Part shown: positions 1 through 37,899 of the stretch, one piece after another | How positions within the stretch are numbered: the first letter of the stretch is position 1 | Layout: the number at the start of each line of letters is the position of its first letter | IMG/VR virus record: IMGVR_UViG_3300029989_000086 | Coordinates: 1 to 37,899 of that record | Source of the DNA: a virus | Strand: one strand, 5' to 3' | DNA: 37,899 nucleotides | The notes under the pieces: generated by a model | Told to the model about the DNA's origin: nothing | Seen by the model: only the letters and a program-made list of their open reading frames with translations | The model's database searches: none | Made by a program: the position numbers and the translations under genes

Positions 1-110
1 AGGGTTCCGACTGGGCTCCGTCAAGCGGTCCCGTGCAGTACGCGGACCTGCCGTCTGGATTCACCCGATACCAGACGACCTATTCCCTCAAGATTCGTCG
101 GCCCCTGTAG
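1..110 (+). CDS. 3' end of a head-tail/tail gene (partial)
   Basis: An open frame enters from the left edge (first full codon at base 3) and stops with TAG at 108-110, giving 35 residues ending in KIRRPL. It lies directly before the major tail gene, where tailed phages usually carry the tail terminator or head-tail connector. That is the likely identity by position only; the visible residues carry no diagnostic motif. A terminator-like hairpin follows 20 bases later. Confidence 0.6.
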   Translation, partial: GSDWAPSSGPVQYADLPSGFTRYQTTYSLKIRRPL

Positions 111-130
111 CCGGAATCCTCCTGATACAC

Positions 131-160
131 AAAGCCTCGGCCAAGCGGTCGGGGCTTTTC
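131..160 (+). terminator. Stem-loop between connector and major tail genes
   Basis: A 12-bp stem (131-142 with 147-158, two G-T pairs, loop AAGC) ends in a short T run. It resembles an intrinsic terminator. Since it lies just before the major tail gene it may only lower read-through, or it may mark the 5' or 3' end of a processed message. Confidence 0.6.
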
Positions 161-186
161 CATTTCCATAAGGAGAACCACTTAGA

Positions 187-738
187 ATGGCAATCAAAGA
201 TAGCGCCACTCTGGTCATTGGCTCGGGCAACTACTTCCTGGCTCCGGTCGGGACTGCGGCACCGGCTGATCTGACCACCATCCCGGTCACCTGGGACAAC
301 ATCGGTCACACCTCGATCGAGGACATCATGACCTGGGCGTCTGACGGCGGCGAGGCAACCGTCCTCGGCACCCTCCAGAATGCCGCGCTCCGCACGAGCT
401 ACTCCAAGCGGACCGAGAGCTTCACCATCCAGCTCCAGCAGTTCGACGAGGACAGCCTGAAGCTGTACTTCGGCTCGAACTCCTCGGTCGACACTGACGG
501 CTGGCTCGCGGTTCCCGGTTCGCCGGCACCGACCCTCCAGGCGTTCCTGGCGGTCTATGTGGACGGCGAGAACATCTTCGCGGTCTGGGCTCCGAAGGCA
601 GAGATCCTTCGTGGCGACGACATCGACCTGAGCGACACGACCTCGCTGGCGTCCCTGCCGATCAGCGTGACTCCGGTGCAGTACGGCACCAACACCTTCC
701 CATACAAGGTCAAGGCGCTCGGCGACACCACCGAGTAA
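187..738 (+). CDS. Major tail protein
   Basis: 183 aa. Likely the tail-tube subunit that polymerises around the tape measure. Length, position just before a frameshifted chaperone pair and the tape measure, and the content (Gly/Thr/Ser-rich beta segments, no membrane segment, no Cys) fit siphovirus major tail proteins of the phi13/TP901-1 type. The start has a good ribosome binding site (AAGGAG at 170-175). It is preceded by a terminator-like hairpin and followed by an unusual hairpin-rich gap, as expected for a very highly expressed gene with its own message. The family call rests on synteny more than on a motif. Confidence 0.8.
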   Translation: MAIKDSATLVIGSGNYFLAPVGTAAPADLTTIPVTWDNIGHTSIEDIMTWASDGGEATVLGTLQNAALRTSYSKRTESFTIQLQQFDEDSLKLYFGSNSSVDTDGWLAVPGSPAPTLQAFLAVYVDGENIFAVWAPKAEILRGDDIDLSDTTSLASLPISVTPVQYGTNTFPYKVKALGDTTE

Positions 739-751
739 TCCCCAACTCCCT

Positions 752-807
752 CTCCCGGTAGACGTGCGGACCCCTGCCGGGGGAGGTGACCTCAGTTACC
801 CCTGAGG
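752..807 (+). other. Two successive stem-loops after the major tail gene
   Basis: First hairpin: 752-761 pairs with 774-785 (2-base bulge). Second: CCTCAG at 790-795 pairs with CTGAGG at 802-807, loop of six. Neither has a T run. They belong to the 197-bp gap (739-935) between the major tail and chaperone genes, which holds no convincing gene. They could stabilise the 3' end of the abundant tail message or attenuate transcription. Confidence 0.45.
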
Positions 808-816
808 CTCACTACA

Positions 817-891
817 TGACGATCTGAGCGGCCTCCACTACCTAGCCAGTATGAGCGGTTGGGTCGGGAATGAGAGGCCCTCAGATCGTCA
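817..891 (+). repeat. Long inverted repeat before the chaperone genes
   Basis: TGACGATCTGAGCGGCCTC at 817-835 pairs with 874-891 over 18 bp with one bulged base, enclosing a 38-base loop. The 12-bp core (TGACGATCTGAG) is perfect. The arm ends 45 bases before the chaperone start at 936. There is no T run, so a simple terminator is unlikely; an RNA-level role (processing, stability, attenuation) or a protein-binding site is possible. Confidence 0.6.
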
Positions 892-935
892 TATGTCCGC
901 ATCCCAATCACAGACCATGAGAGGTCCGCACCACA

Positions 936-1286
936 ATGGCTTTGACTCTTGACGACATCCGCGCAGCGGTTGGCCGGAAGTACGCATCCACCGATATCGA
1001 CTTCGGCGGCTCCGACGTTCTGGTCCTGCGCAATCCCATCCGGCTCCCGAAGACTGATCGCAAGGCGCTCATGGCGCTCCAGGAGAAGTTCGAGCCCACA
1101 GAGGACGACGACGAACTGGACGGCCCAAAGGAAGCGATGAAGGGAGTTCTTCTGGTCGCAGCTGCCGACAAGGCGGTCGCGGAAGAGTTCCTGTCCCTCA
1201 TCGCTGAGGACGAGGGCGACGAGCTTCCCGTGCTTACTGAGGTCTTCACCACCTACATGAATGAGGGTCAGGTGGGGGAAGCCTAG
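936..1286 (+). CDS. Tail assembly chaperone, short form (G-like)
   Basis: 116 aa, acidic C-terminal half. This is the unshifted product of the tail chaperone pair that coats or recruits the tape measure during tail assembly, equivalent to lambda gpG. The evidence is positional and structural: it lies between the major tail and tape measure genes, ends at 1284-1286 a few codons after a GGGGGAA slip site, and the next open frame is in the -1 frame with no start needed. There is no clear Shine-Dalgarno directly before 936 (GAGAGG at 918-923 is the closest). Confidence 0.8.
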   Translation: MALTLDDIRAAVGRKYASTDIDFGGSDVLVLRNPIRLPKTDRKALMALQEKFEPTEDDDELDGPKEAMKGVLLVAAADKAVAEEFLSLIAEDEGDELPVLTEVFTTYMNEGQVGEA

Positions 1287-1687
1287 CCCTCGCGGAGCTG
1301 ATAGACGATTACGGTGAGGGGCTATATCCCGACCTGCTCTACTACTACGGCGTAGATCTTAGAGACTTGGTCAATGGCGATATAGCCCCTCTTTTCGTCT
1401 TGTCACTGGTTGAACGGCTCCCCGAGGGATCGAAGACGCTGGCACTGATGGAAGACAAACAGTACTGGCGGACATACCTAGACATCAACCCTGACTACTA
1501 CGTCCTGGCCGGCATCTTCAATGCGGTCAACGATAACACCAGGGCCAGAGGCAACTTCAAGAAGAAGCCGAAGTTTGAACCCTGGCCCGTCCCGCAGCTC
1601 CTGATCAAGAAGGCGAAGAAGCGGGAAGAGGATCGGCCAAAGTCGGTCAAGGATCTTTACGAGCGCATCATGCGAGGTAAGAAGTAA
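936..1687 (+). CDS. Tail assembly chaperone, frameshifted long form (GT-like)
   Basis: Ribosomes slipping back one base on GGGGGAA (1274-1280) leave the short frame after Glu115 and continue at 1280 in the -1 frame, reading SLALAELIDDYGEG onwards to the stop at 1685-1687. The fusion is about 250 aa. The T-like part is Lys-rich near its end (KKAKKREEDRPK), fitting contact with the tape measure. The first ATG in the -1 frame is only at 1367 and lacks a ribosome binding site, while the frame is open and protein-like from the slip site on, supporting frameshifting over independent translation. This arrangement is conserved in siphovirus tails. Confidence 0.8.
1274..1280 (+). other. -1 ribosomal slippery sequence
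   Basis: GGGGGAA read as G GGG GAA in the short chaperone frame. After slippage, Gly-GGG re-pairs perfectly and Glu-tRNA re-pairs with GGA, which is tolerable. The zero-frame stop follows two codons later (1284-1286). Confidence 0.75.
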
Positions 1688-1698
1688 TGGAGGCCTAA

Positions 1699-4600
1699 AT
1701 GGCAGGTACCCTGGTCGTCGGTCGCGTAGCCGTCCGGATCTGGCCCGACACTCGACTTTTCAAGCAGGACCTTGAGGCGCAGCTGGAAGAGAAGACGTCT
1801 AGCGTTGACGCCAAGGTACCTGTCGAGGCTGAACTCCAGGCCGAGCAGATGGAGGCTGACCTCGAACAGAAGGTCAAGCGGCTCTCTCGGATTCGGATCG
1901 CCCTCCGCGCACAGGTCAAGGGACTCGACAAGGACGTCCTCGCAGCCACCAAGGCCGCCGAGGGGCTGTCCAAGGCTGACCCGATCACGTTCTCCACCGA
2001 CGTGCACGGGCTCGACCTCACGAAGGCGATGGATCGCGGCATCAAGGAAGCGATCACCCGCAGGTTCGCATCTGCCATCAACAGCTCCCTCGCCAAGGGG
2101 ATGAAGGTTGACCCGGAACAACTCCAGAAGCTCGCGCGGGAGGTGGAGGTTGGGCTCGGCCCAGTGTCGATCAGCCCCTCCCTCGGCAAGGGCTTCCTCG
2201 ATGAGGCACGTAAGGCGCGCAGCGAACTTCAGGGTGAGGCGAACAAGGTCTCCTGGTTCGATCCCAAGAACTTCGAGCGCGACGTCGTCGCCCGGCTCGG
2301 CGGCAAGACGGTCACTGTCCCGATCAAGTACAACGGGTCGGACAAGGACTTCCGGAACCAGTACCGCAAGCTGGTCAACGACTCGATCCGCGACACGAAT
2401 AAGACTATGCCGGGGATTCTTGGCAATGCGTTCGGCAGGGCTATCGGCAACCCGATCATAGAGTCGGTCCGAGCGGCCGGCTTTCGCCTGAAGAACCTGT
2501 TCAGCGACGTCAGCGCGATTCGGATCAAGGCTGAGGTCGACGAGTCCACCCTCGCTAAGGCTGAGATTGAGCTGGAGCTGTGGTTCAAGCGACTCAAGGT
2601 GATGACCACCCACGTCAAGACAGTCCTCGACAAGAAGTCTGTTAGGGGCGTCATCACTGGCCTCGGAGCACTTTCCGGTGGCCGCGTGTTCAAGAACCTC
2701 GTCACGCTCGAACCGTTCAAGCACCTCGACGAGCAGCTCCCGAAGATCTCGCTGATGGCGACCATGCTGGGGCAGGCAGCTAACTACCTGATCTCGATGT
2801 CGTCCGATGCGTTTGCGCTCGGTCGAAGCATCGCTCAGATCGCCCCTGCGGCATTGGTGCTCCCTGGAATCTTCGCTGGTGCCGCGACCTCAATGATCGT
2901 GCTCACCACGGCGATGTCCACCATGAAGAAGCAAGCCGTTGGCGTCTACAACCAGTGGTCTGCACTTCAGAAGAAGATCGGCAAGAACTTCTGGAGCGCG
3001 GCCGCAAAGCCGATGTCCACGTTCCTGTCTGACATGTCGGGTGGGTTCAAGCGGACCAGCACGATCCTCGGCGGATTCATCGCCAAGGTCCTCGGTTCCT
3101 TCCACGACATCGTCTCGCCACACATCGCGTCATACGTCACCGCGCTAGGCAAGGGCTTCTCCATCATCGGTGGAGCATCGCCGGCCATCGCGCACATCGT
3201 GAAGACTTTCGGCGACCTGGGTGCGAAGGCAACACCTCGACTGGCCCAGTGGGTCGCAGACATGACGAACAAGTTCTCGGCATGGATGAAGCTGAAAGGC
3301 AAGTCGGGCCTCAATCGAATGATTGAGGATGCCATCACCAACATCAAGAGCCTTTGGAATGTAGCCGCTGGGACTCAGAAGATCCTAAGCGGAATCTCCA
3401 AGGCTGCAACCGCCGCTGGTGGTGCAACCCTTACGTCGCTCGGAGACTCCCTCCAGCGCATCGCAAAGATCGTCAATAGTAGTGGCTTCCAGGCTCGCCT
3501 GACCAACGTATTCGCTTCGGCGCGTGACGCCATCGAGAACATGGTCGGAGTTTCCGGACCTGCGGTATCGAAGATGTTCAGGGATATCGGTGACAATGCC
3601 GACAAGCTCCTGCCGAAGGTTGGCATCGTAGCGGGCAAGATCATCGCGTCGTTTGCGACAGTCTTCGATCAGCCGCAGGTTGGCAACTCGATCCTCAACT
3701 TCTTCGACGCGCTGAACGGCACGCTCGACAAGCTCCAGCCGACACTCACGAACGTGAGCAATGGCATGGCCGGCGTCATCAACGTGCTCGCCAAGATGCT
3801 CACCGCCTTCGAGCCGATCGTCGAGATCGCCTTCGGGGCGCTGGAGAGCCACGCAACGGGACTGCTGAAGTCAATCCAGGTCGTCATTGAGAACCTGTCC
3901 TCAGGCCTCGCGACCTTCATGACGGATCTACTCCCTGCGATTGACCAGCTCGCCCCCGCACTGCTCTCCCTGTTGGAGAACACCTCGGGCGACATCAAGA
4001 ACATCCTGGTCGTAGCCGGCCCAGCGGTCGAAGCGCTCCTTAGGCTCCTGGCTGGCGCCGCCACGGTGCTCAGCTCAATCCCAGGGCCTCTTCAGGGCGT
4101 ATTCGCGCTGGCCCTCGGTGGAGCACTCGCCGTCAAGGTAGCCCTCGGTGGCTGGAAGAGTGTGCTCGGCGAATGGGCAGTTAAGGCCAAGGCCGTAGGC
4201 GCTTCCGTCCAAGAGTCCTTCAAGGGTTCCGCAATCAGCAACTTCGGCTCAAAGCTGAAGGGGCTAGTCTCTAACCTCGCCGGAATCGCGATCAAGGCAT
4301 TCATGGTCTCGGCAGCGCTCAACGCCATTGGCGCGGCGCTCGATACCCGCCAAGCGGTAGCTGGTGCGGATGCGCTCAGCCTCGCGATGCAGAAGATCCA
4401 GGACAACTCGGACTTCTCATCGCTGAACACGCAGCTTCGCAACTCCATGTGGCCGGACGCCGTCAACAAGTTTGACGACCTGACGCTTTCTATGAAGAAG
4501 TTCAAGGATCAGACGCAAGGCTTCAGTGGCAACCTGACTGGCCTGACGGACAAGATCCTCGGATTCCTCGGAACGGCGGATGCGTCAAATACCCAGAAGC

Positions 4601-6078
4601 TGAAGGACACCTTCGAGAGTTACGACCAGTTCCTGGCGAACCTCACGAAGACCGATCCTTCGTCAGCTACGGCAATCTTCGACCAACTGAAGGCGAAAGC
4701 AATCGCTGCTGGATGGTCCGTTGAGGATCTGTCCAAGGTGTTCGACGACTACCAAGCTGCCGCAGCCCTTGCTGCGGGTAAGGCTAGTGGCTCCTTCAAG
4801 AAGTCCGCCGAAGAAATCGCGGCCGATGCTGAAGCTGCCAAGAGTTCCTTCTTGGGCACGCAGAACACCATGGTCAACCAGATGAAACTGTTGGGCTCCA
4901 AGAACAAAGCCCTCATAGCGCACCAGCTCGTTCAGCAACGCAACACAATGCTGACGGAGATGGCGAAGACTGCAACTGGTGCCGATAAGGAAATCCTCGG
5001 CAAGGCGAGCGCTCTGAACGACAAGATCTCGTCGGCTACCACCAAGCTCGGCAACGCCACCAGCAAGAAGGCTAAAGAGAAGTACTCGAAGGAACTGGAC
5101 ACCCTTCTGGCTACGTACCAGGAGAAGTTCGGAACCGACATCTCTACCCTCCTGACGGGCGGCTCGTCCGGCTCGGACACGATGTCTGCGGCGATCTCTG
5201 CGATGGTCGGCAACGGCCTCACTCCAGAGGCGAAGGCAACGCTGACGTCCTCGATCGAGACCCCGGTCAACACCGCAGTCGACAACGCCAAGATCAAGAT
5301 CGCGACGCTCCCTGGAGCGATCACGGGACTGGATATCGCCGGCAAGGTGAACGCCAAGGTTGCTGAAGCGCAGACCGCCATCACGACGGGCGCTGCGACC
5401 ATCACGGCCGGAATGTCCGGAACGCTGATCACCTTCGCAGTCACGGCTTCGACAATGGCCTCCACGGCTGTTGGAACGCTGAGGACGTTGGTCTCCGCAT
5501 CGTTTGGTGCAATCGAGACCGGCATGAGCGAGTACGTCATCGCGTTCTCGACCCAGTCAAGCCTCGTTGAAGGAATGGCTTCAACGCTCAGGGATCGCGT
5601 GAAGGGCAACGTTACCGTTGACCTCTCACTCCAGGGCGCGGCAGCCGTGAACTCGTTCATCAGTGGCGCCACTTCAGCGGACTCCCTTAGCAGGGTTGTC
5701 GCTGCGGCAAAACTGGTCGGCAAGACCTTCAAGGACAACAAGGGTCCCCTGAGTTACGACCGAGTGATGATGGTGCCGGAAGGCAAGGCCACCGTCGCAG
5801 GCTACGTAGACGGAATCCTGTCCCAGGTTAACGCCGTGAAGAGTGCAGCGAAGACCGTTACGAATGCGGCAGCCGGCGAGTTCGGTTCCGCAGCTGATCG
5901 CGCGATTAGCGCGGCAGCCACGTCATCGAGTATCGACAAGCTCGCAGTCAGTGCAAACCAGACCGTCTACACGATCGGCGACGTGACTGTGGATGTGAAG
6001 GAACTCGAAGGCGTCAAGACCATCGATCAGCTCGCGAAGACTCTCCGCCGTAAGAAGCGGCAGGCTGGAGGTAAGTAG
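1699..6078 (+). CDS. Tape measure protein
   Basis: 1,459 aa, the longest gene here, as usual for the protein that sets tail length and spans the tube lumen. It is rich in Ala, Lys, Ser and Leu helical segments. Hydrophobic stretches, notably around residues 365-420 (many Ala, Ile, Leu, Met), suit insertion into or passage through the host membrane at DNA ejection. No lysozyme or peptidase motif (LysM, M23, NlpC) was recognised. By the rule of thumb of about 0.15 nm per residue, the tail would be near 200 nm. The ribosome binding site GGAGG lies at 1689-1693. It directly follows the chaperone pair and precedes the tail tip genes. Confidence 0.9.
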   Translation: MAGTLVVGRVAVRIWPDTRLFKQDLEAQLEEKTSSVDAKVPVEAELQAEQMEADLEQKVKRLSRIRIALRAQVKGLDKDVLAATKAAEGLSKADPITFSTDVHGLDLTKAMDRGIKEAITRRFASAINSSLAKGMKVDPEQLQKLAREVEVGLGPVSISPSLGKGFLDEARKARSELQGEANKVSWFDPKNFERDVVARLGGKTVTVPIKYNGSDKDFRNQYRKLVNDSIRDTNKTMPGILGNAFGRAIGNPIIESVRAAGFRLKNLFSDVSAIRIKAEVDESTLAKAEIELELWFKRLKVMTTHVKTVLDKKSVRGVITGLGALSGGRVFKNLVTLEPFKHLDEQLPKISLMATMLGQAANYLISMSSDAFALGRSIAQIAPAALVLPGIFAGAATSMIVLTTAMSTMKKQAVGVYNQWSALQKKIGKNFWSAAAKPMSTFLSDMSGGFKRTSTILGGFIAKVLGSFHDIVSPHIASYVTALGKGFSIIGGASPAIAHIVKTFGDLGAKATPRLAQWVADMTNKFSAWMKLKGKSGLNRMIEDAITNIKSLWNVAAGTQKILSGISKAATAAGGATLTSLGDSLQRIAKIVNSSGFQARLTNVFASARDAIENMVGVSGPAVSKMFRDIGDNADKLLPKVGIVAGKIIASFATVFDQPQVGNSILNFFDALNGTLDKLQPTLTNVSNGMAGVINVLAKMLTAFEPIVEIAFGALESHATGLLKSIQVVIENLSSGLATFMTDLLPAIDQLAPALLSLLENTSGDIKNILVVAGPAVEALLRLLAGAATVLSSIPGPLQGVFALALGGALAVKVALGGWKSVLGEWAVKAKAVGASVQESFKGSAISNFGSKLKGLVSNLAGIAIKAFMVSAALNAIGAALDTRQAVAGADALSLAMQKIQDNSDFSSLNTQLRNSMWPDAVNKFDDLTLSMKKFKDQTQGFSGNLTGLTDKILGFLGTADASNTQKLKDTFESYDQFLANLTKTDPSSATAIFDQLKAKAIAAGWSVEDLSKVFDDYQAAAALAAGKASGSFKKSAEEIAADAEAAKSSFLGTQNTMVNQMKLLGSKNKALIAHQLVQQRNTMLTEMAKTATGADKEILGKASALNDKISSATTKLGNATSKKAKEKYSKELDTLLATYQEKFGTDISTLLTGGSSGSDTMSAAISAMVGNGLTPEAKATLTSSIETPVNTAVDNAKIKIATLPGAITGLDIAGKVNAKVAEAQTAITTGAATITAGMSGTLITFAVTASTMASTAVGTLRTLVSASFGAIETGMSEYVIAFSTQSSLVEGMASTLRDRVKGNVTVDLSLQGAAAVNSFISGATSADSLSRVVAAAKLVGKTFKDNKGPLSYDRVMMVPEGKATVAGYVDGILSQVNAVKSAAKTVTNAAAGEFGSAADRAISAAATSSSIDKLAVSANQTVYTIGDVTVDVKELEGVKTIDQLAKTLRRKKRQAGGK

Positions 6079-6083
6079 CCCTA

Positions 6084-8555
6084 ATGGCAGTCACTTGGGG
6101 TACCGCAAAGGGTACCGGAACCAAGTTCAGGGTGGGACTGGAAGTTACAGTCCCACCCGTGACGTCCACCACAACGAGTGTGGTCGTCACCACGAACATT
6201 TGGATCTGGACAAAGGACAAGGTTTCCGACTCCTCGACCACCCTCACCATCAGCGGCACGGCCGCTCCCGTTGGGTCTCAGACGATTACTGTCTCGACCC
6301 CTTCCAACTCGGACTGGTCTACCAGCAATAAGAAGCTGGTAGCCACGAAGACGTTGGCCTTCAATACCACTACGGCCGCGCAGCCGATCTCGGTTACCGC
6401 ATCGGTTACCGGGATGAACGCCGCAGGCGCCAGTACGGTTGCAACCGAAACGCTCGCCAAGACAATCGCAGCCCTCCCCATTCTGGCGCCGGCTGCCCCT
6501 GTCTCATGCGCGGTGGCTCGGGTCAACGACAGTGTTCAGGCAATCACTTGGGTCAACACTTCGCCCTCGGATGCGAACCGTCCGTATCAGGCCATCGAGG
6601 TATGGCGCTGGGACAACAAGGCTCCGGACTACTACCGGATCGCCGTCATCGGACTTGCAACCAGTTACACCGATGTGAGCACGATCGTCGACCGACGCTT
6701 CCGGTACGCGGTTCGCGCCTGGAATGCGGCTGGCGTTAGTGGCTGGAGCTTCAGCGATTTCATTGAGACCACAACGGCAGCCCCGACTGGCTTGGTTGCG
6801 CAGCGACCAGCTACGGACGTCATTGTCTCCTGGGCGAACGTCACCACTATCGGAACCTCGGTGGAGCTGTGGCGAGCCCAGGACGACGTATGGGAAGGGG
6901 CAGCCCTTGCAACGCTGACCCTCGATAACGCCAGCTACACCGACGCCGGGGCTCCTACCGACAAGGCCCTCAACTACCGGGTGCGAACCCTTGGTGCGAT
7001 CGCTTCTCCCTTCCTGTACTCACAGACGGTCCCCGTTCCCGTTCCCCCAGTGGAGCCGGCTATCACGGGACCGAACGGAGTGTTCGACGCAAGTAAGCCG
7101 ATCACCCTGTCCTGGTCGTTCATGACTGGAGACGGAAGCACTCAGACCGCCTACAAGCCCCACTGGCGCGAGCAGGGCACGCCCGAGTGGCAGACCCCAT
7201 CGGGGATCTCCCTCGGCGCTACGGCGAACGCCACGACGAACGAGATCCTCTGCTCGGGACATCGACTGAATCTCGGTGACGTCCTGACCCTCACTGGCAC
7301 GATGCCTGTGCCGCTGGTGCAGAGCGTCAAGTACTACGCGATCCCCGCCTCTGCCGACCGCTTCACGGTGGCCTTGTCGGAGGAGGACGCGGAGGCTGGC
7401 ACGTCGATCGATATCACCAGCTCCACCGGTTCGTTCATGGTCGCCACCGGACGCATCGCAGGCAATAACACGATCCACGAGATTGCGGGACTCGATCCCG
7501 GCAAGGCGTGGGAATGGTCCCTTCGCACCTACGGTCGCTTCACGGGCATCAACCCGGGCTCCCCGTGGGCACGCGTAGGCGGCTTCCGTACCGCGAGTCG
7601 CCCCATGCCAACCGTGATCTACCCAGACGACGGCTCGACGATCAGCTCGCCCAAGGCGATGCTCAGCTGGATCTTCTACAGCGCAGATGCAGGGGTGCTC
7701 CAACAGTGGGCGCGCGTCGCTCTGTACAAGGGCGATACCGGCAAGCTCCTGGAGTCCTTCGAGGCTGACGGCGAGTGGTTCGACTACTCCTTCACGACCG
7801 ATCTGATCAACGGCGCTGACTACCGAATCGACCTGACCGTCGAGGGCGACAACGGTATCCGCTCCGACCTAACCTCCACCTCATTCACTGCTGAGTATGT
7901 GGGGCCAACTGCCCCTGGCGTCGTGGCTGAGTGGAACACGGACGAGGGCGAAGTCGTCCTCTACATCCAGAACCCCGTCGACAACGATCGACCACCGGCA
8001 ATCAGCAACACGATCTGGCGCTCGGTTGATGGAAGCGATTTCGAGCTGTGGCAGTCGGGTGTAGGTACCGACACGACGCTGGTAGACCCACTCCCCACGC
8101 CGAACACGATCAACACCTATCGGGTGCAGGCGTTCTCGGCTGACGGAACTAACGAGATCCTCGACGTCGCAGTCAACTGCGATAACGCAGGCGACTGGTA
8201 CTGGCTCAATGGCGGACCCGGATTCACGGTGAAGGCGAAGGTGCGATACAGCGCTGGAGTCTCGATCACCTTCGGGCTCGACAAGACGTTGCAACAGTTC
8301 GCAGGCCGCACTCGTCCCGTGGAGTTCTCGGGGACCATCCGGAAGCACGAGATCCAACTGTCGGCAACCCTTCCTCGCGACGAAGAGGGATGGGCCACGT
8401 TGGCGGATTTGATGGTTCTGGCGGACACCGCAGGGCCGGTCATGTACCGCGACCCGATCGGTCGGCGACTCCTGTGCAGCCTCGGGGACATTCAGTTCGA
8501 CGATTCCGAGAATCTCATCAACTTCCAGACCACTCTTACGGAGGTGAGTAGTTGA
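6084..8555 (+). CDS. Tail tip/minor tail protein with fibronectin type III-like repeats
   Basis: 823 aa. The middle is a run of beta-sandwich repeats resembling fibronectin type III: about residues 135-235 and 235-320 show the Trp/Tyr pattern (SWANV, YRVRTLG), with further copies to about 700. The last ~120 residues (WYWLNGGPGFTV onward, ending FQTTLTEVSS) look like a distal-tail-type domain found at the C-terminus of actinophage minor tail proteins. It likely sits at the distal end of the tube, with sugar- or surface-binding repeats exposed. It starts 5 bases after the tape measure stop and overlaps the next gene by 4 bases, so the tail tip genes are translationally coupled. Confidence 0.75.
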   Translation: MAVTWGTAKGTGTKFRVGLEVTVPPVTSTTTSVVVTTNIWIWTKDKVSDSSTTLTISGTAAPVGSQTITVSTPSNSDWSTSNKKLVATKTLAFNTTTAAQPISVTASVTGMNAAGASTVATETLAKTIAALPILAPAAPVSCAVARVNDSVQAITWVNTSPSDANRPYQAIEVWRWDNKAPDYYRIAVIGLATSYTDVSTIVDRRFRYAVRAWNAAGVSGWSFSDFIETTTAAPTGLVAQRPATDVIVSWANVTTIGTSVELWRAQDDVWEGAALATLTLDNASYTDAGAPTDKALNYRVRTLGAIASPFLYSQTVPVPVPPVEPAITGPNGVFDASKPITLSWSFMTGDGSTQTAYKPHWREQGTPEWQTPSGISLGATANATTNEILCSGHRLNLGDVLTLTGTMPVPLVQSVKYYAIPASADRFTVALSEEDAEAGTSIDITSSTGSFMVATGRIAGNNTIHEIAGLDPGKAWEWSLRTYGRFTGINPGSPWARVGGFRTASRPMPTVIYPDDGSTISSPKAMLSWIFYSADAGVLQQWARVALYKGDTGKLLESFEADGEWFDYSFTTDLINGADYRIDLTVEGDNGIRSDLTSTSFTAEYVGPTAPGVVAEWNTDEGEVVLYIQNPVDNDRPPAISNTIWRSVDGSDFELWQSGVGTDTTLVDPLPTPNTINTYRVQAFSADGTNEILDVAVNCDNAGDWYWLNGGPGFTVKAKVRYSAGVSITFGLDKTLQQFAGRTRPVEFSGTIRKHEIQLSATLPRDEEGWATLADLMVLADTAGPVMYRDPIGRRLLCSLGDIQFDDSENLINFQTTLTEVSS

Positions 8556-9625
8556 GCGTCGTCATAAACGAACCGTGGTGGCCCGAGAGCCGCAATGAGC
8601 GTTACCGCATTCGGCTACTCACCCAGAAGGAAGCCACGATCAATGCCGACCTGGACGGCGTAGCCGGTGGCGTACTTGATTGGGACGTAGACAACGATAT
8701 CCGCTCTGGCGGGAATCTCGACCTCTACGTCACCAGTCAGGTCAAGGCCGTCGACTGGGCTGCCGTCCGTATCGCCATCGACTACATCCTCACGGTCGAC
8801 AATGTCCCTCATGAATACCCGATGGGGATCTACATCCCCTCGGCGCCGAAGCGAGATATCTCGTCAACCGACGAGGTCATCGACTTGGAGTTCTACGATA
8901 AGACCATCATCCTGTCGCAGGACTGCATCCCCTCGACGAAGGCGTTTGCGAGCGGAAGCTTGAAGACGGATGCTTTGCGTTGGGCAATCTCCTCTACGGG
9001 GGAGGTTGCCTACGACATCCATCCATCCACCGCCAAGTTCACCAAGCACACCGTATTCGCGGCAGGCACGAGCAAGCTGGAGATTGTAAGCACGGTCCTG
9101 GACAGCATGGGATGGTTCGCCATCTATTGCGACAGAAACGGACGCTTCCAGTGCCAGCCCTACGCACTTCCTAGTGCTCGCCCCGTGTTCTACAACTTCT
9201 ACGAGGGTGACGCGTCGATCCACAAAGCCGACTGGACCCTGGACCATGACGGGTTCGAGGTCCCCAACCGGGTCGTGGTGATAGGGGCAACGAACAGCAA
9301 GAACAAGACGCTGACCGCCTATGCCGAGGACGCAACATCTCGCTGGGGCCTGAGTGCTCGGGGTCGATGGATTACGAAGGTTGAGACCTACGCAGACCTA
9401 GACAAGCAAAAGGATGTCCAGGCCAAGGCTGACGAACTTCTGAAGACCGACCAGGACGTTCACGACTCCATTGAGTTGAGCCATGCGTGGCTTCCGGTAG
9501 ACATGAACGACGTGGTCCGCTTCAGCTCGCAGGGCTATTCGGGCATGTTCGCATTCCGCAAGTCCTCAGTCACCCTAACCCCTGGCGCCCTGGTCGAATC
9601 AACACTGGAAGGAGTTACCGCGTGA
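8552..9625 (+). CDS. Minor tail protein (tail tip, Gp37-like)
   Basis: 357 aa with a TTG start overlapping the previous stop (TTGA) behind an ACGGAGG ribosome binding site. The N-terminal half (residues 1-130, with WWPESRNERYRIRLL and the VDNVPHEYPMGIYIP segment) and size match the Gp37-like minor tail family common in actinophages, which sits between the tape-measure-proximal tip proteins and the fibre. Position supports this; function in the tip (baseplate hub or adaptor) is inferred. No enzymatic motif was seen. The C-terminus overlaps the next gene by 4 bases. Confidence 0.65.
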   Translation: MSVVINEPWWPESRNERYRIRLLTQKEATINADLDGVAGGVLDWDVDNDIRSGGNLDLYVTSQVKAVDWAAVRIAIDYILTVDNVPHEYPMGIYIPSAPKRDISSTDEVIDLEFYDKTIILSQDCIPSTKAFASGSLKTDALRWAISSTGEVAYDIHPSTAKFTKHTVFAAGTSKLEIVSTVLDSMGWFAIYCDRNGRFQCQPYALPSARPVFYNFYEGDASIHKADWTLDHDGFEVPNRVVVIGATNSKNKTLTAYAEDATSRWGLSARGRWITKVETYADLDKQKDVQAKADELLKTDQDVHDSIELSHAWLPVDMNDVVRFSSQGYSGMFAFRKSSVTLTPGALVESTLEGVTA

Positions 9626-11250
9626 ACAACCCTCTTGACGGATTGATCCCGCAGGCTGCCGCCAGTGTTCAGAGTCAAGTCATCTACGCGACAGTCGACT
9701 CGATCAATCCCCTGGTCGTCACTGTCGACGGCGACCTCAGCCCGCTGGAGATCAGCCCGTCCACCACAGTCGACGGCATCCTGGTGGGTGACAGGGTCAC
9801 CTGCCTCCTGAAGGACAACGAGCTGATCGTCACCGGCATCATCGATGGTGCCGTCGATTACGTCGAGACCTTCGGCACCGGCATCGATACCGCTCAATCC
9901 ACGGCAACGGCGGCCGCTCAGGCCGCAGCCGCAGCCGCAGCCGCAGCCGCTGCATCCCAAGCCGCCGCGAATGCAGCCCTGACCACAGCCAACGGCAAGA
10001 ACAAAGTGGTCAGGGATACGGTGGCACCCGTCCTCGTCAGCGGCTACACAGCCGGCGATCAGTGGTGGGTGTATTCGGGCACAAACCTTACGGCGCTCTA
10101 CCTGTTCAGCGGCACAGCCTGGGTGGCCCAGACTCTTACCAACACCCTGATCAGTACGCTCGACGCGGGGAAGATCACCACGGGATTCCTCGACGCGGCA
10201 CGGATTAACGCAGGGGCCATTACCGCCAGCCACCTCGCCTCAGATTCGATCGACGGCAAGGTCATTACGGGTGCGACACTCCAGACGAGCAAGGTGGCGG
10301 CTGATAAGCGGGTCATAATCGACTCGACCGGATTCTCCGCAACCAACGGGATGATGGCGGGTGGGGTCACAATCAAGGATGGCCTGATCACGGCCAGCGC
10401 CGGTGGCGGCGCCTCCGTAATGATGGGCGCCTCTGTGCAGGGCGTCCTTTGTCACGGAGAGCTTGATCAGTCCTACTGGAATGCATCGCTTGAGGCCACG
10501 AGTGGGTCTGGGCACGTGCCCCTGGTGCGGCTCTACTCCAACAGCGGCCCACTGAGCTACACCCAGCACACGACGACGCTTGCCCCGACCGCGCTCACCG
10601 CTGATCAGGCGTTCGTGGTGACAGCGCCAGGGGTGAGCGTTAGCTCCAGCGCCGGGTATCGGGTCGACGCGAATGGCGGCACCCTTGCCCTAGCTGCCGC
10701 GCAAGGCGTGGTCGTCTCCGGGACGACACTCAGCCTGTCCTCCTGGTCGAGCGACACTAACATCTCGTCGGCGGGCCTCATCCTCCTTTCGCCGGCAAGT
10801 GGCGCAACCGGGGTGCGTATTGCCAACATGACGACCGTGTCGAATGCCGCTAACTGCTATCTCTGGACGGATGGATCTGGTCGTCAGCTGATCGAGAAGA
10901 CATCGTCACTGCGGGCCATCAAGGCCTGCATTGAGGACATTCCGGTCAGGGCCGAGCAGGTGTTGCGGCTGCGACCCCGTCACTGGTACGACAAACAGGA
11001 CGTCCGCAACGCAGGGCTTGACCCGGAAGCAGCGACCTCCGATGAGTGTGTGACGGCTGGGCTAAAGCGCATTCCCGGCTTCGTAGCCGAGGAGGTCGAA
11101 GAGGTTCTCCCCCTGTTCTGCGCATATGACGGTAGCGGCCTTTCCGGCGTCTCGTACGACCGCATCACTGCCGGCCTTCTCGTAGTGGCTCAAGCCCAGG
11201 CGAAGACCATCGCCGACCTCGAAGGCCGGCTGGCAAAGCTCGAAGCCTAA
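9622..11250 (+). CDS. Tail fibre / receptor-binding protein with S74 self-cleaving chaperone
   Basis: 542 aa from a GTG at 9622 (GTGA overlap with the previous stop; GGAAGGAG at 9608-9615). Residues 1-90 form a beta domain that probably attaches to the tail. An Ala-rich coiled coil (about 97-115, encoded partly by five GCAGCC repeats) leads into beta-helix-like repeats (TTGFLDAARINAGAITASHL). The C-terminal ~115 residues look like a peptidase S74 intramolecular chaperone: SLRAIKACI at 429-437 fits the S-x4-K-x2-I pattern with Ser429 and Lys434 as the likely dyad, then VAEEVEEVLP and a final coiled coil. Such domains trimerise the fibre and cut themselves off before Ser. Likely the host-recognition protein. 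Confidence 0.75.
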   Translation: MNNPLDGLIPQAAASVQSQVIYATVDSINPLVVTVDGDLSPLEISPSTTVDGILVGDRVTCLLKDNELIVTGIIDGAVDYVETFGTGIDTAQSTATAAAQAAAAAAAAAAASQAAANAALTTANGKNKVVRDTVAPVLVSGYTAGDQWWVYSGTNLTALYLFSGTAWVAQTLTNTLISTLDAGKITTGFLDAARINAGAITASHLASDSIDGKVITGATLQTSKVAADKRVIIDSTGFSATNGMMAGGVTIKDGLITASAGGGASVMMGASVQGVLCHGELDQSYWNASLEATSGSGHVPLVRLYSNSGPLSYTQHTTTLAPTALTADQAFVVTAPGVSVSSSAGYRVDANGGTLALAAAQGVVVSGTTLSLSSWSSDTNISSAGLILLSPASGATGVRIANMTTVSNAANCYLWTDGSGRQLIEKTSSLRAIKACIEDIPVRAEQVLRLRPRHWYDKQDVRNAGLDPEAATSDECVTAGLKRIPGFVAEEVEEVLPLFCAYDGSGLSGVSYDRITAGLLVVAQAQAKTIADLEGRLAKLEA

Positions 11251-11269
11251 TCGCTTCACCCCATTGAGC

Positions 11270-11297
11270 GGAGGGGGTCGACTTCGGTCGGCCCTCC
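11270..11297 (+). other. Stem-loop with UUCG loop after the fibre gene
   Basis: GGAGGG (11270-11275) pairs with CCCTCC (11292-11297), and CGAC/GTCG closes a TTCG tetraloop at 11283-11286. There is no T run, so termination is doubtful. It may protect or attenuate the message between the fibre gene and the nuclease-like gene. Confidence 0.4.
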
Positions 11298-11318
11298 CTG
11301 CAAGTTAGGAACGAATCA

Positions 11319-12059
11319 ATGAATCCTCGACATGACTTCCGAGTCGTGAGCTTCAACGTTGAGGGTGCTCGCTGGGGTGGCGGTAGGGCCGCTTGGCTTA
11401 GGCGCCTCCCCCATGTAGTCGCCCGCATCCGGCGATGCCTCGATGACAGCACGCCGGCCAACCCCTCCATCATCCTCGCCACCGAGTGCGGCGTGATGGA
11501 GGCTGCGGATCTCCGCAAAGCCCTCGGGGCTGGCTGGAAGTCGACCACCTTCCTGTACTCGACCATCCTCTACAAGGGCTGGACGATCGGGAAGCGCTGG
11601 GTGAAGACCTGGAACAAGGGCACACATGGCGCAGTGATCGCAGAGCTGAAGCGAGATGGACTCACCGTCAATGCGGTGTGCTCCCACCTTCCGCCGTTCG
11701 TCTGGCGGGCCAAGATGCGCAAGAGGTGCATCGCCCAGCTGGCCTCCTTCCTGAAGGGTTGGAAGGACCCCATCGTCATCGGCGGTGACTTCAACTGGCG
11801 CTCCAGCCTGGAGTCCTACGCGGCGATGCTCGGCTTCAAGTCGGCTCGCCTGACGGCGATGACGAAGGTGAACGCGGGCTACCGCACGAACCTCGGTTGG
11901 GGCATGGGCTCCGCTATCGACTACATCCTCACACGGGGTCTCACCGTTCGCGGCTATGTCGTGATGCGTCGCTGGAATCCCGTCACCCACAGCACGGCAT
12001 CTGACCATCACATGGTCACTGTCCAGGCTTCCATCCCCGTCACGGTCAACGCGGCCTAA
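11319..12059 (+). CDS. Endonuclease/exonuclease/phosphatase (EEP) superfamily enzyme
   Basis: 246 aa with the full set of EEP fold signatures in order: Asn13 and Glu15 (SFNVEG), Glu56 (ATECG), His123 (CSHLPP), Asp157 and Asn159 (GGDFNW), and Asp229/His230 (SDHH). The family includes DNase I, AP endonucleases, sphingomyelinases and inositol phosphatases, acting with Mg on phosphodiesters. The active site looks intact, so it should be an active enzyme; the substrate cannot be told. There is no signal peptide. It sits between the receptor-binding protein and the lysis genes, so late expression is expected. A role on the particle, in degrading host DNA at the end of infection, or in lysis are all possible. 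Confidence 0.8.
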   Translation: MNPRHDFRVVSFNVEGARWGGGRAAWLRRLPHVVARIRRCLDDSTPANPSIILATECGVMEAADLRKALGAGWKSTTFLYSTILYKGWTIGKRWVKTWNKGTHGAVIAELKRDGLTVNAVCSHLPPFVWRAKMRKRCIAQLASFLKGWKDPIVIGGDFNWRSSLESYAAMLGFKSARLTAMTKVNAGYRTNLGWGMGSAIDYILTRGLTVRGYVVMRRWNPVTHSTASDHHMVTVQASIPVTVNAA

Positions 12060-12070
12060 GGAGATCACCC

Positions 12071-12172
12071 ATGACCACCGACAGCGCGATTCTCTCGCTG
12101 ATCGCGGAACTTCAGGCACAGGTACTCGCGCTGCGAGCACGCGTCGCCGAACTCGAAGCTCCCGCCGTCTGA
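12071..12172 (+). CDS. Tiny coiled-coil protein
   Basis: 33 aa, ATG at 12071 with AAGGAG at 12059-12064. After MTTDSA the chain is one amphipathic helix with leucines at heptad spacing (LIAELQAQVLALRARVAELE). Tiny proteins of this type occur between fibre and lysis genes in other actinophages; function is unknown. It could oligomerise with, or act as a clamp for, the fibre or lysis proteins. Confidence 0.6.
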   Translation: MTTDSAILSLIAELQAQVLALRARVAELEAPAV

Positions 12173-12195
12173 CCCTCAGTAAGGACACCCCCCCC

Positions 12196-13056
12196 ATGAC
12201 GAAGATCGCCAACTACCCCGGCGCCGACCGCACTCAGCGGTACTGGCCCTCCGGTGGAGGCATCCTCCAGTCGAGTCTCGACAAGTTGGTCCTGCACTCG
12301 ACCGAAACCCCCGGCTCCTCAGGTTGCCCCGGCTACAGCTCGGGCGGCACGGCACCATCCATGACCGTCAACCCGTGGCCGGGGCACCAGAAGCGTTGGC
12401 AGCACTTCAAGTCCGTTGCCATGAGTGCCAAGGCTCTGCGCGACACGGGAGGCTTCGCGGAGAATCGCGACAACGTCGCCCAGATCGAGATCATCGGCTA
12501 CAGCGACAAGAAGAACGGCGCGCTCTACGGCTCCTACCTGCCGGACCTTCCCCAGGAGGGACTGGACTACATCGCTGAGACGATCGCTTGGTTCAATACC
12601 GAGTGGGGCATCCCGGTCACTCTCGGTGGGCTCAAGTGGAAGCACTATCCGCTCTCCTACGGCGCCAACAACGGAGTCCGGCTCAGCACTTCCGAGTTCG
12701 ACAAGTTCAAGGGAATCCTCGGGCACATGCACGCCCCAGACAGTGTCCATGGCGACCCAGACCTGAACATCGATGCACTGATCACCACCACTAAGGCCAA
12801 GCTCTCTGGTACCGCTGAGAAGCCCCACGTTGCCGCTCCAGCGCCCATCAAGATCCCGGCCACCATCCGCAAGGGGTCAAAGGGTGCGAACGTCCTGAAG
12901 GCACAGAAGGCGCTAGTCGCCAAGGGTTTCAAGGTCGACGAGGACGGCGTCTTCGGCAAGGACACCGAGACTGAGGCGAAGAAGTTCCAGGCAGCTCACA
13001 AGCTGACGGACGACGGCGTCATCGGGCATGACACCTGGAAGGCCCTGCTCGCATGA
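12196..13056 (+). CDS. Endolysin: N-acetylmuramoyl-L-alanine amidase with peptidoglycan-binding domain
   Basis: 286 aa. Residues 1-195 resemble the PGRP/amidase_2 fold: His34 (LHSTE) and the region 176-189 (GHMHAPDSVHGDPD, with His177 and His185/Asp187) supply candidate zinc ligands. The enzyme would cut the amide bond between MurNAc and L-Ala in the host wall. Residues ~222-286 (RKGSKGANVLKAQKAL, then DGVFGKDTE and DGVIGHDTW) are a PG_binding_1 repeat domain that holds it to peptidoglycan. There is no signal peptide, so release depends on the following holin-like proteins. Eight C bases (12188-12195) separate the AAGGA ribosome binding site from the ATG, an unusual homopolymer spacer. Confidence 0.9.
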   Translation: MTKIANYPGADRTQRYWPSGGGILQSSLDKLVLHSTETPGSSGCPGYSSGGTAPSMTVNPWPGHQKRWQHFKSVAMSAKALRDTGGFAENRDNVAQIEIIGYSDKKNGALYGSYLPDLPQEGLDYIAETIAWFNTEWGIPVTLGGLKWKHYPLSYGANNGVRLSTSEFDKFKGILGHMHAPDSVHGDPDLNIDALITTTKAKLSGTAEKPHVAAPAPIKIPATIRKGSKGANVLKAQKALVAKGFKVDEDGVFGKDTETEAKKFQAAHKLTDDGVIGHDTWKALLA

Positions 13057-13472
13057 TCCTGACTGAGCTACCGGACACCGTCTCTGACGTCATTCAGATT
13101 CTCGGCACGGCGGGCATCAGTGCCCTCATCGCCGGCTTCTGGCTGTGGCTTCGGGACCGTGGTCGCACGAAGGTCGACGCAGCCAAGGCAGTCAATGAAG
13201 GCGGCGCTGAACTCGTCAGCCAGAGCAATGAGTTCGTGGCGAAGCTCATCGGCCGAATCGACTGCCTGGATGGGCGCATCTGCACGGCGGAGAACCGCAT
13301 CGACAAACAAGAACACACCATCGCGGAACAGACGACGGAGATCCACCTCCTGCGAACCGTCGTATCCATGTGGTCTGCCTTTTGGATGGACCTGAAGACG
13401 CGATGGGACTACCACCGGGGGCAGGAGGAGCCACCCCCAGGCCCCGTCATCCCCGAGCTACAGAACAAGTGA
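13053..13472 (+). CDS. Membrane protein of the lysis cassette (holin-like)
   Basis: 139 aa, ATGA overlap with the endolysin stop. One transmembrane segment at about residues 15-34 (ILGTAGISALIAGFWLWL), then a basic stretch and a long coiled coil (about 65-115), ending in a Pro-rich tail. Placement directly after the endolysin and before a two-helix membrane protein suggests it is a holin, an antiholin, or an accessory protein. The single membrane segment with a cytoplasmic coiled coil makes the accessory role at least as likely as the pore itself. Confidence 0.6.
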   Translation: MILTELPDTVSDVIQILGTAGISALIAGFWLWLRDRGRTKVDAAKAVNEGGAELVSQSNEFVAKLIGRIDCLDGRICTAENRIDKQEHTIAEQTTEIHLLRTVVSMWSAFWMDLKTRWDYHRGQEEPPPGPVIPELQNK

Positions 13473-13480
13473 GAGAGAGA

Positions 13481-13783
13481 ATGATCGAGAAGATCAAAGC
13501 ATTCCTGACACCGACCACGCGAAAGGTCCTGTACCGCGTTGCGGCTGCGATCCTGGGTATCCTGGTCATTAAGGGTGTCGTCACTGGAGACATGGCCTCC
13601 CTGGTGAACCTCGTGCTGGCAGCCCTGTTCGAGGTTGCTGCGCAGAACGTGCCGACGACCACCCAGGACGTGGCTGACACCGCGACCGCTGCGCTCCAGG
13701 AGTCGGTGAACGAGTCCACTGACGAGCCGACCGAGGCTGACGACGCTGAGGCCGAGCCCATCGACGCAGACGCAGGCGCCTAA
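13481..13783 (+). CDS. Probable holin (two membrane segments)
   Basis: 100 aa from ATG 13481, after a GAGAGAGA ribosome binding site. Two hydrophobic helices at about residues 17-36 (VLYRVAAAILGILVIKGVV) and 40-56 (ASLVNLVLAALFEVAA) are joined by a tight turn, followed by a very acidic tail (many D and E from residue 66 on). This is the pattern of small actinophage holins, which form the membrane lesions that free the endolysin. It is the last gene of the late transcript and is followed by a strong terminator. Confidence 0.65.
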   Translation: MIEKIKAFLTPTTRKVLYRVAAAILGILVIKGVVTGDMASLVNLVLAALFEVAAQNVPTTTQDVADTATAALQESVNESTDEPTEADDAEAEPIDADAGA

Positions 13784-13795
13784 AACAAGCACTCG

Positions 13796-13834
13796 CCCCC
13801 TACCGAAGATCATTCCTTCGGTAGGGGGCCTTTT
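13796..13834 (+). terminator. Terminator of the late (structural-lysis) transcript
   Basis: A perfect 13-bp stem, CCCCCTACCGAAG (13796-13808) with its complement at 13816-13828, loop of seven, then CCTTTT. It closes the rightward late operon and faces the convergent zinc-ribbon gene at 13842. Confidence 0.9.
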
Positions 13835-13841
13835 GTGCGTT

Positions 13842-14099
13842 CTAGATGCGATCCTTGGCGGCCTCGACCTCTTCGATCGAGTCGGCCCGGAGATCCGCAT
13901 AAGTGCTCCTACGTGACGAGCCCCTAGCCGCACGCCTCTTGGAGCGAACTTGATACTTGTCGAGGAGCTGCGTGACCGGCTCTGAGTGAACAGGGCAGAG
14001 ATCGACGTTCGCCCTTCGTCCTTCACCCTCGATGCTGTAGCTCACCGCATCTGCGCCACACACGTCGCAGACGACCTTCGTGATAGTTGACATATCCAT
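13842..14099 (-). CDS. Zinc-ribbon protein, Lsr2-like (putative DNA-binding regulator)
   Basis: 85 aa (or 83 from the ATG at 14093). CDVCG near the N-terminus and DLCPVH about 24 residues later form a CxxC...CxxH zinc site within a segment (VSYSIEGEGRRANVDLC) that resembles the Lsr2 dimerisation domain with added metal ligands. A basic linker (RSKRRAARGSSRRS) follows. It is the only leftward gene in this half of the window and is divergent from the early rightward promoter, the classic place for a regulator. A run of ten G (14101-14110 on the opposite strand) serves as or abuts the ribosome binding site. DNA binding and regulation are inferred. Confidence 0.6.
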   Translation of the reverse strand: MDMSTITKVVCDVCGADAVSYSIEGEGRRANVDLCPVHSEPVTQLLDKYQVRSKRRAARGSSRRSTYADLRADSIEEVEAAKDRI

Positions 14100-14115
14100 A
14101 CCCCCCCCCCTTGGG

Positions 14116-14144
14116 TTGACCACCTACACGTTTAAGAGTACTCT
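14116..14144 (+). promoter_or_regulatory. Candidate early rightward promoter
   Basis: TTGACC (14116-14121), a 17-base spacer, and TACTCT (14139-14144) fit a sigma-70 type promoter for the gene at 14187. The -10 lies within the perfect palindrome AGAGTACTCT (14135-14144), which could be an operator half-site pair. The promoter sits between divergent genes. Confidence 0.55.
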
Positions 14145-14186
14145 AGCTACACGCATTGGGGAAGGGTAGTTAGGAGGTGGAACACA

Positions 14187-14645
14187 ATGGCAGCTCGTGG
14201 CAAGATCGTCGACCACTCAGAGGTGGATCGCTGGATCGAGGAGGGTCGCACCTTTCGATGGATGGCGGAGGAGTACCTGCACAAGTACGCGCTTGAGGTA
14301 GTTCCGACCATGTTCAGCAACTACCGCGCGCGTCGAGGGTTCCCCCGCCGCCTCACATGGAACGACGAGCTGATCCCCTGGGAGATCAAGGTCGAACACC
14401 GCTGGGGCAAGCCCGTTTGGGCTCTCCGTACGGAGGCGAAGCTCCGGGGAGGGGTAAGGGTTCCCGAGGACAGCGCTGAGCGGCTCCGGAAGTACAAGGA
14501 TCAGATGGACGAGGACGGAGTGGTGATCCACTACGACCCTGACACCGAGCAGGGTTGGTGGCTGCTCCCCCGTCGACCCGGTGTGGACCTGGACATGATC
14601 CGGGTGCCCGCGAGGTCGACCCGCAAGCGACGCGCGATGAGCTAA
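14187..14645 (+). CDS. Putative DNA-binding protein, first gene of the early operon
   Basis: 152 aa, ribosome binding site AGGAGG at 14171-14176. The N-terminal 45 residues (VDRWIEEGRTFRWMAEEY and NYRARRGFPRR) suggest a helix-turn-helix in which a basic helix would contact DNA. The rest is rich in charged and Trp residues, with a basic C-terminus (RSTRKRR). Similar proteins open the early region of several actinophages. It could be a transcriptional regulator, possibly related to lysogeny control, but there is no clear repressor signature. A promoter lies just upstream and a strong terminator just downstream, so it forms a unit of its own. Confidence 0.55.
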   Translation: MAARGKIVDHSEVDRWIEEGRTFRWMAEEYLHKYALEVVPTMFSNYRARRGFPRRLTWNDELIPWEIKVEHRWGKPVWALRTEAKLRGGVRVPEDSAERLRKYKDQMDEDGVVIHYDPDTEQGWWLLPRRPGVDLDMIRVPARSTRKRRAMS

Positions 14646-14658
14646 AACGTATGACCCC

Positions 14659-14696
14659 GAGGCCCTCACTTTCGAGTGAGGGCCTCCCTGTGTTTT
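14659..14696 (+). terminator. Terminator with UUCG tetraloop
   Basis: GAGGCCCTCACT (14659-14670), loop TTCG, perfect complement at 14675-14686, then TGTGTTTT. A 12-bp stem with an extra-stable loop directly after the DNA-binding gene. The replication genes to its right must have another promoter or an antitermination mechanism. Confidence 0.9.
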
Positions 14697-14744
14697 GTGT
14701 CCCCCCTGAGGGTGACACCTACGATCGTTCTGTGCTACCGGCAC

Positions 14745-14756
14745 TGTGTAACTTGC
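14745..14756 (+). promoter_or_regulatory. Recurrent motif TGTGTAACTTGC, copy 1
   Basis: Lies in the gap between the terminator at 14659 and the gene at 14883. It is one of at least six near-identical 12-mers in the window, all oriented with transcription. It is the first copy of the rightward operon and the one best placed for a promoter role (TAACTT fits a TAnnnT -10 with upstream TG). Confidence 0.45.
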
Positions 14757-14779
14757 ACGGCAAACCGAGTTTCACTACT

Positions 14780-14886
14780 GTGACCGACGAGCCCCTCAGT
14801 CCCGAGCTGTCTAGGGTCGGTGGCCCCCAATGAATGAGCAGACCCCCACCACCCCTACCACCCGAGGGAAGTTGTCCCGCACATGA
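14780..14886 (+). other. Two tiny overlapping open frames (possible leader peptides)
   Basis: The gap 14697-14882 has no normal gene. Two tiny frames do overlap head to tail: a GTG frame of 17 codons at 14780-14833, and an ATG frame of 18 codons at 14830-14886 (ATGA overlap) that itself overlaps the start of the gene at 14883. Neither has a strong ribosome binding site. The coupling pattern is suggestive of leader peptides, but chance is possible. Confidence 0.2.
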
Positions 14887-15095
14887 TGATCTGTGTTGAC
14901 CTGTTCCGGATCGAACCACTCGCAACGGAAGGGCTGGTGAAGATCATCATGGAGGGCGAGCCAAATCGGCTCACGACGGAGCAGCTCGACGAGCTGGAAC
15001 GCATCGAGGACGGGTACCTCATCCTCTGGGACGAGGGTCCTAGCTACGGCGACGAAGGACTCTACTACGAAGCTTGGGACCGCGCCTTCCTGTAG
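14883..15095 (+). CDS. Small acidic protein of unknown function
   Basis: 70 aa, ATG at 14883 with GAGGGA at 14864-14869. Acidic and rich in Glu, Leu and Tyr. The last third (DEGPSYGDEGLYYEAWDRAFL) has no motif I recognise. It is the first proper gene after the terminator at 14659 and lies 8 bases before the Cas4/RecB-like nuclease. Confidence 0.55.
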   Translation: MMICVDLFRIEPLATEGLVKIIMEGEPNRLTTEQLDELERIEDGYLILWDEGPSYGDEGLYYEAWDRAFL

Positions 15096-15103
15096 GAGGC
15101 TCT

Positions 15104-16051
15104 TTGGAACCCAACATCTACATCCCGCCCCACCTGTCGTGGAGTTCGGTCAGCACCTACTCCGAGTGCGGAGTCAAGTGGCTCCTCTCCCGAGGCTTCA
15201 AGGTCCCGGAATCGACGTGGTACGCGACCCTGGCAGGGTCCGCGATCCACAAGATCACCGAGGACGCTGACCGAGCTGAGGCGGCAGGCATCCCATCTGA
15301 ACGACAGCTCAACTTCGCCCCCGACTTCAAGTCTGCGTTCGACGCAGCCATCAAGAAGGCCACGGAGGCAGGTAAGGCGATCAAGCCTTCCGGCAAGGTC
15401 CTCAAGTCCGTGAGCGTCACTGGCGGTCCGAACAAGAAGGACTACGACTGGTGGCTCCACTTCGGCCCGATCTTCGTCCAGAAGTGGATGGACTTCAAAG
15501 CCAGCAAGGGCTGGCGCATCGCCATCATGCCTGACGGCAGCCCGGGCATCGAGGTGGGGTTCGAGATCGAACTCGCCGGGGTGCCAGTGGTCGGCTACAT
15601 CGACCGTGTCTACACGATGAGCGATGGGTCGATCATCGTGATGGACCTCAAGACGGGTGCAGTCCCCAGCGGCTCGTTGCAGCTCGTGACCTACTCAGCC
15701 GGCCTCCGCGAGGCATACGGCTGGGAGGCTGACTGGGGAGTGTTCTGGAGCCCAGGCAACAGCGCTGACAACGGACTGCTGTCGGAGCCGATCGAACTCC
15801 CGAAATGGAACCATGAACGGATTACCCAGATGTACGCCCAGGCGCTCACTGGGATCAAGGCCGGGGTGTTCCTACCGCACGTAACCAACCTCTGTCGAGG
15901 TTGCACGGTCCGCGACCATTGCTGGGCCGTAAAGGGAGAGCTGTCCGAAGAGATTCCCGTCCACTTCGATGTCATCGAACACGAGACGGGTGAAGTCACG
16001 AGTGATCGTGTAACTTGCGAAGAGGAGGAAGATGAGTCTCAGCCCGGATGA
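15104..16051 (+). CDS. Cas4/RecB-like Fe-S exonuclease (PD-(D/E)XK family)
   Basis: 315 aa from a TTG at 15104 behind AGGAGG (15094-15099); no better start exists after the upstream stop. Motifs in order: Cys22 (YSECGVKW), His49 (GSAIHK), Asp167 (GYIDRV), Asp181-x-Lys183 (MDLKTG), Gln193 and Tyr197 (QLVTY), then Cys264, Cys267 and Cys273 (CRGCTVRDHC). These are the catalytic set of the RecB/Cas4 nuclease clade, and the one N-terminal plus three C-terminal cysteines would bind a 4Fe-4S cluster. It probably degrades DNA ends to make single strands for phage recombination, working with the possible ssDNA-binding protein two genes on. No CRISPR array or other cas gene is present, so a Cas role is unsupported. 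Confidence 0.85.
   Translation: MEPNIYIPPHLSWSSVSTYSECGVKWLLSRGFKVPESTWYATLAGSAIHKITEDADRAEAAGIPSERQLNFAPDFKSAFDAAIKKATEAGKAIKPSGKVLKSVSVTGGPNKKDYDWWLHFGPIFVQKWMDFKASKGWRIAIMPDGSPGIEVGFEIELAGVPVVGYIDRVYTMSDGSIIVMDLKTGAVPSGSLQLVTYSAGLREAYGWEADWGVFWSPGNSADNGLLSEPIELPKWNHERITQMYAQALTGIKAGVFLPHVTNLCRGCTVRDHCWAVKGELSEEIPVHFDVIEHETGEVTSDRVTCEEEEDESQPG
16007..16018 (+). promoter_or_regulatory. Recurrent motif, copy 2 (CGTGTAACTTGC)
   Basis: Eleven of twelve bases match copy 1. It lies within the end of the nuclease gene, four bases before the GAGGAG ribosome binding site of the gene at 16032. Confidence 0.4.
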
Positions 16052-16511
16052 TGAATCCAGCCTGACCATCAAGTATGACGGCACGTACGCAGCCCCATGG
16101 CTGGTCCTGAAGGGTCACCCGAGCAACGTTCGCAGCCAACTGATCCAAGCGTTCGGATACGAGGAGGACGCACTCGAAGGAGTGACTCTCGCCGAACTCG
16201 CAGCGAAGGCGGCGATTGACGCTGCGGCGATGTACGCCCTGGCGGGCGGAGGGGCAACCCCTGAACCGCGACACAAGCGACCGGCAGCTAAGCCCACTCC
16301 CCCGTGGGATGAGCCCAAGGCTGCGTCGGAGGGCGACGCAGATACGAAGCGGGTGCTCGCACTGATCGAGGCCTCGACGGATGCCGATGAGCTGAAGCGG
16401 GCCTGGGCCACGAACGAACAGTCCTTCGATGGGAACAAGGCGCTCCAGAGCGCATACAAGGCGAAAGCCAAGTTGCTCAAGAGTGCGACAACTGAAGATG
16501 GGAACAACTGA
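16032..16511 (+). CDS. Conserved phage protein of the recombination cluster, unknown function
   Basis: 159 aa, ATG at 16032 with AGAGGAGG at 16021-16028; overlaps the nuclease gene by 20 bases. Residues 1-75 are a mixed alpha/beta region (SLTIKYDGTYAAPWLVLKG). A Pro/Ala/Lys linker follows, then a helical tail (about 95-150). I do not recognise the family. Its place between a recombination nuclease and a possible ssDNA-binding protein suggests a partner of one of these. Confidence 0.6.
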   Translation: MSLSPDDESSLTIKYDGTYAAPWLVLKGHPSNVRSQLIQAFGYEEDALEGVTLAELAAKAAIDAAAMYALAGGGATPEPRHKRPAAKPTPPWDEPKAASEGDADTKRVLALIEASTDADELKRAWATNEQSFDGNKALQSAYKAKAKLLKSATTEDGNN

Positions 16512-16513
16512 AT

Positions 16514-16954
16514 ATGGCTTTGATCAAAGCTTCTAGTGGCGGCGCGTTCGTCAAGATGAACACCTTCCTCAACGCAGCCGCCGTGCTGTTCGAGCCGAAG
16601 GGCGTCGACTTGCAGGTGCCGAACACGAAGTTCGGAGGCCTGCAAGACATCATCCACACCGACATCACGGTGTTCGACAAGGAGGCACTGGACGGCAGCG
16701 CGCTTCCGCTCATCGTCAAGGAGGCGCTGAACACCGAGACCGCGATCGTCAAGTACCTGAAGGACAAGATCGGGGATCAGGTCGTCGCGGTGCTCAAGCT
16801 GAAGCCCTCGAAGTTCGGCAACGACTTCGTCTTCACCTCTGAGCCTGACGATGCGGTGTACGAGAAGGTCGCCGCCTACCTCACCGAGCGTGACGCCAAG
16901 GTGGAGACGGCAATGGCGTCAGCCGGCCCGAGCTTCATGGATGACGATGAGTGA
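16514..16954 (+). CDS. Putative single-stranded DNA-binding protein
   Basis: 146 aa. A compact beta-rich domain (about residues 1-115: VLFEPKGVDLQVPNTKFGG, VVAVLKLKPSKFGNDFVF) is followed by a helix and a short acidic tail, SFMDDDE. An OB-like core with an acidic C-terminal tip is the general plan of SSB proteins, whose tail recruits replication partners. The call is from architecture and position (next to a recombination nuclease, the helicase-like ATPase and primase), not a sequence match, so it is tentative. It starts 2 bases after the previous stop. Confidence 0.4.
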   Translation: MALIKASSGGAFVKMNTFLNAAAVLFEPKGVDLQVPNTKFGGLQDIIHTDITVFDKEALDGSALPLIVKEALNTETAIVKYLKDKIGDQVVAVLKLKPSKFGNDFVFTSEPDDAVYEKVAAYLTERDAKVETAMASAGPSFMDDDE

Positions 16955-17525
16955 GCTTCCCGACCTCGACCAGTTCGAGGGTGGCTACCTCTTCACCTGG
17001 GGGTCTACGGCGTTGATCTACGCCGCAGAGGGGGGCTTCCCTGATGGCGAGGCTGAGGCGCACGCAATCTGGAGTCCGGGCGAAGGCCCCGTCGAGCCGC
17101 GCGACCCTGACCGGAAGCGGTGGCTCAGTGACCGCCCCCTGACGGACGAGGAGCTTCAGCGCTTCCTCGACGACTACGGCTTCGCGCCCGTCGAGAGCGA
17201 GCCGAAGCTCTCCAAGGGGATCGCCTACGCGTCGTGCATCTCGATCGCGCCGAGCACCTTCGGCAAGTTCGATGGACTCTACGTCGGAGACCTTCCGGGG
17301 TACACCATCGGCGACCCGCCGTACAACCCGGGCGGTCGTCAGCTGTGGGGCACGGGGATCACGTCGATCACGCTACCCACGGCCTCGAAGTTCCCGAGCA
17401 AGGAGTATGTCCACATCGACGCCATCCACAGCGTGCTCAAACTCACCCTGGGTAATCCGATCGTGCAGGAGAACATGATCCGCACGTTCAAGGCGTTCGA
17501 GGCCCTGCGGAGGGTTGAGGCCTAA
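16947..17525 (+). CDS. Hypothetical protein of the replication cluster
   Basis: 192 aa from ATG 16947, overlapping the previous stop by 8 bases; an ATG at 16941 in frame is equally possible, as neither has a good ribosome binding site. Acidic N-terminal half (LDQFEGGYLFTWGS), then a Gly/Pro/Thr-rich beta region (GDPPYNPGGRQLWGTG) and a helical end. No known motif. It ends one base into the start of the helicase-like gene, implying coupling to it. Confidence 0.55.
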   Translation: MSELPDLDQFEGGYLFTWGSTALIYAAEGGFPDGEAEAHAIWSPGEGPVEPRDPDRKRWLSDRPLTDEELQRFLDDYGFAPVESEPKLSKGIAYASCISIAPSTFGKFDGLYVGDLPGYTIGDPPYNPGGRQLWGTGITSITLPTASKFPSKEYVHIDAIHSVLKLTLGNPIVQENMIRTFKAFEALRRVEA

Positions 17526-18361
17526 TGCCCCTGAGTGCAGGACGTGCGTTTCGCATGAATGCCGCCTCTGCACCGCCGCTACCACAACCTGTTGAGCTGC
17601 AAGACATCTGGAACTGGGGCATCACCCCTCGCCGGGGTCAGCTCATCATGGTTGCTGGTAGGTCGGGTTCTCAGAAGTCTGGCTTCATGCTGTTCTACGC
17701 AACGAGAATGGGCCTACCGACGCTCTACATGAGTGGCGACATGACCCCCTTCGAGGCCACGAGCAGGTTGGCCTGCATGGAGACCGGCGACGAGACTGAG
17801 GACGTGGAGAGATGGTGGAACGACCCGATTGAGGGTGCGCGATACCGAGACGCTCTCGACAACTCGAACATCAAGTTCAGTTTCGGACAGCCGATCACCT
17901 GGGCGAACATCAGTGCCGAGATCGAAGCATGGGTGGAGCTTTACAACGAGTACCCACCCGTCATCATCATCGACAATCTGATGGACGTGGAGGACTGCGA
18001 GGACGAAGACAACGCAACTCAACGCTCAGCGATGCAGAACTTTTCTGCTCTGTGTCGCGAGACAGGGTCTACAATCTTCGTCATCCACCACGCCACCGAC
18101 AAGTCGGACAGGGCAGACATGCTCCCCGGAAAGCCTCCGAGCAAACGTGAGGTCAAGAACGGGGTAAGCGAGAAGCCGCAGCTGATGCTTACGGTGGCGC
18201 TCGATCCAGTCTCAAGGGAGCTGCGGGTGGCATGCGTGAAGCAAAGGATGGGTCGATCCGACCCCTCGGCCGAAGACTACGTCCGAATCCAGGCATACCC
18301 GGAGCAGACGAGATTCGGCCCTCGGATCACCCATCTACCGACATGGAAGGGGTTGGCATAG
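17525..18361 (+). CDS. DnaB/RecA-type ATPase (putative replicative helicase)
   Basis: 278 aa. Walker A is AGRSGSQKSG (Lys51, Ser52; the usual Gly before Lys is Gln). LYMSGDMTPFE resembles the DnaB motif after strand 2. Walker B is VIIIDNLMD (Asp150), and FVIHHATDKSD resembles the DnaB/RepA motif 3. The family comprises hexameric helicases (DnaB, RepA) and RecA-like ATPases. The chain lacks a DnaB N-terminal domain and is only about the size of the ATPase core, as in RepA-like or Bcep-type phage helicases. It lies next to the primase genes and a Hjc-like nuclease. It could also be a helicase loader, but the motif 3 signature favours the helicase class. Confidence 0.75.
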   Translation: MPLSAGRAFRMNAASAPPLPQPVELQDIWNWGITPRRGQLIMVAGRSGSQKSGFMLFYATRMGLPTLYMSGDMTPFEATSRLACMETGDETEDVERWWNDPIEGARYRDALDNSNIKFSFGQPITWANISAEIEAWVELYNEYPPVIIIDNLMDVEDCEDEDNATQRSAMQNFSALCRETGSTIFVIHHATDKSDRADMLPGKPPSKREVKNGVSEKPQLMLTVALDPVSRELRVACVKQRMGRSDPSAEDYVRIQAYPEQTRFGPRITHLPTWKGLA

Positions 18362-18591
18362 TGCAGTTCGAGAACTACGAACCCTCGGTGGCCGGCATGA
18401 CCGGAATGATGACCGAGGACCAGAAGGCGGCAACGGAGATCATGGTCTCCTTCATCCAGGCCGTATTTCAGGCGACGGACCCGCTGAAGTTGGTTCGTCA
18501 GAGCGGTGTCACGATCAGGGATGAGACAACCGTCGCTCACCTGATCGATACCGCTCGGGTGTCGATCGACACTGATTGGGAGGTCAGCTGA
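18361..18591 (+). CDS. Small hypothetical protein
   Basis: 76 aa from a GTG at 18361 (one-base overlap with the previous stop), AAGGGG upstream. Mostly helical; Met-rich in the first half (MTGMMTEDQ). No motif recognised. It is coupled to the genes on both sides. Confidence 0.5.
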   Translation: MQFENYEPSVAGMTGMMTEDQKAATEIMVSFIQAVFQATDPLKLVRQSGVTIRDETTVAHLIDTARVSIDTDWEVS

Positions 18592-18761
18592 TGCACGCAC
18601 CGAACCACGGGATGTTGATCCGGGCCACCGACCCGGATACCAGGGAGGTGCTAGAGGGCTACCTGTTCATCGGGGGGCGCTGTGCTCCGTACCTGGGCAT
18701 GAGGGCATACAACGCCTCATGGGTGCTGATGCCGGGCGTCAAGTTGGAGATCGTGAAGTGA
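18591..18761 (+). CDS. Small hypothetical protein
   Basis: 56 aa, ATG at 18591 sharing a base with the previous stop (TGATG), good ribosome binding site GGGAGG. A short beta-rich chain (LIRATDPDTREVLEGYLFIGG) with one Cys. No family recognised. Confidence 0.5.
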   Translation: MHAPNHGMLIRATDPDTREVLEGYLFIGGRCAPYLGMRAYNASWVLMPGVKLEIVK

Positions 18762-18994
18762 CGCTCTACGCAGACCTGTCCATCAATAGAACGCAGTCGG
18801 CCGGCTCGATCTATATGAACCGCGTCACCAACTGCGATCGGTCGGTAATGACCTCAGCCATGGTGAGTGTGTATCACGTCAAAGACACGGCGGGTCGCGT
18901 CGCGACCGTCAGCCATCGCTACGGAGACGGCGCGGTGGAGCTACTCAGGAAGGCGCTCAACGCCCTCCACGAGAAGGAGGAGCATGGCGACTAG
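18758..18994 (+). CDS. Small hypothetical protein
   Basis: 78 aa from GTG 18758 (GTGA overlap). Starts VTLYADLSINRTQSAG and ends in an acidic helix. Likely a small alpha/beta domain; function unknown. It overlaps the Hjc-like gene by 11 bases. Confidence 0.5.
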   Translation: MTLYADLSINRTQSAGSIYMNRVTNCDRSVMTSAMVSVYHVKDTAGRVATVSHRYGDGAVELLRKALNALHEKEEHGD

Positions 18995-19352
18995 TCAGGC
19001 TACGAAGAACAAGTGGGCAGGTTCGGCCTGGGAGATGGCCCTGCTCAAGGGCCTCCGCGAGGAGGGCTTCGAGGTCGAACGACTGCACCTGACTGGACAG
19101 CACGACGAGGGAGACCTTGCCATCCGCCACGGGGAGGACGACTGGACGCTCATCGAGGCCAAGGCGGGAAGGTTCCTTCCTTCCAGCTTCATCCAGCAGG
19201 CCGAGGTCGAGGCGAAGAACTTCGCCAAGAGTCGGAAGCTGGACGAGTTTGATGTCGATGGCATCGTCGTCGTGAAGCGACGGGGAAAGCCATGGAGTCA
19301 GGCCTACGTCCTTACCACCCTCGATGCCTACCTAGGATTCCCCGATGAGTGA
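18984..19352 (+). CDS. Hjc-like PD-(D/E)XK nuclease (putative Holliday junction resolvase)
   Basis: 122 aa, ATG at 18984 with AGGAGG a few bases upstream (18975-18980). The small restriction-endonuclease-like core is complete: Glu17 (SAWE), Asp44 (EGDLAI), Glu58-x-Lys60 (LIEAKAG), and a helix after the active site. This matches Hjc/VRR-like nucleases that cut branched DNA. It probably resolves recombination or replication intermediates before packaging. The C-terminal VVVKRRGKPWSQ adds a basic DNA-binding face. It overlaps the next small gene by 8 bases. Confidence 0.75.
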   Translation: MATSQATKNKWAGSAWEMALLKGLREEGFEVERLHLTGQHDEGDLAIRHGEDDWTLIEAKAGRFLPSSFIQQAEVEAKNFAKSRKLDEFDVDGIVVVKRRGKPWSQAYVLTTLDAYLGFPDE

Positions 19353-19488
19353 TTGTGTAACTTGCGACCGGAACATCTACGGTGACGAACTTTGTCCCCA
19401 CACCGAGCTGCCCGTGTATTCCTGCGCTCACTGCGCCGGGATTGCATGGGACTCGGACAGTGGATCGCCGGACCTGTGGGAGCGCTAG
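19345..19488 (+). CDS. Small multi-cysteine zinc-finger protein
   Basis: 47 aa, ATG at 19345. Contains DCVTCDRN, then LCPH, then SCAHCAG: three CxxC/CxxH-like pairs that could bind one or two zinc ions. It overlaps the Hjc-like gene by 8 bases and the primase zinc-finger gene by 43. Function unknown; such proteins often bind nucleic acid. Its codons for VTC contain the recurrent 12-bp motif. Confidence 0.55.
   Translation: MSDCVTCDRNIYGDELCPHTELPVYSCAHCAGIAWDSDSGSPDLWER
19354..19365 (+). promoter_or_regulatory. Recurrent motif, copy 3 (TGTGTAACTTGC)
   Basis: Identical to copy 1 over 12 bases but inside the small zinc-finger frame, where it encodes part of CVTC, so protein coding could also explain it. 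About 80 bases before the primase gene. Confidence 0.35.
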
Positions 19489-19850
19489 ACCTACGGGCAA
19501 CCTTGGAGTTCTACGGAGTGCGGTATCGCGAGGGCCGCAGGGAGCAGAAGGTCTGTTGCCCAATCCACGGGGACCACGATCCGTCAATGAACGTGAACCT
19601 CGACGAAGGTGTGGTCTTCTGCCACGCCTGCGGCTTCGGTGGGAACGCGCTTCAGATGATCATGACGATGGAGGAGTTGGATAAGGATGCCGCAAGAACC
19701 TTTGCATCCGCTGCGGGAATCGAGACTCTCGATGAACAAGGAAGCGGCGAACAGGTACTCGGGGGCTATCTTTCTGGCCGGAGGGTGGCTCGAAAAACGA
19801 GGGATAAGCGACGAGACCGCAGAGTCCTTCCGTCTTGGGGTGGTTACTAA
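19446..19850 (+). CDS. DNA primase, zinc-binding domain (CHC2-like), first frame
   Basis: 134 aa from ATG 19446. The zinc site is Cys38-x2-His41 (CCPIHGD) with Cys59-x2-Cys62 (FCHACGFGG), typical of DnaG/gp4-type primases, followed by the helix NALQMIMTMEELDKDAA. After about residue 97 the sequence (SGRRVARKTRDKRRDRR) turns basic and unstructured, looking like out-of-frame translation, while the primase-like sequence continues in the +1 frame. So the functional primase is either two proteins made from overlapping genes or one made by a +1 shift near 19700-19740. Confidence 0.75.
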   Translation: MGLGQWIAGPVGALDLRATLEFYGVRYREGRREQKVCCPIHGDHDPSMNVNLDEGVVFCHACGFGGNALQMIMTMEELDKDAARTFASAAGIETLDEQGSGEQVLGGYLSGRRVARKTRDKRRDRRVLPSWGGY

Positions 19851-20373
19851 CCCCATCCCTGGGCACGAGCGCTACGAGGGCTGGCTCTCCATCCCCTACC
19901 TGGACTATCGGGACAGGGTCCTCAAGGTCCGGTTCCGGTGCCTCGGGGAGCATGGTGGGAAGTGCAAGGACTTCGGTCACGGCAAGTACATCGACCTCCC
20001 CCACGAGGTAGCCAGGGTCTTCAACACGAAGGCGCTGCACGACCCAGGGGAAGAGGTGCATATCTGTGAGGGTGAGCTGGACTCAGTGATCCTCACGCAG
20101 GCTGGACTGAACGCGATCGCACTGCCGGGTGCCAATCAGTGGCGCTACCACCACACACGGATGCTGGCGGACTACTCCAAGGTCTACGTGTGGGCTGACG
20201 CCGACGACGCCGGCTCTCAGTTCGCGTCAGATGTGCTCTCTTCGATGTCCCGAGCAGATCAGGTCCGGCTTCCCCCGGGCCTCGACGTCAACGACTACTT
20301 CCTGCGAGAAGGGGTCGACGGGCTCTGGGCACTGAAGGACCAGCTGGACGAGCTGACTGACGAGACCGCGTGA
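19687..20373 (+). CDS. DNA primase, catalytic (TOPRIM) domain, second frame
   Basis: 228 aa from ATG 19687 (GGAGGAG at 19670-19676) or 213 aa from ATG 19732, where similarity to primases begins. ANRYSGAIFLAGGWLEKRGIS and FRLGVV are the usual lead into the catalytic core. The TOPRIM signature is complete: VHICEGELD (Glu113 counted from 19732) and WADADDAG (Asp156, Asp158). It makes RNA primers for the helicase fork. It overlaps the zinc-finger frame by 119-164 bases. Similar split or overlapping primase frames are known in other actinophages. Confidence 0.8.
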   Translation: MPQEPLHPLRESRLSMNKEAANRYSGAIFLAGGWLEKRGISDETAESFRLGVVTNPIPGHERYEGWLSIPYLDYRDRVLKVRFRCLGEHGGKCKDFGHGKYIDLPHEVARVFNTKALHDPGEEVHICEGELDSVILTQAGLNAIALPGANQWRYHHTRMLADYSKVYVWADADDAGSQFASDVLSSMSRADQVRLPPGLDVNDYFLREGVDGLWALKDQLDELTDETA

Positions 20374-20921
20374 GCACCTTGAAGTTCGGTCTCACTGAGG
20401 CTCGAAAGCTAAGACCCATTCTCAATCCGGAATGGGGAAAGCTCGACAAGGATCTATTGCCTGAACTCGATGAGGTTTGCGTAGAGGTTCTTGAGGCAGC
20501 GGTGGACATTGCTGAGGAGCGGACTAAGTACGCTTGCCTCGCACAAATCTACTGGACAATGGAGGACGGAAGCCTTAAATCCTTCGATCCAGCTGCGGAA
20601 AAGGTCGCCATCGTGTACTCAACGCAGGGTGAGGCCGACAAGGCAGCCGGGATGTTCCAGGGTGGGGGAAGCTCGAAGGAGCTTTTGAGGACCTGGGTTC
20701 TGCCCGTGTGGCACGAGAGTCCCAACGAGTGGAAGAAGGCCCGCAGAAAGGCACAGGAGGCCGCTGAGGAGGCTCTACGGGGTGGCTCACAGGCCGACAG
20801 GCTGGCAGCCAAGATGCAAGCTGAAGAGGTCGGCCATTGTGACGGCCGAGCAAACGATAAGAACGGTGAACCGAAGTCTTGCATTAGGCCGACGGATCAT
20901 CCCGGATCTCACTGGGCATGA
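20370..20921 (+). CDS. Hypothetical protein of the replication cluster
   Basis: 183 aa from GTG 20370 (GTGA overlap with primase). The body is alpha-helical and charged, with a Lys/Ala/Glu-rich helix (KKARRKAQEAAEEA) and a C-terminal segment CDGRANDKNGEPKSC that could be a small zinc or loop motif with HPGSHWA. No known family. Tight coupling to the primase suggests a role in replication. Confidence 0.55.
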   Translation: MSTLKFGLTEARKLRPILNPEWGKLDKDLLPELDEVCVEVLEAAVDIAEERTKYACLAQIYWTMEDGSLKSFDPAAEKVAIVYSTQGEADKAAGMFQGGGSSKELLRTWVLPVWHESPNEWKKARRKAQEAAEEALRGGSQADRLAAKMQAEEVGHCDGRANDKNGEPKSCIRPTDHPGSHWA

Positions 20922-20922
20922 A

Positions 20923-20934
20923 TGTGCAACTTGA
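20923..20934 (+). promoter_or_regulatory. Recurrent motif, copy 4 (TGTGCAACTTGA)
   Basis: In a true intergenic gap, ten bases before the AAAGGA ribosome binding site (20945-20950) of the HNH gene. Identical to the copy on the other strand at 34312-34323. Confidence 0.5.
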
Positions 20935-20960
20935 GATCACTACGAAAGGATAACTGAATA

Positions 20961-21428
20961 GTGAGACGCGGCCCCGTTAGCTGGGAGTTCGTTAAGTCGC
21001 GTTGCGTTCGCCATGGCGACTGCCTCGTCTGGATGGGGGCTCGGACATCCCTTGGCTACGGACACCTCCGAGACCACGACCAGAACAAGTACGTCCATCG
21101 ACTTGCCTACGAGTTCAACGTCGGATCAATCCCCGATGGACTGCTCGTCGACCACGCCTGCCGGAATCCATCGTGTTGCGAACCGTCACATCTTCGCCTT
21201 GCTACGGCCAAATAGAACGCCGAGAACGTGTCCGGCCAACGCAGTGACAACACGCTTGGCTCTCGTGGAGTGGAGCGCACTCCTTATGGGTTTCGCGGGG
21301 TCGTGAAGCACAACGGCAGGGCTGTCCACACAACCACCTATGCAACACCTGAGGAAGCTGGCGAGGCGTGTCGACTCCTGCGGCTGGAGCTATTCACCCA
21401 TAACGACAATGACAGGAGGAACGCCTAG
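20961..21428 (+). pseudogene. HNH homing-type endonuclease interrupted by an in-frame amber codon
   Basis: From GTG 20961 the frame reads a complete HNH core (DCLVWMG, YVHRLAYEF, LLVDHACRNPSCCEPSHL) up to ATAK, then TAG at 21213-21215. The same frame continues without shift: NAENVSGQRSDNTLGSRGV, GFRGVV, YATPEEAGEACRLL, RLELFTHND, to TAG at 21426-21428. This continuation is the standard C-terminal DNA-binding part of this HNH class, where Gln-Asn usually stands at the stop. A single CAG-to-TAG change explains it. The element is either a freshly inactivated freestanding homing endonuclease, an amber-readthrough gene, or it works as an 84-aa N-terminal nuclease. Intact codons after the stop suggest the change is recent. 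Confidence 0.8.
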
Positions 21429-21679
21429 TGCGCGTTCTCATTTATCACACCGCACCGTGGTGCACGCCATGCAAGAAGCTGAAACCGAAGGCAAAGAAGA
21501 TCGCTGCCGAAATGGGAGCGGAGTTCCGCGAGGTCAACATCGACGAGCGGATGCCCGTTATCCCGCAGATCCTCGGAGTGCCGACCGTTGCGATCTTCGA
21601 GGAGGGCTCAGGTGAGCCGCTGGTCGTCCTCGGACCTCAGCAGGCAACGCCGGCCAACATCCGGAAATGGCTGTCGTGA
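21428..21679 (+). CDS. Thioredoxin/glutaredoxin-like protein
   Basis: 83 aa from GTG 21428, which shares a base with the preceding TAG; AGGAGG lies at 21415-21420. The active site is WCTPC (Cys12, Cys15) after a first beta strand, with the cis-Pro segment LGVPTVAIF. This is a minimal thioredoxin fold (NrdH/glutaredoxin size). It would reduce disulfides, for example for ribonucleotide reductase, or modulate a phage or host enzyme. No ribonucleotide reductase gene is seen in the window. Confidence 0.85.
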   Translation: MRVLIYHTAPWCTPCKKLKPKAKKIAAEMGAEFREVNIDERMPVIPQILGVPTVAIFEEGSGEPLVVLGPQQATPANIRKWLS

Positions 21680-22008
21680 GCTGCCTCGTCCTGCCGATCA
21701 ATCCGACGACAGAGATCCTCGGTGAGGTCCGCAACGAACGCGTAGCCCAGGACGCCAAGTGGGGCGAGCAGAACCACCGGGACGGAACCGGGGAGGGTCA
21801 ATCCCGAACCCTGGCCGATAGCGCACGAGACGCGTGTGACATCGCAGCCGAGAACGGGTTCTGCACATGGCGCCACATCCTCACCGAGGAGTTCTACGAA
21901 GCCATGGCTGAGTCCAACCAATCCAGCCTCCGCACAGAGCTGATCCAAGTGGCCGCAGTTTGCTGCGCGTGGGTCGAGGCAATCGATCGCCGTAAGGAAC
22001 TGGTATGA
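21667..22008 (+). CDS. MazG-like nucleotide pyrophosphohydrolase-type protein
   Basis: 113 aa. The pattern NERVAQDAKWGEQNH, then ILTEEFYEAMAES, then LRTELIQVAAVCCAWVEAID matches a widespread phage family related to the MazG/all-alpha NTP pyrophosphatases, with EE-x2-E type metal ligands on one helix. It could clean up nucleotide pools or (p)ppGpp; the exact substrate is unknown. ATG 21667 overlaps the thioredoxin gene by 13 bases; an alternative GTG lies at 21676. Confidence 0.6.
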   Translation: MAVVSCLVLPINPTTEILGEVRNERVAQDAKWGEQNHRDGTGEGQSRTLADSARDACDIAAENGFCTWRHILTEEFYEAMAESNQSSLRTELIQVAAVCCAWVEAIDRRKELV

Positions 22009-22952
22009 GCACTGGGTTTCCGATCCTGGACAGCATCTTCTCCGAAGATCCGGGACTGAAGGACATCGTCGATGATTCCACGATTACCGCTGAGATGGCG
22101 TCGGCTGGGCTCGGGAAGTTGGGTCACCCGGTTTCCGCCAGCACGATCCGGACATACCGCCGAAGCCGTAAGCCGAAGGTTGCCCCGGTAGCGCAGAGCG
22201 CCCTCGCTGACAGCGCCGGACTGAAGTCAGTGAAGATCCTCACGATGGACATCGAGACCATCCCTGCCCACGTATGGACCTACGACCTGAAGACCAGCTG
22301 GATTCCCCACAAGCACATCACGCAGCCTGGGGACATGCTCTGCTGGGCAGCTAAGTGGTACCACCAGCCCAACGACACCCTGTTCGCCGGCCGCAATAAG
22401 GGCTACGACGAGATGCTCGTCCAGCTGTGGACGCTCCTGGAAGAGGCCGACTACATGGTCGGCTGGAACTCGGACAGGTTCGATCTCCAGAAGACCCGTG
22501 GCTACTTCGCACGAGCTGGACTCCCTCCGTTCGTTCCGCCGAAGTCCATTGACCTGATGCGCACGGCGAAGACGTTCGGTTACGAATCCGCCAGCCTCGA
22601 CTACACGGCCCGCCAGTTCGGCGTGACCCGGAAGGTCGACAACGGCGGAGCCACCAACTGGGAAGGCTGCATGGCAGGCGACCAGAAGTCGTGGGACCTG
22701 ATGGAAGAGTACAACCGGGGCGACATCATCACCACCGAGGAACTGTTCGACGCGATGCGTCCCTGGATCAAGGGCCATCCGAACATCCACCCGGAACCGG
22801 GCTTCTGCCCCAGGTGCGCATCGGTCGACCTGACCTACGCGGGTGAGTTCCAGGCGGAGGCGTATCGCTACGCGATGTACCGCTGTGGCAACTGCCAGGG
22901 CCTGTCCCGGGAGACCGCACGTACCCGAGCCTCGATCCTCAGGGCGGTGTGA
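22005..22952 (+). CDS. 3'-5' exonuclease (DEDDy) with N-terminal HTH and C-terminal zinc ribbon
   Basis: 315 aa. Residues ~25-55 (ITAEMASAGLGKL, SASTIRTYRRSR) look like a winged or homeodomain-like helix-turn-helix. The exonuclease core follows: motif I MDIET (Asp82, Glu84), motif II GWNSDRFD (Asp160), motif III YNRGD (Tyr236, Asp240). Two CxxC pairs (Cys268/271 in FCPRC; Cys294/297 in RCGNC) make a C-terminal zinc ribbon. It is a stand-alone proofreading-type nuclease; no DNA polymerase gene is visible, so it may serve a host polymerase or degrade nicked host DNA or structured RNA. The HTH suggests sequence- or site-targeted recruitment. ATGA overlap with the previous gene. Confidence 0.8.
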   Translation: MSTGFPILDSIFSEDPGLKDIVDDSTITAEMASAGLGKLGHPVSASTIRTYRRSRKPKVAPVAQSALADSAGLKSVKILTMDIETIPAHVWTYDLKTSWIPHKHITQPGDMLCWAAKWYHQPNDTLFAGRNKGYDEMLVQLWTLLEEADYMVGWNSDRFDLQKTRGYFARAGLPPFVPPKSIDLMRTAKTFGYESASLDYTARQFGVTRKVDNGGATNWEGCMAGDQKSWDLMEEYNRGDIITTEELFDAMRPWIKGHPNIHPEPGFCPRCASVDLTYAGEFQAEAYRYAMYRCGNCQGLSRETARTRASILRAV

Positions 22953-22953
22953 C

Positions 22954-23253
22954 GTGGCGAACATCGCACGTAGCGAGATCGCTACGGCGACGGACTGTGA
23001 CTGGAGCTTCACCTCGAACGCCGACCTGATGGCAGCCCTGGAATCCCAGGCTCGCCGGACGACCGGACTGGGGGTCGACTCCGACGATGCGCTCCAAGAG
23101 GTCGTGCTCTGGCTGGCCGTTCGGCCCGAGCTTCACTCGCTCGATATCCCGTTGATCCTCAACCACACCCGCAGCCGGATTCAGGAGCTGAACCGCAGGG
23201 CGAAGGAGATCTTCGACATCGAGCTGGACTACGGCTCTCGCCGTGAGGCCTAG
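22954..23253 (+). CDS. Small protein resembling sigma-factor region 2
   Basis: 99 aa from GTG 22954. The stretch LGVDSDDALQEVVLWLAVRPE resembles the core-binding helix of sigma-70 family region 2 (D-x-x-Q-E-x-x-x-x-L pattern), and the C-terminal helix (RSRIQELNRRAKEI) is basic. It is too short for a full sigma factor. The next gene (11-base overlap) encodes a region-4-like HTH, so the two may act together as a split sigma or as an RNA polymerase-binding regulator. Tentative; read by eye only. Confidence 0.4.
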   Translation: MANIARSEIATATDCDWSFTSNADLMAALESQARRTTGLGVDSDDALQEVVLWLAVRPELHSLDIPLILNHTRSRIQELNRRAKEIFDIELDYGSRREA

Positions 23254-23608
23254 TCCCGGCACCTACACGCGGGACGACATCGAGAAGCTCCTGATGGCGC
23301 TGTTCAACGGCGGGATCAAGATCCGCGAGGACTACGCGCCAGACGACGACATGCCACGGGCGGCTGGGAACGCCGCTCGTGGTAACTCGTTCGCTGCCGA
23401 GCTGATCGACGCGAAGAACGCATGGCTCTGGGCTGTCGTGGGACAGCGCCTCTATAGCCCAGAAGCGGTCTTCCTTCACTACGGCGAGGGAATGGACCAC
23501 CACCGCATCGGACTCGCTCTCGGGACACCGAGGACGACGGTCATCGATCGCATCACCGCAGACATCGGCCTTCTGGCTGACGCGGCAAGCAAGGGCCTGA
23601 GGGCCTGA
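23243..23608 (+). CDS. HTH protein resembling sigma-factor region 4
   Basis: 121 aa from GTG 23243. Residues ~78-110 (AVFLHYGEGMDHHRIGLAL, GTPRTTVIDRI) match the pattern of the sigma-70/ECF region 4 helix-turn-helix (hydrophobic helix, then x-I-x-x-x-L-G-x-P-x-x-T-V-x-x-R-I). Function as a DNA-binding regulator, perhaps a half-sigma with the gene before it, is inferred. Many phage late-gene activators have this size. Confidence 0.5.
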   Translation: MRPSPGTYTRDDIEKLLMALFNGGIKIREDYAPDDDMPRAAGNAARGNSFAAELIDAKNAWLWAVVGQRLYSPEAVFLHYGEGMDHHRIGLALGTPRTTVIDRITADIGLLADAASKGLRA

Positions 23609-23617
23609 GGAGGAAGT

Positions 23618-24214
23618 ATGGGAAAGATCACTGCTGAGCTGGCTGACGGCTCGATCCTGGAGGCTTCCGCCTCCATCGTAAGCATCACCACCGACACAGA
23701 GCACGACTACGACCTGGGTTCGTGGTGGAGTGTCCCGATTCTCACGTACCGCCTGGAGGCGAACCTCCTCGACGGGTACAAGATCACCAAGCCCAAGCCG
23801 GCCTACAAGGTCGACCAGGAGCTGATCACCGAGGAGGACTACGCGAACCTTCCTGATGGTGCAACCGTGAACCCATCCAGGTCCTACCTCACCTGGCGGG
23901 GCGACTCGATGCACTACATCAAGCGTGATGGCATGTTCTGCACAGTTGACTACTACCCCGCCTCAGCTTGGCCTGCCATCAAGCTGACCGGAGCTGCCCG
24001 CACGGTCCGCTCCCTGCCGGACACCGAGGTCACGATCTCGGCCAAGAAGCTCGACCTGCTGAACGCCGAGCTGGTCGACGTGCACGAGGAGAAGGAAACC
24101 CTCCGTGCGCGGGTGGCTGAGCTGGTCGAACAGGTCAACAAGGAGCGCTATGTGAACGCTGGCCTCCGGAACGCCATCAGCGAAGCCAAGTACGAGTTGG
24201 ATCTCGTCGCGTGA
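23618..24214 (+). CDS. Hypothetical protein with C-terminal coiled coil
   Basis: 198 aa, ATG 23618 with GAGGAGGAAGT. The first two thirds are beta-rich (SIVSITTDTEHDYDLGSWWSV). Residues ~140-190 (AKKLDLLNAELVDVHEEKE, RARVAELVEQVNKE) form a coiled coil that would dimerise it. It overlaps the ATP-grasp gene by 4 bases. Function unknown. Confidence 0.55.
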   Translation: MGKITAELADGSILEASASIVSITTDTEHDYDLGSWWSVPILTYRLEANLLDGYKITKPKPAYKVDQELITEEDYANLPDGATVNPSRSYLTWRGDSMHYIKRDGMFCTVDYYPASAWPAIKLTGAARTVRSLPDTEVTISAKKLDLLNAELVDVHEEKETLRARVAELVEQVNKERYVNAGLRNAISEAKYELDLVA

Positions 24215-24915
24215 TCTCAATCGCCTACAGCGGGACTAGCTCCCCATCGGCACACCGTCTCGCGGAGGTGAGTCCCGAGGTCGAACTGGTCCGGGACTCC
24301 TCTGCGGAGGTCGACGTGAACTGGGGGCGAGCGGACGCCAACGCCAAGCTCAACCGCGACACGAGCAAGGCCACGAACAAGCGCGTCATGCGGGAGCTGT
24401 TCCGTGAGCACGGAGTTCCCATGCCGACGCTCTACGACGTGGACGAGGTTCAGGTCCCCGCCATCGGCCGGCCCGATCGCCACACAAGGGGCAAGGCCCT
24501 GTGGCTCTGTGAGAATGACGGCGCCGTGAAGGCTGCCCTTCGAGGCACGCCTCGCAAGCGAGCTGCCAGCCATTTCATGGAGTATGTGTCGAAGGAGCGG
24601 GCTCCCCGCGAGTTCCGGGTCCATGTGTTCTTGGGCAACGTGATCCGCACCAGCCTGAAGTCCTACGACGCGGCAGCTCAAGAGGCTGGCCGGCACTACA
24701 CGACGGTGAGTGCGGAGGGCTTCCGGACTGACCACGTTCGGGACGCTGCACGCAAAGCGATCAAGGCTGTCGGTCTGGACTTCGGAGCTGTGGACGTCCT
24801 GGCGAACGACGACGAGTGCTGGGTCCTGGAGGCGAACTGCGCTCCTGGTCTTGGCGGAACGATGCCCGAGGTGTACGCGAACGCGTTCGCCAGCTGGAAG
24901 GAATGTGCCGCATGA
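24211..24915 (+). CDS. ATP-grasp ligase (RimK/COOH-NH2 ligase type)
   Basis: 234 aa from GTG 24211. VNWGR near residue 37 and NKRVMRELFREHGVPMP begin the ATP-grasp fold; the lid region ALWLCENDGAVKAAL and FMEYVSKERAPREFRVHVF bear the ATP-binding Lys and Glu, and FGAVDVLANDDECWVLEANCAPGL holds the Asp/Glu/Asn Mg ligands. The family joins a carboxylate to an amine using ATP. Phage members are thought to modify peptides or wall components, but substrates are unproven. Here it is followed in a 4-base overlap by a tiny Cys-rich protein and a 66-aa protein, which may be substrates. Confidence 0.75.
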   Translation: MISIAYSGTSSPSAHRLAEVSPEVELVRDSSAEVDVNWGRADANAKLNRDTSKATNKRVMRELFREHGVPMPTLYDVDEVQVPAIGRPDRHTRGKALWLCENDGAVKAALRGTPRKRAASHFMEYVSKERAPREFRVHVFLGNVIRTSLKSYDAAAQEAGRHYTTVSAEGFRTDHVRDAARKAIKAVGLDFGAVDVLANDDECWVLEANCAPGLGGTMPEVYANAFASWKECAA

Positions 24916-25073
24916 ACTGGCTCAAGCGTCTTGCCATCTGGCTCGCGGTAAGTCTCTCAGATCTCGTCACGATCTCCCACGAGGAGACCTGCAAGTGCGA
25001 CATCGCTCCTGGCGGACTGTCGGGTTGGACGATGGACCGGTCCCGCTGCCCGATCCACTGGGACGGGCGATGA
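24912..25073 (+). CDS. Tiny Cys/His protein with hydrophobic N-terminus
   Basis: 53 aa, ATGA overlap with the ATP-grasp gene. Residues 1-20 (MNWLKRLAIWLAVSLSDLVT) form a hydrophobic or amphipathic helix, followed by CKCDIAPGG and RCPIHWDG, a likely zinc-binding CxC...CxxH set. It may be a membrane-attached small zinc protein. Its coupling to the ligase makes it a candidate peptide substrate; unproven. Confidence 0.5.
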   Translation: MNWLKRLAIWLAVSLSDLVTISHEETCKCDIAPGGLSGWTMDRSRCPIHWDGR

Positions 25074-25270
25074 TCAAGACGCCCGCAGAGGCGGAGAGGG
25101 CCATCAAGCCCTCATCCACCGTCTATATGGATGGCACCACCGTAGTCAACCTTGGTCACATCTGGTCCCCCGGGATCGTCGCCAGCATCCGGGTCGGGGT
25201 GGGGGAGGTTGCAGTCCTCCGGTCCTGGCTGAATGAGATCCTCGACGAGGTATACGAGGCGATGTACTAG
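25070..25270 (+). CDS. Small hypothetical protein, last of the rightward operon
   Basis: 66 aa, ATGA overlap with the gene before. Contains VNLGHIWSPGIVASIRVG and a helical C-terminus (NEILDEVYEAMY). No motif recognised. It ends directly before a strong terminator. Confidence 0.5.
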   Translation: MIKTPAEAERAIKPSSTVYMDGTTVVNLGHIWSPGIVASIRVGVGEVAVLRSWLNEILDEVYEAMY

Positions 25271-25277
25271 AAACACA

Positions 25278-25315
25278 AAAAGCCCCAAGAGGATTGGTTT
25301 CCTCTTGGGGCTTTT
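25278..25315. terminator. Bidirectional terminator between operons
   Basis: A perfect 16-bp stem, 25278-25293 with 25300-25315, loop TTGGTT. The left flank is an A run and the right flank a T run, so it can end both the rightward replication operon and the leftward integrase transcript arriving from 25371. The 100 bases between 25271 and 25370 hold nothing else recognisable. Confidence 0.92.
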
Positions 25316-25370
25316 CTGCTATTGGGGATAGCGTAGTCCGAACCGAAGGCCGGCGTCGAACACAATCAGA

Positions 25371-26777
25371 TTAGGCCGCACTGGGCTCGAACACAACCTT
25401 GTCCGGATCGTAGGTCCTGGCCCCCCTCCCGAGCGGCGTGAGGGTGATCTTCGTGAACACGCGGCTAAGGAGGGTGCGGTACTCCCCCCTGCTCATCTGC
25501 GCAAGCTCCTGCGCTAGGTACTCCTCGTCCCGTACGGCCTCTAGCGCGGTCCAGGATTGCCCCTGCCCGAGTCTGGCAAGCTCAGCGTTGATCTGTGCCA
25601 GCTGACCCTTCAGGGAGTCCTCAGCGGCTTGTAGGGCCGCGAGCGAGATGGTCCCGGATGCGAATGCCTGACCAACCTCGGAGGAGCGCGATTCGGCCGC
25701 GATCTTCCCTGACTTCAGGATGCGAAGCCGCTCAGTATCGCCGTCATCTAGCTCCCCACTCCAGAGGTCCGGGCGGCTAGCGAGTTCGGTGATCAGGCGT
25801 TTGAACACGACCGCGTTAAGCCAATCTTCGGGGTAGTTGAGGTGCTGGGTGGCGGAACAGCAATAGAACGTCGCGAAGGCCTTCCGCTTCGCTATCGTCC
25901 CCCGCTTCTTGATGTGCGCACCGCAGACCCCGCACGAGACGAACGACAGCCCACCCAGCTCCGTCGTGGGGCTCGCGCCGGAACTGACTGCCCTCGGAGT
26001 TAGGCGAGTGGGGTCATTGAGGATCGCTAATGCCGCACGGTAGGTCGGCTCGTCTACGATCGCTTCCCAGTCACCGGGACCTACCTCAACGTCGTGATAG
26101 GTGTTGATCCCGGCATTACGCGCGTACTTCAAGATGCGGCCAACATCCCTGGGGGTGTGGCTCTTTCCGGTCCCCCGAGTGAATCCAACCGATTCCCAGT
26201 ACCGGGTGATGTCACCCATGGTTGATCCGGTGACCAGCATGCGGTAAGCCTCGGCGATGTAGGGCGCCTGCGTAACGTCGACGGTTCCGTCCAGCGCGTA
26301 TCCGTAAGGCTTCTTCGACCACCACTTCCTCCCCATCGCTGCACGCTGACGATTAGCCAACCTCTGCCGCTCCCCCTTCAACTCCACCTCATTCTGTGCC
26401 CAGGCGGTGACGGTACGAGCCAACGCTCGGCCGGTGGGGGTACTCAGGTCGAACTCGCCAGCCTGAAGTGCGTGGACCTTGCACCCCAGGTCGAGAACCC
26501 GCTCCAGATCCTTTGTCGACTTCCGCAAGAGTCGGTCGTTGTGCCAGCACACGATGTCTCGCGGACGGTCCTTCAGTAGCTGCTCGAAGTCAGGGCGGAG
26601 CTTCCCGTTCGAGGCGCTGATGTCGTTGTCGCGATAGACTCTGGTGACGGTGAAGCCATGGCTCGCAGCCCACTCCTGACACACGGTCTCCTGGCGCTCG
26701 ACGCCGAGTGCCTGCTCTGAGGGGTCGTCACTGATGCGGACGTAGATCACGCATTCACTAGGGGAGTTGCTCGTCAT
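25371..26777 (-). CDS. int: Large serine integrase
   Basis: 468 aa. N-terminal resolvase domain with catalytic Ser16 in YVRISDDP, Arg-rich helices, and VCWHNDRLLRK; recombinase domain from about 150 (KKPYGYALD); zinc ribbon (SCGVCG ... FYCC) around 280-310; and a C-terminal coiled coil (LQAAEDSLKGQLAQINAELARL). This is the standard large serine recombinase that joins attP to attB in the host chromosome, so the phage is temperate. It is the first gene read leftward from the attP candidate, and its ATG is only 6 bases from a -10-like box with no ribosome binding site, implying a leaderless message. A directionality factor is not recognised. Confidence 0.92.
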   Translation of the reverse strand: MTSNSPSECVIYVRISDDPSEQALGVERQETVCQEWAASHGFTVTRVYRDNDISASNGKLRPDFEQLLKDRPRDIVCWHNDRLLRKSTKDLERVLDLGCKVHALQAGEFDLSTPTGRALARTVTAWAQNEVELKGERQRLANRQRAAMGRKWWSKKPYGYALDGTVDVTQAPYIAEAYRMLVTGSTMGDITRYWESVGFTRGTGKSHTPRDVGRILKYARNAGINTYHDVEVGPGDWEAIVDEPTYRAALAILNDPTRLTPRAVSSGASPTTELGGLSFVSCGVCGAHIKKRGTIAKRKAFATFYCCSATQHLNYPEDWLNAVVFKRLITELASRPDLWSGELDDGDTERLRILKSGKIAAESRSSEVGQAFASGTISLAALQAAEDSLKGQLAQINAELARLGQGQSWTALEAVRDEEYLAQELAQMSRGEYRTLLSRVFTKITLTPLGRGARTYDPDKVVFEPSAA

Positions 26778-26778
26778 A

Positions 26779-26836
26779 CAACGATGATACCAATGGATCT
26801 ACCATGACCATCGTAGGTCCATTCGCACCATCGTTG
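26779..26836. other. Candidate attP (58-bp imperfect palindrome)
   Basis: Left arm 26779-26802 and right arm 26813-26836 are inverted repeats with 20 of 24 bases matching (outer eight CAACGATG/CATCGTTG exact). The centre (26803-26812) is CATGACCATC, whose middle dinucleotide AC (26807-26808) could be the crossover core. Serine integrases use ~50-bp attP sites with exactly this symmetry, next to int. The site begins 2 bases from the integrase start codon. Confidence 0.75.
26784..26789 (-). promoter_or_regulatory. Candidate -10 box of a leaderless integrase promoter
   Basis: On the minus strand TATCAT lies 6 bases before the integrase ATG, so transcription would start on or next to the A of the start codon. 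Upstream of this ATG there is no Shine-Dalgarno. Leaderless messages are common in actinobacteria. The matching -35 would fall near the attP centre and is weak. Confidence 0.45.
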
Positions 26837-26854
26837 CCCGGAGGGGCGAAACCC

Positions 26855-27166
26855 CTAGTGGCGCCGCACTTCGCGCAGACGATTTGCGCCGTAGGCCGTC
26901 AGGCCGATGCCGATGGCGAGGCCGATGATGTTGGGAGCGTTTCCCGCGAGGTCTATGAGAGTGAGCGCTAGTCCGATCACCATGAGCGTCACGCCGAGCG
27001 CGGTGCGCCACGCCTTCTCTGAGGACGTCAGGGAGTATGCCTTGCCTTGGCGAATCAGCTCCATGACCTCCACTCTGCGGGCGTCGTAGGTGGGCTGGTT
27101 AATCTCGCCGGATTGGAGACGCTGGTCGAGGTTGGCAAGCATAGCGGGACCGAGTTGCTGGGGCAT
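26855..27166 (-). CDS. Small membrane protein beside the integrase
   Basis: 103 aa from ATG 27166; a GTG at 27202 would give 115 aa but sits in the tail of a leftward terminator. Residues ~10-40 (ANLDQRLQSGEINQPTYDARR) resemble a SHOCT-like short helical domain, followed by two membrane segments (TALGVTLMVIGLALTLIDLA and IIGLAIGIGLTAYGA). Small double-span membrane proteins near integrases are often prophage-expressed and can block superinfection; that is a hypothesis here. On the minus strand TAAGCT (27174-27179) lies 7 bases before the ATG, which would again allow a leaderless message. Confidence 0.6.
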   Translation of the reverse strand: MPQQLGPAMLANLDQRLQSGEINQPTYDARRVEVMELIRQGKAYSLTSSEKAWRTALGVTLMVIGLALTLIDLAGNAPNIIGLAIGIGLTAYGANRLREVRRH

Positions 27167-27201
27167 GGCGTGGAGCTTACTCGCGAACTGGTCCAGAAAC
27201 A

Positions 27202-27232
27202 CGAAAAGCCCCCACCCCGAAGGGTGAGGGCT
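27202..27232 (-). terminator. Leftward terminator closing the long leftward operon
   Basis: An 11-bp stem with one mismatch (AGCCCTCACCC read on the minus strand) and a TTCG loop, followed on the minus strand by CTTTTCGTGTTT. It would stop transcripts coming from the right before the membrane protein and integrase genes, so these two are probably controlled separately. Confidence 0.8.
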
Positions 27233-27250
27233 AAACGTGGAGGGGTGGTT

Positions 27251-27397
27251 CTAGTCGCCGTGATTCCCCAGGTGGGGGCACGGGCAGGTGCACACAAGGT
27301 CTTCGGTGTCGCTCTGCCTTACGACCTTGCGACACTTGTTATGGATTCCGTCTCGGCACCAGCCAAGGACGGTGGGGTGTTGCTTCCTTTCGGCCAT
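27251..27397 (-). CDS. Small Cys/His-rich protein
   Basis: 48 aa, ATG 27397 overlapping the previous stop (TGATG), ribosome binding site GAGGGAG. Cys14 and Cys23 (WCRDGIHNKC), then CTCPCPH near the end: a likely small zinc site. Last gene before the leftward terminator. Function unknown. Confidence 0.55.
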   Translation of the reverse strand: MAERKQHPTVLGWCRDGIHNKCRKVVRQSDTEDLVCTCPCPHLGNHGD

Positions 27398-27603
27398 CAC
27401 GCCATCTCCCTCGCTGACACAACCTTGAAGCTGTACCGCAAGGCCTGCCTCGGGGATGATCCTCCGGAGATCTCTGTCGCCCGATCAATCGCGGCCGGTT
27501 GGGTATCTGCATGGACGACCATGGTGACGTAGCTATCTCGGATGGGGCCTCGGTTATACGTTCCCGTAGTCCATGTGCATCGTTCGATCGTGAACTCGGT
27601 CAT
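27397..27603 (-). CDS. Small hypothetical protein
   Basis: 68 aa, ATG 27603, 4-base overlap with the RNA ligase stop. Reads like a single small alpha/beta domain (ERCTWTTGTYNRG, SYVTMVVHADTQ). No family recognised. It is translationally coupled to the ligase. Confidence 0.5.
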   Translation of the reverse strand: MTEFTIERCTWTTGTYNRGPIRDSYVTMVVHADTQPAAIDRATEISGGSSPRQALRYSFKVVSAREMA

Positions 27604-28352
27604 GCAACCAACTCCATATCCGATTTGCGCAGCGCGACTTCGGCAGCCTTCTCCGTGTCGTCGACGAACGCCTTGAACGTCTGCCTGCTGCCTGAGTGGA
27701 ACAGCACGACGCCCTCGGGCTTGTCGAACTCGGCCGCATAGGAGCCGTGGTCACGCAGCGCGCCTATCGCGGCATCGACGTAGCTGCCGACCCGGACGAC
27801 GTCCGTGTCCTCGTTCAACCACGACACCAGGGGAACGAGGCCGAGCGTCGGCATATCTGGGAACGGGCTCGGCCCGCCGTAGAACACGTTGCTCCGCTGG
27901 GCGATGGCCAGATCCATGAAGTTATCGAACGGGTTGTGTCGGGTGACGTTGAACAGGCTGAAGCGCTTCTCGCCCTTCGGCAGTCCGTAGCCCCGCTGGA
28001 TTCCGTTGCCCCACCACTCACCGAAGTGGCGACCGGGGCCGAGGATCTTAACCAGGGCCTCTGCGTTGTCACGAACCCAGGCTGCGAAGCCGAAGTTGTC
28101 GGACTCGGGGGTGACGAACCGCTTGCGAGACTGCGCGTAGACGACGTACTGCTGCACGGGGAAGCCGTCGTCAGGGTCGGTCTCTCCGCCGAACACGACC
28201 GCGACACAGGCTGGATGGTCGACCCGTGGGCTCGGCCCCCACCACTCCTCCTCGATCAGTACGGCGCTGTTGGTGCCGTCGATCTTCTCGGTGATGATGA
28301 ACGGGCTGGCGAGCCGGGGGATCTTCGGCCAGGACTGAAACTCGACAGTCAC
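27600..28352 (-). CDS. Rnl2-like RNA ligase
   Basis: 250 aa from GTG 28352 with AAGGAG upstream. Nucleotidyltransferase motifs in order: motif I EKIDGTN with the AMP-accepting Lys23, AQSRKRF (motif Ia-like), motif III FGEWWG (Glu112), motif IV EGVVLF (Glu213), motif V FKAF (Lys227). This set is that of the T4 RNA ligase 2 / DNA-repair-type RNA ligases, which seal 3'-OH/5'-P breaks, usually in duplex or nicked RNA. It ends after motif V with only a short tail, so it lacks the C-terminal domain of Rnl2. It works in the same operon as a kinase/phosphatase and an Rnl1-type ligase. Confidence 0.85.
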   Translation of the reverse strand: MTVEFQSWPKIPRLASPFIITEKIDGTNSAVLIEEEWWGPSPRVDHPACVAVVFGGETDPDDGFPVQQYVVYAQSRKRFVTPESDNFGFAAWVRDNAEALVKILGPGRHFGEWWGNGIQRGYGLPKGEKRFSLFNVTRHNPFDNFMDLAIAQRSNVFYGGPSPFPDMPTLGLVPLVSWLNEDTDVVRVGSYVDAAIGALRDHGSYAAEFDKPEGVVLFHSGSRQTFKAFVDDTEKAAEVALRKSDMELVA

Positions 28353-28934
28353 TCACTTCTCCTTGGTGGTGGTGGTCACGGTCGGCTTCCCATCGAGAAC
28401 AACGCGGTGCTTCGTGCTGTCCCAGTGAGCAGCGCCACCAGTGGTCTTCACGTAGCCCTCCCAGTAGTCGATGTAGGCGGTGCCATCCTCGGCCACGCAG
28501 ACGATGTACGTGCCACTGGAGTCACCCGTGTAGACGCCGGTCTGCTCGGACTGGGCAATGACGCCCCAGTCGCCGCTAGACATGCCGGCCAAGGTTCCGT
28601 AGGTGATCTGCTCGGGGTTGGTCAGCTGGGTGGTTGAGGGAACCGGGAATCCGATACTCGGGCACTCGTCGATCGGGTCGGTGACGCCCTGGTTGAACAT
28701 GAACGTGGTGGTCGCCACGGAGTTCGCCTGGGCGCTCGTCACGTCGATGACGGTCTGGCGGTACTGCGACCAGTCGAAGTTCGGGACTGGCTGGACGGCC
28801 TGGAGCTTCTGGAGCTGACTGTTGGCGCTCTTGGCGTCGTTGACCGTGGCTGTGGGTGTGTAGCTGCACGCAGCGAAGCTGGTGGCGAGGGCGATACCAG
28901 CAAGGCCGGCGAGGATCTTCTTCTTGTTGTTCAT
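28353..28934 (-). CDS. Secreted lipoprotein
   Basis: 193 aa, ATG 28934 with AAGGAG. The N-terminus is a type II signal peptide: NNKKK, then a hydrophobic stretch (ILAGLAGIALATSF) and lipobox FAAC with Cys23 as the lipid site. The mature part is a Thr/Ser/Gly-rich beta domain with two further Cys. It should be anchored on the outer face of the host membrane. Phage lipoproteins often block adsorption or DNA entry by competing phages; this is plausible but unproven. It directly precedes the RNA ligase gene with no gap. Confidence 0.75.
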   Translation of the reverse strand: MNNKKKILAGLAGIALATSFAACSYTPTATVNDAKSANSQLQKLQAVQPVPNFDWSQYRQTVIDVTSAQANSVATTTFMFNQGVTDPIDECPSIGFPVPSTTQLTNPEQITYGTLAGMSSGDWGVIAQSEQTGVYTGDSSGTYIVCVAEDGTAYIDYWEGYVKTTGGAAHWDSTKHRVVLDGKPTVTTTTKEK

Positions 28935-28945
28935 AGGGGTCTCCT

Positions 28946-29257
28946 TCAGTTGCAGATGCGGGCGTTCGCCACAGCCAGATCGGCGGGCGGGTTCTGGATG
29001 GTCACGTAGATGGCGCAGAAGGTGGACTTGATCTGTTTCTTCTGTGCGTCGCTCGTGGAGGCGTCATATCCCTGGATGCGGGCACGCTCAGCGGCCACGG
29101 TCGCGTCCTGCCATTGCTGGGAGGTGTGGTTGACTTCGCGCTCCTGGGCCACGTTGGCCTTGTAGAGAGCCCAGCCACCGAACCACAGACCGACACAGAC
29201 GGCGACGGCGACGATGGTCGCCAGGATGCCCAGGAGGGCGTTCTTCAGGATTCCCAT
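28946..29257 (-). CDS. Single-span membrane protein
   Basis: 103 aa from ATG 29257; an upstream ATG at 29263 would leave only one base after the GGAGGA ribosome binding site, so 29257 is preferred. One membrane helix (NALLGILATIVAVAVCVGLWFGGWAL), then a charged helix and a C-terminal domain with two Cys (FCAIYV, RICN). It precedes the lipoprotein and may act with it at the cell surface. Confidence 0.6.
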   Translation of the reverse strand: MGILKNALLGILATIVAVAVCVGLWFGGWALYKANVAQEREVNHTSQQWQDATVAAERARIQGYDASTSDAQKKQIKSTFCAIYVTIQNPPADLAVANARICN

Positions 29258-29259
29258 AC

Positions 29260-29469
29260 TCATTCCTCCGTGCTGACCGGGCTGCGTAGCCCTGTCTCGT
29301 ATTCGACTGCGGCCTTCCAGCCCTTATCCCAGCCCTTGTCCATGCCCTCGAAATATCCAGCTGCCCTCGCGCTGGAGATGAGTGTCGACACGGCATCGTC
29401 GAACTTCCGCAGGTCGCTGCCGAAGCTCTCCTCGAACCAGTCGAGGCCGGAGCACTTGTCGTCGGTCAT
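29260..29469 (-). CDS. Small hypothetical protein
   Basis: 69 aa, ATG 29469. Helical, acidic first half (DWFEESFGSDLRKFDDAV), then KGWDKGWKAAVEYE. No motif. Four-base overlap with the gene before it. Confidence 0.5.
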   Translation of the reverse strand: MTDDKCSGLDWFEESFGSDLRKFDDAVSTLISSARAAGYFEGMDKGWDKGWKAAVEYETGLRSPVSTEE

Positions 29470-29681
29470 GCGACCAACCTCAGGGGTGCAGAGCGAGTTG
29501 GCGCAGAGATGGTGAGGGTCGGCCCCTCCTCGATCGATGAGAGGGAGATGTCGTCAACTCCGCCAAACCATGCCGACGCCTTCGCCCAGATGCTGGTGCG
29601 AGCCTCGTCCGGGGTGTCCGCATAGGTGGTCCAGGTCAGATCCTCACCGCCTGCCTGGAGGAAGTACGTGAACTTCGTCAT
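29466..29681 (-). CDS. Small hypothetical protein
   Basis: 71 aa from ATG 29681, which has a strong AAGGAGG just upstream; longer forms do not. Beta-strand-rich (KFTYFLQAGGEDLTWTTYA) with an alpha segment (EARTSIWAKASAWFGG). It resembles small single-domain phage proteins; function unknown. Confidence 0.5.
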   Translation of the reverse strand: MTKFTYFLQAGGEDLTWTTYADTPDEARTSIWAKASAWFGGVDDISLSSIEEGPTLTISAPTRSAPLRLVA

Positions 29682-29911
29682 ACTTCCTCCTTCCCCCACG
29701 CCTCGATCCACAGGTCACGCAACTCGCGCAGCGCGATCGGAGTGAGGGTGAAGGGCCATAGCGGGCTCAGCCATGCCAGACGCAGCGCTTCCCGACGCGC
29801 CTTCGGCGAGTAGGCGAAGGTGGCATCCGTGCCGAACTTGATAAACGAGACCATGAACCCGAAGAACCAGATCAGACCCAGGACGATCATGATGGTGATG
29901 CAGTCACTCAT
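29678..29911 (-). CDS. Small membrane protein
   Basis: 77 aa from ATG 29911 with GGAAGG. One membrane span near the N-terminus (TIMIVLGLIWFFGFMVSFI), then a basic/aromatic cytoplasmic part with a second hydrophobic patch (LRLAWLSPLWPFTLTPIAL). The recurrent motif lies 4 bases before its ribosome binding site. Confidence 0.55.
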   Translation of the reverse strand: MSDCITIMIVLGLIWFFGFMVSFIKFGTDATFAYSPKARREALRLAWLSPLWPFTLTPIALRELRDLWIEAWGKEEV

Positions 29912-29926
29912 GTAGTCACCTTCCAT

Positions 29927-29938
29927 TCAAGTTACACA
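29927..29938 (-). promoter_or_regulatory. Recurrent motif, minus-strand copy (TGTGTAACTTGA)
   Basis: In the 32-base gap between the kinase/phosphatase and the membrane protein gene at 29911, just before that gene's ribosome binding site. Orientation follows leftward transcription. Confidence 0.5.
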
Positions 29939-29943
29939 TAGGT

Positions 29944-30843
29944 CTAAAAGTCACCGGGGCCACACTGCATGCAGGTCAGCCCCAGATCACGCCAGAGATC
30001 CACCACGGAGTTGCGGTCATCAAACACGCCGACGACGTTGTAGTAGTCCCTGATCCACTCGTTGAAGATCTCCAGCTTCGCCTGCGAGTCAGGCCGGCTA
30101 TCGCCTTCCTTCCGCATGAACAACTCGGCCCAGGTCTCTCGGCCCAAGGTCTCATCCAGCCACTCAGCGGTCGGGATCTCACCCTCGCTGGAGCGCCCAC
30201 TGACGACCAGGACTGTGTGTCCCAGTTTGGACAGGCCCTTCGCCAGGGTGACCACAGCCTCGTGAGGGGAGTCCTGCTTGAGGGTGTCGTCAGTGGCGTA
30301 GAACGAGCGGCCGGACTTGTTGAGGGAGAGGGTGCCGTCGATGTCGAAGATGAACGCGGACGGGTGTGCCCTATTCGGCACGTAGGGCTCGGGGGCAACC
30401 CTGTCCGATTCCGGTGCGGGTGGTCGCTTGCGGAAGCGTCGGTTGATGTCCCGGATCACTTCCTCGCCAACCGCGTCGGCCCTCTTTGCGTCCCGCCGAA
30501 CGCACTCTTCGACGTCTGTCGTGACGTCCAGGACGCTGAAGTTCGCACCAGTCTCAGCGGCGATGTTGACCCACACCTTGAGGTACTTCAACCGCAGGTT
30601 CAGGTCGTCGATCACCACGCTCTTGCCGGCCTTCAAAAGCGTCCGGACGGAGTCACGCTGGATGCGTGAGATCTGCGTCTCCTGTGCGTTCGTCAGGCCC
30701 TTACGGGTGCCGTACAAGGCGTCCCGCAGCGGGTCTCGGCCCACTCGTGCGCGCCCTTCCGGGTCTTCAGCCACCCACTTCAAGGCGGCGGTGGTCTTTC
30801 CAGAGGCGGGAAGGCCCCTCGTTGCAATCAGCTCAACAGCCAT
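29944..30843 (-). CDS. T4-like polynucleotide kinase/phosphatase
   Basis: 299 aa, ATG 30843 with AGGAGG. The N-terminal kinase has P-loop GLPASGKTT (Lys16, Thr17) and GRD (Asp37) as general base candidate; the C-terminal HAD phosphatase has FDIDGTL (Asp167, Asp169), VVSGRS, and FDDRNSVVDLW. The order and positions closely follow T4 Pnkp (kinase then phosphatase, about 300 aa). It would remove 2',3'-cyclic or 3'-phosphate ends and add 5'-phosphate, preparing cut RNA for the ligases on either side. It lies between the two RNA ligase genes in one operon, with one 75-aa gene next to it. Confidence 0.92.
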   Translation of the reverse strand: MAVELIATRGLPASGKTTAALKWVAEDPEGRARVGRDPLRDALYGTRKGLTNAQETQISRIQRDSVRTLLKAGKSVVIDDLNLRLKYLKVWVNIAAETGANFSVLDVTTDVEECVRRDAKRADAVGEEVIRDINRRFRKRPPAPESDRVAPEPYVPNRAHPSAFIFDIDGTLSLNKSGRSFYATDDTLKQDSPHEAVVTLAKGLSKLGHTVLVVSGRSSEGEIPTAEWLDETLGRETWAELFMRKEGDSRPDSQAKLEIFNEWIRDYYNVVGVFDDRNSVVDLWRDLGLTCMQCGPGDF

Positions 30844-31055
30844 GAGTTGGCCTCCTTCTCAGTCCCCTCAAGGACGGTCGCTCGTTCGTTGTCTCGGGTC
30901 AGCCAGCGCAAGTCCGCAGCGACCAACGCTGCGCCGGCGTAGTCGGTGAATGGCTCACCCCACAGCATCGTCACGTCTGAGGTGATCGTGTTGTAGATGA
31001 CCGCCCAGTAGTAGACGGGCGCCAGTTTCGGGAACAGTTTGTCGAGAATGCTCAT
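30828..31055 (-). CDS. Small hypothetical protein between ligase and kinase
   Basis: 75 aa from ATG 31055. Starts MSILDKLFPKLAPVYYWAVI; has a hydrophobic/aromatic N-terminal stretch and a C-terminal helix (LRWLTRDNERATVLEG). Overlaps Rnl1-type ligase by 4 bases and the kinase/phosphatase by 16, so it is fixed in the RNA repair set by coupling. No known motif. Confidence 0.5.
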   Translation of the reverse strand: MSILDKLFPKLAPVYYWAVIYNTITSDVTMLWGEPFTDYAGAALVAADLRWLTRDNERATVLEGTEKEANSWLLS

Positions 31056-32197
31056 GCGGCCTCTTTCTCCTGGACTCGGTTGTTGGTTTGGGTGGGTCGG
31101 GTCATCCGCCACAGAGCCTTGTCCAGCTGGTCCCACTTGCGATCCAGCACCAGGAACAGGAGGCTCCGATTCCCGGACTTACTTACGGCGTCCGCGAACA
31201 CCTTCCGCTCCTCGCGGGTGACGTCGATTCCCGGCGCCCAGTCGCCGAACACCTCATCCGAGACCTGATCCCACTCGTCCCACACGCCGCCCTCGATGGC
31301 TGCCTGCTGGCCCCGCAGGTCCATCCAGACATTGGTGAACCATCTCCTGAACTCCTCAGGGAAGTTCAGGTGCACGAGCGCATCCGAGTAGGTCGGGTAC
31401 TTCCCCATCAGCTCCCATACGGTCAGCTCATTGAGGCCGGTCACGATGCGATGCAGGGCGATGTAGTCCTCTTGCTTCACCTTCACTGCGGTCTCCCACA
31501 TGGGGCCTTCGCGATCAATGAAGTGGACGACGTAGCCCTCCTTGTTGTCGCGGTGGAGGTCTTCGAGGACGTCCACCAGATTCCCGAAGTAGTCGACCGG
31601 GGTTCCGAAGAAGTCTTCGGCGTCCTCGTCGATCCACCAAGCCTCGCTGCGATCAGGCGGCGCTGCGCGAAGGACGACCAACCCCTCGAAGCCCTTGTAG
31701 TCGAGGACGATTCGGTTCTCCGGGTAGAGGATCTCGAACAGGTAGGTGAATCCGTCTTTGGGCGTGAAACCCTGGGAGATCGCATCCTGGAGCATCTCAG
31801 TGCCCTTCACGGCCTGCTCTGAGTGGAAGCTGCCGCGTGTTGCGATGGCATAACCACCCTTCGGGTGCGGGTAGAGGATTCCGAGGGAGCCGTCCATCTT
31901 GTCCACGGCGATCACATTCTCGTCGAGTCCATATGTGCCCTCGGGATGTTCGCCCAGGTTGAAGAACTTGCCGAATGGCTTGGTGACGATCTCGCCGTCC
32001 AGGCTGCCGGTGGTGGACTTGGCGATCAGGCCTCGCGTCTGGCGGGTCACGTCATTCCAATGGCTGTCGTTCTGGCACTTGTGCGTGTAGTTGAAGATCA
32101 TCAGGTATGGGTCATCGTCGTGGACGGACACCTTCACGTAGCCGTCCTCGATGTCATGGCGGAGCTGGTGGATGTCGAGAAGTTCGGAGAGTTTCAT
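31052..32197 (-). CDS. Rnl1-type RNA ligase (T4 RNA ligase 1-like)
   Basis: 381 aa, ATG 32197. TRGLI (Arg55) and KPFGKFFNLGEH precede motif I VDKMDG with Lys100, matching T4 Rnl1 where the same Arg, the PFPKFFN-like element and the active Lys99 sit in register. Further motifs: IATRGSF (motif Ia), YLFEILY (III), EGYVVHF (IV), VKVKQEDY (V, Lys pair). A helical C-terminal domain of about 110 residues follows, as in Rnl1, where it recognises tRNA. It seals single-stranded RNA breaks such as tRNA anticodon cuts. It ends one base after the start of the 75-aa gene. Confidence 0.9.
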   Translation of the reverse strand: MKLSELLDIHQLRHDIEDGYVKVSVHDDDPYLMIFNYTHKCQNDSHWNDVTRQTRGLIAKSTTGSLDGEIVTKPFGKFFNLGEHPEGTYGLDENVIAVDKMDGSLGILYPHPKGGYAIATRGSFHSEQAVKGTEMLQDAISQGFTPKDGFTYLFEILYPENRIVLDYKGFEGLVVLRAAPPDRSEAWWIDEDAEDFFGTPVDYFGNLVDVLEDLHRDNKEGYVVHFIDREGPMWETAVKVKQEDYIALHRIVTGLNELTVWELMGKYPTYSDALVHLNFPEEFRRWFTNVWMDLRGQQAAIEGGVWDEWDQVSDEVFGDWAPGIDVTREERKVFADAVSKSGNRSLLFLVLDRKWDQLDKALWRMTRPTQTNNRVQEKEAA

Positions 32198-32709
32198 GCG
32201 GCCTCTCTTTCGAGGTAGGTAGCGAGCGCTGGTCGAATGCGGGTTTGAATGCGGAACCGTATGGCGCCCTCAGTCACCCCCAACTCGGACGCGATCTCGG
32301 TCTTTCGGTAGCCGACGCCCAGGAGCATCGCCACCCTGAGGTCGGTGTTGTTGGGCAGTGCGTCGCTGAGCCAACCCGACTCCACGGGGTAGACGTCGAG
32401 GGAGGTCGCCCCATCCCACGGCATTGCGTCGAGGCTCTCAACGGAAGCAACGGTCATCGCACCACCAGCACCTCGGCCGTCCCGTTCAGAGCCAAGCCGA
32501 GTCCCAGTGGTGACGCACTTGTAGATGCGACGCACAACTGCGAGGCGGACGAGAGCCTTTGTGTCAGCCTTCTCCAGCACCTCCCAGCCGGCTATCACGC
32601 CCTCTTGGGTGTACTCGTCCAGGAGTCCCGGGTCTCCGTGCGCATAGATGCGGGCAACCGCACGAGCGACCTTCCTCAGCCAGTCGTAGTTCCTCCAGTC
32701 GTCACTCAA
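32194..32709 (-). CDS. Sigma-70-like protein
   Basis: 171 aa, ATG 32709, 4-base overlap with Rnl1-type ligase. Two parts: residues ~25-80 (LLDEYTQEGVIAGWEVLE, VVRRIYKCVTTGTRLG) look like sigma region 2, with Q-E and basic DNA-binding stretch; ~125-165 (VAMLLGVGYRKTEIASEL, GVTEGAIRFRIQTRIRPAL) is a region 4 helix-turn-helix. Length and layout are those of a minimal ECF-type sigma. It may direct RNA polymerase to phage promoters, for example for late genes. Alternatively it is a sigma-derived activator. Confidence 0.6.
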   Translation of the reverse strand: MSDDWRNYDWLRKVARAVARIYAHGDPGLLDEYTQEGVIAGWEVLEKADTKALVRLAVVRRIYKCVTTGTRLGSERDGRGAGGAMTVASVESLDAMPWDGATSLDVYPVESGWLSDALPNNTDLRVAMLLGVGYRKTEIASELGVTEGAIRFRIQTRIRPALATYLEREAA

Positions 32710-33233
32710 CGGACAACCCCGGGGAGGCTGCGGATTCTGCGACGGGGGCAGGCGTCGTAGACGTCCTCAGTGGTCCAGGTGACCGAAACACATGCGGAGA
32801 CATCGCTGCGACCGTTGAGCCACACGTCCGGACCGATCTTGGTCCAGTAGTTGGCACAGTTCGGTTGCCAGACGGAACCGCCGATGGGGAAGTCGAAGTA
32901 GTCCCTCCACTCCTCGACGAGGCCATCCACCTCGAACCGGGGTGGAGATTCCGGTTCAAGTTGCACGATTGGCTCAGTGGCAAGCTCTGCCCCGATGCCG
33001 ACATAGCCACCCATGTCCGCCCAGGAGTCCAGATGTTCCGGGGTCTTGATCGCTCGCGCCAGCTTCACCTGGGACATGCAGGCAGCTACCTGCCAGGGGA
33101 TCACGTCCATACCGAGCACCACTGACCAGAGGGCTGCGATGTCGGAGAAGTTCTTCGTGATGTCTCCGTAATCGTCCTCACGATCTCCGGTGATCAGCTC
33201 GATCGACTTCGTCAACAACTCCCCCTTCTTCAC
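32706..33233 (-). CDS. Phage protein with DUF6378-like N-terminal domain
   Basis: 175 aa from GTG 33233 (GTGA overlap). Residues 1-85 (LITGDREDDYG, FSDIAALWSVVLG, ARAIKTPEHLDSWADMGGY) match a widespread small phage domain of unknown function (DUF6378-like) by pattern. The remaining 90 residues (VDGLVEEWRDYFDFP, CANYWTKIGPDVWLNG) look like a second domain, perhaps a fusion. Role unknown. One copy of the recurrent motif (32956-32967) falls inside it and may be coincidental. Confidence 0.6.
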   Translation of the reverse strand: MKKGELLTKSIELITGDREDDYGDITKNFSDIAALWSVVLGMDVIPWQVAACMSQVKLARAIKTPEHLDSWADMGGYVGIGAELATEPIVQLEPESPPRFEVDGLVEEWRDYFDFPIGGSVWQPNCANYWTKIGPDVWLNGRSDVSACVSVTWTTEDVYDACPRRRIRSLPGVVR

Positions 33234-33376
33234 TCCGCCACCTCCCGGCAGGCGAAGTCCTTGTGGTGCCGGCCCTTGCAGATGTCGCAGTCGATCACGT
33301 TGCCGGCGTTGGCCTCATTCCGAACGATCGCCTCATGGCGTCGCTCGTCACGACGGTTCTTCGAGTTGTTTCTCAT
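33230..33376 (-). CDS. Small basic zinc-finger protein
   Basis: 48 aa, ATG 33376 with GAGAGGA. The N-terminal half is basic (RNNSKNRRDERRHEAI); the second half has CDICKGRHHKDFAC, a CxxC...HHxxxxC candidate zinc knuckle. 4-base overlaps with the genes on both sides. Nucleic-acid binding is likely but unproven. Confidence 0.5.
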   Translation of the reverse strand: MRNNSKNRRDERRHEAIVRNEANAGNVIDCDICKGRHHKDFACREVAE

Positions 33377-33609
33377 GCTGCGATCCTCTCGATCAGGTCG
33401 TCATCCCAGAACGCCACCCTCGTGCCGTTGATGTGCTCCAGGTAGTAGTCGAAGTCGTAGAAGCCTCCGTCGATCAACTCGGGCCACTCGTTCGCTGGTC
33501 GGACCCAGCCCATCCATCCAGACTGATCGGTCCGAATGGGGACCACCTTGACGAGCCGCTCCTCGTCGAGGTCGTTAAGGTCCGCTGGGCTGATCACAGC
33601 GTGATCCAC
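33373..33609 (-). CDS. Hypothetical protein
   Basis: 78 aa from GTG 33609 (a later GTG at 33597 is possible). Rich in Trp, Asp and Tyr (GWMGWVRPANEWPELIDGG, FYDFDYYLEH). No motif. It overlaps the next gene upstream by 16 bases. Confidence 0.45.
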   Translation of the reverse strand: MDHAVISPADLNDLDEERLVKVVPIRTDQSGWMGWVRPANEWPELIDGGFYDFDYYLEHINGTRVAFWDDDLIERIAA

Positions 33610-33839
33610 GCGTTCCCGAGGGCCGGCTGGGCGTAGCCCAGGAGCAGGCGGAGGGCGTGGGCGAGGGTGTGTGCTTGGCGGTCCACGGCCTCCATGTCCA
33701 CCCAGCTTGCCCTCACGTCGCCAGGGCTGCGGCAGTCCATGGCGTTCAGGTAGCCCTCCTCGATATCCAGCTCAAAGTTCGAGCAGGCGTCTTCGAGGGC
33801 GTTAAGCGTGTTGTCGTCGATTTCGATGATGTAGTTCAT
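33594..33839 (-). CDS. Hypothetical protein
   Basis: 81 aa, ATG 33839. Acidic N-terminus (IIEIDDNTLNALEDACSN), then a helix (HTLAHALRLLLGYAQ). No family recognised. Confidence 0.5.
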   Translation of the reverse strand: MNYIIEIDDNTLNALEDACSNFELDIEEGYLNAMDCRSPGDVRASWVDMEAVDRQAHTLAHALRLLLGYAQPALGNAWITL

Positions 33840-33849
33840 GGGTTACCCC

Positions 33850-34296
33850 TTAGGTGTTGGTGTCCAGGAAGGCGATCTTGTCGCCAGGGAGGAGGCAGAG
33901 AGACTCGCCGTAGTTGGGGTAAGTCCAGGCTGTGTGAATCTCCAGCGGGTATTGACCCCCCTTGTCGTCCGTCCGAACGAGGCGCCCGTTCACTTCGCCA
34001 CCATCCACTCCGAGCACACTGACTAGGCGAGCCTCGTCCTTCTTCGTGAGGTCTTCGGGAGTCTTGTCGTAGGCGGGGGGTGGCTCACGGTGGATTGTGC
34101 GAGGTGCCTGAAATACCTCATCCCAGGGCCTCCCGTCCAACCCCCAGGCGGCGCTCGACATCCATGAATCCCGAGCGAGGGTGTAGGTGACGCGCGTGAC
34201 GTACTCGGCGAAGATTCTGTCAAGACTCACGCCACCCCAGTTATCGGTGTCGCATTCGATGGCATTCGGGGCTGGGGTCAGGGAATAGGTTGGCAT
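33850..34296 (-). CDS. Hypothetical protein
   Basis: 148 aa, ATG 34296 with AGGAGG. Central WMSSAAWGLDGRPWDEVFQ and a C-terminal beta region (YPLEIHTAWTYPNYGES, LLPGDKIAFLDTNT). No motif recognised. The recurrent motif lies 5 bases before its ribosome binding site. Confidence 0.5.
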   Translation of the reverse strand: MPTYSLTPAPNAIECDTDNWGGVSLDRIFAEYVTRVTYTLARDSWMSSAAWGLDGRPWDEVFQAPRTIHREPPPAYDKTPEDLTKKDEARLVSVLGVDGGEVNGRLVRTDDKGGQYPLEIHTAWTYPNYGESLCLLPGDKIAFLDTNT

Positions 34297-34311
34297 ATGG
34301 CCTCCTAGGGC

Positions 34312-34323
34312 TCAAGTTGCACA
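34312..34323 (-). promoter_or_regulatory. Recurrent motif, minus-strand copy (TGTGCAACTTGA)
   Basis: In the 28-base gap between genes at 34296 and 34325, directly upstream of an AGGAGG ribosome binding site. Identical to the rightward copy at 20923. Confidence 0.5.
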
Positions 34324-34324
34324 G

Positions 34325-34447
34325 TTAGGTGAAGATCAGGACGAGGGCAACCAAGACCACCACCCAGGCCATGACCGCCATGGCCCCGAAGCGGGCGATA
34401 TTGAGTGCGAGGGTGAATGCCATCTGCAATGGCGACGGTCGCTCCAT
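34325..34447 (-). CDS. Tiny membrane protein
   Basis: 40 aa, ATG 34447. After a short N-terminus (MERPSPLQM) two thirds of the chain is hydrophobic (MAVMAWVVVLVALVLIFT), a membrane span reaching the C-terminus. It overlaps the neighbouring gene by one base. Function unknown. Confidence 0.5.
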   Translation of the reverse strand: MERPSPLQMAFTLALNIARFGAMAVMAWVVVLVALVLIFT

Positions 34448-34659
34448 CAGTCCGACAACTCCATGTCGTCGTAGTAGATGGAGAGGGGCTCCTGGCCGCT
34501 GTCGATCTCGACAAGAACCCGCCCAGTGGGCCTCGGGGGCTCATCTCGGGTGAACTCCTCGCGGATCGAGATATGCGTCCCGCCGATCCAGATCGAGGCC
34601 CGGTCAATCCCGATGTCGGTGTGCTTCACCTCAACCTCCAGGTCGAGCCGGCTCGCCAT
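34447..34659 (-). CDS. Hypothetical protein
   Basis: 70 aa from ATG 34659, two bases after the stop of the His-rich gene; a longer frame from 34734 would overlap that gene by 73 bases. Beta-rich (MASRLDLEVEVKHTD, IWIGGTHISIREEF) with an acidic end. No motif. Confidence 0.45.
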   Translation of the reverse strand: MASRLDLEVEVKHTDIGIDRASIWIGGTHISIREEFTRDEPPRPTGRVLVEIDSGQEPLSIYYDDMELSD

Positions 34660-34661
34660 AC

Positions 34662-34943
34662 TCACGGCGTGATCACCGGCCCGATTGAGCACAGTGCCGG
34701 GTGGAACTGTCCATCGTTCGGCCACTGGAAGCATCCAGTGGCAGGACGTCGCGGGGTGGTCGACTCAGGCACGACCACGACAGGTTGAGGCGGTGTCGGC
34801 AGGGCCGTTACGACGACCACCGGGTGGTGGTGCTTGTGGTGGTGCCGGTGGTGCCTCTTGGCGGCGTCAGCCGGACTCGCGGACAGGGTGATCGCGATGG
34901 CGACGCCTGCAACTCCAGCGATGATGCGAGTGAGCGTGTTCAC
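34662..34943 (-). CDS. Secreted histidine-rich protein
   Basis: 93 aa, ATG 34943. Signal peptide at residues 1-27 (hydrophobic IIAGVAGVAIAITLSA, likely cut after ADA). The mature protein opens with KRHHRHHHKHHH, nine His in twelve residues, then a Val/Pro/Thr linker and a C-terminal part with two Cys (GCFQWPNDGQFHPALC) that could form a disulfide. A secreted His cluster suggests metal binding (Zn, Ni, Cu) or a pH-sensitive surface patch. Role for the phage or lysogen is unknown. Confidence 0.6.
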   Translation of the reverse strand: MNTLTRIIAGVAGVAIAITLSASPADAAKRHHRHHHKHHHPVVVVTALPTPPQPVVVVPESTTPRRPATGCFQWPNDGQFHPALCSIGPVITP

Positions 34944-35200
34944 GCTTGGCCTCCCCGCAGGGCACCGGCACGGGCGCGGACCTCTACGTATACCTGAGAC
35001 AAGGTGTACGAATCGAGCCCGGGTTCAGTGGGTCGGACGATGAACTCCGCTGCGTCCTCCAGCGCCTTCGCGGCCACCTCAGCGTCGTGAGCGGTGCGCC
35101 ACTCGTCGAACTGCTGTGCGGCCCGGGCTCGGCCCTCGACGAAATGTCCCTCGATGAACCGCGCCCGCACGTCCTCGGTCGTCCACTCGGTGTCAGCCAT
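34940..35200 (-). CDS. Hypothetical protein
   Basis: 86 aa from ATG 35200 (ribosome binding site GGAGGTG). Helical and acidic, with many Arg and Ala (VRARFIEGHFVEGRARAAQQ). No motif. ATGA overlap with the His-rich gene downstream. Confidence 0.5.
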   Translation of the reverse strand: MADTEWTTEDVRARFIEGHFVEGRARAAQQFDEWRTAHDAEVAAKALEDAAEFIVRPTEPGLDSYTLSQVYVEVRARAGALRGGQA

Positions 35201-35577
35201 CACAGCACCTCCCACTCGCGCGCCATGGCCTGGCCGAGCAGTTCGCAGTCCGCGATGGTCTGGCGAGCACGGTCGGCCATCGCCGCCACCTCGGACGGCC
35301 AGTACGGACCGGTCGCCCACCAAATCGCTCCCCGATGCTGGCTGTCCGACAAGCCGAGGCGTTTCGCGGCCTCGTGCTCTGCGCGGGTGTAGCGCCGCTG
35401 GGGCAGGGAGGATAGTCCTGCGTCGCACATTGACGTCAGGATCTCGGCAGCCTCGTCGTCACTGTCTGCCCACTCCCCTGAACTCGGGTAATGACCGGAG
35501 TCCTCCCGGGTCACCAGGCTGGCGCGACCGTTCAGCCATTCCTGGATCTGTGCGTCCAGGTCACTCATTGCAGACAT
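35200..35577 (-). CDS. Hypothetical protein
   Basis: 125 aa, ATG 35577 (alternative ATG 35568). Acidic N-terminal half, then a segment YTRAEHEAAKRLGLSDSQHR that may be a small helix-turn-helix, and YWPSEVAAMADRARQ. Family unknown. Confidence 0.5.
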   Translation of the reverse strand: MSAMSDLDAQIQEWLNGRASLVTREDSGHYPSSGEWADSDDEAAEILTSMCDAGLSSLPQRRYTRAEHEAAKRLGLSDSQHRGAIWWATGPYWPSEVAAMADRARQTIADCELLGQAMAREWEVL

Positions 35578-35580
35578 GTC

Positions 35581-35811
35581 TCACATCCCGTCGATCGTGA
35601 TGTTGAGGTTCGGTTCATCGCAGTCCGTCGACTCGGTGGACTCGAATCCGTACCCCCAGCGCGGAACTCCTTCGAGGAGCCTGTAGGCTTCCTGGCCGTC
35701 GTCACTGTCTTGGAGGTCGCTCAGCCGCTCAGCCAGCTCGTCAGGGAGTTCTAGGTAGTACGTGTCGTATTGGCGCACGTCGTGGGCCACGGTAACTCGG
35801 TATTCGCTCAT
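35581..35811 (-). CDS. Small acidic hypothetical protein
   Basis: 76 aa, ATG 35811. Beta strands at the N-terminus (YRVTVAHDVRQYDTYYLEL) and a strongly acidic remainder. No motif. Four-base overlap with the next upstream gene. Confidence 0.5.
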   Translation of the reverse strand: MSEYRVTVAHDVRQYDTYYLELPDELAERLSDLQDSDDGQEAYRLLEGVPRWGYGFESTESTDCDEPNLNITIDGM

Positions 35812-36014
35812 GCCATTCCTCCTTCAGATTGTGTGCGGATTTCCACGGGCTCGTCCACCGGAATCATGGAGTAGCCCAGGATTCCGGTCGTGATTGTGAC
35901 CCATCCCGGCTCGATCTCGACTTTGGTGATCTTCGACCACCCGTAGATGGTCCACATGAACATGCCGACCTCAACCTCTTGCGCTGGGAGTCGAGTGAGC
36001 ATTGCGGTACTCAC
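35808..36014 (-). CDS. Small hypothetical protein
   Basis: 68 aa from GTG 36014 (GTGA overlap); the conserved-looking part begins at ATG 36002. RLPAQEVEVGMFMWTIYGWSK resembles small beta-barrel proteins common in actinophages (DUF-type, unknown role). Confidence 0.5.
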   Translation of the reverse strand: MSTAMLTRLPAQEVEVGMFMWTIYGWSKITKVEIEPGWVTITTGILGYSMIPVDEPVEIRTQSEGGMA

Positions 36015-36286
36015 AGTCGTCCGTAGATGTAGGCGACGCCACTCACACTCGGGTCGAATCCAAGCGTGCCGCCGTCGTAGCTGAAGGTCATGCGGGTTGC
36101 CCCACAGTGGCGGAGTCCGTTCATGAACACGTCGGTGAGGAACGAGCGTTCATCGCTGACTCCGCCGACGTGTGCCGTGATCAGCGAGTAGAGAATGCTT
36201 GCCTCGTCCTGGGTGAGGGCAACGGCAATGGTCTCCGCGCAGCCCGCAACCTCGCGCACTTCGTCGCTAATGCGATGCATCTTCAT
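36011..36286 (-). CDS. Small hypothetical protein
   Basis: 91 aa, ATG 36286. Helical first half (EVREVAGCAETIAVALTQDE), mixed second half. Function unknown. It follows DprA closely (9-base gap holding an AGGAGG). Confidence 0.5.
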   Translation of the reverse strand: MKMHRISDEVREVAGCAETIAVALTQDEASILYSLITAHVGGVSDERSFLTDVFMNGLRHCGATRMTFSYDGGTLGFDPSVSGVAYIYGRL

Positions 36287-36295
36287 TGGGACCTC

Positions 36296-36979
36296 CTAGA
36301 TGTAGCGGGTGATACGGGGGTTGAGGATGATCAGCACGTCAGTCGGGTCGGTCGCTATGAAGGCGAGTCTGTCGCGGATTAGACGATTCGGCGCCACCGA
36401 CAGTGCGCTGGTGACGGCACCGGGGATCGCGAACACCGGTCGACCCAGGCTGATTGCACGGTTCACGGTGCTAGTGGAGCCGGACCTCTCGGACGCCTCC
36501 ACTATCAGGGTGGCGACACTCAGTGCGGCAATCAGGCGGTTGCGCTCCAGGAAGCGATCTCGGGACGGCGCCCCACCGGGCTCCACCTCGGACACCAGGA
36601 CTCCACGCACGGCGATGCGATCGAAGAGGCTGGCGTGTCCCGGGGGAGTGGGCTGATCTAGTCCGGACGCGAGGACGGCGACGGTCGGCGTGGCACCTGT
36701 CATGCAGGCGCGATGAGCCGCCGCATCGATGCCGTAAGCGCCACCGGAGACTACCGAACGGCCCTGATTGGAGAACGCCTCGGCGAACTCCGCCGCGACG
36801 ACATCACCGTAGGCGGTTGATGCACGCGCACCGATGATCGCGATGGAACCCTCGGTCAACTCGGCCAGACTGCCCTCACCCATCACCCAGAGCCCTGCGG
36901 GCGGGTCGGTCAGATCGGAGAGCTGGGCGGGCCACTCGGCGTCGCCGGGCTGGATGTGCCGCATTTCGGTGGTCGTCAT
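36296..36979 (-). CDS. dprA: DprA-like DNA-processing protein
   Basis: 227 aa from ATG 36979 (AGAGGAG upstream). The Rossmann core is clear: SIAIIGARASTAYG, VVSGGAYGIDAAAHRA (the hallmark SGxAxGID), ERNRLIAALS, and EASERSGSTSTVNRA, GRPVFAIPG. DprA binds single-stranded DNA and loads RecA in bacterial transformation; phage and mobile-element copies belong to the same SLOG-type fold, some tied to nucleotide signalling. It lacks the C-terminal winged helix of full-length bacterial DprA (usually 300-380 aa). In a phage it may assist recombination of incoming DNA or sense nucleotides. Confidence 0.85.
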   Translation of the reverse strand: MTTTEMRHIQPGDAEWPAQLSDLTDPPAGLWVMGEGSLAELTEGSIAIIGARASTAYGDVVAAEFAEAFSNQGRSVVSGGAYGIDAAAHRACMTGATPTVAVLASGLDQPTPPGHASLFDRIAVRGVLVSEVEPGGAPSRDRFLERNRLIAALSVATLIVEASERSGSTSTVNRAISLGRPVFAIPGAVTSALSVAPNRLIRDRLAFIATDPTDVLIILNPRITRYI

Positions 36980-37078
36980 GGCAACTCCTCTTAGGTCTGT
37001 GTTGGGCGCCGGGGTTCCCGGTGGGAGGGGGGATGCTTGATCACCCCTCCATCTCAGGACACGTCCCCGGCTGAAAGC

Positions 37079-37130
37079 GATGCAACTCATGGCCCCTGAG
37101 AGAGGGGGTCCTCAGGTCCCTTGTTGCATC
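37079..37130 (-). other. Long stem-loop upstream of dprA
   Basis: Outer arms GATGCAAC (37079-37086) and GTTGCATC (37123-37130) pair exactly, and CCTGAG/CTCAGG (37095-37100 with 37111-37116) closes the inner stem. It lies in the longest gap of the leftward arm (36980-37413), about 100 bases before dprA. There is no T run after it on the minus strand. A transcript leader structure or operator is possible. Confidence 0.45.
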
Positions 37131-37169
37131 CTCGCGACTCACCTGAAACGGAGGCGGTCGCGGATCTTC

Positions 37170-37286
37170 CTACATGCGACCCCACAAGGCCGCACCGGTT
37201 GGCGGGAACCGGACGGAAGCGTTGAGGGGCGGAATGGCTTGCGCCGGTCCCGCAAGAATGGAACTGGTTGCGTTGAGAATCTTCAC
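37170..37286 (-). CDS. Possible 38-aa peptide
   Basis: GTG at 37286 follows AAGGGGGAG; the chain is NATSSILAGPAQAIPPLNA-like with Pro and Ala. No homology recognised. It and the 18-codon frame to its right share the 430-bp gap with a stem-loop, so they may be leader peptides rather than functional proteins. Confidence 0.25.
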   Translation of the reverse strand: MKILNATSSILAGPAQAIPPLNASVRFPPTGAALWGRM

Positions 37287-37305
37287 GGTCTCCCCCTTTC
37301 GGCTG

Positions 37306-37362
37306 TTACGTTTGCTGTTTGTGTCCGTCCTGGACTGGTGGTCCACGTGCTCGAATGGTCAT
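37306..37362 (-). CDS. Possible 18-aa leader peptide
   Basis: ATG at 37362 is preceded by a near-perfect AGGAGGGG ribosome binding site, and TGTGCAAC (minus strand, 37381-37388), a partial copy of the recurrent motif, lies just upstream. The frame (MTIRARGPPVQDGHKQQT) ends at 37306. The strong start signals argue it is translated even though it is so short. Confidence 0.3.
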   Translation of the reverse strand: MTIRARGPPVQDGHKQQT

Positions 37363-37413
37363 GATCCCCTCCTGGTTGTCGTTGCACAGTGGGAGGGGAT
37401 CGCACCGTGTCGT

Positions 37414-37758
37414 TCAGTAAGCTAACTCGTCGTCCTCGAAATAGAAGTCCTCCACCCATTCAGAAGTGCTCGGATTCCAGATGCCGTGCCGGATGCGGTC
37501 GAGGTCGGTCGGGGTCACGTACGCCTTAGGGAAGTCCGTCCAGCGCTCCCCGTACACCTCGTTGAGTTCGGCGATCTGGGATTCTGGGGTACTGTTGCAT
37601 CCGGCGCTGTAGACGTACCTGACTCCCCCAATACCAGATATCAAGTTGCAGGACCCACGTACGGCAATCCAGCCGGCCGGACGATCCTCAGTGTCGACGC
37701 CGATGTAGATCACGTCTTCGAGGAATGCCTCGTATGGGTTGGGCGTGCTGTCAGCCAT
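37414..37758 (-). CDS. Hypothetical protein
   Basis: 114 aa, ATG 37758. Acidic, with aromatic C-terminus (WVEDFYFEDDELAY) and a central GIGGVRYVYSAGCN. No family recognised. It starts one base after the stop of the gene to its right. Confidence 0.5.
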   Translation of the reverse strand: MADSTPNPYEAFLEDVIYIGVDTEDRPAGWIAVRGSCNLISGIGGVRYVYSAGCNSTPESQIAELNEVYGERWTDFPKAYVTPTDLDRIRHGIWNPSTSEWVEDFYFEDDELAY

Positions 37759-37759
37759 G

Positions 37760-37899
37760 TCAGAACCTCCACATCTTGTGTTGCTTCATGTCGTCGATCG
37801 CTTGCTTGAGGCCACCCAGGGTGTCCGCCATGAACGGAAGGCCGTCAGGCGCTCGCTGGACGCGGAACATCCCACTGGGCCACGTCCGTTCGATCGCGT
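37760..37899 (-). CDS. 3' end of a gene running off the right edge (partial)
   Basis: The last 45 codons of a leftward gene, ending LKQAIDDMKQHKMWRF and TGA at 37760-37762; no start is inside the window. The visible part is helical and basic. Its TGA sits one base before the next ATG, so the leftward operon continues beyond the window. Confidence 0.6.
   Translation of the reverse strand, partial: AIERTWPSGMFRVQRAPDGLPFMADTLGGLKQAIDDMKQHKMWRF

What the first reader, a model, noticed from the sequence alone, without database searches (positions are those of the whole stretch)
26779..26836. 58-bp palindrome that looks like the integrase attP
Two 24-bp arms match at 20 of 24 positions as inverted repeats around CATGACCATC, with a central AC dinucleotide, and the site touches the start of the serine integrase gene. 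Symmetry, length and position are exactly those of attP sites of large serine recombinases. It gives a testable core for the host insertion site.
Basis: partly seen in the sequence, partly recalled or inferred. Interest (0 to 1): 0.75.

Follow-up and report, generated by a model that had tools for sequence, protein, structure and literature searches.

The report
Phage attachment site beside its integrase
A 58-base mirror-image DNA sequence lying one base upstream of a phage's serine integrase gene is almost certainly the site (attP) where that enzyme joins the phage to a bacterial chromosome; this is a normal arrangement, and the bacterial partner site is still unknown.

Summary
The palindrome is real. 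At 26779-26836, 23 of 28 base pairs are symmetric around a central AC (26807-26808); 20 of 24 match in the arms quoted. The next best even-centred site in the window scores 18, and 150 shuffles of the window never exceeded 20. One base separates it from the start codon of a large serine integrase (25371-26777, minus strand) of the R4/phiCAM group. The same blind scan finds the annotated attP of phage R4 and, next to int, the known attP of phiC31. Bxb1's attP also ends one base before its integrase start. Palindromes are strongly enriched in the 100 bp upstream of 53 distinct related integrases. The half-site occurs nowhere else in the window, there is no U-run, and no Rfam match. The best reading is attP of an Arquatrovirinae-like (R4-like) actinophage; the window is an incomplete genome. 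The attP call is inferred by anatomy and homology; recombination was not shown. The host and attB were not found: no close integrase relatives turned up, and half-site searches of 394 actinobacterial genomes gave no convincing site. This is an ordinary new member of a known kind.

The parts
26779..26836 (-). predicted attP: 58-bp imperfect palindrome, two 28-bp half-sites around a central dinucleotide (AC on +, GT in integrase orientation)
   Evidence: 23/28 symmetric pairs, shuffles at most 20; half-site unique in the window; same place as attP in R4 and Bxb1
26807..26808 (.). central dinucleotide AC, predicted crossover point
   Evidence: centre of the best symmetry; role inferred from the serine integrase mechanism (PMC3783163)
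26779..26786 (.). outer symmetric block of left half-site (CAACGATG), candidate zinc-ribbon domain contact
   Evidence: 8 of 8 outer pairs symmetric with the other arm; role inferred
26829..26836 (.). outer symmetric block of right half-site (CATCGTTG), candidate zinc-ribbon domain contact
   Evidence: 8 of 8 outer pairs symmetric with the other arm; role inferred
25371..26777 (-). large serine integrase, 468 aa, R4/phiCAM-like
   Evidence: phrog_95 E=2e-74; PF00239 and PF07508; 37.8% identity to phiCAM over 99%, 38.7% to R4 over 83%; Ser16 and Cys282/285/307 invariant in the alignment

Best explanation
The palindrome is the phage attachment site attP of the adjacent large serine integrase. 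A dimer of the integrase binds the two half-sites (recombinase domain on the inner part, zinc-ribbon domain on the outer block). It synapses with a dimer on the host attB, makes 2-bp staggered cuts at the central AC, rotates half the complex and rejoins, inserting the phage genome. Shown here: the palindrome, its significance, its uniqueness, its place at the integrase start, and the same arrangement in relatives and in characterised phages. Inferred: binding, the cut at AC, and integration itself.
For: Symmetry 23/28, far above shuffles. One bp from a true large serine integrase. The R4 record (D38173) annotates a 50-bp repeat 231-280 with attP core 254-265 and int at 292, and the blind scan centres on it. 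The blind scan also centres on the phiC31 attP, although in that locus a palindrome elsewhere scores higher. The Bxb1 attP lies at 5443-5490 with int at 5492. 30 of 53 distinct related loci have a palindrome in the 100 bp before int in the top 10% for their locus, KS p=1.6e-11. Half-site present only here in the window.
Against: No attL, attR or attB was found, so no recombination product has been seen. In Bxb1 the strongest palindrome upstream of int is a different hairpin, not attP, so the strongest palindrome is not proof by itself. The arms share no evident sequence with the attP-like sites of the relatives examined. Several relatives show no notable palindrome in this place.
Confidence: 0.92

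Rival explanations
1. The palindrome is an operator for a repressor, or for the integrase itself, controlling the integrase promoter, and attP lies elsewhere.
For: It lies where the integrase promoter should be; the sequence TATCAT a few bases before the ATG could be the -10 box of a leaderless transcript.
Against: The half-site is unique in the window, whereas repressor operators are usually repeated; 58 bp is longer than ordinary dimer operators; no other site near int is as symmetric. Integrase binding at attP could also regulate int, so the two readings are not exclusive.
Confidence: 0.05
2. The palindrome encodes an RNA hairpin: a terminator or a translational control element in the leader of the integrase.
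For: As RNA the strand folds into a near-perfect hairpin, -32.4 kcal/mol, z=-6.75.
Against: No T-run follows and no terminator was called here; no Rfam match; a DNA palindrome of this length always folds this way, so folding does not discriminate.
Confidence: 0.02
3. Chance symmetry.
For: None beyond the imperfect match.
Against: Best of 150 shuffles 20/28 against 23/28 observed; expectation 4e-5 in the whole window.
Confidence: 0.01

Closest known systems
attP of Streptomyces phage R4 (sre integrase, D38173)
   Same: imperfect palindrome just upstream of a homologous serine integrase gene (38.7% identity), similar total length
   Different: different arm sequence; R4's repeat is 50 bp and lies 11 bp before the gene; R4's attB is known (fatty-acyl-CoA synthase gene, PMC6549336), this one is not
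attP of Mycobacterium phage Bxb1
   Same: site ends one base before the integrase start codon
   Different: 48 bp, weaker symmetry, unrelated sequence, distant integrase
Predicted attP palindromes of phiCAM and phiScoe3-like Camvirus phages (L003, L004)
   Same: palindrome centred about 36 bp upstream of the match start in the closest phage integrases (37-38% identity)
   Different: no evident sequence similarity in the arms; not annotated as attP in the records

Membership tests
large serine integrase attP | adjacent gene is a large serine integrase with resolvase domain, recombinase domain, Cys motif and catalytic Ser | tested here: met
large serine integrase attP | imperfect inverted repeat of about 48-60 bp around a central dinucleotide | tested here: met
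large serine integrase attP | non-palindromic central dinucleotide that fixes orientation | tested here: met
   centre is AC/GT
large serine integrase attP | located at the 5' end of the integrase gene, as in homologues | tested here: met
large serine integrase attP | matching attB in a host, with zinc-ribbon motifs shifted 5 bp inwards (PMC3783163) | tested here: inconclusive
   half-site searches of 394 actinobacterial genomes gave no convincing site; host unknown
large serine integrase attP | recombination by the purified integrase or in lysogens | not testable with these tools
   needs experiment or a lysogen sequence

The most novel reading that the evidence does not exclude
The unusually long symmetry (58 bp, outer blocks at positions 22-29 from the centre) means that this integrase contacts its attP further out than the A118, Bxb1 and R4 enzymes, i.e. 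a variant spacing of the zinc-ribbon domain and a new target specificity.
Probability: 0.2. Interest if true: 0.35.

Novelty: new member of a known kind. Interest (0 to 1): 0.2.

Why it matters
A compact int-attP pair of under 1.5 kb with arms unlike any relative examined could make a new orthogonal integration tool for actinobacteria, and gives a precise place to look for lysogen junctions. It does not change the understanding of serine integrases.

Tried and rejected
(1) Integration into the R4 attB gene (fatty-acyl-CoA synthase): suggested by a 10-base likeness (CCATGACCAT) to the R4 attB as I remember it; rejected by hand because the flanking bases do not carry the outer motif at the expected 5-bp shift. 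(2) Integrase relatives as guides to attB: a single-protein scan found none in genome contigs or viral contigs. The alignment scan found L031 (58% over 137 residues), whose host-phage junction appears to lie in a small host gene, but the contig ends inside the integrase and its arms differ. (3) Arm-sequence scans of viral contigs: 104 and 8 stretches, not inspected one by one; number is compatible with chance in so large a collection, so not pursued. (4) Predicted attB half-sites in 394 actinobacterial genomes with up to 3 mismatches: right-half pattern in 273 genomes, left-half in 65, well above the reversed-pattern control, which I attribute (untested) to coding-sequence bias; the best full-site match among the loci checked was 27 of 40, against 23 in random sequence. 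These loci were preselected for a good half-site, so the excess is expected. (5) L025 21/29 half-site match: lies in a chromosomal reading frame, compatible with chance.

Full report
Observation. The 58 bp at 26779-26836 read CAACGATGATACCAATGGATCTACCATGACCATCGTAGGTCCATTCGCACCATCGTTG. No other even-centred site in the window scores above 18. In 150 dinucleotide-preserving shuffles the maximum was 20, and the binomial expectation for a score of 23 or more is 4e-5 in the window and 1e-7 within 100 bp of the integrase start.

Surroundings. The ORF 25371-26777 on the minus strand starts one base from the palindrome. It is a large serine integrase: phrog_95 E=2e-74, PF00239 and PF07508 above their cut-offs, catalytic Ser16 and Cys282/285/307 invariant in an alignment with seven relatives. 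The best relatives are phiCAM (37.8%), phiScoe3, Pablito and R4 (38.7%), all Streptomyces phages of Arquatrovirinae. The tail genes are also distantly like those of Streptomyces phages. Two further IMG/VR contigs (L299, L300) carry the same phage at 99.9-100% identity where they overlap the window; L300 supplies terminase, portal and capsid genes, again nearest to Streptomyces phages at about 67%. The window is therefore an incomplete genome of an R4-like actinophage; its host genus is not determined.

Comparison. The R4 record annotates a repeat at 231-280 with the attP core at 254-265, just before sre at 292. A blind search for symmetric sites upstream of int centres on that repeat, and in phiC31 it centres on the known attP sequence, though a palindrome elsewhere in that locus scores higher. 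In Bxb1 the known attP (5443-5490) ends one base before int (5492), the same spacing as here, although there a terminator-like hairpin outscores it (the phiC31 and Bxb1 attP sequences are from my own knowledge and were located by exact match). Among 53 distinct related integrase loci, the 100 bp before the integrase hold a palindrome in the top 10% of their locus in 30 (57%), KS p=1.6e-11 (sequences). Their arms differ from those of the window, as expected if each integrase has its own target.

Alternatives. The half-site is unique in the window, which argues against a repressor operator. There is no T-run after the hairpin and no terminator or Rfam match; the strong RNA fold follows from the DNA symmetry. 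Regulation of int by integrase bound at attP remains possible and does not conflict with attP.

Mechanism (inferred from A118, PMC3783163): integrase dimer on attP, synapsis with attB, cut at the central dinucleotide, rotation, religation. In A118 the zinc-ribbon domain covers positions 16-24; here unbroken symmetry extends over positions 22-29, slightly further out.

Host site. Predicting attB by the 5-bp shift rule and searching 394 actinobacterial genomes for either half-site gave scattered matches. They exceed the reversed-pattern control, probably through coding bias, and no site stood out; the best complete match among the loci checked was 27 of 40 specified bases. No attB is claimed. 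The phage's attB remains unknown because no lysogen or close integrase relative was found.

Verdict. The reading as attP is well supported (0.92) but ordinary: a new member of a known kind.

Noticed in passing
26756-26764 and 26852-26860: A perfect 9-bp inverted repeat (CACTAGGGG / CCCCTAGTG) flanks the palindrome almost symmetrically (centre 26808); one copy holds the stop codon of ORF 26855-27202, the other lies in the integrase gene. Meaning unknown, may be chance.
   Followed up: no
26779-26790: In integrase orientation TATCAT lies a few bases before the integrase ATG and no ribosome-binding site is evident, suggesting a leaderless promoter that overlaps attP.
   Followed up: no
27600-28352, 29944-30843 and 31052-32197 (minus strand): RNA repair cluster: two RNA ligase-like proteins and a polynucleotide kinase; the region of the first is 75-80% identical in DNA (over about 400 bp) to RNA ligase genes of Microbacterium and Mycobacterium phages.
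   Followed up: partly
24211-24915 (+): Protein matching phrog_2599, annotated as ribosomal protein S6 glutaminyl transferase, downstream of a DNA polymerase exonuclease-like gene (22005-22952).
   Followed up: no
L299, L300: The same phage occurs at 99.9-100% nucleotide identity in two other IMG/VR records; L300 extends it into the head genes.
   Followed up: partly
L031:3426-4408: A prophage integrase fragment (58% identical) in an actinomycete MAG sits next to what looks like a truncated small host gene, a likely attL.
   Followed up: partly

Follow-up and report, generated by a model that had tools for sequence, protein, structure and literature searches.

Why would a phage place two different RNA ligases in one operon with an enzyme that heals RNA ends? 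The question was raised by a linear virus record of 37,899 bases (IMGVR_UViG_3300029989_000086, 37.9 kb), which starts within tail genes; it is referred to here as the window. No close DNA relatives of the window were found among 50,697 phage records. The large serine integrase (468 aa, 25371..26777, minus strand; phrog_95, E = 2e-74) lies outside the repair set, and its best matches were the integrases of R4-group Streptomyces phages, with 37.8% identity to that of phiCAM. An affinity to Streptomyces phages, Joe among them, is also seen in the tape-measure protein. Together, these matches mark the window as part of the genome of an R4-like actinophage, presumably a virus of soil-type actinobacteria, and the large serine integrase shows that it is temperate. 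Since the record begins inside the tail genes, an absence from it should not be read as an absence from the phage; this applies to tRNA genes and to RlaP, neither of which was found in the record.

The repair genes are transcribed leftward, from 32709 down to 27397, and each gene either shares 4-34 bases with the next or is separated from it by 0-17 bases. This layout supports the proposal, made in an initial annotation of the sequence, that the genes for an Rnl1-type ligase, an Rnl2-like ligase and a polynucleotide kinase/phosphatase (Pnkp) are part of a single leftward operon. GC content is even across the operon and its flanks (0.61-0.65). All three reading frames were found to be open and complete, with every motif named in that annotation present, and profile searches matched the three proteins to PF09511 (Rnl1), PF25109 and AAA_33 (Pnkp), and PF09414 (Rnl2-like).

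The Rnl1-type ligase (381 aa, 31052..32197, minus strand) has its nucleophile, Lys100, in a KMDG motif. The match to PF09511 (E = 1.7e-9) scored 38.3 bits, above the curated cut-off of 28.3, and phrog_562 was matched over residues 9-367 (E = 3.4e-57). In an alignment to the T4 Rnl1 structure 2c5u (E = 1.2e-9, residues 33-255), motifs I (KMDGS), III (FEI), IV (EGYV) and V (KVK) are kept. As to the C-terminal helical domain that follows the catalytic domain in Rnl1, the phrog_562 match reaches residue 367 and the structural alignment stops at 255. The Pnkp (299 aa, 29944..30843, minus strand) has a P-loop, GLPASGKTT, at residue 10 and a DIDGTL motif at residue 167. Its kinase domain (AAA_33, residues 5-138, E = 1.6e-21) and HAD phosphatase domain (PF25109, residues 161-299, E = 1.6e-39) form a T4-type 5'-kinase/3'-phosphatase in one chain, which is colinear end to end with T4 Pnkp (1ltq, residues 3-301, E = 4.6e-29). 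In the 1ltq alignment, kinase and phosphatase domains alike keep their catalytic residues (GxxxxGK[ST], DxDGT, SGR and DDR). Families and active-site residues thus agree with the view that these two proteins are the tRNA-repair enzyme types of T4. In T4, Pnkp and Rnl1 restore tRNA-Lys cleaved by PrrC (PMC2610378), and the window pair would most likely act in the same way.

The third protein (250 aa, GTG start, 27600..28352, minus strand), with Lys23 in KIDG, consists of a nucleotidyltransferase domain only. It matched PF09414 above the cut-off (E = 1.9e-9), a family matched by all 28 of 28 members of the compact-ligase group, and it matched the first part only of the 341-position profile phrog_548 (E = 2.7e-24). 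NCBIfam TIGR02307 (Rnl2) did not match the window protein at E <= 0.01 and gave a weak match in 3/28 members. The search for relatives yielded 81 phage records, 17 viral contigs and 69 loci in bacterial genome assemblies, and an alignment of 75 compact ligases was used for the motif survey and the length statistics. The median length was 200 aa, with a median of 14 residues past the motif V lysine (n = 75); the greater length of the window protein is due to internal loops and not to an extra domain. T4 Rnl2 has a C-terminal domain of about 85 residues that is missing from the family. An N-terminal OB domain of the DRB0094/NgrRnl (Rnl5) type is also missing, as only 22 residues stand ahead of Lys23. 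K23, D25, G26, N28, S75, E112, F134, E213 and K227 were invariant in 75/75 sequences, which implies selection for activity. The last of these, Lys227 in the window protein, is the first lysine of motif V; the second was found in 0/75, its place being taken by Thr (51), Leu (18) or other residues.

An AlphaFold model of the compact ligase was built from the 75 sequences and had a pLDDT of 86.9; it replaced a first model from 16 sequences, which was poor (pLDDT 66.8). The model was compared with known structures and aligned with residues 159-339 of the Naegleria ligase NgrRnl (Z 10.2) and with residues 22-233 of T4 Rnl2 (1s68; Z 9.7, 3.3 Å over 155 residues). Both of these best matches are nick-sealing RNA ligases, and in each only the catalytic domain was covered. 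DNA ligases followed behind them, with Z of 8.7 and lower. The original label of Rnl2-like ligase therefore needs qualification: the PF09414 catalytic domain, its predicted fold and Lys23 agree with it, but a protein reduced to that domain and changed in motif V is not an Rnl2 in the T4 sense. Judging from its sequence and model, the protein is best called a putative compact Rnl2-like ligase.

The next question is whether the three enzymes travel together. Whole-record searches covered 29 records with a compact ligase, some of them fragments and with relatedness incompletely removed, and found Pnkp in 6/29, Rnl1 in the same 6, and neither in 23/29 (Fisher P = 2e-6 for the co-occurrence, or 6e-5 with three Streptomyces phages taken as one). 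Rnl1 and Pnkp are inherited together as a single unit, and the compact ligase is gained and lost independently of this pair. Mostly, it occurs without the pair and is placed in phage replication modules. The three-enzyme combination is not unique to the window. All three genes are also clustered in Arthrobacter globiformis phage Seahorse, in contigs of Herbidospora galbida, Actinokineospora enzanensis and Saccharopolyspora indica, and in a cyanobacterial MAG contig; in the large Streptomyces phages BRock, Alone3 and pSt2308 and in Caulobacter phage CcrSC they are all present but lie dispersed. The clustered compact ligases were scattered over a tree of 88 sequences, a quick tree with many open forks, on which six changes were counted, at least four of them forced by well-supported branches. 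Clustering with the pair arose several times, and a single ancestral three-gene cassette was ruled out by this scatter. The RNA-repair setting is strengthened by the Herbidospora contig, in which the order is Rnl1, RlaP, Pnkp and compact ligase and the 20.5-kb locus holds 14 tRNA genes. RlaP is a Pfam RNA-repair family, polymerase-beta-like and associated with RNA ligases (PMC7824862).

This independence is also seen in three phages of one laboratory host, A. globiformis, that have a neighbourhood in common: Auxilium has the compact ligase only, Bauer has Rnl1 and Pnkp only, and Seahorse has all three. The alignment of Seahorse with Auxilium DNA breaks off where Rnl1 begins and resumes right behind Pnkp, so both genes were inserted or lost together. 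Seahorse and Bauer are 87% identical through Rnl1-Pnkp. At the place of the compact ligase, Bauer has an AAA_23/SMC-like ATPase, and a profile search of the whole phage found no compact ligase elsewhere. Seahorse (MH910041) resembles the window in that its compact ligase, Rnl1 and Pnkp (genes 74, 81 and 82) lie inside 5.4 kb of a temperate phage. It differs in gene order, in its 37-41% identity to the window proteins and in a HAD_SAK_2 RNA-repair phosphatase gene two genes before Rnl1, which adds to the RNA-repair setting. Because these three phages carry each combination, the roles of pair and third ligase can be approached by gene removal and plating.

How much of this is new? The three-enzyme set is itself an already published type of phage RNA repair: combinations of Rnl1 and Rnl2 with further ligases are known from phages, and non-redundant sets directed against RNA-cutting defences have been argued for (PMC7824862), while the Pnkp and RNA ligase of Microbacterium phages have been proposed as counter-defence (PMC7302621). 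T4 has all three ligase and healing functions in one phage, with the same enzyme families and active-site residues. However, its Rnl2 (rnlB) is encoded elsewhere in the genome and has the C-terminal domain, whereas the window set lies in one operon of a small temperate actinophage and its third ligase lacks that domain. The ligase sets of Iyer et al. (2021) were described for jumbo phages, with divergent actinophage ligases treated only in passing; one actinophage protein, AYD81305.1, was placed outside Rnl1/Rnl2. Mycobacteriophage Omega and others of clusters J, E and L are temperate actinophages in which Pnkp and an RNA ligase co-occur and counter-defence was proposed (PMC3706429). According to excerpts of that report, the two genes are not closely linked and have tRNA genes alongside, and the excerpts mention no compact ligase. 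In the open-licence literature, no description was found of a compact phage ligase family made of the catalytic domain only, of the change in its motif V or of its occurrence independent of the Rnl1-Pnkp pair.

The arrangement is probably best understood as a two-part RNA-repair cassette in a temperate actinophage, in which a pair that heals and seals is separable from an enzyme that only seals. Pnkp would heal RNA ends made by ribotoxins, removing the 2',3'-cyclic or 3'-phosphate and phosphorylating the 5'-OH, and Rnl1 would then seal them, with tRNA anticodon loops as the most likely site. The compact ligase would act without the pair, on ends that are ready as 3'-OH and 5'-phosphate or on nicks. 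Most phages that carry it lack such an end-healing enzyme, so its natural ends are probably already in this form. The initial annotation had suggested that two ligase classes meant either repair of two kinds of RNA breaks or specialisation. This interpretation is partly supported: specialisation agrees with the independent gain and loss of the third ligase and with the sets of Iyer et al. On this two-part explanation, the enzymes would be active, with RNA as substrate and tRNA as the main target, in a counter-defence role, and the host population may accordingly possess RNA-cleaving defences, as that annotation had supposed. What argues against a two-part RNA-repair cassette is that most compact ligases lie among genes of DNA replication and nucleotide metabolism and not beside RNA-repair genes.

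The reduced build of the compact ligase raises a different explanation, in which the enzyme charges itself poorly and is either dependent on a partner that supplies an OB fold in trans or a finisher of RNA ends pre-adenylylated by, for example, Rnl1. We regard this as possible but doubtful. T4 Rnl2 without its C-terminal domain is strongly impaired in self-adenylylation, the first step, and the engineered T4 Rnl2(1-249) K227Q, a poor self-adenylylator, is used to join pre-adenylated RNA (PMC3514331). The compact family, with its short tail after motif V and no second lysine in any of the 75 sequences, resembles this enzyme in keeping the catalytic domain alone and losing the same lysine; it differs in being natural and in having Thr (51/75) or Leu (18/75) at that position. 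There is also precedent for a partner, as trypanosome REL1 obtains its OB fold in trans from KREPA2 (PMC4366279). Activity of the compact ligase without a partner is not assured, given the impairment of truncated T4 Rnl2. On the other side, the Methanothermobacter ligase MthRnl has Thr at the second motif V position and the wild type still self-adenylylates (PMC3514331). DpRNL of Diplonema papillatum, known as a model only, is a short Rnl2 relative (about 203 aa) with Val, a non-basic residue, at this position (PMC4599027); it is eukaryotic, and it is likened to the compact family by description only. Considering MthRnl, REL1 and DpRNL, a catalytic-domain-only build would not amount to a demonstration of defectiveness. 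The genomic data also speak against the partner or finisher role, since most members occur without Rnl1, and the survey of 95 neighbourhoods revealed no recurrent dedicated partner gene and no small OB-fold gene adjoining the ligase.

The same neighbourhoods bear on whether the compact ligase instead serves phage DNA replication, acting on RNA-DNA or DNA nicks, with its position in the operon being incidental. The commonest neighbours at the 95 loci, named from annotated members and sequence reading, were dNMP kinase, DNA polymerase I, Cas4-like exonuclease, a protein related to recombination directionality factors (RDF), ribonucleotide reductase and ThyX; DNA polymerase I, the exonuclease, primase, ribonucleotide reductase and ThyX are the company expected by this explanation. 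Nevertheless, the residue at motif I +5 is Asn in 75/75, as in T4 Rnl2. DNA ligases have Arg at this position. The modelled structure is nearest to RNA ligases, and the gene has repeatedly joined Rnl1-Pnkp clusters and also an RlaP operon. A replication role is therefore judged unlikely. Finally, the whole set could be idle baggage of mosaic exchange with no present role, as actinophage genomes are mosaic and the cluster as a whole is shared by no close relative (all <50% identity). This is very improbable, because the three frames are intact and their catalytic residues complete at 32-48% identity to relatives.

Within the two-part cassette, the labour may be split by the chemistry of the RNA ends, a refinement that we put forward only tentatively and that is itself rather improbable. 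Rnl1 and Pnkp would deal with cuts that leave 2',3'-cyclic phosphate and 5'-OH ends, made by PrrC and other HEPN- or MazF-type enzymes, and the compact ligase with cuts that leave 3'-OH and 5'-phosphate ends, above all those of VapC-type PIN tRNases, which actinobacteria have in abundance. Cleavage by VapC toxins yields a 5'-monophosphate (PMC10287673), and an anti-phage role has been proposed for mycobacterial tRNases, VapC among them (PMC10264068). Such a target would explain why the compact ligase needs no healing enzyme, why it is usually alone and why it is common in actinophages. The role of Rnl2-type ligases outside kinetoplastids has been described as unknown (PMC4599027), and the split, if true, would provide a biological role for one of them. 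The compact family offers a small, common and genetically separable example of this type. A natural RNA ligase made of the catalytic domain alone would, if active, also be informative about the minimum needed for sealing and might serve as a reagent.

The small genes between the repair enzymes, all on the minus strand, had been suggested to be further anti-defence or exclusion genes, and no evidence for this was obtained from Pfam, PHROG, PADLOC or the search for relatives. Known defence or exclusion genes were rejected as an identification because no PADLOC or Pfam match was seen at the limits used, the exceptions being a T2SSM match below the cut-off and a weak spanin-like PHROG. An ORF at 30828..31055 encodes 75 aa from the ATG at 31055 and overlaps both neighbours, rnl1 at its end and pnkp at its start; a longer reading of 102 aa had no family match in Pfam or PHROG. 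Three small ORFs follow within 29260..29926, at 29678-29926 (a membrane protein), 29466-29711 and 29260-29469, with no family matches at E <= 0.01. The next gene (28946..29263) encodes a small membrane protein of 105 aa with a weak match to an Rz-like spanin (phrog_5151, E = 1.4e-4). Next to the compact ligase lies a predicted lipoprotein of 193 aa with the lipobox AAC (28353..28934), whose only relatives, all distant, are hypothetical proteins of 21 Vibrio phages.

The compact Rnl2-like ligase was found in four Herpetosiphon species (loci L119, L121, L122, and L128), and the ligases from L119, L121, and L122 formed a tight group on the tree, from which L128 was left out. The Herpetosiphon ligase is perhaps a vertically inherited cellular copy and not a prophage gene. 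In the Caulobacter phage CcrSC (locus L057, 3065-4576, + strand), a gene annotated as a polyribonucleotide nucleotidyltransferase is directly followed by the compact ligase gene.

Rnl1, RlaP, Pnkp, and the compact ligase are encoded consecutively on a Herbidospora galbida contig (L002, 7220-10579, + strand), and the locus also has 14 tRNA genes. The identical sequence is catalogued twice, once as a virus and once among bacterial contigs. Among the Arthrobacter phages, the position held by the compact ligase in Seahorse and Auxilium is occupied in Bauer by gene 64, which encodes an AAA_23/SMC-like ATPase of 403 aa (Bauer locus L130, 5786-6997, + strand). Seahorse gene 79, annotated as hypothetical (Seahorse locus L048, 14656-15183, + strand), lies near Rnl1 and Pnkp and matches HAD_SAK_2, a Swiss Army Knife RNA repair phosphatase.

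The window gene adjoining the compact ligase gene encodes a predicted lipoprotein (28353-28934, - strand), whose relatives among phages were confined to 21 Vibrio phages, where they are hypothetical proteins with approximately 32% identity to it. A Myxococcota contig (L103) contains both a relative of this lipoprotein and the compact ligase.

Outside the repair set, the window encodes a DprA-like protein (36296-37090, - strand; PF02481, E 4.7e-61), for which the closest PADLOC match was ShosA (E 3e-52). This phage-borne DprA relative may possibly function in recombination or defence. A RimK-like ATP-grasp gene (24211-24915, + strand) is located immediately ahead of the integrase gene; its product matched PF08443 barely over the cut-off and also matched phrog_2599 (ribosomal protein S6 glutaminyl transferase). 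Lastly, an endonuclease/exonuclease/phosphatase-family gene (PF03372; 11319-12059, + strand) is flanked by tail genes and a predicted endolysin gene.
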